NCBI GenBank assembly: GCA_016928715.1
Contig: JAFGKG010000077.1
Span: 1 to 45,394 of the forward strand
DNA: 45,394 nucleotides
Reading direction: 5' to 3'
Source of the DNA: Chloroflexia bacterium
Lineage (GTDB): Bacteria; Chloroflexota; Chloroflexia; DTKN01
Shown: positions 1 through 45,394 of the stretch, in pieces
Numbering within the stretch: position 1 is the first letter of the stretch
Layout: the number at the start of each line of letters is the position of its first letter
Notes under the pieces: generated by a model
Databases searched by the model: none
Seen by the model: the letters and a program-made list of their open reading frames with translations, nothing else
Told to the model about the DNA's origin: nothing
Position numbers and translations under genes: made by a program

Positions 1-110
1 AGAGCCTGAGCACGCACCTTTGGCGGCTGCGGCAAAAGCTGGGGGTGGGGCCGGCCGGCCGGGAGTATATCGTCAACGTGCGTGGCCGGGGCTACAAGTT
101 TGTCTCCTAA
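1..110 (+). CDS. C-terminal end of an OmpR/PhoB-type winged-helix response regulator (partial)
   Basis: Only the last 35 codons are present; the gene begins upstream of the window. The translated end contains LSTHLWRLRQKLG and then EYIVNVRGRGYKFVS before a TAA stop. This is the typical last recognition helix and beta-hairpin wing of the OmpR/PhoB DNA-binding domain (the family ending usually reads 'VRGxGYxF'). It would bind promoter DNA as a transcription factor, probably under control of a receiver domain that is not visible here. A strong terminator follows at once, so it is unlikely to be co-transcribed with the next gene. Confidence 0.85.
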   Translation, partial: SLSTHLWRLRQKLGVGPAGREYIVNVRGRGYKFVS

Positions 111-128
111 AGATCCCATTTTTGGAAC

Positions 129-167
129 GATGCCGGGCGAAAGCTGGAATGCGCCCGGCGTCTTTTT
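129..167 (+). terminator. Rho-independent terminator after the winged-helix regulator
   Basis: An 11-bp stem is formed by GATGCCGGGCG and CGCCCGGCGTC (one G-T wobble) with a 12-nt loop, followed directly by a run of T. It lies 18 nt after the stop codon of the upstream regulator and separates it from the MglA/Roadblock cassette. Confidence 0.85.
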
Positions 168-171
168 CTGC

Positions 172-190
172 TATAGTATAGACAGTCTAT
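172..190 (+). promoter_or_regulatory. Possible -10 element overlapped by a palindrome
   Basis: TATAGT at 172-177 could be a -10 hexamer for the cassette, but no good -35 lies 16-18 bp upstream because that space is occupied by the terminator stem. A 13-nt palindrome, ATAGAC-A-GTCTAT, sits at 178-190 just downstream, where a repressor or activator dimer could bind. Both calls rest on sequence pattern only. Confidence 0.3.
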
Positions 191-217
191 CGAGCCATGC
201 AGAGTGGGAAAGCAGCG

Positions 218-1552
218 ATGAGAAAACGCATCTTGATCGTCGACGATGAGGAGAGCACCGCCTTTTTCCTGGGCGAGAACCTGTCCGACCTGGGGGCCGA
301 GTACGAGGTTGATACGTCCTTTTCGGGGGAGGATGCCATTTACAAGATCGCCGTGCAGCCCTTTGATCTGGTGATCACTGACCTGCGCATGCCCGGGATA
401 AGCGGCCTGGATCTCTTTAGGTGGATTCGCCGGGCCAGCCCCGATACACGGCTCATCCTGATGACGGCCTATGGCTCGGCCGAGGTCGAGTCCCAGGCCA
501 AGCGCCTCTCCGTGCAGCGTTACATCACCAAGCCCTTTCGCATGGAGACCTTCCTGGAGGCCGTGCAGCAGGCTCTGGGGGGGAAATCGCTCAGCCAGCC
601 GGGCATGCTGGTGCTCTCCGATGCGGCCTTTGAGGCTATTACGGGCCGTCTGGACGAACTGCGCGCCGAGATCGATGCATCCTGCATCGTCCTGGCCGAC
701 ATTATGGGCCAGGTGATTACGCACAGCGGCATCGATTCCGACCTGGACGTGCATACCCTGGTCTCGCTGATCGGCGGCGGCTTTGCCACCACGTTTGAGC
801 TGGCCCGCTACATGGGTCAGGAGGGGGCTTTTAACCTCAACTACCAGGAGGGCGAATTTTACGACATCTATACCTCCAATGTGGGCGACAACCTCCTTTT
901 GGTCGTGCTTTATGGCAAGCCGGCCCAGTCCAGCCGCATTGGTCTGGTCTGGTTGTACACCCGGCGGGCGGTCGGCGATTTGCTGAGGCTGATGGCCGAG
1001 GCCGACATGACCGAGGCGCACGACCTCTTGAGCCAGGATTTCGAATCCCTGCTGCAGCACGAAATGGAGCAGGTCTTTGGAGGGGGGGACGACGATCTAT
1101 TGGCCCTGACGGCGGCGCTGGAGGATGTAGCGGAGCCGGCGGTCCAGCCCAAACCCCCGCAGAAACCGGCCCCCGCGCAGACCCCTCCAGCGCCCCAGTC
1201 CGAGCCGGCCCCGGTGGCTCCAGGAAAACCGGCGGCCGCCCCAGCGCTGGTCCAGCGAAAGCCGGCCCTCGCGCCGGAGGCGCGCCGTCCCGCAGTTCAA
1301 CAGCGGCCGGCTCCAGCGGAGGCGGCCAGTTCCAAGCCGGCCCCAGCGGCCCGGCCCAGCCCGACGGCTCAACCCAAGCGCCCCCGGCCGGAGCCAAAGG
1401 CGGCCCCGGCCACCGCCCTGGCGGGCGGTCTGCAGGGTGACCGCGCCACCTATTCTTTGGAGGAGGCGCTGCGCCTGGGTTTGATCGATGCTGAATTGTT
1501 CCAGAAACTCATGGGTAGGAAGGATAGCGAATATGCTGCCGAAAGCTCTTGA
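218..1552 (+). CDS. Response regulator receiver fused to a Roadblock/LC7 domain and a Pro/Ala-rich tail
   Basis: From the ATG at 218 the protein has 444 residues. Residues 1-120 are a CheY-like receiver: acidic pair D9-D10, phospho-acceptor D55 in VITDLRMPG, T83 and K105 in the usual places. Residues about 138-245 match the Roadblock/LC7 fold seen again in the next gene (SCIVLADIMGQ, a long helix, then SNVGDNLLLVVLYG). About 130 residues of low-complexity Pro/Ala/Lys sequence follow, then a short conserved-looking tail (YSLEEALRLGLIDAELFQKL). Roadblock proteins regulate MglA-type GTPases, and one is encoded two genes downstream. An in-frame ATG at 197 is possible, but 218 fits the receiver start better. 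The stop overlaps the next gene by 20 nt, which suggests translational coupling. The tail may be a flexible tether; that is inference. Confidence 0.88.
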   Translation: MRKRILIVDDEESTAFFLGENLSDLGAEYEVDTSFSGEDAIYKIAVQPFDLVITDLRMPGISGLDLFRWIRRASPDTRLILMTAYGSAEVESQAKRLSVQRYITKPFRMETFLEAVQQALGGKSLSQPGMLVLSDAAFEAITGRLDELRAEIDASCIVLADIMGQVITHSGIDSDLDVHTLVSLIGGGFATTFELARYMGQEGAFNLNYQEGEFYDIYTSNVGDNLLLVVLYGKPAQSSRIGLVWLYTRRAVGDLLRLMAEADMTEAHDLLSQDFESLLQHEMEQVFGGGDDDLLALTAALEDVAEPAVQPKPPQKPAPAQTPPAPQSEPAPVAPGKPAAAPALVQRKPALAPEARRPAVQQRPAPAEAASSKPAPAARPSPTAQPKRPRPEPKAAPATALAGGLQGDRATYSLEEALRLGLIDAELFQKLMGRKDSEYAAESS

Positions 1553-2021
1553 TTTCTCCGACCGGCAATTGGAAGAGATCAGCGCCTGTCTGACGTACAT
1601 GCGTTGGGAGGCCGAGGCCAGCTGCGTCCTGCTGGCCGATATCACCGGACAGCTCATTGAATCGCAGGGCCGCGTTGGCCGCATGAACACCGCCGTACTC
1701 TCGGCCTTGGCCGCCGGCAACCTGGCCGCCACCAAAGAGATGGCCCGCCTGGTCGGCGAGGAGGCCCGCTTCAAGCTGCTGGTCCACGAGGGGGAGTCTC
1801 GTAGCGTTTATCTCTCCGATGTGGGCGGCGAACTCGTTTTGATCAGTGTGTTTGGTAGCAGCACGCCCATCGGCATGATCCGCCTGCTGACCCGCCGCAC
1901 GGTGGAGCGCCTGCAGGAGATCTTGCTGCAGGCGCAGGAACAGGGACCGGTGCAGCAGGACCTGACCCAGGACTTTGGCCAACTGTTGGCCGACGAGCTG
2001 GACCTGTCCCTGGGCAGTTGA
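1533..2021 (+). CDS. Roadblock/LC7 domain protein
   Basis: A 162-residue protein whose core (CVLLADITGQLIES, then the SDVGGELVLISVFG strand pair) closely parallels the Roadblock region of the preceding receiver fusion, so the two probably arose by duplication. Roadblock/LC7 proteins such as MglB act as dimeric regulators, often GTPase-activating, of small Ras-like GTPases in bacteria. The ATG at 1533 is preceded by GGAAGGA and lies inside the upstream gene; an earlier in-frame start at 1488 would overlap more and lacks a ribosome binding site. The stop is followed 10 nt later by the GTPase start. This is the best candidate for the direct MglB-like partner of that GTPase, although MglB is usually a little shorter. 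Confidence 0.87.
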   Translation: MLPKALDFSDRQLEEISACLTYMRWEAEASCVLLADITGQLIESQGRVGRMNTAVLSALAAGNLAATKEMARLVGEEARFKLLVHEGESRSVYLSDVGGELVLISVFGSSTPIGMIRLLTRRTVERLQEILLQAQEQGPVQQDLTQDFGQLLADELDLSLGS

Positions 2022-2031
2022 GGAGAAGGCC

Positions 2032-2622
2032 ATGTTTATCAACCGTCGCCGCAAGGAATTGAATCTCAAGATCGTTTACTACGGGCCGGCCTTGAGCGGC
2101 AAGACGACCAACCTGCAGATGGTGCATGCCAAGACGCGGCCGGACCTGCGGGGGGAGCTCATCTCGCTCAAGACGCGCGAGGACCGCACGGTGTTCTTTG
2201 ACTACCTGCTGTTGGAGCTGGGGCAGGTAGCCGGGCTGACGCCCAAGTTCAACCTGTACACGGTACCGGGGCAGGTCTATTACGCGGCCAGCCGCAAGCT
2301 GGTGCTGCAGGGGGTGGATGGGGTTATCTTTGTGGCCGACTCCCAGCCCAGCCGGCTCAAGGCCAACCAGGAGTCGCTGCAGGACCTGCAGCGCTATCTG
2401 CGCGAGCTGGGTTACGATGCGCAGCAGTTGCCGCTGGTGGTGCAATTCAACAAGCGCGATCTGCCGCGGGTGCTGCCGGTGTCCTTTATGCGCAAGTACC
2501 TGCAGCTCAATGGCAGCACGCCGGTCTACGAGGCGGTGGCGGTGCAGGGACAGGGCGTCTTTGATACGCTCAAGGCCATGATCAACCGGGTCGTGGGACA
2601 GATCCAACGAGGTGGTATATAG
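2032..2622 (+). CDS. MglA-like small Ras-family GTPase
   Basis: A 196-residue cytoplasmic GTPase. The P-loop is GPALSGKTT at residues 18-26. The MglA-type G3 region reads LYTVPGQVYY (about 75-84) in place of the classical DxxG. The guanine-specificity motif is NKRD at 140-143. In Myxococcus and Thermus, MglA switches with an MglB Roadblock partner to set cell polarity and drive motility machines. Here the neighbours are three Roadblock-containing proteins, so the regulatory pairing is likely conserved, but no motility gene lies in the window. The start is the ATG at 2032, preceded by AGGAG right after the upstream stop; the longer open frame starting at 1975 is an overlap artefact. Confidence 0.93.
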   Translation: MFINRRRKELNLKIVYYGPALSGKTTNLQMVHAKTRPDLRGELISLKTREDRTVFFDYLLLELGQVAGLTPKFNLYTVPGQVYYAASRKLVLQGVDGVIFVADSQPSRLKANQESLQDLQRYLRELGYDAQQLPLVVQFNKRDLPRVLPVSFMRKYLQLNGSTPVYEAVAVQGQGVFDTLKAMINRVVGQIQRGGI

Positions 2623-2645
2623 GCCCAAAAGGGGAGTGTGTGGCG

Positions 2646-3374
2646 ATGGCTGTCAGTGGCAATCTACGCGATATGACCTTGACCACCCTGATCTCGGTCA
2701 ACTGTAACGAGGGGAATCAGGCCCTGCTGCGGCTGCGGCGGGGCGAGGAGGAGGCGCAGATCTATTTTGACGAGGGCAATATCGTGCACATGGTCCTGGA
2801 CGACCGCGAGGGTGAGGAGGTGATCCATGAACTGCTAGCCTGGGAGGACGCGCAGTTCGAGTTAGAGATGGGTGTAGCAGCGCCGGCCCGTACGGTGCAG
2901 ACGCTCTGGTCCAACCTGGTGTTGGGCGGCATGCAGATGATCGACGAGGCCGAGCTGACGGAAGAAATGTTAGCAGAAATAGAAATGGAGGAAGATCTGA
3001 TGGCAAATCTACAGGAAGTACTGCGGGAAATGGGCTCTTTGATCCCTGGCTTTATCGCCACCGACGTGGTGGGCATGGATGGCCTATCGATTGGAGGGTA
3101 CGCGGCGGATCCGCACTTTGACGGCGAGGCGGCCAGCGCCCAGTTCGCGCTGGTGATGAAGCTGGTGCAGCGGACGGTCGGGGAACTCGCCGGCGGCGAG
3201 GTGGAGGACAACCTGGTGACGACGGACAGGATCTATATCCTCACCCGTTTTCTGGGGGATGGGTCCTATTACCTGGGGATGGCTATAGACAAGGAGCAGG
3301 CGACCCTGGGCAACGTGCGCTTGGTATCGCGGCGCTTTGCCGATCGCATTTGGGCGGCTATCCCCAAGTTCTAG
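2646..3374 (+). CDS. DUF4388 (PATAN-like) domain fused to a Roadblock/LC7 domain
   Basis: A 242-residue, two-domain protein. Residues about 1-100 show the DUF4388/PATAN pattern: GNLRDMTLTTLISV, then a small domain with IYFDEGNIVHMVLDD, as found in many bacterial GTPase and two-component partners. After an acidic stretch, residues about 119-242 form a Roadblock domain starting MANLQEVLREMGSLIPGFIATDVVG. The ATG at 2646 follows GGGGAG at 9 nt; a GTG at 2640 is too close to that site. The Roadblock half has its own GGAGG and ATG (see 2987-3002), so a shorter product may also be made. Its role is probably to bind or regulate the adjacent MglA-like GTPase. Confidence 0.88.
   Translation: MAVSGNLRDMTLTTLISVNCNEGNQALLRLRRGEEEAQIYFDEGNIVHMVLDDREGEEVIHELLAWEDAQFELEMGVAAPARTVQTLWSNLVLGGMQMIDEAELTEEMLAEIEMEEDLMANLQEVLREMGSLIPGFIATDVVGMDGLSIGGYAADPHFDGEAASAQFALVMKLVQRTVGELAGGEVEDNLVTTDRIYILTRFLGDGSYYLGMAIDKEQATLGNVRLVSRRFADRIWAAIPKF
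2987..3002 (+). promoter_or_regulatory. Internal ribosome binding site and in-frame ATG within the DUF4388-Roadblock gene
   Basis: GGAGGA at 2987-2992 is followed 7 nt later by an in-frame ATG at 3000, exactly where the Roadblock domain begins (MANLQEVLREM). The bases around it are more AT-rich than the rest of the gene, as is usual around true starts. Either a second, 124-residue Roadblock protein is translated, or this is a relic of two genes that fused. Confidence 0.5.
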
Positions 3375-3419
3375 ATTGAGAAGGCTGTACGGAATACGCC
3401 ATACGAAAGGAGATGAGTG

Positions 3420-3896
3420 ATGGCTACCGAAGAACAGAAGCAACAGGCGCGTTTGCAATTGCTCGGCACCGTTCTCGCTGGCTTTATCACCGGTTTGTAC
3501 AAGCTTTTCGGTGATGGAGCCATGGCCACCGTGGACACGATTGGCCAGGACGTTCTGAAGGATATGGAGCACAAGCTGGGGCTTGAAATCCACGGCGAGG
3601 ATCCCCAGGATATCCTGACCGAGCTGGAGCGCCTGATGATCGACGAGTTCGGTCTGCTCCAGGACGCCAAGTTGGTCATTGAGGGTGGCAAGATCGCGCT
3701 GAGCTGCGAGAAATGCATGCTCTGGAACCTCTCGCGCACTTTGCAAGAGGCTGAAGTGCCGCTCTACAGCTGTGTGCCGATGATGATGGCTTCGACGGCG
3801 CTGCGCAAGCGTCTGCGCAAAAAGGCCAAATTCATGGGTATTACGCAGGATCAGGAAAATCACATCTGCAACATTGAGTTTCGCCTGCTGGATTGA
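3420..3896 (+). CDS. Unassigned cassette protein with four cysteines
   Basis: A 158-residue protein I cannot assign with confidence. The first 30 residues could form a hydrophobic helix (LLGTVLAGFITGLYKLF). A helical middle (about 40-80) is followed by a small beta region with cysteines at 96, 99, 118 and 150, arranged as CEKC, then YSC, then HIC. The layout, with helices followed by a Cys-containing alpha/beta end, recalls small sensory domains such as V4R or the methanogen output domains, but this is only an impression. The Cys set could bind a metal. The start is the ATG at 3420, 7 nt after AAGGAG; a GTG lies one codon earlier. It is the last gene before a strong hairpin and is probably co-transcribed with the GTPase. 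Confidence 0.75.
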   Translation: MATEEQKQQARLQLLGTVLAGFITGLYKLFGDGAMATVDTIGQDVLKDMEHKLGLEIHGEDPQDILTELERLMIDEFGLLQDAKLVIEGGKIALSCEKCMLWNLSRTLQEAEVPLYSCVPMMMASTALRKRLRKKAKFMGITQDQENHICNIEFRLLD

Positions 3897-3914
3897 CCCA
3901 GCGCTGTTGCTAGG

Positions 3915-3950
3915 AAGGGGTGGGGGCGCTGTTCTGCCCCTACCCCTTTT
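3915..3950 (+). terminator. Terminator-like hairpin inside the signalling cassette
   Basis: AAGGGGTGGGGGC pairs with GCCCCTACCCCTT (one wobble) around an 8-nt loop and is followed by TTTT and then a T-rich stretch. It stands between the Cys-containing protein and the amidoligase. I see no clear promoter after it, so it may act as a partial terminator that lowers expression of the three downstream genes relative to the GTPase module. Confidence 0.65.
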
Positions 3951-3973
3951 GGGATTTTTAGGCAGACATTCCG

Positions 3974-5287
3974 ATGAAGCAGCCCATCCTTTTCCGTCGG
4001 GACGACGTGCTCGACCACGAGCAGGCCAGGTACTGGAAGGACCTGCTCTATCGCACCCTCAAGATCGGTACTGAGGTCGAGTTTGCCATGCCCAAGGGCG
4101 TGCGCAAGAACGATCTGATGCCCCTCTTGTGGGAGGCATTGCAGCCGACCAAGGATCTGGGCCATCTGGGGCGTTACGGTGTGCTGGACGTGATCAGCGA
4201 GCACTGCGGCATCGAGATCCAGGTCATTGGCCGGCAGCCCTACTATGCCGCTCTGCGGCAGCAGTACCAGGAGTTATTCGCCCTGCTGCCGGAGGGCATT
4301 CGCGCTCGCCCCACCTGCGGCCTGCACTACCACGTGCTGGGGGTGGGCTTGTGCGAGGCCGTGCCCGAAATCGTGCTGGCTAATATCTGGAACCTGACCC
4401 GGCGCTATGCGCCGGAGCTGCGCTTTCTGAGCAGCGCAGGGGAGGGCATGGCCGCCCTCTGCCGGCGGCGCAACCATACCAGCCACCTGGAGATGGTCAA
4501 GCATTCTCCGGCCCTGCACCGCATGGCCCAGATACAGCAGTTCCTGAAGGAGAGCCGGCAGGTACCGGAACACCAGAACTTTATGAATCTGGAGCACCTG
4601 CGTTTTGACGAACCGGGGGACGTCGTTGACTTTCACCTGGAGTTTCGCTTTCCCGACGCCGACCTGTCGCCGACCTCGATTGTGGCCAAGACCTTTCTTT
4701 TCCTGGCGTTGGTGCTCAAGTCGGTCGACATGAGCCAGTACGGGGTGATCCACGTGGGCAAGATTCGGGAGTGGCGGCGCAAGATCGAACTCTTGGACCT
4801 CTTGAGCAATAACGAGGGTAAACTGGCTACCAGTGACACCAGTGGCATCGGGCCGGACGAGATCGAGGAACTGCGGGTGGGGGCGCGGGAACTGCTGGAA
4901 CTCTTGAAGCCGGCCTTTGTGCGCTTGGCGCGAGTGGCAGGGGACAGCAGCGAGGAGCACCCGGCTTTTGAGGTGCTGTCGCTGCTGGCCGAGACGCCGA
5001 TCTCGCTGCTGCGCAGCCGTGGGCGGGACTGGGTCGAGGTGGAGGCTCTGCTGGCGGAGCGGGCCGAAACGCCGGTCGGCCTGCTGGACCCGACGGAACT
5101 CAAGTTAATGCGCTGCATCGAGCTGGCCGAATTGAGCGGCTGTCCCGGCCTGGAGTCCTGGAAGTGGCAGGTCGCGCAGGAGCTGTTCCTGACGCCGAGA
5201 GAGTTGGAGCAGCGCCTGGACAAGTTGGACCGGCTGCGGGGGCTGCGTTGGGACCTGCAGTTGGGCACAATGGTGTTCACGAGCTAA
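3974..5287 (+). CDS. Putative amidoligase of the glutamine-synthetase-like fold (Amidoligase_2 type)
   Basis: A 437-residue protein. Motifs fit the ATP-dependent carboxylate-amine ligases of the GS-like fold: the metal-binding GTEVEF at residues 32-37, GIEIQV at 79-84, CGLHYHV at 115-121, and HLEFRFPD at 221-228. In that superfamily the N-terminal Glu pair, the central His pair and the late Glu/Arg bind metal and nucleotide. The last ~180 residues are helical and charged and are not part of the catalytic core as I know it. Amidoligases of this family join an amine or ammonia to a carboxylate; the substrate here is unknown. The next gene is a free glutaminase domain that could supply ammonia. 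The ATG at 3974 lacks a strong ribosome binding site, so the start is less certain than the family call. Confidence 0.72.
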   Translation: MKQPILFRRDDVLDHEQARYWKDLLYRTLKIGTEVEFAMPKGVRKNDLMPLLWEALQPTKDLGHLGRYGVLDVISEHCGIEIQVIGRQPYYAALRQQYQELFALLPEGIRARPTCGLHYHVLGVGLCEAVPEIVLANIWNLTRRYAPELRFLSSAGEGMAALCRRRNHTSHLEMVKHSPALHRMAQIQQFLKESRQVPEHQNFMNLEHLRFDEPGDVVDFHLEFRFPDADLSPTSIVAKTFLFLALVLKSVDMSQYGVIHVGKIREWRRKIELLDLLSNNEGKLATSDTSGIGPDEIEELRVGARELLELLKPAFVRLARVAGDSSEEHPAFEVLSLLAETPISLLRSRGRDWVEVEALLAERAETPVGLLDPTELKLMRCIELAELSGCPGLESWKWQVAQELFLTPRELEQRLDKLDRLRGLRWDLQLGTMVFTS

Positions 5288-5299
5288 AGGAGAGCGAGC

Positions 5300-6082
5300 G
5301 TGTGCGGATTAGCCGGCATCCTGCTACACCCGCAGGAGCGCACGCCGGAGCAGTGGCAGCAGTTGCGAGAGCTGTTCAGCCAGACCCTGCTCTACAACCA
5401 GGAGCGGGGTCGGGAGGCCTCCGGGGTGGCCCTGATCCAGACGGACGGCGACTTTCGCCTGTTCAAGCAGCCGCTGGCGGCTTCCGATCTGCTGCAGACG
5501 GCGCGTTATCGGGAGATACTGGCCCAATTGGGACCGCGGACGAGTTGTCTGTTGGGACATACGCGCATGCCGACCAAGGGCAGCCGTTGGAACAATGCCA
5601 ACAATCACCCCTTGCTGGTGGGGCGAGTGCTGGGGGTACACAACGGCGTGATCCAGAACGACGACGACCTCTTTGCCCGTCTCCAACTGCCCCGGCGTGG
5701 GCAGGTGGACAGCGAGATTATCTTTCGGCTGTTGAACGGCATCGAGTCCTATCCTCAGAACGGGCAGTTGCCGCAGGCGGTGCAGCAGGTGGCGCAGCAG
5801 CTCGACGGACCCTTTGCCACGCTTTCGGTGGATTTGCGCCGTCCCCGGGAGATTCTGGTGCTCAAGCACCTGCGGCCACTGTGCTTTCATTATGAGGCCG
5901 AGCTTCAGGCGGTCTTTTTTTCCTCGCGCTACCTGTTTTTGCGCAAGGCTTTTGGGCGTTCGGTGCTGACGGAGGCTTTGGATTCGGACCATGGCTTTGT
6001 TTTTGACGCGGAGAGTTTACCGCAGTGCGGGGGTCGGCCGCGGCATAACTTTGCCCTGGAGTGGCCGCAAGAGAGCGAATAG
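5300..6082 (+). CDS. Standalone class II glutamine amidotransferase (Ntn hydrolase) domain
   Basis: A 260-residue protein that consists only of the glutaminase domain. The catalytic Cys2 follows the initiator (MCGLAGIL). Other family signatures are RG at 36-37 with ASGVAL, GHTRMPT at 86-92, NNHPL at 101-105, the oxyanion-hole HNG at 114-116 and VDSE with Asp137. In PurF, GlmS and AsnB this domain releases ammonia from glutamine for an attached synthase. No synthase is attached here, so a separate partner is expected, and the amidoligase just upstream is the natural candidate (12-nt gap). The start is a GTG at 5300 after AAGGAGAG; removal of the initiator would expose Cys2 as the nucleophile. 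Similar lone domains can also act as gamma-glutamyl hydrolases. Confidence 0.87.
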   Translation: MCGLAGILLHPQERTPEQWQQLRELFSQTLLYNQERGREASGVALIQTDGDFRLFKQPLAASDLLQTARYREILAQLGPRTSCLLGHTRMPTKGSRWNNANNHPLLVGRVLGVHNGVIQNDDDLFARLQLPRRGQVDSEIIFRLLNGIESYPQNGQLPQAVQQVAQQLDGPFATLSVDLRRPREILVLKHLRPLCFHYEAELQAVFFSSRYLFLRKAFGRSVLTEALDSDHGFVFDAESLPQCGGRPRHNFALEWPQESE

Positions 6083-6093
6083 GAGCAGGACGC

Positions 6094-6438
6094 ATGAGTA
6101 CAATAGAACGCCGACAGTATCCCCGCTCCCAGGATTGGCACCTGGTCTCTTTTACCCATTACGATGAGCAGGGGGAGGTGGACGACCAGGGACTGGCCCG
6201 CACATTGGATATGAGCCGTGGAGGGCTGCTGCTCGAGATGACCTGGGCGCTGCCGTTGGGCAGTTGGCTGGATCTAGAGTTGCAGTTGCAGGATGAGATT
6301 CTCTGCTTGCAGAGCCAGGTGAGCCACGTGGAGGAGCGGCCCAACGGCCGTTTCGCTGTGGGGGTGGCCTTTCTGGATGTGTCGGAAGAGATTTTGGAGC
6401 GGATCGAGCACCAGATCCGTTGGTTGATGGGGCAGTAA
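6094..6438 (+). CDS. PilZ domain protein
   Basis: A 114-residue single-domain protein. It carries both cyclic-di-GMP binding motifs of PilZ: RRQYPR near residue 6 (RxxxR) and DMSRGGLLLEM near residue 39 (D/NxSxxG). The rest is the expected six-stranded barrel with a C-terminal helix. It should bind cyclic-di-GMP and pass the signal to a partner protein. The start is the ATG at 6094, 8 nt after AGGAG and 11 nt after the preceding stop, so it is in the same transcript as the glutaminase. It is the last gene of the cassette; a convergent gene follows. Its presence suggests that the amidoligase branch or the GTPase module responds to cyclic-di-GMP. Confidence 0.92.
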   Translation: MSTIERRQYPRSQDWHLVSFTHYDEQGEVDDQGLARTLDMSRGGLLLEMTWALPLGSWLDLELQLQDEILCLQSQVSHVEERPNGRFAVGVAFLDVSEEILERIEHQIRWLMGQ

Positions 6439-6528
6439 TGTCGGGTATGCCGTGAGCGCTCCTCTGGAGGAGTACGTAAAGGATGACCTGGATGACAGAA
6501 CTGGACCAAGCCGGGGGGGCGAACTGAT

Positions 6529-9500
6529 TCAGTCCAGCCCCTGGCTCAACACTTGCCCGGCCACTTCTTCCAGGCGCTGCCCCTGGCCGCGGGCCAGGGC
6601 GGCCTCGATCTCTGCTGAGGAGAGTTGCTCGTGCAAATAGTCCAGGGTGGGCTGCAGGTTGAGCTTGGTGTCGATGCGCAGGGAGGGGTGCTGCAGCACC
6701 AGGCCCAGGAACTCCAGGGCTCGTTCCATCCGGCCGGTGCGGGCCAGGATGCTGGCCAGGCCCCCCAAAGATTCCAATACGATGGGGGTGACCCGGCCGG
6801 CCGTGGCCCCCCGTAGGGCGCGATAGAAATAGGACTTGGCACGGTCATAGTCCTCCTGGACGACGGCGACGAGGCCCAAGTTGGCCAGCGTGTTGGCGGT
6901 GTTCTGGGGATGGTGCAGTTTTTCAAAGAGATCCAGCGCCTGCTCGTAATAATCGCGTGCGGTGGGATAATCCTGCTGGCTCCAGGCCAGCACGCCCAGG
7001 TTATTGAGGACGGCGGCCGTGCCCCGGTGGTCGCCCAGGCCGCGGTACAGTTCCAGGCTTTGCAGGAGGAATTTGTGGGCCGCCTCAGGGGCATGCTCGC
7101 GGGTGGCGACTGTGGCCAGCCCGTTATAGGCCAGGGCCAGGAGGCCCTGGTCGCCGATCTCCTGGCTTACAGCCAGGCCCTGGTCCAGATAGGAGCGAGC
7201 CTGCTCATAGTTGCCCAGGCGGTATTCCAGCCAACCCAGGTCAAGCAGGTTTTGGGCCTCTCCAGCGCGGCGCCCCAATTGGCGGTTCAGCTTTAATCCT
7301 TCCTCCAGCCACTGGCGAGATTCGTCAAAGTCACCCTGTTCGCGGGCGATCAGACCCAACAGGAACAGTACTTCGATGATTTCATCGGATCGGTCTGCCT
7401 GGCGGGCCAGGGCCAGGCTTTCCTCTAGCCGGCGCCGGGCCCCGGCATAGTTGCGCAGGCGATAGAGCGCGTTTCCGGCCTGCATCAAGAGGGGGATGCG
7501 GGCCGAGCTTTGGCGGGGTAGGGAGGCCAGGGCTCGCTCCAAAAAGATCTGGGCTTCCCGAAAGGCATAGACCCGCGCGGCCTGTTCGCCGGCCTGGCTC
7601 AGGTACTTGGCCGCCAGGCCGGGTTGGCGGGCCTGATCCATGTGTTCGGCCCAGAGGCCGGCGTAGGTGTTGGCCCGCTCCTCGTTCTGTTCCATCAGCC
7701 AGCGTGCGGCGCGTGTGTGGTAGCGCCGGGCGAGCTCTGGGGAGAGGGCTTGCCAGGCCGCCTGGCGTATTTGGCCGTGTTTGAAAACGTATTCAGTTTG
7801 TCCGCGCAGGATCGAACCCTCTTGGCGGCGGATCAGGTCACGCTGTTCCAGCGCTGCCAGGACAGAGTCAACGGGCGCGTGCTCTTGGCCAGGGAACTCG
7901 AGGACTTGAGACCAAAAAGTGAGCCCCAGGACGGCGGCGCGCTGCAGTACGTCCTGTTGGTCAGCCGGCAGATGGTCAAAGCGGGCCTGGACAACCTCTT
8001 CCAGGCTGGGGGGGATGGGCTGCGGGCTTGTGCCCTGCTCGACGATCAAGCGGGCGATTTCCTCCAGGTAGAGGGGGTTGCCCCGGGCCTGTGCGAGGAT
8101 GGCCGTGATTTTGTCCTCGCCCGGCCTGTTCAGGGCGTTTAAGCGGCTCTCGAATAAATGGCGGCTGTCCTGGTCGGTGAGGGGTGACAGGTCCAGGCGG
8201 CTGTACCAGGGCGATCCCTGGGCCGTGCGCAGGAGGGCTTGGGTGGTTTCGCCGGCCTGTTCCCAGTGGGGGTCGCGCTGCAGAAAGGCCGGTCGGGCCG
8301 TACAGACGACCAGGATGGGGCGGTCGGCCAGGCCCTCGGCCAGTCGTTTGATGGCCTGGAGCGAACTCTCGTCGGCGCGGTGCAGGTCTTCGAGCAGGAT
8401 GAGCAGGGGCTGCTGGGTGGACAGTGCCTGCCAATAGTCGCTGATGGCGAGCAGGGCCTGATCGCGCAGCCGGTCCGTTTCGTCCAGGGGGCTGGTGGGC
8501 TGGGGGCCGAGGCCGGTCTGGAAGCCGAGCAAATGGCCGATCAGGTGGACGTATTCCATGGCATCCACCTCTTGGATCGGGCCGGCGATGCCGCGGGCTA
8601 GTTTATGGCGGGCCAGTTCTGGGGGGTCGCTCTCGCGGATGTGGTGGGCGTAGGCAAAGAGGTTGCGCAGCAGGGCGTAGGGCAGATATGCCCCGCCCGG
8701 CTGGGCCCGGAACTTGAGGTAGGGGCGGGGTGACCGTTCGGCCCAGAGGTCAAACTCGTCCAGCAGGCGGGATTTGCCCAGGCCGGCTTCGCCGACGATG
8801 GTGACGATCCAGCAGCGCCCCTCTTCCCACAGGGCTTGGAAGGCTTCCTGCAGATGCTGCAGCTCTTCGTCGCGCCCCAGCAGGGGAGTTTCCTCCCCTT
8901 CGACGCGGTGGATAGGGCGGCGGAAGGTCCAGGGCTGAACCTGATAGATGGGCTTGTCCACGTTGCTATCCGCGATGGAGGGGGGGAACCGGGGCTGCAG
9001 GTCGAACCGTCCGCGGACGAGATCGGCCAGGGGGGCCGAGATGAGCATAGTATCGGCGAGGGCAGCCTGCTGCAACAGGCCGGCGACCTGGGTGATGGCC
9101 GCAGCCTCTTGAGGAGGGCCGCTGTGCAGGCCAATTTGGAGAGTGCTTTGGGATGCTTGCCCTGCAAGGGCAGTTTCCTGGCCGGCGGCGAGTATGGCCA
9201 GCCCGGTCCGGATGGCCTGTTGGGGGGCCTCTATTAGCGAGCTTGCGGGCTCCCATTGGGCGGTCCAGTTGTTGCCCGACCCTGCTTGGAATTGCCCCTG
9301 CTGCGCGGCAATGATGCTTTTCAAGCGCGCTTCTAGGAGGTCAATTGTGGGCGCGTTGGGGTCCGCTAATCCGGCCTGGAGCACGACCACGTTTTGGTAG
9401 GAACGCAGCCGGGTCAATTGCTCCCGCAGGGGCGCCAGTTCGGGCTCGACGGCGGCATCCCCCATAGCAAAACGCCGCTGTTCCAGGGACTCGATGGCGG

Positions 9501-9540
9501 CTTCCAGTTCGGCGATCCGCTCTTGCAGGGACTTTTCCAT
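6529..9540 (-). CDS. AAA ATPase signalling protein with degenerate cyclase-like N-terminus and TPR array
   Basis: A 1003-residue cytoplasmic protein. Residues 1-47 are a coiled coil. Residues about 48-200 look like a decayed class III nucleotide cyclase domain: QIGLHSGPP at 135-143 and DTMLISAPLADLVRGRFDL at 163-181 match the family, but the first metal-binding Asp is missing (VVVLQAGLAD). From about 217 a STAND/AAA domain follows, with Walker A GEAGLGKS at 250-257 and a Walker B LLILLEDLHRADE. A helical region and about nine TPR repeats (about 640-960) end the protein. Family members are usually adenylate cyclase-AAA-TPR regulators; this one probably keeps only ATP-dependent assembly and protein binding. 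The ATG at 9540 follows GGAGGACAG and a good promoter. Confidence 0.85.
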   Translation of the reverse strand: MEKSLQERIAELEAAIESLEQRRFAMGDAAVEPELAPLREQLTRLRSYQNVVVLQAGLADPNAPTIDLLEARLKSIIAAQQGQFQAGSGNNWTAQWEPASSLIEAPQQAIRTGLAILAAGQETALAGQASQSTLQIGLHSGPPQEAAAITQVAGLLQQAALADTMLISAPLADLVRGRFDLQPRFPPSIADSNVDKPIYQVQPWTFRRPIHRVEGEETPLLGRDEELQHLQEAFQALWEEGRCWIVTIVGEAGLGKSRLLDEFDLWAERSPRPYLKFRAQPGGAYLPYALLRNLFAYAHHIRESDPPELARHKLARGIAGPIQEVDAMEYVHLIGHLLGFQTGLGPQPTSPLDETDRLRDQALLAISDYWQALSTQQPLLILLEDLHRADESSLQAIKRLAEGLADRPILVVCTARPAFLQRDPHWEQAGETTQALLRTAQGSPWYSRLDLSPLTDQDSRHLFESRLNALNRPGEDKITAILAQARGNPLYLEEIARLIVEQGTSPQPIPPSLEEVVQARFDHLPADQQDVLQRAAVLGLTFWSQVLEFPGQEHAPVDSVLAALEQRDLIRRQEGSILRGQTEYVFKHGQIRQAAWQALSPELARRYHTRAARWLMEQNEERANTYAGLWAEHMDQARQPGLAAKYLSQAGEQAARVYAFREAQIFLERALASLPRQSSARIPLLMQAGNALYRLRNYAGARRRLEESLALARQADRSDEIIEVLFLLGLIAREQGDFDESRQWLEEGLKLNRQLGRRAGEAQNLLDLGWLEYRLGNYEQARSYLDQGLAVSQEIGDQGLLALAYNGLATVATREHAPEAAHKFLLQSLELYRGLGDHRGTAAVLNNLGVLAWSQQDYPTARDYYEQALDLFEKLHHPQNTANTLANLGLVAVVQEDYDRAKSYFYRALRGATAGRVTPIVLESLGGLASILARTGRMERALEFLGLVLQHPSLRIDTKLNLQPTLDYLHEQLSSAEIEAALARGQGQRLEEVAGQVLSQGLD

Positions 9541-9578
9541 GACCTGTCCTCCGAGTGGGTGTTTACACTATGGGTTTT

Positions 9579-9607
9579 AGTATAAGGCATTTAGCGGCTA
9601 AAGTCAA
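9579..9607 (-). promoter_or_regulatory. Promoter of the AAA-TPR gene
   Basis: On the minus strand TTGACT (9602-9607) and TATACT (9579-9584) are separated by 17 bp, close to the sigma70 consensus. The expected transcript starts near 9572, about 30 nt before the ATG at 9540. Confidence 0.75.
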
Positions 9608-9622
9608 TGGTATGGGCGCTCC

Positions 9623-9650
9623 TTGACAGACAAGCAACTCGTGGTATAAT
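9623..9650 (+). promoter_or_regulatory. Promoter of the ABC exporter operon
   Basis: Consensus TTGACA (9623-9628) and TATAAT (9645-9650), 16 bp apart. The transcript should begin near 9657. That leaves almost no leader before the ATG at 9668 and favours the TTG at 9689 as the true start. It lies back to back with the promoter of the AAA-TPR gene. Confidence 0.82.
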
Positions 9651-9688
9651 GATATTCGGATATAGTTATGATCTGTGAGGGTAGTGGA

Positions 9689-11488
9689 TTGAGTGGAAAA
9701 CGAAAGCTATTCAGGCCCAACGTACTGGGGCGTTTGTTGAGCTACTTGCGCCCTTATTGGCGGCAGGTATTGATCGCCTACGTGTCGATGATCCTGGCGA
9801 CGCTCTTGAGCCTTTTCATTCCTCAGGTGGTCAAGACAGCGATCGATCGCGGCCTGGCGGCCGGCCAGGCGCGTTCGCTTTTTATCGCCGCGGGCACGAT
9901 TTTGGGGCTGGCGCTGCTGCGCGGGGTGGGTGCATTTGGGCAGCGCTACTTTGGGGAGTGGTTGACCCATCGCTTTGCCTACGATCTGCGCAACCATTTC
10001 TACCAAAGCGTACAGCGCCTGCCCTTTGAGTTTCACGACCGCACCGAGACGGGCGACATTATGAGCCGGGCCACCAGCGACATTTCGGAGGCGGAGCGTT
10101 TTGTGGGGATCGGCTTGATGCAGCTGCTGACGACGGTCATCATGCTGGTTGGTGTGACGGTGGCTATGTTATTGGAGAACTGGAGCCTTTCGCTGCTGGC
10201 CCTGATTCCGCTGCCGCTGCTGTTGGTGGCGACCATTCACTTTGGGCGGACGGTTCGTCCGATGTTCAAGGGCATTCAGGAGCAGATGGGTGTGCTTTCC
10301 AGCCTGATGCAGCAGAGCCTGACCGGCATGATCCTGGTCAAGGCTTTTGCGCGGGAACCCTACGAGCTGGGCAAATTTGACCGGGAGAACGAGGGCTGGT
10401 TTGATCTTCGCTACCGCCTGTTTCGGGTTTGGGCCAATAACTGGCCCTTGTACACTTTTATCCTCATGGTCATGGTCTTTATGCTGCTCTGGCTTGGAGG
10501 ACAGCGGGCACTGGTCGGTGAGGTCAGTGTGGGTTCGCTTTTTGTCCTGGTGGCCTATGTGTTGATGCTGAACGGTCCCATGCAGCGCCTGGGTTTTTTG
10601 GTCAACCTGGCCGCGACGGCAGCGGCCAGTGCCACCCGGGTCTTTGAGATCATTGATACGCCCAATCCGGTGCGCGAGCAGAGTGGGGCGCGGGAGTTGC
10701 AGGAAGTGCAGGGGCGGGTCAGCTTTCGGGATGTCCATTTTGCCTATCCGGGCGGCTCCAATATCTTGCAGGGGGTCGATTTCGAGGCCCAACCAGGACA
10801 GCGGGTGGCCTTGATTGGGCCGACGGGGTCGGGCAAGACGACCGTCATCAACCTGATCCCGCGCTTTTACGATGTCACAGAGGGACAGGTGTTGGTCGAT
10901 GGGGTGGACGTCAGGGATGTGACCCTGAGCAGCCTGCGCCGGCAGATTGGCATCGTTTTGCAGGACACCTTTTTGTTTCGGGCCACGATCGCTGAGAACA
11001 TTGCCTATGGCCGGCCGGATGCGTCCATGGACGGGATCGTGGCGGCGGCGCAGGTTGCCCGGGCCCACGATTTCATCCGCAGTTTCCCCCAGGGCTACGA
11101 GACCCGCATTGGGGAGCGTGGGGTCACGGTGAGTGGGGGCCAAAAGCAGCGCATTGCTATTGCCCGGGCACTGCTGTACGATCCACGTATCTTGATTCTG
11201 GACGACGCGACCAGCAGCGTGGATACCGAGACCGAGCATTTGATTCAGCAGGCTCTGGAGGCCTTGATGGAGGGACGGACCACATTTATTATCGCTCAGC
11301 GACTGCTCTCGCTCAAGGCGGCCGACGTAATCCTGGTTCTGGACGAGGGACGTATTGTGCAGCAGGGCACGCACGAAGCGTTGGTAGCTCAGGAGGGTCT
11401 CTACCGCCAGATCTATGATCTGCAGTTACGGGAGCAGGAGGAATTCCGCTCCTTGGTGCGAGGGATCGAGGTGGGGGTGGGAGCATGA
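9689..11488 (+). CDS. ABC exporter half-transporter, subunit with degenerate ATP site
   Basis: About 600 residues: a six-helix exporter membrane domain, then a nucleotide-binding domain. Walker A is GPTGSGKTT (coded from 10817) and the signature VSGGQKQ is intact. Two catalytic residues are altered: the Glu after Walker B is Asp (LILDDATSSVD, codon 11204-11206) and the H-loop His is Gln (IIAQRL, codon 11297-11299). This is the pattern of the non-hydrolytic half of heterodimeric exporters such as BmrC/BmrD or TM287/288. Its partner overlaps by four bases (ATGA). A TTG at 9689, 8 nt after GAGG, is preferred because the ATG at 9668 lies about 11 nt from the predicted transcript start and has no ribosome binding site. 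The substrate (drug, lipid or peptide) is not predictable. Confidence 0.9.
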   Translation: MSGKRKLFRPNVLGRLLSYLRPYWRQVLIAYVSMILATLLSLFIPQVVKTAIDRGLAAGQARSLFIAAGTILGLALLRGVGAFGQRYFGEWLTHRFAYDLRNHFYQSVQRLPFEFHDRTETGDIMSRATSDISEAERFVGIGLMQLLTTVIMLVGVTVAMLLENWSLSLLALIPLPLLLVATIHFGRTVRPMFKGIQEQMGVLSSLMQQSLTGMILVKAFAREPYELGKFDRENEGWFDLRYRLFRVWANNWPLYTFILMVMVFMLLWLGGQRALVGEVSVGSLFVLVAYVLMLNGPMQRLGFLVNLAATAAASATRVFEIIDTPNPVREQSGARELQEVQGRVSFRDVHFAYPGGSNILQGVDFEAQPGQRVALIGPTGSGKTTVINLIPRFYDVTEGQVLVDGVDVRDVTLSSLRRQIGIVLQDTFLFRATIAENIAYGRPDASMDGIVAAAQVARAHDFIRSFPQGYETRIGERGVTVSGGQKQRIAIARALLYDPRILILDDATSSVDTETEHLIQQALEALMEGRTTFIIAQRLLSLKAADVILVLDEGRIVQQGTHEALVAQEGLYRQIYDLQLREQEEFRSLVRGIEVGVGA

Positions 11489-13362
11489 GCAGTGGAGCGC
11501 AGTCCAACGGGATCAGTTTGTGGGATTGGTTTCACCGTCTGAGCCTGACCCTGGAGGACGAGGAGCGGCGGGCGCGGGAGGATCGGGTTCGCGACCTGCT
11601 GCCGGATCAGGAGGAGGAACTGGGCAAGGCCTACGACGCCCAACTTTTCCGGCGTCTGTTCGGTTATGCCCGTCCTTACCGGCGCATGTACATTGGGGCC
11701 ATCATCCTGATGGTTCTCCGCTCACTTTTGAGCGCGGCCGGCCCTGGCATTGTGGGTTTGGCCATTGACGAGGGCATCCGCGAGGGTTCATTATCGGTGC
11801 TGCGTTTTTGGGCCCTGCTCTTTATCGGGGCGGCCCTGCTGGAGTGGCTCTTTAACCGGGGACGGGTGATGCTGTTGGCCTTTGTGGGCACCCGGATCGT
11901 AGCGGACATTCGCAGCCATCTCTACCAGCATCTCCACCGGCTGACGCTGCATTTTTACAACAACTATAGCGTGGGCCGCTTGATGAGCCGGCTGATCAGC
12001 GACGTGCAGGCTCTGGAGGGTTTTCTCACTTGGTCCATCACGGGTGTGTTTCGGGCCGTTTTCACCCTGGTGGGCATTGTGGGCACCATGCTGCTGCTGA
12101 ACTGGCGGCTGGCGCTGGTCTCTTTTGCCGTTTTGCCGCTGATGGTTGCCTTGACCCGCTATTGGAGTGGCCGGGTGCGGCAGACCTATCGGGCGACCCG
12201 CCAGCGCATCTCGCTGCTCAACGGCTACCTCAACGAGTCGGTTTCGGGCATCCGGGTGACCAAGAGTTTTACCCGGGAGCGCTACAATGTGGAGCATTTT
12301 GACGATCTCAATCAGTCCTATTTTGAGGCCAATGTGCGGGCAACGCTGCTTTCCTCGCTCTATCTGCCGGGAATTGATGTGTTGAGTTATGTGGCGATGG
12401 CCCTGGTCGTGGGTGTAGGGGGCTGGTTGGTTATGGGGGACGCACTGACGCCGGGTACCTTGGTGGCCTTTGTCCTCTACGTAGAGCGTTTCTTTGAGCC
12501 CATTCGCGAGCTGGCCGATCGTTACAACTCGTTCCAATCGGCGATGGCCGCCAGCGAGCGGCTATTTGCCCTCTTGGACAGCGAGCCCGAGCTGCAGGAT
12601 GCCCCGGACGCCTACGACTTGGGGCCCATTCAAGGCGAGGTCGAGTTCCAGGATGTCTGTTTTGGCTACGAGGAGGACGAGTGCGTGCTGGTCGACCTGG
12701 ATCTGCACGCCGACCCGGGGGAGCGTATCGCCCTGGTGGGGGAGACGGGAGCGGGCAAGACAACCGTGATCAAGCTGCTGGCGCGTTTCTTTGACGTGGA
12801 TCGCGGGCGCATTTTGGTCGACGGGCATGACATTCGGGCGGTGACGCGAGAGAGCCTGCGGCGCCAGTTGGGCATGGTGTTCCAGGACACGTTCCTTTTC
12901 AGCGGCACGGTCGCGGAGAACATTCGTTATGGCCGCCTGGAGGCCACGGATGAGGAGGTGGAGGCCGCGGCGCGGGCCGTCGGGGCAGACGAGTTTATTG
13001 AGCGTCTGCCGCAGGGCTACCAAAGCGAGGTTGGGGAGCGGGGGGGCAATTTGAGCATTGGGCAGCGGCAGATCCTGGCCTGTGCCCGGGCCTGGCTGGC
13101 CAATCCGCGCATTCTGGTCTTGGACGAGGCCACCAGCAGCGTGGACACGAGCACGGAGAAGCAGATCCAGCGGGCCTTTGAGCGGCTGATGGAGGGCCGG
13201 ACCAGCTTTGTTATTGCCCACCGGTTGAACACAGTCGTCCAGGCCGATCAGATCCTGGTGATCGAGGACGGAGAGGTCGTGGAGCGGGGCCGGCACGAGG
13301 AACTCTTGGGCTGGCGGGGGCGTTATTACGATCTTTATACCATGCAGTGGGCGCAGGAGTAG
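11485..13362 (+). CDS. ABC exporter half-transporter, catalytically competent subunit
   Basis: A 625-residue partner of the preceding gene. A charged N-terminal extension of about 50 residues precedes the six-helix membrane domain. The nucleotide-binding domain has Walker A GETGAGKTT, Walker B LVLDEATSSVD with the catalytic Glu, and H-loop VIAHRL. Its signature is altered to LSIGQ (Ile codon 13057-13059) where LSGGQ is usual. In the heterodimer this faulty signature faces the Walker A of the other subunit, so both defects fall in the same ATP site, while the second site is fully canonical. The ATGA overlap with the first subunit suggests coupled translation in equal amounts. Confidence 0.93.
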   Translation: MSSGAQSNGISLWDWFHRLSLTLEDEERRAREDRVRDLLPDQEEELGKAYDAQLFRRLFGYARPYRRMYIGAIILMVLRSLLSAAGPGIVGLAIDEGIREGSLSVLRFWALLFIGAALLEWLFNRGRVMLLAFVGTRIVADIRSHLYQHLHRLTLHFYNNYSVGRLMSRLISDVQALEGFLTWSITGVFRAVFTLVGIVGTMLLLNWRLALVSFAVLPLMVALTRYWSGRVRQTYRATRQRISLLNGYLNESVSGIRVTKSFTRERYNVEHFDDLNQSYFEANVRATLLSSLYLPGIDVLSYVAMALVVGVGGWLVMGDALTPGTLVAFVLYVERFFEPIRELADRYNSFQSAMAASERLFALLDSEPELQDAPDAYDLGPIQGEVEFQDVCFGYEEDECVLVDLDLHADPGERIALVGETGAGKTTVIKLLARFFDVDRGRILVDGHDIRAVTRESLRRQLGMVFQDTFLFSGTVAENIRYGRLEATDEEVEAAARAVGADEFIERLPQGYQSEVGERGGNLSIGQRQILACARAWLANPRILVLDEATSSVDTSTEKQIQRAFERLMEGRTSFVIAHRLNTVVQADQILVIEDGEVVERGRHEELLGWRGRYYDLYTMQWAQE

Positions 13363-13386
13363 CACGGAGAACACAGAACTTTTCGC

Positions 13387-14742
13387 TCAATCGGCGGCTG
13401 GTTCTTTCTTTTGTACCCGTGCAGGCACGCCATAGGCCACGGTTTTGGGCGGCACATCGTGCGTGACCACGGCGCCGGCGCCGGTTTTGGCCTCGTCGCC
13501 CACCTGGACGGGTGCGACCAGCATGGTATCGCTGCCGATAAAAGCCTTTTTGCCAATGACGGTGCGGTGTTTCTGCGTCCCGTCATAGTTACAGGTAATC
13601 GTTCCGGCGCCGATATTTGTTTCGGCGCCGATTTCGGCGTCGCCAATGTAGCTGAAATGCCCCATTTTGACGCCGGGTCCAAGGTGGGCGTTCTTGACCT
13701 CGCCGAAATTGCCGACGTGGACACCATGGGCCAGGTGGGCTCCCTTGCGCATATGGCTAAAGGGCCCCACGTCCACCTCGTCCTCCAACAGGGCTTGTTC
13801 CAGCACCGAGGCCAGGATGCGGCAGCGATCTCCTACTTGGCTGTCCAAGAGCAGGCTGTTGGGGCCGATGACGCAATCCTCCCCGATGCGAGTTTCCCCG
13901 TAGAGATAGCTATTGGGGTAGATAGTGCTGTCCCGGCCGATCTCGACGGTATCGTCGATGTAGGTGCTGGTGGGATCGAGGATAGTGACACCGGCGAGCA
14001 TCAGTCGCTGGGCCACCCGTTGGCGCAGGATGGCCTCGGCCTGGGCCAGGTGCAGGCGGGTATTGATGCCCATAATTTCCTCGGGGTCGGGGGCCGTATA
14101 AGCGACGACGGGGGCCTGTTCCTCTACGGCCATGCCGATCAGGTCGGTCAGATAGTACTCGCCCTGGAGGCTGCGGGGGATCTGGGGCAGGTGCTGCCAG
14201 AGCCAGTCGGCCTGGAAGAGCAGGATGCCGCTGTTGATCTCGTGGATCGCCCGCTGCTCGGGGCTGGCTTCGGCGTCCTCGACCACGGCCTGGACCTGCC
14301 CACGTGCATCGCGCAGCACGCGTCCATAGCCCGTCGGATCGGGGACGATACCGCTGAGCAGGGTGAGGACGGCCCCGTGCTCCTGGTGGGCCTGGCGCAT
14401 GGCCTGGATGGTCTCCAGGCGCAGCAGGGGGGTATCCCCATAGAGCACCAGCACCTCCTGGCATTGGCCCTGCAGGAGGGGTTGGGCCTGTTGCAGGGCG
14501 TGTCCGGTGCCGAGCTGCGGTTCTTGGAGGACCTCCTGGGCTTTTGGGTCGAGGGCGGCGCGGACCTCTGTGGCCAGGTGGCCCAGGATGGCCAGGCGCT
14601 GGGCCGGCTGCAGTTCTGCGACCAGGCGCATGGGGTAGGCGATGAGGGGCCGGCCGGCCAGGGGGTGCAGCAGCTTGCTTTTTTTGGAGCGCATGCGGGT
14701 GCTCTGCCCTGCGGCCAGGATCACGACGGCGAGTTGGTTCAT
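13387..14742 (-). CDS. glmU: Bifunctional GlmU: GlcNAc-1-phosphate uridyltransferase / glucosamine-1-phosphate acetyltransferase
   Basis: A 451-residue cytoplasmic enzyme that makes UDP-GlcNAc for peptidoglycan or other glycans. The N-terminal pyrophosphorylase half has LAAGQSTRM near residue 10 with K-rich KKSKLLHPL, and YGDTPLL near 100. The C-terminal half is a left-handed beta-helix of hexapeptide repeats with HMRKGAHL, VGNFGEVKNA, GAGTITCNYDG and the end motif GVPARV. Both halves and the length match the family. The ATG follows CCGGAGGACCCC. It has its own promoter about 50 nt upstream and ends 24 bp from the convergent ABC gene, with no obvious terminator between. Confidence 0.97.
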   Translation of the reverse strand: MNQLAVVILAAGQSTRMRSKKSKLLHPLAGRPLIAYPMRLVAELQPAQRLAILGHLATEVRAALDPKAQEVLQEPQLGTGHALQQAQPLLQGQCQEVLVLYGDTPLLRLETIQAMRQAHQEHGAVLTLLSGIVPDPTGYGRVLRDARGQVQAVVEDAEASPEQRAIHEINSGILLFQADWLWQHLPQIPRSLQGEYYLTDLIGMAVEEQAPVVAYTAPDPEEIMGINTRLHLAQAEAILRQRVAQRLMLAGVTILDPTSTYIDDTVEIGRDSTIYPNSYLYGETRIGEDCVIGPNSLLLDSQVGDRCRILASVLEQALLEDEVDVGPFSHMRKGAHLAHGVHVGNFGEVKNAHLGPGVKMGHFSYIGDAEIGAETNIGAGTITCNYDGTQKHRTVIGKKAFIGSDTMLVAPVQVGDEAKTGAGAVVTHDVPPKTVAYGVPARVQKKEPAAD

Positions 14743-14793
14743 GGGGTCCTCCGGCTGTGGGTGCTCAGACGGGCTTGCCGATTGCTAGTTTAC

Positions 14794-14822
14794 ATTGTAC
14801 TACAGGCGGCGCAGACGTGCAA
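14794..14822 (-). promoter_or_regulatory. glmU promoter
   Basis: On the minus strand TTGCAC (14817-14822) and TACAAT (14794-14799) are separated by 17 bp, and the start codon is about 50 nt downstream. The element lies just after the stop of the upstream membrane-protein gene. Confidence 0.72.
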
Positions 14823-14859
14823 GGCCATACTCGATGTGACGCTCGTCATGCCCCCTCGT

Positions 14860-15864
14860 TTATTCGTTTGTTGAATCTGTCTCCTCGAGCCCCCCCAGGC
14901 GCCGGCCGAGCCAGAAGAGGGCCACGGCGCCCAGGCCCACGCCGAACCAAAGGGTGCAGAGGCGGATGAGAAAGGCCGCGCTGGCGGCGGCCGCCGTGGC
15001 GGCCTGGGGGGAGAGGTGGGCAAAGGTCCCCAATGTGTCCAGCAGGCCGGCGTAGCTGGCCTCGGCGACGCCCAGCCCGCCCGGTAGGAAGGAGACCAGG
15101 CCGAGCAGTGTGCTGGCGGCAAAGATAAAGGAGGCCTGCAGCAGCAGGTCGCCCCCGCCGGGGACGCCCAGGCTGCGCAGGACGTAATAGAAGGCGACGC
15201 ACTCGCCAAACCAGGAGAGCGCGCTCAGCAGGGTCATGAGCAGCAGGGGGCGCCAGCGCAGCAGTTGGTAGGAACTCTCATAGAGGGAGCGCAGGGGGGC
15301 GCTAAAGCGCCGGCCCAGGGGGATGCCTTCGCTCCAGTTGAGCAGGGCCATGGTCAGGGGCCGTATCTGCACGACCGCGATGAACGTTGCGGCGCCGGCC
15401 AGCAGCAGGGCAAAGGCCGGTAGGCCGTAGCGGTAACGGCTAAGGCCCACTCCGGCGATCAGGAGCATGCCCAGCCCGTCGGTCAGGCGCTCGGCCACGA
15501 CGATGGGGGCGGAAACGCTCATGGGCGTGCCGTTCAGGCGCTTGAGCAGATAGGACTTGAATACCTCGCCGATCTTGCCCGGGGTTACGGCCATGGTCAT
15601 GCCGGCCACAAAGAGCAGCACGCTGTCCCAGAGGCCGATGTCGTGGAGGCCCAGATGGTGCAGGTAATAGTGCCACTTGGCCCAACGCAGAACATAGTTC
15701 AGGGCGGTAAAGCCGAGGATGAGGGGGATAAAAGCCCAGCGTAGCTGCCGCAGGGTTTGCCCCACCTCCTCCAGTCCTCCCCAGATGGCCAGGACCAAAA
15801 AGATGAGCACGCCCAGTCCCAGTCCGATCAGGAGCCGCCGGCGCAGTGTCTGCCACTGGATCAA
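14860..15864 (-). CDS. Lysylphosphatidylglycerol synthase TM-region / flippase-like (UPF0104) membrane protein
   Basis: An integral membrane protein of 334 residues with about seven to eight helices. It has the UPF0104/LPG_synthase_TM pattern: N-terminal IGLGLGVLIFLVLAIWGGLEEV, ALNYVLRWAKWHYYL, MAVTPGKIGEVFKSYLL (the conserved 'P-G-K-x-GE' segment), VAERLTDGLGM, and SFLPGGLGVAEASYAGLL. Family members include the flippase half of MprF and many proteins of unknown lipid role. The start is taken as TTG at 15864, 5 nt after GGAGG. The open frame extends to 16068, but a good minus-strand promoter lies inside that extension, so the extra residues cannot all be translated. An ATG at 15930 is possible but has no ribosome binding site. 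Confidence 0.85.
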   Translation of the reverse strand: MIQWQTLRRRLLIGLGLGVLIFLVLAIWGGLEEVGQTLRQLRWAFIPLILGFTALNYVLRWAKWHYYLHHLGLHDIGLWDSVLLFVAGMTMAVTPGKIGEVFKSYLLKRLNGTPMSVSAPIVVAERLTDGLGMLLIAGVGLSRYRYGLPAFALLLAGAATFIAVVQIRPLTMALLNWSEGIPLGRRFSAPLRSLYESSYQLLRWRPLLLMTLLSALSWFGECVAFYYVLRSLGVPGGGDLLLQASFIFAASTLLGLVSFLPGGLGVAEASYAGLLDTLGTFAHLSPQAATAAAASAAFLIRLCTLWFGVGLGAVALFWLGRRLGGLEETDSTNE

Positions 15865-15954
15865 ATCTGCCTCCAGAAGGAATATCCCGGTAGAGTTTGC
15901 CCCCGCGCAGGCAGGGGGTGAGACATACATTGTCCCGGGTACTCTATTTGTGGA

Positions 15955-15983
15955 AGTGTAGCAGAAAATGCGTCGGCGTGCAA
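15955..15983 (-). promoter_or_regulatory. Promoter of the flippase-like gene
   Basis: Minus strand TTGCAC (15978-15983), 17 bp, TACACT (15955-15960). Transcription should start near 15948, giving an 84-nt leader to the TTG start. Confidence 0.65.
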
Positions 15984-15995
15984 GTGGATTCGGGC

Positions 15996-16024
15996 TTGCC
16001 GTCCTGCCCGGAGCGTGGTAAAAT
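15996..16024 (+). promoter_or_regulatory. Promoter of the HerA-like / priA operon
   Basis: TTGCCG (15996-16001), 17 bp, TAAAAT (16019-16024). It lies 12 bp from the -35 of the divergent promoter, and the leader to the ATG at 16119 is about 90 nt. Confidence 0.65.
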
Positions 16025-16118
16025 AGGGAGTACGCTTGTTCGGGAATGTCAAGCACGGCGCGGCGCATTCTGATTTCCCCCGCCGGCTCAAGCAGGCGGT
16101 CCCTGACAGGAGGTTTTT

Positions 16119-17771
16119 ATGGAGCAGCAAGAACGTTTGGGCATGGTCGTTTCCGGCTCGCTGACCGAGGGGCTGACGATTCGGCTCGATGGGCGGGTCT
16201 CGGTCGAGGATATAGCCGTCGGACGTTACGTCGTGGTCGAGGGCGAGCGCCTGCGCTTTTTCGGTATGTTGACCAACGTGCGCCTGGGGCTGCTCAACGA
16301 GCAGTTTCGCCAGGTCCCCCCGCCCATTAGCGATCCCTTTATCGCCCAGATCGTGCGGGGAACGGGCACCTTTGGCCTGCTGGAGGTCTCGCCGATGTTG
16401 ACCCTGCCGCTGGGCAGCGAGGCCGCCCTGGAGGGGCCCCGGCCGGTCAAGACCATCCCCTGCCACTTTGCCCCGGTGTACCCGGCCGGCCCGGATGACG
16501 TGGCGGCCGTCTTTGGGCAGGAGGACGAGCAGAACTTTTATATCGGTGCGCCCGTGGACATGGCCGAAACGCAGATATGCCTGAACCTGCCCCGGCTGCT
16601 GGAACGCTCCAGCGGCATCTTTGGCAAGTCCGGCACGGGCAAGACCTTTTTGACCCGGCTGCTTTTGGTCGGCGTCGTCCAGCGCGACGCGGCCGTCAGC
16701 CTGATCTTTGATATGCACAACGAATACGGCTGGGAGGGCAGTTTCGAGGACCCGCGCTATGGCAAGGTACAGGGGCTGAAACGGCTCTTTCCGGAAAAGG
16801 TGGCCATCTTTACCCTGGACCAGCAGTCCTCTCGCCGCCGGAATGTCTCCTTTGATTTTGTGGTCGAGATCCCCTACAACCAGGTGCGGCCCGAGGACAT
16901 TGAGATGCTGCGGGATACCTTGGACCTCTCCCAGGCCATGGTGGATGGCGTCTATCGCCTGTCCGAAAGGCTGGGTCCAAACTGGCTGCAGGAGTTTTTG
17001 GAAAAGGAGAACCGCGAGGAGCAGGTGGCGCTGTCCGACGCGCTCGGACTGCACAGCGGCTCCTTGCAGGCACTGCACCGCAAGCTGGGCCGGCTGCGGC
17101 GGCTCAGTTTCCTGCGCCCCGAGGTGATGGACGATTCGGTCGCCCGTATCCTGGACTGCCTGCGTCGGGGCATCCACGTCGTCCTCGAATTTGGCGGCTA
17201 CTCGGATCTCACGGCCTATGTGTTGGTAGCCAACCTGCTGACGCGGCGTATCCACAGCCATTACGTCGAGTCGATGGAAAAGGCCCTGGGCGAGCAGCTC
17301 CAGCAGCCCCGGCCCCTGCTCATCGCCATTGAGGAGGCGCACAAGTTTCTCAACCCGCGGGTGGCCGCTCAGACGACCTTTGGCACGATTGCCCGCGAGA
17401 TGCGCAAGTACAACGTCACCCTGCTGGTGGTGGATCAACGGCCCAGCAGTATTGACGACGAGGTGATGAGCCAGATCGGGACCCGCATTACCTATCTCTT
17501 GGACGACGAAAAGGACCTGGCCGCTATCCTGACCGGAGTTTCCGGCGCCCAGGGCCTGCGGGCCGTGCTGGCGCGACTGGATTCGCGCAAGCAGGCCCTG
17601 TTGTTAGGGCACGCGGTTCCGATGCCGGTGGTCATCGAGACCCGCGAGTACGGTACGCCCGAATCGTACGAGGCGCTGGCCCGTTTTGGCGAGGCAGCCG
17701 ACATCGCCCGCCAGGCCGGGGCGACACGCAGCCTGCTGCGCAGTAGCCAAGAGGAAGAGGACTGGCTGTAA
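16119..17771 (+). CDS. HerA-like ATPase with HAS-barrel domain
   Basis: A 550-residue cytoplasmic ATPase of the HerA/FtsK class. Residues about 1-150 form a small beta-barrel (HAS-barrel) typical of HerA. Walker A GKSGTGKT is at 169-176; a Walker B-type LLIAIEEAHKFL is near 400; RQ-type sensor residues lie in VDQRPSSID near 440. HerA forms hexameric rings that pump DNA and, with the nuclease NurA, resect double-strand ends. No NurA-like gene is seen in the window, so a DNA-end role is inferred from family only. The ATG follows AGGAGG at 5 nt. The next gene, priA, begins 10 nt after the stop, which suggests a replication-restart context. Confidence 0.87.
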   Translation: MEQQERLGMVVSGSLTEGLTIRLDGRVSVEDIAVGRYVVVEGERLRFFGMLTNVRLGLLNEQFRQVPPPISDPFIAQIVRGTGTFGLLEVSPMLTLPLGSEAALEGPRPVKTIPCHFAPVYPAGPDDVAAVFGQEDEQNFYIGAPVDMAETQICLNLPRLLERSSGIFGKSGTGKTFLTRLLLVGVVQRDAAVSLIFDMHNEYGWEGSFEDPRYGKVQGLKRLFPEKVAIFTLDQQSSRRRNVSFDFVVEIPYNQVRPEDIEMLRDTLDLSQAMVDGVYRLSERLGPNWLQEFLEKENREEQVALSDALGLHSGSLQALHRKLGRLRRLSFLRPEVMDDSVARILDCLRRGIHVVLEFGGYSDLTAYVLVANLLTRRIHSHYVESMEKALGEQLQQPRPLLIAIEEAHKFLNPRVAAQTTFGTIAREMRKYNVTLLVVDQRPSSIDDEVMSQIGTRITYLLDDEKDLAAILTGVSGAQGLRAVLARLDSRKQALLLGHAVPMPVVIETREYGTPESYEALARFGEAADIARQAGATRSLLRSSQEEEDWL

Positions 17772-17781
17772 GGAGGGAGCG

Positions 17782-20727
17782 CTGGCCGAGGAATTGTTTG
17801 GCCCCAGGACGAGCAGGACGCCCCCATCCCGTGTTTACGCCGACGTCATTGTCCGGCAGCGCAATCGGGCCGTGGGGACCTTTTCCTACACGGTGCCCCC
17901 TGAACTGCAGCAGCAGCTCAAGCCGGGACTGCTGGTCTGGGTGCCCTTTCGCCAGGGCCAGGTCCCGGCCATTGTGGTCTCGATGAGCACCAAGCGTCCG
18001 CCTTTTCCCACCAAGACGCTCCTCTCTATCATTGATCCCGCTCTCGTGTTGACGGAAACCCAATTGGCCCTGGGCCGTTGGATGAGTGAGTACTATGTGT
18101 GCTCGCTGGGCGCCTCCCTCTTTGCCATGCTGCCGCCCGGACTGCTGCACCGCACGCGTTCCTTGGTCCGCCTGAGCGAGGCCGGCCGCAAGCGCTCGCT
18201 GGAAGGACTCTCGCCCCTCTCTTGCCAGGTCATCGAGGTCCTGCGCGAGGCCGCAGAGGAGATCAGCGACCGTGCCCTGTCCCAGGCGCTGGGCCGGCGC
18301 AGTGTCTCCCGGGTGATGGGACGCCTTTCCCGGCGCGGTTGGTTGGAGTTGCGCACGGTGATTGAGGAGCCCCAGGCCCAGCCGCATTACGAGACCTTTT
18401 TAGAGTTGGATGGCTCGGAGCAGGATTTGGCGGCCCTGCGCCAGCAGCTCTGGGCCGGCCGGCGCAATTCGGCCCCGGCGCGGGTGTTGGAGGCCCTGGC
18501 ACGCAGCAGCGCGGGTATGCGCGAGCTGCGCGGGCTCTACCGGGAACTCCACGTGGGCCGTTCCACGCTGCGGACTTTGGAGGAGCAGGGCCTGGTGGAG
18601 GTGGAGGCCGAATTGTGCTGGCTGCGCCTGGCGGCGGGCGAGGAGGAGGTGGAGGCCTTTTTGGCCGAGTGGGAGTCGCGGGCGCCGGCCCAGGCGGCCC
18701 TGCTGCGGGAGGTGCTGGGGGCGGCCGGCCGGCTGGATCTTTGCGAGACCGATGTGTCGTCCTCGGTTCGGCGGGCCCTGCGCGGTCGCGGCCTGATCGA
18801 AGAACAGCGCCGGCCGGCCCGGGCCCGCCTGTTGGTGCTGGTGGAGGAGGCCCTGGAACGGGCGGCGGAGCTGCGCCGCACGCGCGGCGACGAGCGGCAG
18901 TTGGCCCTGCTGGACGCGCTGACCCAGTCCGAGCAGGGGTTGCTGCCCCTTTCCGCGTTGTACAAGCGGGTGGATGGGGCCGATCGCTCGGACATAGACG
19001 CGCTGCTCGAGACGGGCCTGCTGCGTTTGGAGGAGTGCCAGCGCTGGCGCGATCCCCTGGCCGATCAAGAGGTCGCCCCGGCGGTGCCTCCTCCCCTCAC
19101 CGGTCCCCAGGGACAGGTCTGGCGCGAGATCTATGAGGCCTTTGGCCGTGGGGGGCGGCACGTTTTCCTGCTGCACGGGGTGACCGGCAGCGGCAAGACC
19201 GAGATTTACCTGCGGGCCTTGGGACGGGTGCTGCGGGAGGGCCGGCGGGCCATGGTCCTGGTTCCCGAGATCTCGCTGACGCCGCAGACTGTGCAGCGTT
19301 TCGAGGCACGTTTCCCCGGCCGGGTGACCGTACTGCACAGCGGTCTGAGCTTGGGAGAGCGTTACGACCAGTGGCGCCGGATACGCGATGGGCTGGTGGA
19401 CGTGGTGATCGGTCCGCGCTCGGCGCTGTTGGCGCCCCTACCGGACCTGGGCCTGATTGTCCTGGACGAAGAGCACGAGACCTCTTATAAGCAGGATGAA
19501 CGCTCGCCGCGTTATCATGCCCGCGAGACGGCCCTGGAGCTGGCCGGCATTACGGGCAGCGTGCTCATCCTGGGTGGGGCGACGCCCTCGTTAGAATCCT
19601 ATACCCGGGCCCTGGAGGGCCGGTTTCGGCTTTTGGAGCTGCCCGACCGCATCCGTGTGCGCCAACTGCCGGGCGGGGTTCCGCAGGCCCTGGTGGATCG
19701 CTCCATGCCCCGGGTCGAGGTAGTGGACATGCGGGAGGAGCTGCGGGCGGGCAATCACAGCATGTTCAGCCGGGCGCTGCAGGCGGCCCTGCGGCAGGTC
19801 CTGCGCGCTGGGGAGCAGGCCATCCTATTTCTGAACCGCCGGGGGACGGCGACCTTTGTGTTGTGCCGCGAGTGTGGTTATGTGGCGCGTTGCCCCCGCT
19901 GCGAGGTAGCGTATGTCTACCATGCCGATCTGCAGCGGTTGGTCTGCCACCGCTGCGGCCGGCAGGCGCCGCCGCCGCAGCGCTGCCCCGAGTGCGGCAG
20001 TCGCCGCATTCGCCACTTTGGCACGGGCACCGAGCGGGTGGTGCAGGAGGTGCGGAGCCAGTTTCCCCAGGTGGGGGTCCTGCGTTGGGACAGCGACGTC
20101 GGCCGCACGCAGCAGGATCACGAGCAGATTCTGGGAGCTTTTGTCCGCCAAGAGGCGGCGGTCCTGGTGGGGACGCAGTTATTGGCCAAGGGTTTGGACC
20201 TGCCCCAGGTGACCCTAGTCGGGGTCGTCAGTGCGGATACGGCCCTGCAGTTGCCCGATTTCCGGGCGGCGGAGCGGACGTTCCAGTTGGTGACCCAGGT
20301 CATTGGCCGGGCCGGCCGGCGGGAGGAGCGGGGGCGGGCGGTTATTCAGACCTATCATCCGGAGCATTACGCTATCCAGGCGGCGGCACAGCAGGATTAC
20401 GCCGCCTTTTATCGGCAGGAAATGGGCTATCGGCGGCGCCACGGCTATCCCCCCTTGTGCCAACTGGCGCTGTTGCTCTACAGCCATCGCCGGGAGAATC
20501 TCTGCCGGGAGGAGGTTTCTCGCGTGGCCGAAATCCTGCGGGCGCGCCTGCGGGCGGTGCCGCCAGCCCGGCTCGTGGGGCCGGCGCCAGCCTTTATGCA
20601 CAGGCAGCGGGGCCAGTATCGCTGGCAGCTTTTGCTTTTGGCGGACGAGGTCCAGCCCTTGCTACGGGGGCTGGATTTGCCGGAGGGGTGGGTGATCGAC
20701 GTGGATCCGCTCCGCATTTTGACATAA
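17782..20727 (+). CDS. priA: Primosomal protein N' (PriA), replication restart helicase
   Basis: A superfamily 2 DNA helicase that reloads the replisome at stalled forks. The N-terminal 3'-end-binding domain (YADVIVRQRNRAVGTFSYTV) is present. The helicase core has GVTGSGKTEIY (Walker A), VLDEEHETSYKQDE (DEAH-type) and QVIGRAGR. Two zinc sites are formed by eight Cys between 19864 and 19998 (CRECG, CPRC, CHRCG, CPECG). The protein is about 981 residues, longer than the usual 730-800, because of an extra helical, Arg/Glu-rich region between the two domains. No ATG or GTG fits: AGGAGG at 17771-17776 points 5 nt downstream to CTG at 17782; a TTG at 17794 is the alternative. An ATG at 17686 would overlap the HerA-like gene. 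Confidence 0.94.
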   Translation: MAEELFGPRTSRTPPSRVYADVIVRQRNRAVGTFSYTVPPELQQQLKPGLLVWVPFRQGQVPAIVVSMSTKRPPFPTKTLLSIIDPALVLTETQLALGRWMSEYYVCSLGASLFAMLPPGLLHRTRSLVRLSEAGRKRSLEGLSPLSCQVIEVLREAAEEISDRALSQALGRRSVSRVMGRLSRRGWLELRTVIEEPQAQPHYETFLELDGSEQDLAALRQQLWAGRRNSAPARVLEALARSSAGMRELRGLYRELHVGRSTLRTLEEQGLVEVEAELCWLRLAAGEEEVEAFLAEWESRAPAQAALLREVLGAAGRLDLCETDVSSSVRRALRGRGLIEEQRRPARARLLVLVEEALERAAELRRTRGDERQLALLDALTQSEQGLLPLSALYKRVDGADRSDIDALLETGLLRLEECQRWRDPLADQEVAPAVPPPLTGPQGQVWREIYEAFGRGGRHVFLLHGVTGSGKTEIYLRALGRVLREGRRAMVLVPEISLTPQTVQRFEARFPGRVTVLHSGLSLGERYDQWRRIRDGLVDVVIGPRSALLAPLPDLGLIVLDEEHETSYKQDERSPRYHARETALELAGITGSVLILGGATPSLESYTRALEGRFRLLELPDRIRVRQLPGGVPQALVDRSMPRVEVVDMREELRAGNHSMFSRALQAALRQVLRAGEQAILFLNRRGTATFVLCRECGYVARCPRCEVAYVYHADLQRLVCHRCGRQAPPPQRCPECGSRRIRHFGTGTERVVQEVRSQFPQVGVLRWDSDVGRTQQDHEQILGAFVRQEAAVLVGTQLLAKGLDLPQVTLVGVVSADTALQLPDFRAAERTFQLVTQVIGRAGRREERGRAVIQTYHPEHYAIQAAAQQDYAAFYRQEMGYRRRHGYPPLCQLALLLYSHRRENLCREEVSRVAEILRARLRAVPPARLVGPAPAFMHRQRGQYRWQLLLLADEVQPLLRGLDLPEGWVIDVDPLRILT

Positions 20728-20779
20728 GACTAACACCCCTACTCAAGGTGCAAGAACTTGCAGTAAGGAGGAACTAGCG

Positions 20780-22279
20780 ATGCCATCCAGTCCGCGTTCG
20801 GATTTGGCTCCGGCCTGGCGCAAGGGCTTGCGCAGGGTGGTCGACGAGATCCTGCTCGGCCCGCTGCGGGACATCTTTGTGAGTTTTGAGGGATTCAAAC
20901 TGAGCCAGCGCATTTTGGCCGTGCTGGGTTATGCGTTTATTCTGGCCTTGCTCATCGTGGTCCTGGTATTAGAGCTGTCAGGGAGTCCAAACCTCCTGAC
21001 TTATGAGAACGTCGATGGCTCTTTGAAACAGATTCCCCTGATGGTCGTCATTGTCTGCAGTGTTGGCTTTGCCGTAGCCTGGGCCTTTTTGTTGACCGGT
21101 GCCACCGATTGTCCGCCAATTGTCTTTGGACCGATCGTTGCGTTTTTTCTCTTGCAGCTCATGATGACGATGCCTCAGGAGGATGTGTCCGGTTCGGACG
21201 TTTGGATCTGCACGGCGCCGCTTTTTTACATCGCCCTGATCGTCCTCTACATCCTGACCCGCCGAAAAAAGCGCTATTGGTTGGCCTATCCCCTGGTCGA
21301 GTTTGGGCTCTGGCTGGCGGCGATGCTCTTTTTCATCGGCCTGTCCTGGCTATCTGGACAGAGTTGGTCCGCCGTCGCCGAGAACTTTCATGGGGGCTTT
21401 ACCTTTGTGGCCCTCGTTTCGATCGTTTTCTGGGCGCTTTCCGGGTTGGCCGTAGTCGACGCGGCGGTCAAGATTGCCCGCTATGTCATTGGACTGCTGC
21501 GCCGTTTGTTTGCGCGGGACCTCTTTCCGCTGCTGACGGTTTTGTTGGTGCTGGCGCATCCCCTGGTCGTCTTTGTTGCGATTGGCTTCGGTGGGTCTAT
21601 TACGGATAACTCGTTGAATATGGGCCTTTTGGCCGACGGCATGCTGGCCCTGGTGCTGGTGATTGTCATGCTGCTGCTTTTGGTCCTGCGCCGCTGGACG
21701 GTCACCGCTGCTTCGTTCGTGCTGGCCCTGAGCGTGGTATTTTCGGTATTTTCGGTGGGCTTGGGTCTGGTCTTTGGGGGGCGTGATCTTTCGGACCCTC
21801 TGGGGTTGGCCTTGGGCGAGTTGGGCGTGCTGCCGCCACAGATGCTGTTCGTCTTTTTGGCGGGCTATAGTATTCTCAGCGTGGGGGCTTCTTTTGCTAA
21901 CGGGGACAGCAAGGGCCTACCGCGCAGCGGGCGGTACTTGCTGGTCTTGGGGGTGACCCTCCTCATGATCTGTTTCACGCTGTTTTTCGTCAACATACGC
22001 GATGCCCATACGGGGGAGCCGGAGGGGCTTCAGGAATCCGTCGACAACTTTTTCGCGATTGGCCTGCTGGTCCTGGGCTTGCCCTATCTGGGCTGGGTGA
22101 TCTGGAAAGAGCGCGAGGACTTGATCGGCAGGGAGTCCGATTTCGAGGGGGTCGAGCCGGTCCTGGGCCGGCTGCCCAGTATTTCCAGAAAATGGTTGGT
22201 GGTAGGGGTGGTCGGCTTGTTGATGCTGGCCTGCCTGGGCTGCCTGCTGCTGGCCTTGTGGGCACCCCCGCCGTCTTAG
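20780..22279 (+). CDS. Polytopic membrane protein of unknown function
   Basis: A 499-residue protein with about twelve strongly hydrophobic segments spread along its length and a basic, soluble N-terminus of about 45 residues (RKGLRRVVDE). I recognise no transporter or enzyme motif. A charged loop near residue 440 (WKEREDLIGRESDFEGVE) separates the last helix from the rest. The ATG follows AAGGAGGA at 7 nt, 52 nt after the priA stop, so it is probably transcribed with priA although nothing links them in function. A REP-like repeat follows the stop within 10 nt. Confidence 0.8.
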   Translation: MPSSPRSDLAPAWRKGLRRVVDEILLGPLRDIFVSFEGFKLSQRILAVLGYAFILALLIVVLVLELSGSPNLLTYENVDGSLKQIPLMVVIVCSVGFAVAWAFLLTGATDCPPIVFGPIVAFFLLQLMMTMPQEDVSGSDVWICTAPLFYIALIVLYILTRRKKRYWLAYPLVEFGLWLAAMLFFIGLSWLSGQSWSAVAENFHGGFTFVALVSIVFWALSGLAVVDAAVKIARYVIGLLRRLFARDLFPLLTVLLVLAHPLVVFVAIGFGGSITDNSLNMGLLADGMLALVLVIVMLLLLVLRRWTVTAASFVLALSVVFSVFSVGLGLVFGGRDLSDPLGLALGELGVLPPQMLFVFLAGYSILSVGASFANGDSKGLPRSGRYLLVLGVTLLMICFTLFFVNIRDAHTGEPEGLQESVDNFFAIGLLVLGLPYLGWVIWKEREDLIGRESDFEGVEPVLGRLPSISRKWLVVGVVGLLMLACLGCLLLALWAPPPS

Positions 22280-22287
22280 GTGGCAAG

Positions 22288-22406
22288 GAATAAATTCCCG
22301 GCTAAAGCCTCGACTCCGAAAGGACTCCTAAAAGGTCTAATTCCCGGACCGGAGTCGAGGCTTTAGCCGGTGACGGAGAACAAGCAGCAAAACCGGGAAT
22401 TTATTC
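22288..22406. repeat. Nested inverted repeat, REP/MITE-like intergenic element
   Basis: Two perfect inverted repeats are nested. The inner pair is 21 bp (22298-22318 with 22350-22370), reading CCGGCTAAAGCCTCGACTCCG on the left arm. The outer pair is 14 bp (22288-22301 with 22393-22406), reading GAATAAATTCCCGG on the left. A third, partial copy of the outer motif (AATTCCCGGA, 22339-22348) lies in the central loop. It occupies most of the gap between the membrane-protein gene and the aminotransferase promoter. No flanking target duplication is obvious. The form resembles REP elements mobilised by Y1-type transposases, none of which is in this window. Confidence 0.8.
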
Positions 22407-22435
22407 TTTTACAGTCCCCTTTCCCTGGTTCAGGT

Positions 22436-22465
22436 TTGACATTCCCCGGTCTTGCACGGTATAAT
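22436..22465 (+). promoter_or_regulatory. Promoter of the aminotransferase gene
   Basis: Perfect TTGACA (22436-22441) and TATAAT (22460-22465) separated by 18 bp. The leader to the ATG at 22533 is about 60 nt. The promoter begins 30 bp after the REP-like repeat. Confidence 0.85.
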
Positions 22466-22532
22466 ACGTTTAGAGGCGTAGACGCCTTGGGGAGCCAATC
22501 GGCCAAAGACGACCGAGAACAAGGAGGTCTCA

Positions 22533-23795
22533 ATGACGACACAGTGGCAGGTCCTTCTCTCCGAGGGGGGGCGCAATATCCGGGGTTCCGCGGTCCGTGA
22601 CTTGTTCAAAGTGGTGCAGCGACCGGGCATGATCTCCTTTGCCGGGGGCATGCCGGCCCCCGAGATGTTCCCCTGCGAGGTGGTCAGCGAGGCCTGTGCC
22701 AAGGTCATGCGTGAAAACGGCACGGTGGCACTGCAGTATGGGCAGACGGAGGGCTATGACCCCCTGCGGGACTTTATCGCCCAGGTCTGGATGGCCGACT
22801 TGGGGTTGCGGGCCGGTCGTGAGAATATTTTGGTGACTACGGGCGGCCTGCAGATTTCGGACCTGCTGCCCAAGATCCTCTTGAATCCTGGAGAGGCCCT
22901 AGTCTTGGAGGCGCCGACCTTCCTGGGGGCTCTGGCCTGCTTCTCCCCTTACTGTCCTCGTTACATCAGTATCCCCGTGGATGTATGCGGGGCCGGGCCG
23001 CAACAGGAAACGGGCCTAGACGTTGACGCGCTCGAGTCCGTCCTGGCACAGGAAGCGGATGTCAAATTTATCTATGTGATGCCCAACTTTCACAATCCAG
23101 TGGGCTGCACGTTGGGCTTGCAGCGGCGCAAAAAGCTGGTGGCCCTGGCGGATTATTACGGGGTGCCCGTGTTGGAGGACGATCCCTACAGCCAGCTGCG
23201 CTACAGTGGGGAGCCGTTGCCGCCCCTGATTGTGCTGGACCAACAGCAGTTGGGGCTGGAGGAGGATGGCGCCTTTGAGCAGGGCAATGTGCTCTATGCC
23301 GGCTCGTTTTCCAAGATACTCTCCCCTGGCATGCGCCTGGGATGGGTGGCGGGACCGGCCCCGATCATCGCCAGGCTGGCAAGGGCCAAGCAGGGGGTGG
23401 ATCTGCACACCAGCCTGGTGGTGCAGATGATTGCCTACGAGCTTTGTAGCCAGGGCTTTTTCCCGGGGCACATTGCCCGAATCCGTGAGCTCTATGGCCG
23501 GCGGCGTGACTGGATGCTGCAGTTGATGCAGGAGTACTTTCCGCCCGCCGTCTCCTGGACCCATCCGCAGGGCGGCCTGTTCATCTGGGTTACGCTTCCG
23601 GAGGGGCTTGAGGCCCAATCCTTGTTGATGGAGGCGGTCGAAGAGCGGGTGGCTTTTGTACCCGGACAATCCTTTTTTACCGACGACCGAGGGGCGAATA
23701 CGTTTCGTCTGAACTTTTCCAACGCCAGCGAGGACAATATCGAGCAGGGCATTTCGCGATTAGGACAGGTTTTGAGAAAAGCGTTGACAAGTTGA
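22533..23795 (+). CDS. PLP-dependent aminotransferase, class I/II (2-aminoadipate aminotransferase-like)
   Basis: A 420-residue cytoplasmic enzyme that transfers amino groups between an amino acid and a 2-oxoacid. The PLP lysine is K261 in AGSFSKILSPGMRLGW. Other fold-type I signatures are LQYGQTEGYDPLRDFIA near 70, the PNFHNPVG Asn-Pro segment near 186, LEDDPYSQLRY near 215 and a C-terminal Arg in FRLNFS. The sequence is closest in pattern to the LysN / MocR-related group, which acts on aromatic, 2-aminoadipate or branched-chain substrates; the exact substrate cannot be read. The ATG follows AAGGAGG. The gene has its own promoter and a strong terminator, so it is a single-gene unit. Confidence 0.93.
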   Translation: MTTQWQVLLSEGGRNIRGSAVRDLFKVVQRPGMISFAGGMPAPEMFPCEVVSEACAKVMRENGTVALQYGQTEGYDPLRDFIAQVWMADLGLRAGRENILVTTGGLQISDLLPKILLNPGEALVLEAPTFLGALACFSPYCPRYISIPVDVCGAGPQQETGLDVDALESVLAQEADVKFIYVMPNFHNPVGCTLGLQRRKKLVALADYYGVPVLEDDPYSQLRYSGEPLPPLIVLDQQQLGLEEDGAFEQGNVLYAGSFSKILSPGMRLGWVAGPAPIIARLARAKQGVDLHTSLVVQMIAYELCSQGFFPGHIARIRELYGRRRDWMLQLMQEYFPPAVSWTHPQGGLFIWVTLPEGLEAQSLLMEAVEERVAFVPGQSFFTDDRGANTFRLNFSNASEDNIEQGISRLGQVLRKALTS

Positions 23796-23831
23796 GTTCA
23801 AGGGCAGCCCATACATGCGCCCGAATTTGGC

Positions 23832-23870
23832 AGGACGCCGGCTGGCTGTGCTTGGCGTCCTTTTTCTTTT
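23832..23870 (+). terminator. Rho-independent terminator after the aminotransferase
   Basis: AGGACGCC (23832-23839) pairs with GGCGTCCT (23854-23861), followed by TTTTCTTTT. It stands 36 nt after the aminotransferase stop and just before tlyA. Confidence 0.85.
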
Positions 23871-23888
23871 AGCGGGAGAGTTGGGGCT

Positions 23889-24683
23889 TTGGACAAGCGT
23901 TTGGATATTCTCTTGCTCGAACGGGGGCTGGCCGAGAGCCGGGCTCGGGCGCAGTGGCTGATTCGCCAGGGCTATGTGCGCTGCGCGGGCCAATGTTGCC
24001 GGAAACCAGGTCGGCAGTATGGCAGTGATGTGCCCATTTCCATCGAGGGGGCATTGCCCTATGTCAGCCGGGGTGGACTCAAGTTGGCCCATGCCCTGGA
24101 TGTCTTTGGGCTATCTGTACGGGATCGCCTGGTCCTGGACGTCGGTGCTTCGACGGGGGGGTTTAGCGATTGCCTGCTGCAGCGGGGAGTTCGTCGTGTC
24201 TATGCTGTGGATGTGGGGACCGGCCAACTGCATCGCAGCCTGCGGGGGCACTCCCGGCTGGTCTCTCTGGAGCAGGTGGATATTCGCGAATTGGACGAAC
24301 TGCCGGGGGCTGGGTTGGTCGATTTAGCGGTGGTGGATGTCAGCTTTATCTCTTTGCGTCTGGTCTTGCCGGCCGTGTTGCGTTTTCTGCAGACAGGGGG
24401 CCAAGTTGTGGCCCTGATCAAACCCCAGTTCGAGGCCGGCCCTGAGGCGGTGAGTCGCCGCGGGCGAGTCTGGCGGTCGGAGGACCACCGCCGGGTGTTG
24501 CGCGAGGTGCTCGAGTTTTCGCAGGATTTGGGGCTGCTTGTGGTCGGCCTTTGTCGGGCGCCGGCCGATACGGATCGGGCCAATTGTGAGTATCTGGTCC
24601 ATCTCAGACGGGCGGGGGAAGCTGTGTCACTGCCAGAGCTGATTTGTAGCGCGATGCGGGATGCCGACGAGCGGTTTGCATAG
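23889..24683 (+). CDS. tlyA: TlyA-family S4-domain rRNA 2'-O-methyltransferase
   Basis: A 264-residue protein with an N-terminal S4 RNA-binding domain (residues about 1-62, LDILLLERGLAESRARAQ and then the KPG turn) and a FtsJ-like methyltransferase domain. The SAM site is LDVGASTGGFSDCLL near residue 83; VDVSFISLRLVLPA and LIKPQFEAG follow. In Mycobacterium TlyA methylates cytidines in 16S and 23S rRNA and affects capreomycin sensitivity; the old name 'hemolysin' is misleading. The start is a TTG at 23889, 9 nt after GGGAGAG, matching the family start MDKRLD. It follows a terminator but has no clear promoter of its own. Confidence 0.93.
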   Translation: MDKRLDILLLERGLAESRARAQWLIRQGYVRCAGQCCRKPGRQYGSDVPISIEGALPYVSRGGLKLAHALDVFGLSVRDRLVLDVGASTGGFSDCLLQRGVRRVYAVDVGTGQLHRSLRGHSRLVSLEQVDIRELDELPGAGLVDLAVVDVSFISLRLVLPAVLRFLQTGGQVVALIKPQFEAGPEAVSRRGRVWRSEDHRRVLREVLEFSQDLGLLVVGLCRAPADTDRANCEYLVHLRRAGEAVSLPELICSAMRDADERFA

Positions 24684-24754
24684 CAGGAGCTTTTCGGCGG
24701 GCTTGGCGATTTGCCTGTGAGAGGGGTCTTGAACGGTTCTGCCAAGGAGGTGTT

Positions 24755-25579
24755 ATGGGCGTATTTGGGCAGCACAGCATCCTGGTTGTCTCGGACGGCA
24801 CGGGAGAGACGGCCGAACGGGTGACGCGGGCAGCCTTGCTGCAATTTGAGGGGATTTGTCCACAGATTGAGCGCCGTCCCGAGGTGCGGAGCAAAGCTCA
24901 AATCAGCGAGGTAATCCAGGAGGCTCGCCAGCGATCCTCTATGATCGTGCATACCCTGGTTTCTTCCGATTTGCGTCGCTATCTCTATATGGAGGCAAAC
25001 TCCTATCAGGTGATCGCTGTGGATTTGATGGGTGGTGTGTTGACCGAGATGTCCGGTTACCTGGAGGCGGCGCCCCAGGCCCGACCGGGCATCCTCTATG
25101 GCGACGAGAGTTATTTCCGGCGTGTTGATGCGCTTGAATTCACTATTCATCACGATGATGGACAACGCTTGCACGATGTGGACAAGGCGGACATTGTCCT
25201 GGTGGGTATTTCCCGGACCTCCAAGACGCCGGTGAGTATTTTTTTGGCCTATCGGGGGTACCGGGTAGCCAATATACCCATCGTCCTGGATGTGCCTTTG
25301 CCGCCGGTCCTGGATAGAGTGCCGATTGGTCGTATTGTAGCCCTGATCGTGGACCCTCGTCGGTTGGCCGCCATTCGCGAGACGCGCCTGCAGCAGTATG
25401 GGGGGGTTCGGATCGAATATGCGGATTTAGAGCACATCCGGCGTGAGCTGCGTTACAGCCAATCCTTGTTTGCGGTGCGGAACTGGCCGGTAGTGGATGC
25501 AACTGGCAAGGCCGTTGAGGAAACAGCCTGGGAGGTGCTCGGCCTGGTAACGGATGGCCTGGACCACGATTTGTCCTGA
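24755..25579 (+). CDS. Pyruvate, phosphate dikinase regulatory protein (DUF299 kinase/pyrophosphorylase)
   Basis: A 274-residue protein of the DUF299 family. VSDGTGETAERVTRAAL at the N-terminus and the P-loop-like VGISRTSKTP near residue 150 are the hallmarks. Members use ADP to phosphorylate, and phosphate to reactivate, a Thr near the catalytic His of pyruvate phosphate dikinase or PEP synthetase, so they set carbon flow between pyruvate and PEP. Neither target enzyme is in the window, so which one it serves is open. The ATG follows AAGGAGG. The gap to tlyA is about 70 nt and to the next stop-start about 50 nt, so the three genes may share a transcript. Confidence 0.93.
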   Translation: MGVFGQHSILVVSDGTGETAERVTRAALLQFEGICPQIERRPEVRSKAQISEVIQEARQRSSMIVHTLVSSDLRRYLYMEANSYQVIAVDLMGGVLTEMSGYLEAAPQARPGILYGDESYFRRVDALEFTIHHDDGQRLHDVDKADIVLVGISRTSKTPVSIFLAYRGYRVANIPIVLDVPLPPVLDRVPIGRIVALIVDPRRLAAIRETRLQQYGGVRIEYADLEHIRRELRYSQSLFAVRNWPVVDATGKAVEETAWEVLGLVTDGLDHDLS

Positions 25580-25630
25580 TTGCGTTTGGGTATGATATGG
25601 GTGATCGGGTTTTTCCCGCAGGAGGAGATG

Positions 25631-27226
25631 ATGCGCAAAGGATTGATTTTGCAGAACGGGCGGATTTATACCTTGAACCCGGATCAGCCGGTTGCTGAGG
25701 CGGTGGTCCTGCGGGGACCCCACATCGCCCATGTCGGTGCGACGGCTGAGATGAAGGTCTGGGCAGGCCATGGCGGTTGGGAGGTCATCGATCTTGAGGG
25801 GGGCGTGGCCTTGCCTGGGTTGACCGATGCCCACGTCCATCTTTCGAGCTATGCGATTGCTCGTTCCCGGTTAGACCTATATGGGCTGCAAAGTTTGGAA
25901 GCGGTGCAGGAGCAGGTGGCCCTTTGTGCTCGGCGGACGCCGCCTGGGGGCTGGATTTTGGGTCGGGGCTGGAATCAGAATCTTTGGTCGGGACAGGAGC
26001 AGTGGCCGACGCGCCAGCAGCTCGATCAGGTTGCCCCGGATCACCTGGTATCTCTCCAGCGGGTCGATGGTCACACGATTTGGGTGAACAGTCTGGCCCT
26101 GCGCCAGGTGGGCATCGATAGCGAGACCAGCTCTCCCGCTGGGGGGGAGATCCTGGTGGATGACGAGGGCCGGCCCACGGGCATTCTGAAAGAATTGGCC
26201 GCGGACTTGGTCCTGGAACATATCGGCAAACCGGGTGCCTCTGAGAGACAGCGCTTGTTAGAGGACGCCTTTGCTGAATTGCATGCCTACGGTTTGTCGG
26301 GTGTTCATGCGCCAGAGGAGGCTGAGGCCTTTAGTGATTACCAGTCCCTCTGGGTGCGGGGCAAACTAGGCCTGCGTCTGGTGACCCACCTGCCACAGAA
26401 TCGTCTGGAAGAGGCGATTTCCTTGGGGATCCGGGCTGGTTTTGGCAATGAATGGCTTCGGGTGGGTGGGCTCAAGATATTTGCCGATGGCACCTTGGGC
26501 TCCAAGACAGCTTCGCTGCTGCAGGGCTATGAGAATGAGCCGCAGAATCGCGGGCTGCCCACGCTTTCACTTCGTGAGTTGAACGCTTTGGTGCTGCGAG
26601 CCGTAGAGGCCGATCTCTGCGTGGTGGTGCATGCCATTGGTGATCGGGCGGTACGGCTTTCCTTGGATGCAATAGATCGGGCTAGTCGAGAGGTGGGGCC
26701 TCCTCCGATCCCGCACCGTATCGAGCATGCGCAGTTGCTTCACCCCCAAGACCTGCCGCGTTTCCGAGAGTTAGGCGTGGTCGCTTCGATGCAGCCCATT
26801 CACTGCACTTCGGATATGCCAGTAGCCCTGCGGTTTTGGGGTGAGGAGCGCTGTCGATATGCCTATGCCTGGCGCAGCCTGTTGGACGCCGGGGCGCTGT
26901 TGGCTTTCGGATCGGATTCGCCGGTGGAACCGCTGGATCCCTGGGCCGGCATTTATGCGGCGGTGACCCGCAAGCGGGCTGACGGCACGCCGGAGGAGGG
27001 TTGGTATTCTGAGGAGTGCCTTACGGTAGAGGAGGCGTTGCGAGCCTATACGTTGGGGCCGGCCCGGACGGTTGGGGAAATGTCGCTCAAAGGCTCTATT
27101 GAGGAGGGCAAACTGGCTGACATTATTGTTATCGACCGGGATATCTTTAATATTCCGGCAATCGATATCTTGGATACCCAGGTCAAGATGAACATTCTGG
27201 GTGGGAAAGTTGTTTACGAGCGCTAA
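25631..27226 (+). CDS. Amidohydrolase (YtcJ-like, amidohydrolase_3 family)
   Basis: A 531-residue metal-dependent hydrolase. The strand-1 metal ligands are in GLTDAHVHL near residue 65. Further ligands are VVHAIGDRAV, HRIEHAQLLHP, and the final Asp in AFGSDSPVEPLDPW. The end contains the composite beta-sandwich closing pattern EGKLADIIVIDRDIF. YtcJ-like enzymes cleave C-N bonds of amides or N-formyl compounds, but most members have no proven substrate. The start chosen is the second of two tandem ATGs, 5 nt after GGAGG; the open frame runs back to 25580 without a ribosome binding site. There is no signal peptide, so it is cytoplasmic. Confidence 0.88.
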   Translation: MRKGLILQNGRIYTLNPDQPVAEAVVLRGPHIAHVGATAEMKVWAGHGGWEVIDLEGGVALPGLTDAHVHLSSYAIARSRLDLYGLQSLEAVQEQVALCARRTPPGGWILGRGWNQNLWSGQEQWPTRQQLDQVAPDHLVSLQRVDGHTIWVNSLALRQVGIDSETSSPAGGEILVDDEGRPTGILKELAADLVLEHIGKPGASERQRLLEDAFAELHAYGLSGVHAPEEAEAFSDYQSLWVRGKLGLRLVTHLPQNRLEEAISLGIRAGFGNEWLRVGGLKIFADGTLGSKTASLLQGYENEPQNRGLPTLSLRELNALVLRAVEADLCVVVHAIGDRAVRLSLDAIDRASREVGPPPIPHRIEHAQLLHPQDLPRFRELGVVASMQPIHCTSDMPVALRFWGEERCRYAYAWRSLLDAGALLAFGSDSPVEPLDPWAGIYAAVTRKRADGTPEEGWYSEECLTVEEALRAYTLGPARTVGEMSLKGSIEEGKLADIIVIDRDIFNIPAIDILDTQVKMNILGGKVVYER

Positions 27227-27299
27227 AGTTGTGCCGGTATAGGTCTTTGTCCGGTGGTAGTTGGCCGCTGGGCTTTTTCCGCAGACAGCGCGCCCATTC

Positions 27300-27328
27300 T
27301 TGCATAAGCGTCGGTGTTGTAGTACAAT
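27300..27328 (+). promoter_or_regulatory. Promoter upstream of the alpha/beta hydrolase
   Basis: TTGCAT (27300-27305), 17 bp, TACAAT (27323-27328). The next gene starts about 190 nt after the expected transcript start, which gives an unusually long leader. Confidence 0.6.
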
Positions 27329-27335
27329 ACCCCTG

Positions 27336-27526
27336 AAAGTCGGCGCATAAGCTTGTATTTGGCAAGGGTTGGTTTAGGGAAAACGCGCGAGTCCTTGGTG
27401 GCCTTTGGATTTTGAAATCGAGCTTGCTCTAACTGCTAAAATTCTTGTACACCGGGCAAGGATTTGGGCTGTGGAACAGTCCTATGGGGTTCTGGCTAGG
27501 CCAGGGTAGGATAGGGTCTGAAAGAA
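27336..27526 (+). other. Long untranslated leader without a gene
   Basis: The stretch between the amidohydrolase stop (27226) and the hydrolase start (27527) is 300 bp with no plausible gene on either strand. After the promoter it holds a leader of about 190 nt. Near its end are two small hairpins: GGCTGT-GGA-ACAGTCC and CTGGC-TAG-GCCAG. I recognise no known riboswitch or small RNA. It may only be a structured 5' leader. Confidence 0.4.
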
Positions 27527-28333
27527 ATGGGTGTGTTGGTACTTGATGGACAGGTTATCCATTACGAGGTTCTTGGTCAGGGGGAGCCGGTACTTTTCCT
27601 GCACGGGTGGATGGGCTCCTGGCGCTATTGGTGGGCTACGATGGAGAACGTGGCCGAGCACTTTCGTACCTACTCTTTTGATTTTTGGGGTTTTGGGGAT
27701 TCGGACAAGCAGGCGGAGGGCCATAATATTGATGAATATGTCGAACAGGTGGTACGCTTCCTGGACGGTATGGGCATAGCGCGTACTCGTCTGGTGGGCC
27801 ATTCTATGGGGGGCATGGTCGCGCTCAAGATGGCCCTGGCCTATCCGGAGCGTGTCGTTCGCGTGGCCACGGCGGGGGCCGTGATTGAGGGTTCGGCCCT
27901 GGCGCCTCTGCTCAAGTTGACCTCAAATCAGTTGATCGCCCGATTTTTCGTCCGCCGGACCTTGGTGACGAGCATTTGGACCCGTCTGATGCAGAACATT
28001 CGCTCCGGGTGGCGGCGCTGGTTCCAGGAGGTTGTGGACGACAGTGCCAAGGGCAGTCAGGAGGCCATTTTGGGCAGCGTACGCTCTATGCGCAGGACAG
28101 ACTTGCGGCCCGAATTGGCCAGTTTAAAGGTGCCGGCCTTGATTATTCATGGTTCGGAGGATGACATTGTCGATCCTGACCAGGCCGAGATATTTGAGCA
28201 GATCCATGTGCCTATGGCCCAGGTCGTGGTGATGGAGAACTGCCGGCATTTCCCCTTTATGGATGACCCCCAGACCTTTAATCGTATTTTGCTCGATTTT
28301 TTGTGCGGAGAGATCCCCGCCTTGATTGATTGA
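27527..28333 (+). CDS. Alpha/beta-fold hydrolase
   Basis: A 268-residue enzyme of the alpha/beta hydrolase fold. The oxyanion-hole motif is FLHGWMGS near residue 25, the nucleophile is in GHSMGGM near residue 92, the acid is the Asp of HGSEDDIVDPD near 215, and the His is in ENCRHFPFMDDP near 245. There is no signal peptide. Esterases, lipases, haloperoxidase-like and MhpC-like C-C hydrolases share this pattern, so the substrate is open. The ribosome binding site is weak (GAAAG). Its stop codon overlaps the ribosome binding site of the Fe-S/thioredoxin-fold gene, so the two are probably made together. Confidence 0.9.
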   Translation: MGVLVLDGQVIHYEVLGQGEPVLFLHGWMGSWRYWWATMENVAEHFRTYSFDFWGFGDSDKQAEGHNIDEYVEQVVRFLDGMGIARTRLVGHSMGGMVALKMALAYPERVVRVATAGAVIEGSALAPLLKLTSNQLIARFFVRRTLVTSIWTRLMQNIRSGWRRWFQEVVDDSAKGSQEAILGSVRSMRRTDLRPELASLKVPALIIHGSEDDIVDPDQAEIFEQIHVPMAQVVVMENCRHFPFMDDPQTFNRILLDFLCGEIPALID

Positions 28334-28343
28334 AGGAGTTTCG

Positions 28344-29048
28344 ATGCCAGTATTACTTTTGCCGGATCGTTGTGATCACAATCCATCCTGTTTCGCTGCT
28401 GCGGCTTGCCCCAACCAGGCCCTTTTTTATGATGAGAAACAGGAGCGCGTGGTCGTTATTCCGGAACGCTGTGGTGATTGTCGGGGGCCCTGTCTAAATT
28501 TTTGCGATCTCTATGCCCTCAGGTATGCCCCGACACTGGAAGAACTGCGTTTGCTCCAGGCCGAGCTGGATGGCACCATGTCCCAGGAGGAGATTGCCCA
28601 GGAAAGGCTCCGTTTGCGCAAAGAGGCGGAGGATCGTCAAAGACAGGCGATCACTGAGGTGACAGAGGCCACTTTCCAGAAAGAGGTGCTGCAGGCCCAG
28701 TTGCCGGTGCTGCTGGAAGTGTGGTCACCGCGGGCCGGCCAGGATCTGCTGGTGCCGTTAAAGGAACTGTCCCGGCGGTATATCGGCCTGTTACTGATTC
28801 GTCGGGTCAATGCAGATAACGCGCCTCAGCTTATGAACGCCCTCCAGGTTCGGGGAGTGCCTACCTTGTTCTTGTTCTATCAGGGGCAACCGTTGGATGC
28901 GGTGATGGGGATGCTTTCTTTGGCCCAGTTACAAACCTGGGTGCAGCAAGTTTTGGAGCAGATCGAGGAAGCCGAGGCCTCGGACCAGGAACAAGAATCG
29001 TTGGGTCCTTTGGGGCCTTCTGGCCGCCCACTCGGTAAGCGTGGTTGA
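28344..29048 (+). CDS. Fe-S-type cysteine domain fused to a thioredoxin fold lacking CxxC
   Basis: A 234-residue protein with an unusual layout. Residues 1-60 have seven cysteines: C10, C16, C22 followed by Pro, then C43, C46, C50 and C54. This resembles a ferredoxin-like 4Fe-4S domain with altered spacing. A charged helix (about 70-110) leads to a thioredoxin-like domain (about 112-210). Its active-site segment reads WSPRAGQD where a thioredoxin has WAPWCGPC, so it cannot do dithiol chemistry there, although the cis-Pro region (RGVPTLFLFYQG) is kept. The tail is acidic. A normal thioredoxin is encoded 330 nt downstream. The ATG at 28344 follows AAGGAG, which overlaps the upstream stop. A redox-sensing or docking role is only inference. 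Confidence 0.8.
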   Translation: MPVLLLPDRCDHNPSCFAAAACPNQALFYDEKQERVVVIPERCGDCRGPCLNFCDLYALRYAPTLEELRLLQAELDGTMSQEEIAQERLRLRKEAEDRQRQAITEVTEATFQKEVLQAQLPVLLEVWSPRAGQDLLVPLKELSRRYIGLLLIRRVNADNAPQLMNALQVRGVPTLFLFYQGQPLDAVMGMLSLAQLQTWVQQVLEQIEEAEASDQEQESLGPLGPSGRPLGKRG

Positions 29049-29055
29049 GGTGATC

Positions 29056-29292
29056 ATGTCCGAGCGCCGCCGCTGGCCAACCATGTTGGGTTTGTTGCTG
29101 ACCACGGCACTTGGTGCCGTGCTCTCCTATCTCTTGTCCCGCCGGGCTCGTTGGCGCCGAGAACGCTCACCCGACCAGGCCTCGCTTGGCGAACTTGCCG
29201 CTCGCCTGCGGCAGAAGGCCCGGGAACGCCTTCGCACTCACGCGGATAGGCCGGCTCAAGAGAATCGTGAGGGGGAGATCGAGAACGTGTGA
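29056..29292 (+). CDS. Small single-pass membrane protein
   Basis: A 78-residue protein with one hydrophobic segment near residues 10-27 (MLGLLLTTALGAVLSYLLS) flanked by Arg-rich stretches, then a basic amphipathic helix (LGELAARLRQKARERLRTH). It resembles the many small YtxH-like or unassigned anchor proteins, but I cannot name a family. The ATG at 29056 follows GAGGTG; a GTG at 29041 is an alternative. It sits 7 nt after the Fe-S/thioredoxin-fold gene and is the last gene of that run, since thioredoxin has its own promoter. Confidence 0.7.
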   Translation: MSERRRWPTMLGLLLTTALGAVLSYLLSRRARWRRERSPDQASLGELAARLRQKARERLRTHADRPAQENREGEIENV

Positions 29293-29301
29293 CGAATTCA
29301 C

Positions 29302-29330
29302 TTGACAGTCATTTCTGTCCGTGCTAAAAT
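29302..29330 (+). promoter_or_regulatory. trxA promoter
   Basis: TTGACA (29302-29307), 17 bp, TAAAAT (29325-29330). The leader to the GTG start is about 40 nt. Confidence 0.82.
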
Positions 29331-29377
29331 ACCCCTATAGGGTATAAGGCTCAATCATACGTTGGAGGAGGTATGTA

Positions 29378-29719
29378 GTGTCAAACCAAAATAACATATT
29401 GCATGTAGGGGATCAGGACTTTGAGGAAATCATTCTGCAAGCAGAACTGCCCGCCATGGTGGATTTCTGGGCTCCTTGGTGCGGGCCGTGCCTGATGGTC
29501 GCCCCCACGATTGAGGCGTTGGCGCAGGAATATAATGGTCGACTCGTTGTGGCCAAGCTCAACACCGATGAACATCAGCAGTGGGCCCGGCATCTGGGTA
29601 TCCGGGGTATTCCTACGATCATTTTTTTTCAAAACGGACAAGAGGTTGACCGGGTTGTTGGAGCACTGCCCAAGGACGCGCTCAAGCAAAAACTCGAGAT
29701 GGCCCTGGGCCTAGAATAA
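29378..29719 (+). CDS. trxA: Thioredoxin
   Basis: A 113-residue thioredoxin with the active site WAPWCGPC near residue 30, the buried Asp before it (MVDFWAPW) and the cis-Pro motif GIPTIIFFQNG near 77. Length and motifs are those of a general cytoplasmic disulfide reductase that serves ribonucleotide reductase, peroxiredoxins and others. The start is a GTG at 29378 preceded by GGAGGAGG; no in-frame ATG is better. It is a single-gene unit and converges on fmt, whose stop lies 22 nt away. It could be the reductant for the neighbouring Fe-S/thioredoxin-fold protein, but that is only proximity. Confidence 0.96.
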   Translation: MSNQNNILHVGDQDFEEIILQAELPAMVDFWAPWCGPCLMVAPTIEALAQEYNGRLVVAKLNTDEHQQWARHLGIRGIPTIIFFQNGQEVDRVVGALPKDALKQKLEMALGLE

Positions 29720-29740
29720 ATTTGGCCCGGTCAAGGCGGA

Positions 29741-30688
29741 TTATTTCTGCCGAGACGGCGAGCCCAAGCGTAAGCCATCGATATGCTGTTGACCCCGGGC
29801 AAATTGCTCGCCGGGCAGGCGTTGTCTCCCGGCGAGTTGTACTTGCTCTAGGATCAATATCCCTTTTCCCGTACAGACTTGAATCTGCCCCTCGGCGAGG
29901 GAGATCGTCCCGGGAGGCTGCTGGCATACCTTGGCTTCGGGGCGGGCGCGCCAGATGCGCAATCGTCGTTCCTGCAAAAAGGTGTAGGTACCTGGCCAGG
30001 GGTCGTAGGCACGCGTCTGCCGCTCAATATGGATTGCCGATTGGGTCCAATCTATTTCCCCATCTTGTTTGCGCAGCAGTTGGCAATAGGTGGCCTGGTC
30101 TTCATCCTGGGGCTGTGGCGTAATGGCTGCGGCCAGCCAAGGGGGCAGCTTCCGCCGCAGTAGGGCAGCCCCTAGTTCGGATAGTTTGGCGGTCAGTTCA
30201 CCCCGGTGCTCGGTTCCTTTCAGTGGCAGGACATCCTGAGCCAGAATAGCGCCGTTGTCCATTCCTGCTCCCATTTGCATCAGGGTGACGCCCGTTTGGG
30301 CATCCCCGGCCAAAATACTTGCGGCCACTGGGGCCGGGCCGCGGTGTCGGGGGAGTAAGGAGGCATGGATGTTCAGACAGCCCTGGGGCGGGATCATTAA
30401 AATTTGGGGCTGCAGGATTTCACCATAGGCTGCGACAATGATGATATCGGGCGCTAATTCTCGCAGTTTTGTTTTGGCCTCGGCGGTCCGCAGAGTTTCT
30501 GGCTGCCACAGTTCCAGCCCATGCTCCCGGGCAAACTGTTTAACGGGGCCGGCCTGCGGCTGACCGGACCGACCCAGCGGTCGGTCCGGTTGGGTGACAA
30601 CGACCGCAATATCATAGTCCTCCTCTAGCAGTACGCGCAGGGTGGGTACGGCAAATTTAGGAGAGCCCATAAAAATAACGCGGGTCAC
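29741..30688 (-). CDS. fmt: Methionyl-tRNA formyltransferase
   Basis: Formylates the initiator Met-tRNA using 10-formyl-tetrahydrofolate. The N-terminal domain has RVIFMGSPKFAVPTL, the catalytic CLNIHASLLPRHRGPAP segment, and the Asp of GAGMDNGAIL. The C-terminal OB-fold domain follows. From the GTG at 30688 the protein is 315 residues, the usual length, and starts VTRVIFMG like other Fmt proteins. An ATG at 30733 has a possible GAGGG site and would overlap the DUF3467 gene by 29 nt. It is the last gene of a minus-strand run. No peptide deformylase gene, a common neighbour, is visible. Confidence 0.95.
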   Translation of the reverse strand: MTRVIFMGSPKFAVPTLRVLLEEDYDIAVVVTQPDRPLGRSGQPQAGPVKQFAREHGLELWQPETLRTAEAKTKLRELAPDIIIVAAYGEILQPQILMIPPQGCLNIHASLLPRHRGPAPVAASILAGDAQTGVTLMQMGAGMDNGAILAQDVLPLKGTEHRGELTAKLSELGAALLRRKLPPWLAAAITPQPQDEDQATYCQLLRKQDGEIDWTQSAIHIERQTRAYDPWPGTYTFLQERRLRIWRARPEAKVCQQPPGTISLAEGQIQVCTGKGILILEQVQLAGRQRLPGEQFARGQQHIDGLRLGSPSRQK

Positions 30689-30704
30689 TTGTATATCATC
30701 GTTA

Positions 30705-31019
30705 CTAGCGGGCAAAACCAATGGGCTTTTCATCCTGAAAACCCTCTGCCTGGGTACGAATTTCGCCAAACTTTTCCTCATAATTGGACAGGTTCTGTTG
30801 CAGGGCGCGCAGGAGCAACTTGGCGTTGACAGGGGTCATCACAATCCGCGCATATACCTTAGCCCGGGCCTGTTCGGGCATCTGGCGGACAAAGTCAATG
30901 ACGACCTCGGAGGGAGAGTGTCGAATGACGGCCAGGTTGGCATAGGTTGCCTCCAGGTCGGCTGGCACCTCGATATTCACCCGCAGTTGTTGAGGTTGAG
31001 GTTTTTCTTGTTGCGACAT
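30705..31019 (-). CDS. DUF3467 family protein
   Basis: A 104-residue protein matching DUF3467: VPADLEATYANLAVIRHSPSEVVIDFVRQMP, then ARIVMTPVNAKLLLRALQQNL and FGEI near the end. The family is small, cytoplasmic and of unknown function, with a predicted beta-rich fold. The ATG follows AAGGAGG. The stop lies just before, or overlaps, the fmt start, depending on which fmt start is used, which suggests coupled translation. Confidence 0.9.
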   Translation of the reverse strand: MSQQEKPQPQQLRVNIEVPADLEATYANLAVIRHSPSEVVIDFVRQMPEQARAKVYARIVMTPVNAKLLLRALQQNLSNYEEKFGEIRTQAEGFQDEKPIGFAR

Positions 31020-31068
31020 GGGACCTCCTTGAGAGTCTATGTATGTGTGTCTTGTCCATTGGGGTAGA

Positions 31069-31422
31069 TCATTGCTTACTAGAGGATGCCGGCCCCATAT
31101 CGTTATGGGCGCCCTGTGGATACAGTGCTTGTCTAAGCAATCCAGCCATCAGGCTGAATAGTAGGTAGGTAATCAGGGAGACGGCGGTGGCGCGTTCTAC
31201 GGTGCTGATAGGCAGTTGGGTTGGGGGCCACCAGCGGTCCCATGGAAATAGAAGCGGACGGCTAATCGCAAACACAGCGGTGGTCACGGGATTATCTGGA
31301 TTGGCGATGAGCAATCGGAAGAGCATTCTCAGCCCCAGCAATCCGCTGAGGGCTCCACAAAAGCAGTTGAACAGGTCCAAGCCGGTGTTCACGAGATCGG
31401 TAGGCTGGCGAGCTCTAGCCAT
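31069..31422 (-). CDS. Small membrane protein, possibly YGGT-like
   Basis: A 117-residue protein with two main hydrophobic segments (LFNCFCGALSGLLGLRMLF near 20 and VSLITYLLFSLMAGLL near 85). Between them lies a Pro/Trp-rich loop (SRPLLFPWDRWWPP). Short proteins with two such segments and an 'R-x-L-F-R-L-L' stretch recall the YGGT family, but I am not sure. The ATG at 31422 follows GAGAGG; the open frame extends upstream into the neighbouring gene. It is the third gene of the minus-strand run that begins with the DUF11 protein. Confidence 0.68.
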   Translation of the reverse strand: MARARQPTDLVNTGLDLFNCFCGALSGLLGLRMLFRLLIANPDNPVTTAVFAISRPLLFPWDRWWPPTQLPISTVERATAVSLITYLLFSLMAGLLRQALYPQGAHNDMGPASSSKQ

Positions 31423-31438
31423 CCATTCGCCTCTCACC

Positions 31439-32182
31439 TCAAGTGAGGAGCAGGGCCGCGCTGCAGAGGGCTCCCGCGGCCAGCACAAAACCCAGAACAG
31501 CCGGCAGCCACCATTCTAGTCCTTTGCCCCCTATTTGAAATCCGTGATGGTACAACAAATGCCCGCCTCCGTAGCTGAGTGCTGCCGTCAAGGCCAGAAT
31601 TAAAAGGGGCGAAGAAGCAGGTTGCGCGGAGCGTCGGTGTTGGATGAGCAGCAGGCTGCCCCCCCAACCTATGCTGGCCCCACAGATCAGGCCGAACAGA
31701 AAGCCATGGGGCAACTTGCCCTGGGCGGTGCGGGATAATAATCCTTCCCAGGCCTCTCGGATCCGGCGCGAGAGTGGTTCAAAGCCTATCCCGGCGCGCC
31801 AAGCCAGGGCAATGAACAGGGCCAGTCCCAGGGAGGTGAGGACGGCAACGTTGCCCCGACTCGTACTAATCGAGAAATCCCATGGTGGGAGCCTGGGGAG
31901 GACGTTGCTCCCCACCCAGGCTCCCACCATGGCTGCAAGGATAGAACCACCATAGCCCAGGGGGCGCGGTCCTGGCCGGATACATTCTGCGATGTATCCG
32001 GCCAGCGCCCCAATGAGAAAAAAGATGAACAGTTGCCCTGTAGAGGGGGCTGCTCCTGCCAGCAAGTCGGGCAACAGAAGGGCCAGCGTCAGCGCGACAA
32101 CAGCGATGATCAGCACCGCGGTTGTTGCACCCAGGCAGGTCGTTAGAGTTTTGCCGAACCCTTCGGTTGCCTCTCTTGCCAT
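31439..32182 (-). CDS. Polytopic membrane protein with a GlsB/YeaQ-like segment
   Basis: A 247-residue membrane protein with about six hydrophobic segments. The middle contains GALAGYIAECIRPGPRPLGY and SILAAMVGAWVGSNVL, which resembles the small transglycosylase-associated GlsB/YeaQ/YmgE family, with further helices added on both sides. No catalytic motif is seen. The ATG at 32182 is 9 nt after the stop of the large exported protein and has only a weak ribosome binding site, so it may depend on coupling. A perfect 17-bp inverted repeat lies inside the gene (31880-31932). Confidence 0.72.
   Translation of the reverse strand: MAREATEGFGKTLTTCLGATTAVLIIAVVALTLALLLPDLLAGAAPSTGQLFIFFLIGALAGYIAECIRPGPRPLGYGGSILAAMVGAWVGSNVLPRLPPWDFSISTSRGNVAVLTSLGLALFIALAWRAGIGFEPLSRRIREAWEGLLSRTAQGKLPHGFLFGLICGASIGWGGSLLLIQHRRSAQPASSPLLILALTAALSYGGGHLLYHHGFQIGGKGLEWWLPAVLGFVLAAGALCSAALLLT
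31880..31932. repeat. Perfect 17-bp inverted repeat inside a coding region
   Basis: CCATGGTGGGAGCCTGG (31880-31896) is the exact reverse complement of 31916-31932, with a 19-nt loop that can itself form a short GGAG/CTCC stem. It is in the codons of the GlsB-like segment of the membrane-protein gene. Such a hairpin in mRNA could slow translation. Confidence 0.8.
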
Positions 32183-32190
32183 GATTTGCC

Positions 32191-35100
32191 CTAGTTGCTA
32201 TGGTTCTTTAGGACCAGGGGCAGGCTGATCCAGTAACCAAGGACGTTAAGGCTGGTTTCCTCCGTAAAGGTGGCCGGGCCGACCTGGTCCGCTGCTATGG
32301 TCATGCCCAGATACACGGAACGCACACCGAGCGGGGGTGAGGGATCCACCCCTACTTGCATGAGAATCGTACCGCTCTGGCCCCCCAAAAGTACTCCCAG
32401 GTTCCAGACACAGTAGTCGGGGGCGATGTTGTTGGGGAAGCACGAGGCGGGCTCTGGAACGATACTGACGATACTGTTGGCATAGGGGTCAAAGTTGATT
32501 GTGAGCACGGTGTTGGTGGCGGCGATGCCAAGGTTTTCATATTGTACGGTGTAGCCAATTGTGTTACCAGGGTCCACGGGATCCATGTCGTCTGTGGCCT
32601 CAATAGTCAACTGCGGCACAAAGAGCCCGGTGCGTACAGTGGGGCCGGAGAAGGGCACGACCTGGTCACAGCTAATCGAGACGTTGTTTGTGATGGCATA
32701 TACCCCTGCCGGTACAGGCTGGTTGACCTCAACCTCCACTTGTACCATGGCGTTTTCTGAGAAGGGCAGGGTGCCCAGGTTCCAGCGATTGTTGCCCTCG
32801 TCCGGCATCGGATTCGCGCTGACAAAAGTGACGTTAGGATCATAAGTGTCCTCCAGCCACAGGTTGGTAGCGGGAACCAGGCCCGTGTTGCTCACATGGA
32901 TCGTATAGCTGATGGTTTGGCCGGTTTCGACGTTGGCGGGATAGCCCTCTTGGAAAATGGACAGGTAGGGCATGTTAACCCGCGTAGATTCGATCTCCTC
33001 GACAATGCCGAGGGCATCGCCTTCTCCATCGATGGCCGCGTAGTTAAAGAGATAGAGGTCTTCTTGGTCCAGGGGAGACTTGACCTGGAAGGTGATGTCG
33101 ATCCAGTAGTCGTTGCTGTTGCCATTGCCCAAAAGCAGGCTTTTGCCCCAGACAATGGTGCGGTTTTCCAGGTCGAGGTCAATGATAAAGATCGAGGGGT
33201 CGCTGCGTGTTTCACCGACGTAGCTCAGGTTGGCATCAAAGGTGTCGGTGATGAGTACATTGGTCGCTGTATACTCGGCACTGGTGTTGCCAAACTCCAA
33301 TCGATAGACCAGGGTATCCCCGGGGTTGATGGGGTCATAGTCGCCGCCCGCGTGTTCATCCAGCTTGTCCAGGCACAAGCCCAGTACCATAAAGGGCTCG
33401 CCATTGTTAGGATTGGGGATCGGGTCGTCGGCGAAGGCTCCGTCCCAATCCTCATAGTGGCGTTCATAGGGGTTCTCGTCGCCGGGCTGGCTGCTGTAGG
33501 CCCGGATGCGGGCCGTGTTGGTCAGCCAGTTGCCCGGAACGGCCGCCGGTTCAATGATCGTGTCATAGTTGAGGATGATGGTCCCTCCGGCGGGGATCTC
33601 CCCCAGCGTCCAGGTCACTACACCGGTCGCTCCAACCGTGGGTTCGTGGACCAGGTTACCGGGATCACTCGGAGTCAGATAGGAGTCGACGACTGCGATT
33701 CCCGGGGGCAGTTCATCTAGGATTGTGATATCGTAGGCCGAGCCAAAGCCGATGTTGTGGAGCCGCACGGCAAAGCGTACGGTTTGACCGACCTCAAAAT
33801 ATTCGGTGGGCGTGTCCCGTCGGTATTTGTCAAAGTCAGTGGCCAGATAGGGCTGCACAATCCAGGTCTGGGCTTTCAGATTTTTGTCCAGGCAGTGGAG
33901 AGGGGATCCAGGTGCTTCGGAAGTGTACCAGCAGGAGTTCAAGTTGTTTTCGGCCAAGCGACTGCTGACCAGGTCGCCACGACCGGCGATGTAAGTGTTA
34001 TCGTGGTGGCAATCGGTGCCGCTGATCACGGCCTGGTACTGGATGACGACGACCATCGGTTCGGCTTGGGAATTAGCGAGAGTCTCCAGTCCCCACAGGA
34101 GCATTTCTCGCCGGTCGCCGTCGGGATCGCAGATCGTCATCGGTTCGGTGATGATCTCAACTTGATCGTCGACAACCTGGAGGGTGCCGGATATGTAATG
34201 GTAGCCTAGCGGGAGCAGATCCTCGTAGGAAGGACGATACATAACCATCCCCGGGTTTACAGTGATGACGAGGGAGTAATCGGCGATGTCGCCAATGGCC
34301 AAATCAGTTTCTGTGGAGTCCAAGCGTTTCTCTAGCTCAAAGCCGCCAATGACCACTTGTTGGGCGGTGTAGGGGCTGTCCAGGTAGTCCCCCTCGTTTG
34401 CCACTTCCCCCTCAAAAGTGGTGTAGCGGGCCTGGGCTGTGCTGACCAGGGGCATGCCGGCGCCCAGGATGGCTGGCAGCGAGGTAGTGATGCTAAAGTT
34501 CATCGCCGTGGTACTGATGGGCATGGTCAGGGTCCAGTGCAGCAGGGTGCCCACACCAGGGATGGTTTCGGTCCAGTCGGGAGTAGGGATGGCACTTTCG
34601 AAGATCAGTTCAGGGGAAAGCGTGTTTGTGAGAAGGACCTCGTGAGCATTGGGATGTCCGACCCCCTCGATGCGGTTGCGCAGATGTAGGACGTAGTTGA
34701 GATTGGCCCCGCCCTGGAATTCGTCACCGGAGAAAAAGTGGGTAAAATAGGAGCCACTGCTGGCGTTCTGGTAACGCAGGTCCGGGCGGACAAAGCGCAC
34801 ACTGACATCTTCATTGCTTTGAGTGTCTCGATAGCGTAGATAAGGGTGCTGATTGTCCACCGGCTCATCGGGTTGGTCGGACCAGCGGATCAGGGGGGTG
34901 ATATCGAGCAAGCTGGCGTGTGCAATCTCGCCGCTGCCGTTGGGCAAAAAGTTATACTGATCCACCCAGGCGACAAGCTTGTAGGTCCGGGAAACCGCTT
35001 GGGCTTCCGTATTGATGATGGGGGGGCGATTCGTCCACTCCAATTCGGTATGGCGGCCATTGGGACGCCATACATCCTGGTCGTTGGGCTCTATGGTAAC

Positions 35101-36348
35101 GTTTGGTTCAATGCTGGGGTATTCCATGTGGTCGTAGTGGAGCCCGTCCTCCAAAAAGATGCGCACGGTGTGGCTGTAGATGATGAGTCCCTGGGGAACG
35201 GTATAGTGTACGGTGATGGTGACATATTCGCCGGCCATTGCCTGCAGATCGTTGTTGTTGGGGGGATATTCGGGGGAGTACTGGATTTTGGCGGACTCGA
35301 TGTTTTTCATATAGGCTTCGGTCGTGCGTTGTAGATCATAGATCCGCTCGCCATCGCAGGCGCCGGGGCAGGAGGAACGGCGCAGGTCGGCCTTGTGGTA
35401 GATCTGATCGTGAGCGACGCTGCCGGTTCCCGGCAGTGTGGCATAGATCTCCATGTTTTCGCTGGCCCCGACGTCCAGGCTGTCTAGATACCAGTAGAGA
35501 TGGTTACCCACGCGAGTGGGCGATATAGGACCACTATAGCCCACAAAATCTGTCCCCTCTGGCATGGTGTTCGTAATGTAGAGGTTATAGGCTGGGCCGG
35601 CATAGTTTACATTGTTGTTTTGCAGAGTCAGCGTCCAAGTGACCAGGCTTCCTGGATCCAATTCTTGGTTGGCCGGGGGAATCTGGGTCATGTTGAAAGT
35701 AAAGTTGTGTGGTTGGATCAACTGTGTGATGTGGATAGCGGGTGGAGTGTAGGATCCGCCGCCGTCCCAATAGAGCACGGCGGTGTTGTAGGCTTGGCGG
35801 TTGGTGTTGCCATTGTTGTCAAAGTAGATTAGGGCCGAATAACTCACCTCGTAGACATAGTTAGCGCCCGAGGTGTTGTTGATGTCGGCCAGGTTCCAGA
35901 CCAGTTCTGGCCGGCCTGCCTCCGGATAGGTGATCTCGGGTTCAACTGGGGCTACCGACGGTGTCTCTGGGGTGACCGCAATGGGGCCTTCCAAAGTTGA
36001 AGTGATGATTTCGGCCGGGAGGTAGATGGGAGTTCCCTCCGGCTCGCTGAAAATGTCCTCCAGGCTTACATTGGTGATTGTCTGTCCAGCGGGGATGGTG
36101 TAGCGCAGGGTATAGTCAATGACTTCGCCATAACTCGCCTCGCCATTCGGTGAAAAGTCAGAGGCCTCGAACTTTTGCAGGGTCACATCCTGCTGGACGC
36201 TCTGTTGGGCTGGGGCGGCTTGGATTGGCTGGGCCGGGATGAGCCCCCCCGGCCCCAGTATCGTGCCGACCAGCATTGTCAAAATAAGCCACAAGGAGAG
36301 TATACGGGGGCTTTGGCGTGGCATTTGCTGCGTACGCGACTTGTTCAT
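32191..36348 (-). CDS. Very large exported protein with DUF11 repeats
   Basis: A 1385-residue protein with a signal peptide: basic start (MNKSRTQQMPRQSPR), hydrophobic core ILSLWLILTMLVGTILG, and likely cleavage near QAAPAQQ. The body is built of beta-sandwich DUF11-type domains, each with a pattern like PGDTLVYRLEFGNTS, ATNVLITDTFD, WNLGTL and then a VEVNQPVPAG strand. At least the last four are clear tandem copies. The C-terminus reads GYWISLPLVLKNHSN, a 'LPLVLK' tail that I associate with exported proteins of Chloroflexota. No LPXTG motif or C-terminal membrane helix is present. It is probably surface-attached or secreted and adhesive. The ATG follows AAGGAGG and a promoter; it leads the five-gene minus-strand run. 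Confidence 0.88.
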   Translation of the reverse strand: MNKSRTQQMPRQSPRILSLWLILTMLVGTILGPGGLIPAQPIQAAPAQQSVQQDVTLQKFEASDFSPNGEASYGEVIDYTLRYTIPAGQTITNVSLEDIFSEPEGTPIYLPAEIITSTLEGPIAVTPETPSVAPVEPEITYPEAGRPELVWNLADINNTSGANYVYEVSYSALIYFDNNGNTNRQAYNTAVLYWDGGGSYTPPAIHITQLIQPHNFTFNMTQIPPANQELDPGSLVTWTLTLQNNNVNYAGPAYNLYITNTMPEGTDFVGYSGPISPTRVGNHLYWYLDSLDVGASENMEIYATLPGTGSVAHDQIYHKADLRRSSCPGACDGERIYDLQRTTEAYMKNIESAKIQYSPEYPPNNNDLQAMAGEYVTITVHYTVPQGLIIYSHTVRIFLEDGLHYDHMEYPSIEPNVTIEPNDQDVWRPNGRHTELEWTNRPPIINTEAQAVSRTYKLVAWVDQYNFLPNGSGEIAHASLLDITPLIRWSDQPDEPVDNQHPYLRYRDTQSNEDVSVRFVRPDLRYQNASSGSYFTHFFSGDEFQGGANLNYVLHLRNRIEGVGHPNAHEVLLTNTLSPELIFESAIPTPDWTETIPGVGTLLHWTLTMPISTTAMNFSITTSLPAILGAGMPLVSTAQARYTTFEGEVANEGDYLDSPYTAQQVVIGGFELEKRLDSTETDLAIGDIADYSLVITVNPGMVMYRPSYEDLLPLGYHYISGTLQVVDDQVEIITEPMTICDPDGDRREMLLWGLETLANSQAEPMVVVIQYQAVISGTDCHHDNTYIAGRGDLVSSRLAENNLNSCWYTSEAPGSPLHCLDKNLKAQTWIVQPYLATDFDKYRRDTPTEYFEVGQTVRFAVRLHNIGFGSAYDITILDELPPGIAVVDSYLTPSDPGNLVHEPTVGATGVVTWTLGEIPAGGTIILNYDTIIEPAAVPGNWLTNTARIRAYSSQPGDENPYERHYEDWDGAFADDPIPNPNNGEPFMVLGLCLDKLDEHAGGDYDPINPGDTLVYRLEFGNTSAEYTATNVLITDTFDANLSYVGETRSDPSIFIIDLDLENRTIVWGKSLLLGNGNSNDYWIDITFQVKSPLDQEDLYLFNYAAIDGEGDALGIVEEIESTRVNMPYLSIFQEGYPANVETGQTISYTIHVSNTGLVPATNLWLEDTYDPNVTFVSANPMPDEGNNRWNLGTLPFSENAMVQVEVEVNQPVPAGVYAITNNVSISCDQVVPFSGPTVRTGLFVPQLTIEATDDMDPVDPGNTIGYTVQYENLGIAATNTVLTINFDPYANSIVSIVPEPASCFPNNIAPDYCVWNLGVLLGGQSGTILMQVGVDPSPPLGVRSVYLGMTIAADQVGPATFTEETSLNVLGYWISLPLVLKNHSN

Positions 36349-36404
36349 GTGCGCCTCCTTTTGTGTGTCCGGGTCTTTGAGGACCTGCCGTTGTGATCCC
36401 TTTT

Positions 36405-36433
36405 ATTTTACCACAACCGCGCGGTGCTGTCCA
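36405..36433 (-). promoter_or_regulatory. Promoter of the DUF11 gene run
   Basis: Minus strand TGGACA (36428-36433), 17 bp, TAAAAT (36405-36410), about 50 nt before the ATG at 36348. It lies between mutM and the exported-protein gene. Confidence 0.6.
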
Positions 36434-36489
36434 CAGCAGGCGGGCGGGATTGCGGTTTCGCAGAAAACACCGGCCCGGTTAGTGGGTGG

Positions 36490-37320
36490 CTAGCGCTGGC
36501 ATTGCGGGCAAAAGTGACTGCTGCGGCCGCCGATGTACTGGCGTTCGAGAGCTGCCCCGCAGCGAGGGCAGGGTTGTCCCCCCTGCCCGTATACTTGCAA
36601 CTCTTCGGCAAAGCGGCCCGGTTGTCCCGGGCCAAATCGATAGAGGCCATCGGACAGGGTGGTTCCTTGGGCGGCGATGGCCTCGATCAATACGTCCCGA
36701 ATGGCCTGGTAGAGCCGCCGCACCTCTTCCGGATCGAGGCGGCCGGCCTGCCGCAGGGGATGCAGTCCCGCTCGAAAGAGAGATTCGTCGGCATAGATGT
36801 TGCCCAGGCCGGCCAGGAATTCCTGATCCAACAACAGGGGCTTGAGCCGGGCGCGCGCGCGCCGGGCCAGCCCTTCGGCCAGCACGGTCGGGCTAAAGGC
36901 TGGCCCCAAGGGCTCCGGTCCCAATTGTTGGTCCAAGGCGGTGTATTCCGCTGCCGTCAGCAGGCGCATACGGCCAAATTTGCGCACGTCCTGAAAGTGC
37001 AGCGCCTGGCCGTCGTCCAGTTCCAGGATGATCCGGGTATGCCGGTCGCCGCAGGCCCCGCGACTCTGCACAAAGAGCCGGCCGCTCATGCGCAAATGCA
37101 CGCTGAGGATGTCCCCGTTATCCAGAAACAGCAGCAGGTACTTGGCCCGCCGGCCCACCTCTGTGATGCGCCGCCCGATCAGGCGAGCGGCCAGGCCGGC
37201 CGGGGAAAGGGGCTCGATAGTGGGGACATAATCGGGGCCGCGAATGGTCTGGATGCTCCGTCCCGGTAGGCTATCCCGCAAAGTGCGGGCGGTGGTCTCA
37301 ACTTCGGGAAGTTCGGGCAA
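36490..37320 (-). CDS. mutM: Formamidopyrimidine-DNA glycosylase (Fpg/MutM)
   Basis: A 276-residue base-excision repair enzyme that removes 8-oxoguanine and ring-opened purines and cuts the AP site. The N-terminal Pro nucleophile and Glu are in MPELPEVET; the H2TH domain has LLLDQEFLAGLGNIYADE; the C-terminal zinc finger is formed by CPRCG and FCPQCQR. The start is a TTG at 37320 that directly follows the TAA of the upstream alkyltransferase-like gene (TAATTG), and its ribosome binding site (TGGAGG) lies inside that gene. The two genes are therefore a coupled DNA-repair pair. Confidence 0.96.
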   Translation of the reverse strand: MPELPEVETTARTLRDSLPGRSIQTIRGPDYVPTIEPLSPAGLAARLIGRRITEVGRRAKYLLLFLDNGDILSVHLRMSGRLFVQSRGACGDRHTRIILELDDGQALHFQDVRKFGRMRLLTAAEYTALDQQLGPEPLGPAFSPTVLAEGLARRARARLKPLLLDQEFLAGLGNIYADESLFRAGLHPLRQAGRLDPEEVRRLYQAIRDVLIEAIAAQGTTLSDGLYRFGPGQPGRFAEELQVYGQGGQPCPRCGAALERQYIGGRSSHFCPQCQR

Positions 37321-37626
37321 TTACGTCCTCCAGCCAAATCTTTGCCAGTCCACGCGCCCCTGGACGTCGAAATCGACTCCCTCCGTTTCCAGCATCGCCC
37401 GTTGGAGAGCGCCCCCCTCGAGGGGATGCAGCGAAATCGATCCTTGGTGGTTGATTACCCGGTGCCAGGGCACATCCGTTCCTTCACCCAGTGCCCGCAG
37501 CGCCCAACCTACAGTGCGGGCGGAGGCGGGCCGGCCCAACATGCGGGCGATCATGCCGTATGAAGCGACCCTGCCTGGTGGAATTTGTCGTACCAGGGCA
37601 TAGACCTTTTGAAAAAAGCCGCTCAT
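37321..37626 (-). CDS. Alkyltransferase-like protein (ATL) with PWHRV active-site motif
   Basis: A 101-residue protein of the O6-alkylguanine alkyltransferase DNA-binding fold: FFQKVYALVRQIPPGRVASYGMIA, then ARTVGWALRAL. The family motif PCHRV reads PWHRV, so the alkyl-acceptor Cys is Trp. Such ATL proteins bind O6-alkylguanine without repairing it and hand the lesion to nucleotide excision repair. The start is the ATG at 37626 after GAGGAG; the open frame extends to 37677 upstream, but that would cross the predicted transcript start. It is co-transcribed with mutM, and both deal with damaged guanine. Confidence 0.92.
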   Translation of the reverse strand: MSGFFQKVYALVRQIPPGRVASYGMIARMLGRPASARTVGWALRALGEGTDVPWHRVINHQGSISLHPLEGGALQRAMLETEGVDFDVQGRVDWQRFGWRT

Positions 37627-37659
37627 TGAACTCCTCTTTAATCTAGCCATCATTATACC

Positions 37660-37688
37660 ACTATAACATGGGGCCACTTGGCTGTCAA
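37660..37688 (-). promoter_or_regulatory. Promoter of the ATL-mutM pair
   Basis: Minus strand TTGACA (37683-37688), 17 bp, TATAGT (37660-37665). A second TATAAT (37652-37657) lies just downstream but is too far from any -35. Transcription should start near 37653. Confidence 0.65.
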
Positions 37689-37701
37689 AAAAGTGGCGCC
37701 C

Positions 37702-37731
37702 TTGAGTCAGTAAAAGAAAGTATGCTATAAT
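37702..37731 (+). promoter_or_regulatory. ruvA promoter
   Basis: TTGAGT (37702-37707), 18 bp, TATAAT (37726-37731), divergent from the ATL-mutM promoter. The ruvA start is 30 nt downstream. Confidence 0.72.
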
Positions 37732-37761
37732 AGGGGCGAGTTCAGAAATGGAGGAATCGCT

Positions 37762-38352
37762 ATGATTGCTACATTGCGCGGCGAGCTGCGGGTCCGGGGC
37801 GAGGAGAGCGTGCTGGTCGATGTGGGGGGGATTGGCTTCCGGTTACTGGTTCCTGGCTCGACTTTGGACGTACTGGGAGAAATCGGGGAAAATGTGCGGC
37901 TCTATACCCATCTTTTGCTGCGGGACGACAACCTGAGCCTCTATGGTTTTGCTACTCCTGAGGAACTGGAGCTATTCGAGTTGCTGTTGGGGGTCTCTGG
38001 GGTTGGTCCCAAGTTGGCCTTGGCTGTCTTGTCCTCTACCGCTGCTGATATGCTGCGTTTGGCCATCGCCCGCGAGGATGTCGATTTGTTGGTGAGGGTT
38101 CCAGGAATTGGCCGCAAGACGGCCAGCCGCATGATTTTGGAATTGAAGGGGCGGATCGATATCTCTCGCTTGGGCCTGCCAGGTGTGTTGGCTATCACTC
38201 CGGAACAGGCCGAGCTTGTCGAGGTGCTCACCAGCCTGGGCTATAGCACTGCCGAGGCCCGTTCTGCGGTGGCCTCCCTGCCCCCGGAGGCTGCGGATCT
38301 GGATTTGGAGGAGCGCATTCGTTGGGCCTTGCGCTACTTTGGCGGTGTTTAG
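37762..38352 (+). CDS. ruvA: Holliday junction branch migration protein RuvA
   Basis: A 196-residue protein that binds four-way junctions as a tetramer and loads the RuvB motor. Domain I (OB fold) starts MIATLRGELRVR. Domain II carries two helix-hairpin-helix motifs: GVSGVGPKLALAVL near 71 and VPGIGRKTASRMILEL near 111. Domain III (RuvB-binding) is the last ~50 residues with SLGYSTAEARSAV. The ATG follows GGAGG. Neither ruvB nor ruvC is in the window. The next gene, dtd, starts 12 nt after the stop. Confidence 0.96.
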   Translation: MIATLRGELRVRGEESVLVDVGGIGFRLLVPGSTLDVLGEIGENVRLYTHLLLRDDNLSLYGFATPEELELFELLLGVSGVGPKLALAVLSSTAADMLRLAIAREDVDLLVRVPGIGRKTASRMILELKGRIDISRLGLPGVLAITPEQAELVEVLTSLGYSTAEARSAVASLPPEAADLDLEERIRWALRYFGGV

Positions 38353-38364
38353 AGGAGCGATGGA

Positions 38365-38823
38365 ATGCGGGTAGTACTGCAACGCGTGACGCAGGCGGCT
38401 GTCGTGGTGGGGGAAGAAAAGGTGGCCCAGATTGGGACCGGGCTGTGCATCCTTTTGGCTGTCGGGGAAGGAGATGGGGCGGAGGAAGTCGCCAAATTGG
38501 CGACAAAGGTGGTTCAGCTACGCATTTTCCGCGACGAGGCCGGCTACTTTAATCGCTCGATCCTGGATCTGGGTGGCGAGGCCCTGGTGGTTTCGCAATT
38601 TACACTCTACGCGGATTGTCGCAAAGGGCGTCGGCCCAGTTTTAGTCGGGCCGCTCGTCCGGAGCAAGCTGAACCCTTGGTGGACGATTTTGCCCAGGCC
38701 CTACGCTTGGCCGGCGTGCCCACCCAAACGGGGATATTTGGGGCGATGATGTCGGTCGAGATTCACAATGATGGCCCTGTGACCATTATATTGGATAGTG
38801 ATGAACTTGCCAGACCGCGCTGA
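38365..38823 (+). CDS. dtd: D-aminoacyl-tRNA deacylase
   Basis: A 152-residue enzyme that removes D-amino acids, and glycine from mischarged tRNA-Ala, keeping tRNA pools clean. The start [15 protein letters not shown], the active-site SQFTLYAD near 77 and the cross-subunit [10 protein letters not shown] motif near 135 are diagnostic. Length is typical. The ATG follows AGAGGAG at 7 nt, immediately after ruvA, so it belongs to the ruvA transcript. The Gly-Pro of NDGPVT gives the enzyme its chiral selectivity in known structures. Confidence 0.96.
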
Positions 38824-39280
38824 AGTAAAGCGAACTGAATCGATGCAAGATTCCCTGCTGCTCTCCTGGCGGGTGCACCTGTGGAAACGCCGGCCCTGGA
38901 AAGGGCTGTTGGCCCTGGTGCTTTTGCTGGGAACGATAACCCTGTTGTGGTGCCTGTTGGGTCTGTTTCCCGCTTTGTTGTTGGGCCTGGCCCTCTTTTT
39001 TTCGGTGGCGCCTTTTTTCCTGCCCCAGGAGTATCGCCTATATCCGCAGCACTTGTGTTTACATCAGGGCTTGTCTGGGCGAGTCTGGCGTTGGGATTTT
39101 TTCAGGCGGGCCTGCCGTCGCGGGGGGGTGATTCTGCTCAGCCCGTTTTCTGCGGCACATCCCCTGGAGAAGTGGCGTGACTTGGTCATTGTCCCAGCGG
39201 GCAATGAGGAGGCTGTTTGGAGCGTCGTCAACTCTTGCCTAAAGGCTAACGGCGGGGAATCTCGGCAAGGCTTATCTTGA
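38801..39280 (+). CDS. Small membrane-anchored protein of unknown function
   Basis: A 159-residue protein with a hydrophobic hairpin at about residues 36-72 ([19 protein letters not shown], then [16 protein letters not shown]), followed by a soluble part with strands such as [14 protein letters not shown] and [16 protein letters not shown]. The layout, a two-helix hairpin and then a small beta domain, resembles bacterial PH-like membrane proteins, but I cannot assign a family. The ATG at 38801 overlaps dtd by 23 nt with no strong ribosome binding site; an ATG at 38843 is also possible. It is probably translated by coupling with dtd. Confidence 0.7.
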
Positions 39281-39293
39281 GGACAGTGGGCTG

Positions 39294-41909
39294 ATGGAAC
39301 TTGTTTTGACGCACAGCAACACGGATTTTGATGCGTTGGCCTCCTTGTTCGCGGCTTCGCGATTGTTTCCCGGTGCGCTGCCGGTTTTGCCCCAACGCAT
39401 CAATCGCAACCTGCAGGATTTCCTATCCCTGTATCGGGCGGAACTGCCTTTTATCAACGTGGAGGATCTGCCGGCTGAGCATGTGAGCCGTATCATTTTA
39501 GTGGATACCCAGCAGGTGCCCTCTCTATCCATTCCGTTGGGTCCCTTTCCCCCACCGGTAGAGATTCTGGACCACCATCCCCTCAGTCGAGAGTTGGGGG
39601 ATCATGAGCGTTATACCGGATTTGAGGTGGGCGCTACGGTTACCCTCTTGTTGCCGCGGATGATCGAGCGTGGGGAGCAGCTTTCGCCGGTTCAAGTGAC
39701 GCTCTTGTTGCTGGGAATCTATGAGGACACGGGATCCCTATCCTATCCGGGAACAACGCCGGAGGATCTGCGTTGCGCGGCCTGGCTTTTAGAACATGGT
39801 GCCAGTCTGCACATCATGTCCGAGTTTCTCAACCGCCCCTTGAGCGAGGGGCAACTGGAAATCTATAACCAACTGGTATCGACCGCAGTTGTACACGAGG
39901 TTTACGGTTGGCCTATTGTTGTGGCCCAGGCGCGGGTCAAGGGTTATGTGGAAGAGATCTCTACCCTGGCCCACCCCCTGCACGACCTATATGATCCGGC
40001 GGCCTTGTTCCTGTTGGTCCAGCTTGGAGGTATGGTACAAATCGTCGCTCGCAGCAATGGAAGGGCTGTACATGTTGGGGAGGTTATGGATCGTTTTGGC
40101 GGGGGCGGTCATGCCCAGGCGGCAGCGGCGTTTTTGCCAGGGCGGCAGGTGGACGAGATCCGTGAGGGACTGCTCCAATTTTTAGCCGAGTCGGTGCGGC
40201 CCATGCGCACGGCGGCCGACATTATGACCCGGCGTTTGCATACGATCTCTCCCCAGGCCACTTTGACCGAGGCTGCCGAGAGGATGACCCGTTATGGGCA
40301 TGGGAGCCTGCCGGTTGTCGATGGGGAGGATCGCTTGGTCGGTCTGCTAACCCGGCGTGCTCTGGATCGAGCGCTGCATCACGGGCTGGAGGGCAGGCCT
40401 GTGGCTACCTACATGTGGAAGGGGCCGGTAACGGTGCCCCCCGATTTGCCGGTAGAAAAGGTCCGCCACACAATGATGGATCGTGACGTGGGGCGATTGT
40501 TGGTGTTGGAGCAAGATCGTCGATTGGTGGGCATTATCACCCGCACAGACTTGCTCAAACTGTGGCCCGCAAGCCCTCCAGAGAGGGAGGGGTTGCCGGG
40601 AATCTGGCTGGAGCGGTTGCAACAGACCGTCCCCCCAGCCGTTTTTCACCTGCTTCAGCGGGCCGGCCGGCTGGCTGATCAGGGGGAATTCGGCCTTTAT
40701 GTGGTGGGTGGATTCGTGCGGGATATGATGTTGGGCCTTTCCAATCTCGACCTGGATTTGGTGGTTGAGGGGGATGCGATCGCGCTGGCGCAAGAATTGT
40801 CCGCTCAACTAGGGGGGCGAGTTCGCAGTCATCGTCGCTTTGGTACGGCCAAGTGGATTCTGGAGGGAGTTCGGACGCCGGATCAAGGCCGAGCCGGATT
40901 GCCCCATCATCTGGATTTTGTCACCGCTCGGACCGAGTTTTACGAGGAACCCACTGCTTTACCCACGGTCGAGTTTAGCTCCCTGCGCCACGACCTCTAT
41001 CGCCGGGATTTTACCCTGAATACTTTGGCCATTGCGTTGAGTGGCGGTCCGTCTGGCCGGCTATTCGACTTTTATGGCGGAAAACGGGATCTCGACCGGG
41101 GCCTGATCCGGGCATTACATAATTTAAGCTTTATAGAGGATCCTACCCGCATCCTGCGGGCGGTCCGTCTGGAGCAGCGTCTGGACTTTCGGATTGAGCC
41201 ACGAACTTTGCAGTTACTGCAAGATGCCTTGCAGCAGGGATTATTGGAGCGAACGACCGGCGAGCGTATCCGCCATGAGCTTTTATTGATCCTAGAGGAG
41301 GCTTCTCCAGGGCCGGTACTGGCCCGCCTGGACGAATTGGGTGTGCTGGAGCGGATCTCGCCCCGGCTCTCTTGGGATGATTGGCTTGCTCAACGTTTTC
41401 ATCATGTAGAGCAAGTGCTTTTGAGGGATAAGGACCGTTCTACGCTCTATCTGGCGTTGCTCTTTTACCGCTTACCGCCCCAAGATATCGAGCAGGCTAT
41501 TGAGCGCTATCGTTTTCGGTCCCGGCGTAGTCGAGTGTTGCGGGAGGTGTTACAGCTACGTCAAGGGGCGGTTTTAGAGTTACGTAAAGGCCTGCCCCCG
41601 CCGAGTCAAATCTATCATCTCTTGGAGCCCTATTCTGAGGTTGCCTTGCAAGTGCTCTTTTTGGCCGAGATAAACGAGCACGTGCATCAGGCGGTAGAGT
41701 TGTATCTGAAGAGGCTTTCCTCTGTGCGCACGGAACTCAATGGGGATGATCTCAAGGCTCTGGGCCTAGCGCCTGGCCCCTTGTACAAGGATTTGTTGGG
41801 GCGATTGCTGGAGGCCCGTTTGGATGGGCAGGTCCAAAGTCGGGTGGAGGAGCAAAGGTTGCTCCAAGAGCTGCTGAGTGTGGAGGGCTTGTCCGGTCTC
41901 TTGGGCTGA
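39294..41909 (+). CDS. Fusion of DHH phosphoesterase, CBS pair and CCA-adding / poly(A) polymerase domains
   Basis: An 871-residue protein. Residues about 1-300 are a DHH-DHHA1 phosphoesterase: HSNTDFDALAS at 7-17, DHH in ILDHHPLS near 93, and GGGGHAQAAAAF near 267. Two CBS repeats (about 308-425) follow. From about 455 the class II nucleotidyltransferase head has VVGGFVRDMMLG, the LDLDLVVEGD metal-binding pair and HRRFGTAKW, then RRDFTLNTLA and EDPTRILRAVRL. The C-terminal domain binds tRNA. Related long enzymes in Aquifex and delta-proteobacteria add A or CC to tRNA 3' ends; the DHH part could degrade small nucleotides or RNA, and CBS could bind adenylates. The ATG at 39294 has a weak ribosome binding site. 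Confidence 0.92.
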   Translation: MELVLTHSNTDFDALASLFAASRLFPGALPVLPQRINRNLQDFLSLYRAELPFINVEDLPAEHVSRIILVDTQQVPSLSIPLGPFPPPVEILDHHPLSRELGDHERYTGFEVGATVTLLLPRMIERGEQLSPVQVTLLLLGIYEDTGSLSYPGTTPEDLRCAAWLLEHGASLHIMSEFLNRPLSEGQLEIYNQLVSTAVVHEVYGWPIVVAQARVKGYVEEISTLAHPLHDLYDPAALFLLVQLGGMVQIVARSNGRAVHVGEVMDRFGGGGHAQAAAAFLPGRQVDEIREGLLQFLAESVRPMRTAADIMTRRLHTISPQATLTEAAERMTRYGHGSLPVVDGEDRLVGLLTRRALDRALHHGLEGRPVATYMWKGPVTVPPDLPVEKVRHTMMDRDVGRLLVLEQDRRLVGIITRTDLLKLWPASPPEREGLPGIWLERLQQTVPPAVFHLLQRAGRLADQGEFGLYVVGGFVRDMMLGLSNLDLDLVVEGDAIALAQELSAQLGGRVRSHRRFGTAKWILEGVRTPDQGRAGLPHHLDFVTARTEFYEEPTALPTVEFSSLRHDLYRRDFTLNTLAIALSGGPSGRLFDFYGGKRDLDRGLIRALHNLSFIEDPTRILRAVRLEQRLDFRIEPRTLQLLQDALQQGLLERTTGERIRHELLLILEEASPGPVLARLDELGVLERISPRLSWDDWLAQRFHHVEQVLLRDKDRSTLYLALLFYRLPPQDIEQAIERYRFRSRRSRVLREVLQLRQGAVLELRKGLPPPSQIYHLLEPYSEVALQVLFLAEINEHVHQAVELYLKRLSSVRTELNGDDLKALGLAPGPLYKDLLGRLLEARLDGQVQSRVEEQRLLQELLSVEGLSGLLG

Positions 41910-41932
41910 GACGGTCCTGGAGAGGGAAGGCT

Positions 41933-42316
41933 ATGACAGAAGAGGCGCTTTTGTACAATCGAACGCGTGGTGAGGTTCTTGCTTCCTCGCTGGTATATTG
42001 CGACACCTTTCTTTCCCGTGGGCGTGGTCTAACTTTTCGGCGTACGCTGCCTCCGGATGAGGCGTATGTATTTGTCTTGGATCGAGAGAGCATTGTGGAA
42101 GCGACGATCCACATGTTTTTCGTCTTTTTCCCCATTGCTGTGATCTGGTTGGATTCAGATCACTGTGTTGTGGACAAGACCTTGGCCCGCCCCTGGCGTC
42201 CCTACTATGCTCCCAAGCAACCGGCGCGCTATTTTGTGGAGGGGGCCACCACCTTGCTGGATGGTGTCCAGCTAGGTGATCGGTTGGATTTTGCTCGCGG
42301 GGTGGGAACCAGTTGA
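41933..42316 (+). CDS. DUF192 family protein
   Basis: A 127-residue protein of the DUF192 fold: SRGRGLTFRRTLPPDEAYVF, ATIHMFFVFFPIAVIWLD and ARYFVEGA are characteristic. No signal peptide is seen, whereas many family members are exported. The function of DUF192 is unknown. The ATG follows GAGAGGGAAGG, 24 nt after the CCA-fusion stop, so it is probably the last gene of the ruvA transcript. It faces the convergent ParA-type gene. Confidence 0.9.
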   Translation: MTEEALLYNRTRGEVLASSLVYCDTFLSRGRGLTFRRTLPPDEAYVFVLDRESIVEATIHMFFVFFPIAVIWLDSDHCVVDKTLARPWRPYYAPKQPARYFVEGATTLLDGVQLGDRLDFARGVGTS

Positions 42317-42349
42317 GCCGAGGGTGCTGACTCTACTCGTTTCTGGCCA

Positions 42350-43399
42350 TTAGGGCGTGCGTAGGTCTCGCTGCAGCACTTGTTTTTGATAGCCACAGCG
42401 ATCGCAGCGATATACTCGATAGCCGGCCACTTCGAGGGAGCTGAGGGGGGTATCGCAATAGGGGCAGTTCGGTGTGGCCGCTCGTCTGGCCCACTCGGGT
42501 TGATCGGGGGTGGTTTTTTCTATCGCCGTTGTCATTTCTTCCTCCTTCTCCTCGTCCTCCTCGTCTTCAGGATACCGGGGCGGCATGGGCGTCCGAGGTT
42601 GAAAGGGCCGTTGCAGGCCGATAGTGGCTTCTCCGACCAGCAGAGTTTCCTGGAGTAGCAGGTCTACCAGGCGCGAGTAGTCAAAGGAGCCCCGACTTGT
42701 GGGAGCATATTCAAAGATCGTCTGTTGGAATGAGGGGGCTTCGGAGAGGCGGACGTTGATTCGAATTGGATGGGCCACCCGACGGCCGTATGTCTCGCGC
42801 AACTCTTGCAAGAGCTGGCGCGAGACCCGTTTTCGCATGTCGTACATTGTGGGCAGGATCAGGGTAATCCCCAGGTCTGTGACTTGATCGCGGGGGCGGT
42901 TGGGCGAGCGTATGCGGGCCAGGTTCTCCAATACTTGGTTCAGGCCGGCCAGGGAGAGATACTCCACCTGGGTGGGGATAAAGATTTCGTTGGCGTAGGT
43001 CAGGGCATTGATGTTGAGCAGGGTGATGGAGGCTGCACAGTCGAGCAGAATCCAGTCGAATTCGTTTTCGAGCTCTCTCAACAGGCTGCCCAGGGCGTGT
43101 TGCCATTCCGTATATTGCGCCAGTGCCCTTTGCGCTTGCAGCAGCGAGTTGTCACTGGGAATCAAGTAGAGATTCTTTCTGGCCTTGGTAATGCACTCGG
43201 AAATGGTGATTTCGTGGGTGAGGGCTTGGGACAGCGTATGGGTCGAGGAAACGCCCAGAGAAAGGCTCAGACTGCCCTGGGCATCCACATCGATCAGCAG
43301 GACTCGCTGGCCTTGTTTGGCCAGGCCGGCTCCCACATTGACGACGGTAGTTGTCTTGCCCGTTCCGCCCTTGAAATTGACGACGGCGATCTTGCGCAT
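42350..43399 (-). CDS. ParA/Soj-type ATPase with acidic linker and C-terminal zinc ribbon
   Basis: A 349-residue protein. The deviant Walker A is KGGTGKTTT near residue 11, followed by LLIDVDAQGSLSLSLG; the Walker B is DWILLDCAAS near 117. The first ~250 residues are a full ParA domain. Then come a Pro-rich segment, a run of acidic residues (PEDEEDEEKEEEM), and a zinc ribbon made of CPYC and CDRC pairs near the end. ParA proteins position plasmids, chromosomes or protein clusters; no ParB or parS-like site is next to it. The ribbon could bind nucleic acid or a partner. The start is the ATG at 43399, 7 nt after AGGAG; a GTG two codons earlier is too close to that site. Confidence 0.88.
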   Translation of the reverse strand: MRKIAVVNFKGGTGKTTTVVNVGAGLAKQGQRVLLIDVDAQGSLSLSLGVSSTHTLSQALTHEITISECITKARKNLYLIPSDNSLLQAQRALAQYTEWQHALGSLLRELENEFDWILLDCAASITLLNINALTYANEIFIPTQVEYLSLAGLNQVLENLARIRSPNRPRDQVTDLGITLILPTMYDMRKRVSRQLLQELRETYGRRVAHPIRINVRLSEAPSFQQTIFEYAPTSRGSFDYSRLVDLLLQETLLVGEATIGLQRPFQPRTPMPPRYPEDEEDEEKEEEMTTAIEKTTPDQPEWARRAATPNCPYCDTPLSSLEVAGYRVYRCDRCGYQKQVLQRDLRTP

Positions 43400-43431
43400 C
43401 TGCACGCTCCTGTGTGGTAAGACTGCCTTAT

Positions 43432-43437
43432 ATTATA
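43432..43437 (-). promoter_or_regulatory. Probable -10 of the ParA-type gene
   Basis: A perfect TATAAT on the minus strand about 33 nt before the ATG. The only -35 candidate, TTGCAA at 43458-43463, is 20 bp away, which is longer than usual. Confidence 0.5.
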
Positions 43438-43479
43438 CCACAGAATCAAGCGCCGATTTGCAACTTTTCCGAGAGGTCA

Positions 43480-43508
43480 TTGAAGGTCGATCCGATTTTT
43501 GGTATAAT
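43480..43508 (+). promoter_or_regulatory. Promoter of the exported M23-like gene
   Basis: TTGAAG (43480-43485), 17 bp, TATAAT (43503-43508). The ATG at 43543 is about 30 nt after the expected transcript start. Confidence 0.75.
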
Positions 43509-43542
43509 GCTCCCACTGATCATCAGTCGCAAGGAGTTGACT

Positions 43543-45394
43543 ATGGACAACACCGTTTTTGGATGCTCCCCTGAGTGGCACCACCTGTGGCGGCACCTCC
43601 TCAGCCTGGTCCTGCTCGCCGCGCTCCTGGCGGCCGTGGGTGCCGGGCCGGCAGCTTTGCCGGCGGTGCGGGCCCAGGACCCGGTCCAGTTCGACGGGGA
43701 CATGGATGCTGCTTGGCACCGGGACCACGAGATCGAGCAGGCCTGGCGGCCGGATTACCTGCACCTGGCCACCGGCGATCCGAACCTGCCCGCGCAGCAC
43801 GGTGTCTATGCCTGGCCCTACGTTATCGAGTCGATCGGTTGGAACATCCAGTCCTACCAGGACTATAATGGTACCCCCTACTTTCATCATGGTTTGGACA
43901 TGATGAATGACTACGGTACGTATGTCTATAATCGCTCCGGGGGCCAGGTGATCAATATTGAAAATTATCAGCCCGGTAACTCTTTGTACTGGGAGGTCGC
44001 CGTCCTGGACCCGGACGGCTATATCTGGCAGTACCATCACATCGATGAGCCTACGATTCCCCCGTATATTTGGGACAAGTACGCCGAGTACCAGACCTAT
44101 CCCATCACCGGCGGGGTCATCCCCGCCGATACCCACATTGGCAATATTGTCGAATGGCCGGTATGGTCCTTTGGTAAACAGTTCAACCACATCCACCTGA
44201 ACATTTTGGGGGCTGGGGGTGTGTACGTCAACGGTTTTGAATTTCACGTCCCTCTTTTCGACACGGTGGGCCCCGAGATACAGTCCGTCGGGCTGCTGCA
44301 GAACGGCCAGGTCTATCCCGGCGATGAAATCGAGGGGGATTACAGCTTGTACGTCCGTGCGCGCGACCTGGTTTTGGACGATGTCTATTACCTGCCGCCA
44401 TACGAGGTTATCTTTGCCGTGGACGGCGGGCCGGTGCAGACCACCTGGCGTTTTGACACTCTTCCTGGCGGTGCGAGCCAGTATGCCTATTTGCAGGACT
44501 TTTTCGTGGTGCCGCCCACGTGCGGGGACTATTCCTGCCGGGACTTTTACATCGACCTGGGCTTTATCCCCGGTTCGCAGTACGATTTTCCTTCCGAGGG
44601 GGGGGATCATACCGTCCTGGTGACTGTGCGCGACTATGCCGGCAACCAGGTCAGCCAGCCCTATAGCTACACCGTGATCGGTCCTCCGCAGGGCACGCCG
44701 ATTTGGGAGGATGATTTCGAGACCGAACGGGGCTGGATTCGCGATCCCTACGGCTCGGATACGGCGACCCTGGGTTTGTGGGAGCGGGGTGATCCCGAAG
44801 CCACCTATTCGAACGGGCCCAAGCAGTTGGGGGCGACGGTGAGCGGGGTGAAGGACCTGGTCACGGGGCGGCTGGCCGGCAGCGGAGCCGGTGACTATGA
44901 CGTCGACGGGGGGGTGACCTCTATCCGCTCGCCGGACATTCCCCTGCCGGCTGGCGCGGCCCTGGTGCTGTCTTTCCGCTACTATCTGGCACACGCGGAA
45001 AACTCGTCGGTGGATGATTACCTGCGGGTCAAGGTGGTGGGATCGAGCACGACGACGGTGTTTGAGGAACTGGGCGCGGCGGAGAACGACGATGGGATGT
45101 GGGCGCTCAAGAACGTCAGCCTCGACGCCTTTGGCGGGCAGACCGTGTACCTGCTGATCGAGGCTGCGGATGAGGCCGGCGCCAGCCTGGTGGAGGCGGC
45201 TATCGAGGATGTGCTGATTGTGGATGTCCGTGCTAATAATGAGCCCCCGTTGGCCTACCCGCAGGCGCTGACCACGACCGAGGACACCTCCCTCGGCATT
45301 GTCCTGGCCGGCTTTGATGCGGACGGCGACCCCTTGACGTTCAGCGTGGTCTCCAGCCCCAGCCAGGGGCTGCTGGCCGGCCCGCCGCCCAGCC
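43543..45394 (+). CDS. Exported M23-peptidase-like multi-domain protein (partial, runs off the window)
   Basis: At least 617 residues with no stop before the window edge. The signal peptide has the core LLSLVLLAALLAAVGAG and probably ends at VRA-QD. An M23/lysostaphin-like domain follows: FHHGLDM (H115, H116, D119), YGTYVYN with a GGQV turn, WQYHHID and FNHIHLNI (H216, H218), so the metal ligands of the fold seem kept. M23 enzymes cut peptidoglycan cross-bridges; the spacing is loose, so a different or lost activity is possible. From about residue 389 (WEDDFETERGW) comes a jelly-roll, MAM-like domain, then at about 566 a cadherin-like repeat (DGDPLTFSVVSSPSQG). The ATG follows AAGGAG at 6 nt and a good promoter. 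Confidence 0.82.
   Translation, partial: MDNTVFGCSPEWHHLWRHLLSLVLLAALLAAVGAGPAALPAVRAQDPVQFDGDMDAAWHRDHEIEQAWRPDYLHLATGDPNLPAQHGVYAWPYVIESIGWNIQSYQDYNGTPYFHHGLDMMNDYGTYVYNRSGGQVINIENYQPGNSLYWEVAVLDPDGYIWQYHHIDEPTIPPYIWDKYAEYQTYPITGGVIPADTHIGNIVEWPVWSFGKQFNHIHLNILGAGGVYVNGFEFHVPLFDTVGPEIQSVGLLQNGQVYPGDEIEGDYSLYVRARDLVLDDVYYLPPYEVIFAVDGGPVQTTWRFDTLPGGASQYAYLQDFFVVPPTCGDYSCRDFYIDLGFIPGSQYDFPSEGGDHTVLVTVRDYAGNQVSQPYSYTVIGPPQGTPIWEDDFETERGWIRDPYGSDTATLGLWERGDPEATYSNGPKQLGATVSGVKDLVTGRLAGSGAGDYDVDGGVTSIRSPDIPLPAGAALVLSFRYYLAHAENSSVDDYLRVKVVGSSTTTVFEELGAAENDDGMWALKNVSLDAFGGQTVYLLIEAADEAGASLVEAAIEDVLIVDVRANNEPPLAYPQALTTTEDTSLGIVLAGFDADGDPLTFSVVSSPSQGLLAGPPPS

Follow-up and report, generated by a model that had tools for sequence, protein, structure and literature searches.

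The window, a 45,394-nt stretch of a Chloroflexia bacterium, carries a block of genes in which receiver and Roadblock proteins, an MglA-type GTPase and a protein with a predicted V4R/TRAPPC3 fold are followed by an amidoligase and a free class II glutaminase. The signalling half and the enzyme half recur together in three phyla, and the evidence suggests that the block is a signalling system not described before, with a chemical modification as its output. Our preferred reading, held tentatively and a little short of even confidence, is that a two-component/MglA-Roadblock/V4R switch would control a glutamine-dependent amidoligase.

Composition of the gene block

Eight consecutive genes on the same strand had been claimed at positions 172-6438 in an earlier note on this DNA, and all eight are present (Table 1). 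The Roadblock half of the REC-Roadblock protein can be aligned to Roadblock proteins from the module at other loci (1.4e-20 in one example), and the end of its gene overlaps the start of the next. The protein encoded there is assigned to the Roadblock/LC7 family by its domain and scores 64 bits with the NCBIfam MglB model, under that model's cut-off; its role as an MglA partner with GAP or GEF action is putative. The GTPase is homologous to MglA over its full length, and its motifs are intact: the P-loop, the DRT switch arginine, TVPGQ, and NKRD are invariant or nearly so in an alignment of 17 module MglAs. The DUF4388 protein had been said to contain a Roadblock half as well. Profile comparison bears this out for the C-terminal half (hhalign 92-94%, versus 0.2% for the control), without Pfam support. 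For the V4R-like gene, the start was chosen because the homologues begin MATEE.

Models for anti-phage defence (PADLOC) give 0 matches to five module proteins. The first 108 bases of the window read as the end of an OmpR-type regulator, and a REC+Trans_reg_C gene is found at the matching place in one relative (L004).

Table 1 Features of the gene block and of the V4R-like/amidoligase junction
Feature	Position	Strand	Support
REC + Roadblock protein with Pro/Ala-rich linker, 451 aa	197..1552 (start maybe 218)	+	Response_reg 3.3e-23 (Pfam)
Roadblock/LC7 protein, MglB-like	1533..2021	+	Robl_LC7 1.5e-8 (Pfam)
MglA small GTPase	2032..2622	+	229 bits to M. xanthus MglA structure 6h17
DUF4388 (PATAN)-Roadblock protein	2640..3374	+	DUF4388 2.6e-15 (Pfam)
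V4R/TRAPPC3(Bet3)-like alpha/beta protein ("Cys protein")	3420..3896	+	predicted fold, alignment
Hairpin with T tail, candidate attenuator	3913..3958	+	-28.5 kcal/mol
GS-fold amidoligase (COOH-NH2 ligase), diverged Amidoligase_2 relative	3974..5287	+	hhalign, motifs
Free class II glutamine amidotransferase (glutaminase) domain	5300..6082	+	GATase_6 6e-16 (Pfam)
PilZ protein, RxxxR (RQYPR) and DxSxxG (DMSRGG) motifs	6094..6438	+	PilZ 1.5e-11 (Pfam)

The amidoligase and the glutaminase

Judged by profile homology and motifs, the enzyme encoded after the junction is a diverged GS-fold amidoligase, as had been proposed, although it has no Pfam match of its own. The window protein does not reach the gathering score of PF12224 (the best of 13 members has an E-value of 0.082), and the profile of a narrow alignment matches Amidoligase_2 weakly (31%); only after the alignment is widened does the match become strong (hhalign 93.5%, E 2.4e-7, over 208 columns). 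In the alignment, the residues of ExE (34, 36), E81, HxH (118, 120), N205, and ExRxxD (223-228) are invariant, even in a member that is 32% identical, and the metal- and ATP-site motifs GxExE, GxHxH, and ExRFxD are all present. The structure model is poor (pLDDT 49) and its Foldseek list is mostly noise. Therefore, the fold assignment rests on the profile alignment and the motifs.

In the glutaminase, the nucleophile C2, which follows the start Met, R89, N115-G116, and D137 are invariant in 11 sequences, placing the protein in class II, and the match to the GlmS glutaminase is clear (1.3e-18). The pairwise distances of the amidoligase and of the glutaminase are correlated (r = 0.84; 0 of 2000 permutations). 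The two proteins diverge in step and look like a single enzyme unit. In the preferred reading, the amidoligase would join an amine to a carboxylate using ATP, and the free glutaminase would supply it with ammonia from glutamine.

In Pfam, Amidoligase_2 proteins are described as associated with GATase-like thiol peptidases or Aig2-type cyclotransferases, and such pairs suggest that one bond is made and broken. The ligase might modify a module protein or small molecule with a glutamyl or amine group, which the glutaminase-like protein, as an N-terminal-Cys hydrolase, might remove, with the GTPase circuit setting the balance. EgtC, a weak match here (28.8 bits), is an example of the gamma-glutamyl hydrolases among GATase II proteins, and the tight co-divergence is in keeping with such an antagonism. 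However, the best matches are the glutaminase domains of GlmS and PurF, all glutamine-binding residues are present, ammonia donation is equally consistent with the data, and Longilinea retains the ligase without the hydrolase. We consider the antagonism unlikely.

A protein with a predicted V4R/TRAPPC3 fold

The protein encoded before the amidoligase had been left as an unassigned Cys protein; it can now be described as V4R/TRAPPC3-like, and of all genes near that of the amidoligase its own is the most constant. Its AlphaFold2 model (pLDDT 90.4) has the helices and the four-stranded antiparallel sheet of the V4R/TRAPPC3 superfamily. Foldseek matches the model to mouse Bet3 (9.6e-5), and further to H-NOX, the V4R domains of PoxR and MopR, and a Thorarchaeota TRAPPC3, with a probability of 1.00 and TM values of 0.5-0.58. 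By hhalign, the family aligns with V4R only weakly (0.0016). The alignment of the family contains two invariant cysteines (C100 and C119) and an invariant G22xxxG26. None of 13 family members matches V4R (PF02830) in a Pfam scan; neither this protein nor the amidoligase is assigned in Pfam and NCBIfam scans, and a PDB sequence search with the two profiles yields nothing credible. The model predicts a V4R/TRAPPC3(Bet3) ligand-binding fold.

Linkage across genomes

Chloroflexota, Acidobacteriota, and Desulfobacterota all contain relatives of the amidoligase, with 57-73% identity. In each of the 19 loci whose upstream sequence is available, the V4R-like gene stands immediately before the amidoligase gene or is separated from it by a single gene. 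In the relatives, the upstream genes include one for a Roadblock protein, usually of the PATAN(DUF4388)-Roadblock kind, and a class II glutaminase gene lies 3' of the amidoligase in all loci where the contig continues, except in Longilinea, which lacks this glutaminase. In one class, the V4R-like protein is found in 13 of 298 genomes and the amidoligase in 12 of those 13 (in one as a contig-edge fragment). The same gene order in three phyla is far beyond chance. The check across phyla that the earlier note had proposed thus came out in favour of genetic linkage, and the two halves belong together.

The proximity of MglA, part of the same proposal, holds for some phyla only. In Chloroflexota, MglA and a receiver-Roadblock protein are encoded within a few kb of the module. 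MglA lies at most ~5 kb from the V4R-like gene in all 12 genomes of the above class with enough contig, and within about 5 kb in a Desulfobacterota locus (L013). The Acidobacteriota clusters, however, have no adjoining MglA, which is encoded elsewhere in those genomes, and a rule that the module is always with MglA was therefore rejected.

Some carriers of the module are poorly studied soil and sediment bacteria. Searches of phages and plasmids found no relatives. A tree intended to show horizontal transfer lacked the resolution for it, with good support for 2 of 15 branches, and a distant amidoligase (L086) was not counted as a module member. Loci that seemed to have the V4R-like gene but no amidoligase were discarded as a class: they are mostly an assembly artefact, since in three of the four genomes concerned the amidoligase lies on a different contig, in one of them only as a fragment at the contig edge.

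The junction between the two halves

The hairpin with a T tail that had been reported at 3915-3950 was located at 3913-3950 and is real, none of 60 shuffled sequences being as stable. A terminator-like hairpin is found at the V4R-like/amidoligase junction in six of ten testable loci (L003, L004, L005, L011, and L081 among them). A strong hairpin of this kind at the junction is what would be expected if the MglA/Roadblock/PATAN/V4R genes were a polarity or sensing cassette and the amidoligase-glutaminase pair a separately transcribed unit (e.g. for a glutamyl amine or osmolyte), adjacent by co-transfer only. Such independence is consistent also with the carbonic anhydrase or protoglobin genes that intervene at the junction in two loci, with the genome that has the switch half without the enzymes (G989), and with the weak correlation between V4R-like and amidoligase distances (r = 0.21; 74 of 2000 permutations), which suggests that the signalling part is exchanged more freely. 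However, the association extends over three phyla and 12 of 13 genomes of one class, the amidoligase never occurs without the V4R-like gene among loci with upstream sequence, no other metabolic gene is consistently present, and in the window the ~24 bases between the hairpin and the amidoligase start codon leave too little space for an ordinary promoter. Two independent neighbours are therefore an improbable explanation. Its recurrence at this junction in relatives makes the hairpin look like an attenuator and not an operon boundary; under the preferred reading, it would lower enzyme expression relative to the switch proteins.

Proposed inputs to the switch

The earlier note had placed the block under one receiver and one cyclic-di-GMP input. 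Neither survives comparison with the relatives. PilZ is found only in this window and in none of 13 related loci; it is not conserved with the module and is not part of it, so the cyclic-di-GMP input is a local addition. Instead of a single receiver there are usually several histidine kinases and receivers, and histidine kinases, REC-GAF proteins, and REC-DUF4388 proteins flank the block.

The adjoining PilZ gene in this window could also point to an MglA-family polarity or motility system, with a cell-surface or pilus component as the target of the enzymes. The GTPase belongs to the Myxococcus/Thermus type of MglA, and partners with Roadblock, PATAN, and receiver domains are characteristic of systems of that kind (PMC4316618). 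Yet no pilus, gliding, or envelope genes are recognised among the scanned neighbours of the module, and the enzymes read as cytosolic, no export feature having been noticed on inspection. We regard this explanation as very unlikely.

In the switch that we favour, histidine kinases and receivers would act via Roadblock domains (REC-Roadblock, MglB-like, and PATAN-Roadblock) on the MglA-type GTPase. The V4R/TRAPPC3-like protein would be a second small-molecule input, probably for a hydrophobic ligand, or a coupling subunit, and the two-gene enzyme would be the output. Its product may be an amidated module protein or else a small amide that the circuit itself makes as a signal, possibly the ligand of the V4R-like protein, and the locus may be a signalling-effector module that moves horizontally or has been lost repeatedly. 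A bolder proposal, which we find possible and yet rather doubtful, is that the Ras-like GTPase, Roadblock dimers, and TRAPPC3/V4R-fold protein form a switch that directly gates the glutamine-dependent amidoligase, yielding a new amide signal or protein modification, and thus in its parts a bacterial counterpart of TRAPP-Rab. Most of the module is present in the cultured strain Longilinea arvoryzae, which makes the idea testable.

Comparison with known systems

The earlier note knew of no described system that combines such signalling with such enzymes, and no description was found in the literature searched. Enzymatic outputs of bacterial MglA-type GTPases outside motility are, to our knowledge, largely unknown; the amide-forming pair, whose genes are linked to those of the switch in three phyla, is a candidate for one.

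Like the MglA/MglB switch with a RomR-type receiver of Myxococcus xanthus and Thermus, the module has a GTPase of the same family with intact motifs, putative Roadblock partners, and receiver proteins; unlike it, the module also encodes a V4R/TRAPPC3-like protein, PATAN-Roadblock, and a pair of amide-bond enzymes, and motility genes are not recognised nearby. The actinobacterial conservons (CvnA-D) are likewise operons of a sensor kinase, a Roadblock protein, a small GTPase, and an accessory protein. Their four-gene core (CvnA kinase, CvnB Roadblock, CvnC, and CvnD GTPase) is not reproduced here: no CvnC-type protein is recognised, a V4R-like protein standing in its stead, the gene set and order differ, and the module has receivers, PATAN, and an enzymatic output and occurs in other phyla.

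The ligase shares GxExE, GxHxH, and ExRFxDA with Amidoligase_2 (PF12224), whose neighbours include GATase-like thiol peptidases, and its gene adjoins a class II GATase; it differs in its length (~440 aa), in an extra C-terminal region, in escaping the Pfam model, and in being embedded in GTPase signalling. The V4R-like protein resembles V4R, TRAPPC3 (Bet3), H-NOX, and PoxR in its predicted fold, the G-x3-G helix motif, and a conserved Cys after the sheet, whereas it forms its own sequence family outside Pfam V4R, stands alone with one long N-terminal helix, and is tied to MglA/Roadblock genes.

Small GTPase, Roadblock, and TRAPPC3 proteins of Asgard archaea (PMC10933270) represent the same three eukaryotic-like folds as in the module, which, however, is bacterial, forms one gene block, and has an MglA that is not Rab-like; the likeness is one of folds, and orthology to Asgard or eukaryotic proteins is not claimed. 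Discussion of the joint use of a small GTPase, Roadblock, and TRAPPC3/V4R usually concerns Asgard archaea and membrane traffic in eukaryotes; the block provides a bacterial test case.

Gene content of the block

All eight same-strand genes listed in the earlier note are present, and their domain assignments are sound. MglA of the window aligns with M. xanthus MglA over its whole length (229 bits) and keeps all GTPase motifs. In the DUF4388 protein, Pfam misses the Roadblock half; profile comparison confirms it, with 92–94% against two Roadblock sets and 0.2% against MglA. We take DUF4388 to be the PATAN domain. PATAN domains have been reported near MglA/MglB genes (PMC4316618). The PilZ protein has intact RxxxR and DxSxxG motifs, but among the module loci compared, its gene occurs in the window only. 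Therefore, the cyclic-di-GMP input, previously proposed as part of the module, is a local addition.

Coordinates of the features discussed (L-numbers, related loci in other genomes)
Locus	Position	Strand	Feature
Window	172-6438		Receiver-Roadblock, Roadblock, MglA, DUF4388-Roadblock, 159-residue protein, amidoligase, free class II glutaminase, PilZ
Window	6529-9540	-	1003-residue AAA_16-TPR protein, convergent with the last module gene
Window	39294-41909		871-residue protein: DHHA1, two CBS domains, poly(A) polymerase/CCA-adding head
L009	9212-9802		Carbonic anhydrase, inserted between V4R-like and amidoligase genes
L073	7097-7687		Protoglobin, inserted between V4R-like and amidoligase genes
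L009	12225-13031		ParA/MinD-like ATPase after glutaminase (Acidobacteriota)
L010	12172-12978		ParA/MinD-like ATPase after glutaminase (Acidobacteriota)
L073	5805-6951		Tandem duplicate V4R-like genes
L077	4366-5419		Tandem duplicate V4R-like genes
L086	7917-10351		Distant amidoligase (32% identical; Desulfobacterota), directly 3' of phiEco32-like COOH-NH2 ligase (PF14395)

The enzyme pair

The amidoligase has no Pfam match. A single comparison of the enlarged family with Amidoligase_2 relatives gives 93.5% probability (E = 2.4e-7), and the alignment spans GxExE, GxHxH, and ExRFxDA, catalytic motifs whose key residues are invariant, including in a 32%-identical member. The glutaminase, closest to GlmS/PurF glutaminase domains, has an N-terminal cysteine and the complete set of glutamine-binding residues. 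The pairing of amidoligases with GATases is reportedly known from Iyer and colleagues (2009). Pairwise distances of the amidoligase correlate with those of the glutaminase at r = 0.84 (0/2000 permutations) and with those of the V4R-like 159-residue protein at r = 0.21. Judged by sequence, amidoligase and glutaminase appear to behave as one enzyme unit, and the signalling part appears to be exchanged more freely. Together, the two enzymes would form an amide on a carboxylate; alternatively, the glutaminase-like enzyme may remove the group that the amidoligase attaches.

In L086, SSB and helicase genes lie upstream of the ligase pair, and the region looks like a phage or prophage with two tandem ligases.

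Linkage and distribution

When about 85,000 species genomes were scanned, the amidoligase was found at 57–72% identity in 12 further loci in Chloroflexota, Acidobacteriota, and Desulfobacterota; more came from genome searches. The switch and enzyme halves recur together across these phyla; the earlier note had proposed looking for this recurrence. The 159-residue protein is encoded upstream of the amidoligase, adjacent or with one gene between, in 19/19 loci with upstream sequence; in these loci the glutaminase lies downstream wherever the contig continues, with Longilinea as the exception. Nearly all module loci have Roadblock or DUF4388-Roadblock genes upstream. MglA and REC-Roadblock are within a few kb in Chloroflexota, as is MglA in one Desulfobacterota locus (L013). 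Acidobacteriota clusters are without a neighbouring MglA, and these genomes carry three to five MglA-like genes elsewhere. We conclude that the two halves belong together; a less likely alternative is that they are separately transcribed neighbours, adjacent by co-transfer only.

In the window, a hairpin with a T tail (-28.5 kcal/mol) separates the V4R-like and amidoligase genes, about 24 bases from the amidoligase start codon. Comparable hairpins arise from unrelated sequences at this junction in L003, L004, L005, L011, and L081 (reached by 0 or 1/60 shuffles); four other short gaps have none. We infer partial termination, holding enzyme levels under switch levels. The hairpin may instead be a full stop, with an amidoligase promoter inside the upstream gene.

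The module is patchily distributed. The 159-residue protein occurs in 13/298 genomes of one class, 12 of them with the amidoligase (one a contig-edge fragment) and 11 with the glutaminase; two of the 13 are counted from a contig edge or another contig. The module is found in 0/157 further genomes from the class to which the window belongs, 1/399 other genomes of the phylum sample, 3/297 Acidobacteriota, and 2/247 Desulfobacterota, plus one distant relative. High cross-phylum identity and patchiness suggest spread by horizontal transfer, but the tree is too poorly resolved to establish it.

The V4R-like protein and the proposed switch

The AlphaFold2 model of the 159-residue protein is confident (pLDDT 90.4). 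Foldseek matches (E from 9.6e-5) include mouse Bet3/TRAPPC3, Drosophila TRAPP core subunits, and Thorarchaeota TRAPPC3 (TM 0.5–0.58 for TRAPP chains), as well as H-NOX, PoxR/MopR V4R sensor domains, and BcsD. Two cysteines are invariant, as is G22-x3-G26 in the N-terminal helix, which resembles a pair of glycines reported in Bet3 and V4R (PMC2253512). In profile comparison, the match to Pfam-V4R relatives is weak (0.0016), yet in register over the full length. We assign the protein, with its predicted fold, to the V4R/TRAPPC3 structural superfamily, not to Pfam V4R.

The tandem duplicates of L073 and L077 could form heterodimers. The Longilinea class has, in about 16 genomes (L052-L067, L087-L089, L091), a second family (MSxxxVxLDYxNS...KAFWDERGKGARFRVTTVGRDYF) that is related to the V4R-like protein at 23–32% identity; its L088 gene neighbours nitroreductase, CoA-transferase, and branched-chain amino acid ABC transporter genes.

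Kinases and receivers would act on the Roadblock domains to set the state of MglA, and the V4R-like protein would add a ligand input or couple switch to enzyme; we infer the control step and the enzyme substrate. Among the open-access papers searched, none links MglA or Roadblock to an amidoligase or glutaminase; the earlier note likewise knew of no system placing both halves under a single receiver and a single cyclic-di-GMP input. We therefore regard the module as an MglA-Roadblock signalling operon with a putative new kind of output. One block with a small GTPase, Roadblock, and a TRAPPC3-fold protein is notable because this trio has been considered in the context of Asgard archaea and eukaryotes (PMC10933270); the likeness meant is one of fold, not of orthology.

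Follow-up and report, generated by a model that had tools for sequence, protein, structure and literature searches.

In a Chloroflexia bacterium, two adjacent genes for a predicted amide ligase (LIG) and a glutaminase (GAT) probably encode a two-subunit, glutamine-dependent amidating enzyme that serves a signalling module of the MglA-MglB/Roadblock-DUF4388 type. We would put the probability of this reading at about 0.6. The genes lie in a stretch of 45,394 nucleotides (contig JAFGKG010000077.1), here called the window. The most informative fact about them is their company, i.e., genes for MglA, Roadblock and a TRAPPC3-like protein. This context was absent from the earlier note on the same DNA.

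The genes of the run are all on the plus strand. The first one (197-1552) encodes a response-regulator receiver domain (Pfam Response_reg, 3.3e-23) followed by a Roadblock/MglB-like segment, residues ~138-294, which can be aligned to MglB-like genes of homologous loci. Next come an MglB-like Roadblock/LC7 protein (1488-2021; Pfam Robl_LC7, 1.5e-8; NCBIfam MglB, 1.5e-17, under that model's own cut-off) and an MglA-like small GTPase of the Ras family (2029-2622; Pfam Arf, 3.7e-8), the start of which is inferred, the mechanical reading frame beginning at 1975. The GTPase adjoins the MglB-type Roadblock protein and, by this adjacency, belongs to the MglA/MglB signalling systems; its relatives, 50-65% identical, are found in the clusters of loci L002, L003, L004, L011, L012 and L028. 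A DUF4388 protein (2640-3374; Pfam DUF4388, 2.6e-15) follows, whose C-terminal half gave no match in a Pfam search, and then a small protein, g5 (3417-3896), whose structural model has a predicted fold of the TRAPPC3/Bet3 - V4R - H-NOX type. LIG (3974-5287) has 437 amino acids and an ATG start; GAT (5300-6082) has 260 amino acids and a GTG start (MCGLAG...). The final gene of the run encodes a PilZ-domain protein (6094-6438; Pfam PilZ, 1.1e-11). No homologue of it was seen beside GAT in the other loci examined, where the neighbours differ, and PilZ was dropped as a member of the module. Elsewhere in the window, on the minus strand (32191-36348), an open reading frame of 1385 amino acids contains many repeated segments which, judged by eye, are DUF11-like and adhesin-type.

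LIG itself escapes routine annotation. Its sequence has no match in Pfam, NCBIfam, PHROGs or the sequences of the PDB, and a LIG profile run against the PDB sequences yielded chance matches only. The earlier note had assigned it to the ligases of glutamine synthetase (GS)-like fold by the motifs EVEF, GLHYH and HLEFR. They are present in the reading frame where they had been placed, as G32-T-E34-V-E36, G116-L-H118-Y-H120 and H221-L-E223-F-R225, or GxExE, HxH and ExR in general terms. The fold assignment, too, holds. An AlphaFold2 model built from 11 sequences reached a mean pLDDT of 74 and a pTM of 0.77, three of the five models being poor. When it was compared with the PDB by Foldseek, glutamine synthetases came first (E down to 1.3e-5, probability 1.00), and GmaS and Dop ranked lower. 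The TM-scores of these matches are low (0.3-0.38), which limits the placement to the level of the superfamily. Against viral proteins, the Foldseek list is rich in entries called 'amidoligase enzyme'. Profile-profile comparison by hhalign with nine proteins of the Amidoligase_2 type gave 70.4% (E 3.9e-5) for the chromosomal LIG sequences alone and 96.9% (E 1.6e-10, 210 columns) when the phage homologues were included. The alignment superimposes GxExE, a second Glu, HxH and ExR; a control with the unrelated GAT scored 0.4%.

The search with family models that the earlier note had proposed came out differently for the two proteins. GAT is recognised outright by GATase_6 (PF13522; 59.1 bits vs a curated cut-off of 27), whereas the Amidoligase_2 model (PF12224) does not detect LIG. 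The window LIG gave no match at the curated cut-off, just one of 11 LIG homologues appeared at all (E 0.082), and a whole-genome scan with this model found none. Plain membership in Amidoligase_2 was ruled out by this negative result, and membership in COOH-NH2_lig (PF14395) by an hhalign value of 2.3%. Being invisible to the Amidoligase_2 profile, LIG is best described, from its profiles and its model, as a separate sister branch of Amidoligase_2 within the GS-like superfamily, outside that model's cut-off.

Homologous loci were found in 12 other genomes: Anaerolineae and other Chloroflexi, Acidobacteria, two 'Deltaproteobacteria' and one member of the Thermoanaerobaculales. Most of these are metagenome bins, whose assignment to a phylum may be incorrect in some cases; the genome of Longilinea comes from an isolate. 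The locus is rare. LIG occurs in 2 of 400 genomes of the phylum (the sample comprises ~400 species), and in an acidobacterial sample the locus turned up in 3 of 347 genomes, all already among the known loci. Eleven full-length chromosomal LIG sequences, that of the window included, align end to end, and the relatives are 58-73% identical to the window protein. The LIG gene of one locus (L012, 8001-9292) is spread over two overlapping frames, owing either to a frameshift or to a sequencing error. Within the chromosomal alignment (11 sequences) the motifs are invariant save for their variable x positions. A more demanding comparison includes six distant homologues of 25-30% identity, of which five are encoded on viral contigs and the sixth on a phage-like one. 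G32, E34, E36, E81, H118, H120, H221, E223 and R225 are invariant in all 17 sequences. Glu34, Glu36, His118 and Glu223, the residues on which the earlier note had staked its assignment, are among them. The invariance both in the chromosomal homologues and at such low identity means that the motifs are more than chance.

The C-terminal part of LIG, from about residue 268 on, had been proposed to be helical and to bind a partner or the substrate. The model indeed shows helices between 268 and 421. The idea of a specific partner site fares less well. P330, L335, A339, P342, R347, W353 and W396 are nearly or fully invariant, phages included. Since no g5 accompanies the phage LIGs in the loci examined, this conservation is not specific to signalling and speaks against a special adaptor to signalling partners. 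More likely, the C-terminus belongs to a shared core or would serve GAT docking or the common chemistry.

The identity of GAT poses fewer problems. Apart from the match to GATase_6 (6e-16), phmmer retrieved from the PDB the glutaminase domain of GlmS (3.3e-11). C2, R89, N115, G116 and D137 are invariant in nine sequences; we take them to be the Cys, Arg, Asn-Gly and Asp of class-II glutaminases. GAT is, as had been claimed, a glutaminase domain of its own with an N-terminal nucleophile, Cys2.

The genes of GAT and LIG keep together. The gap between them is 12 nt in the window; in nearly all chromosomal loci GAT is the next gene after LIG, and in ten measured loci it starts 1-53 nt downstream of LIG. 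A whole-genome search detected a GAT of the same clade in all 12 other LIG genomes except that of Longilinea; in two loci (L004, L013) the gene is broken by a contig end or located at another one. Across pairs of taxa, the distances in LIG and those in GAT are correlated with r = 0.88 (Mantel p 0.0002, 11 taxa), as compared to 0.45 for g5, 0.40 for DUF4388 and 0.28 for MglA. With the same 7 taxa throughout, the values are 0.79 for GAT vs 0.28 for g5 and 0.44 for DUF4388; on 10 taxa, the LIG-GAT correlation is 0.89 vs 0.41. These correlations are based on identities and are crude. Still, it is the pattern that an obligate enzyme pair in a looser neighbourhood should look like, which falls short of proof of a complex, and it supports the view of GAT as a dedicated partner of LIG. 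Longilinea arvoryzae breaks the rule: downstream of its LIG the genes run on the opposite strand, no paired GAT is seen, and the glutaminase domains of this genome are distant ones of the GlmS/PurF type only. The earlier proposal that the glutaminase feeds its neighbour has thus to be divided: a dedicated pairing is borne out by adjacency and joint evolution, but GAT is not strictly required.

The neighbourhood is conserved as well. g5 lies directly upstream of LIG wherever the locus comprises upstream sequence, save for an acidobacterial one (L008) in which a beta-carbonic anhydrase (7212-7802) is placed between them. The order g5-LIG-GAT is the same in three phyla, with intact genes of 55-66% mean identity. 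Roadblock, MglA or DUF4388 genes are present in most of the loci that are long enough to show them. Two loci (L008, L009) have a MinD/ParA-like ATPase downstream of GAT. Among 251 genomes sampled, g5 was found in two, the same two that are known to have LIG. DUF4388, in contrast, is present in 63 of 121 genomes from the phylum. Compared with this figure, the pair and g5 are rare and supplement a signalling cluster of a common kind. A chromosomal clade that extends over three phyla, is always accompanied by g5 and is usually embedded in an MglA-MglB/Roadblock-DUF4388 cluster looks new.

Between g5 and LIG the window has a strong hairpin of 16 pairs followed by a T-rich stretch (3913-3950, plus strand), terminator-like or attenuator-like by its sequence. 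The intergenic region folds with -36.1 kcal/mol (z -2.8), yet the region has no excess of terminator-like matches over shuffled sequences (2 found vs 3.0 expected). Strong hairpins of unrelated sequence occupy the same place at L002, L003, L004, L007, L010, L011 and L012. An Rfam search of the window revealed no known RNA or riboswitch upstream of LIG. The structure possibly acts as an attenuator or processing site, and g5 and LIG may therefore be expressed unequally.

The distant relatives of LIG lead to phages. Two rounds of profile scans of viral contigs disclosed distant LIG homologues in 11 distinct contigs, most of them 79-298 kb long. GAT is nearby in all 11 and follows LIG directly in seven. 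The common layout is COOH-NH2_lig - LIG - GAT - larger GAT - COOH-NH2_lig, in one contig (L066) continued by a RimK-like ATP-grasp enzyme. More broadly, cassettes with at least three amide ligases and two glutaminases were seen in phage contigs of 45-298 kb (L064-L068, L071-L079); in L066-L068, the ExE motif of LIG is followed by an insert rich in Cys. A phage-like contig of a genome assembly (G877; L063, 3122-9851) encodes a single-strand binding protein, a clamp-loader-like ATPase and a helicase-like gene, and has at its end three genes for amide ligases (two of COOH-NH2_lig, one of LIG); a single-sequence query with the L063 ligase detected no further relatives in viral contigs. The LIGs of phages are likewise unannotated, and this ligase branch of large phages, which shares its cassettes with COOH-NH2 ligases and additional glutaminases, looks new as well. 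No g5 homologue was seen in the phage loci examined, and a tblastn search of catalogued phage records found no LIG-GAT pair. The tree of LIG unites the chromosomal members in a single clade (100/98), with the phage sequences next to it; the chromosomal GATs, too, are one clade (100/99), whose nearest phage group the GAT tree does not settle. With an outgroup that is too distant and with long branches, the trees give no direction of transfer.

How the pair might work can be sketched by analogy to the GS and GAT families. GAT would hydrolyse glutamine by means of its N-terminal Cys, and the ammonia would be handed over to LIG. With ATP and Mg2+, bound by E34, E36, E81 and E223, LIG would convert a carboxylate to an acyl phosphate, and the product would be a primary amide; an amide formed with a different amine is possible as well. 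To judge from the fixed neighbourhood alone, the enzyme would work for the signalling cluster around it, the likeliest carriers of its effect being g5 and the adjoining GTPase module. The location in a cluster of a Ras-like GTPase suggests that the GTPase system uses amide-bond modification. Tentatively, one may go further and imagine a Ras-like GTPase/Roadblock system with a glutamine-dependent amide ligase of its own, obtained from or shared with large phages. It might amidate g5, the GTPase or the Roadblock protein, or produce an amide signal for the protein with the TRAPPC3 fold, which would amount to a control of a small GTPase by reversible amidation or by an amide ligand.

The role of g5 in this scheme is a guess. 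Sequence searches do not help: none of 12 members has a Pfam match, V4R and TRAPP included, and there is no sequence match in the PDB. The model, however, is good (pLDDT 90), and Foldseek returned 13 PDB matches with E<=0.001 (1e-4 to 1e-3; TM 0.4-0.58). They are mostly Bet3/TRAPP and H-NOX proteins, comprising the subunits TRAPPC1-C6/Bet3, an Asgard TRAPPC3, H-NOX, the phenol sensors PoxR/MopR/DmpR and one BcsD. As a pocket protein of the TRAPPC3/V4R type, g5 might hold the amide product or itself be what the enzyme modifies; its distances follow those of LIG less closely than the distances of GAT do, so that it need not be the substrate. The same fold lends some colour to a doubtful variant, in which no protein is modified and LIG and GAT together produce an amidated small molecule, e.g., an amide of an amino acid, a peptide or a fatty acid, that is sensed by the g5 pocket. 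PoxR/MopR/DmpR, H-NOX and Bet3 share their fold with g5 as domains that bind small molecules or lipids, and the combination of several ligases with a RimK-like ATP-grasp enzyme in the phage cassettes is typical of small-peptide synthesis. The chromosomal cluster, however, contains no metabolite-building genes beyond the pair.

GS-like folds include non-ligases, Dop among them, and Dop is among the Foldseek matches of LIG. LIG could accordingly be a deamidase or hydrolase, or a dead ligase, with GAT regulating it or having another client. We consider this very unlikely, as all residues of the metal- and ATP-site type are kept down to 25% identity and a glutaminase partner suits a ligase, not a hydrolase. 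Least of all do we believe that the pair is the remnant of a recently captured phage cassette, adjacent to the GTPase cluster by accident and idle therein: the distant relatives do reside mostly in phage contigs and the pair is rare in the phylum, but the constant gene order, integrity and identity of g5-LIG-GAT in three phyla, and a window without other phage genes alongside, contradict it.

Pfam's Amidoligase_2 entry mentions neighbourhoods of amidoligases and GATases, and so, reportedly, does Iyer et al. 2009, the founding paper on them. Separate genes for amidoligase and glutaminase have been described in LUZ24-like phages (PMC3890496), gp18/gp19 of LUZ24 being such a split pair, and one Chloroflexota genome (locus L017) has a true Amidoligase_2-GATase pair. 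The split organisation noticed in the window is therefore real but, taken alone, not new. These pairs resemble LIG-GAT in combining a GS-like ligase with GxExE, HxH and ExR and a separate class-II glutaminase (GATase_6); LIG differs in being missed by PF12224, in its own helical C-terminus and in the GTPase/Roadblock cluster. The phiEco32-type COOH-NH2 ligase cassettes of large phages (PF14395, GATase and RimK-like ATP-grasp) harbour distant LIG homologues with adjoining glutaminases, but LIG is remote from the COOH-NH2_lig profile, and the chromosomal copies consist of LIG and GAT only. In Staphylococcus aureus, a separate ligase and glutaminase, MurT and GatD, also cooperate in a glutamine-dependent amidation (PMC3267633, PMC5871853); MurT is Mur-ligase-like and GatD is a different type of glutaminase, and no kinship is claimed. 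The MglA/MglB polarity systems and the actinobacterial conservons (PMC4316618, PMC13343842) likewise unite a small Ras-like GTPase and Roadblock proteins in one cluster, to which g5, LIG and GAT are here added. Asgard archaea have GTPase, Roadblock and TRAPPC3 proteins, the latter being kin to bacterial V4R ligand-binding domains (PMC10933270). The same three kinds are here found side by side in a bacterium, but g5 resembles Asgard TRAPPC3 by predicted fold alone (TM about 0.55), which does not imply a TRAPP-like action. The literature collection searched contained no paper that deals with 'amidoligase' together with MglA or Roadblock; within this collection, the ligase branch and its GTPase context appear not to have been described before.

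In bacteria, exchange factors and GAPs of the Roadblock kind control Ras-like GTPases of the MglA type. If our reading is true, an amide ligase dedicated to such a GTPase and encoded next to it would extend this control by covalent chemistry or by an amide ligand. The LIG branch is not covered by Pfam, NCBIfam or PHROGs and also marks the multi-ligase cassettes of phages, so that knowing what LIG acts on would be of use for the signalling cluster and the phage cassettes alike. Work could well begin with the chromosomal version, which, with one ligase and one glutaminase, is far simpler than its phage counterparts. Finally, the predicted TRAPPC3-like fold of g5, next to a bacterial GTPase and Roadblock proteins, is interesting with regard to how GTPase regulators arose.
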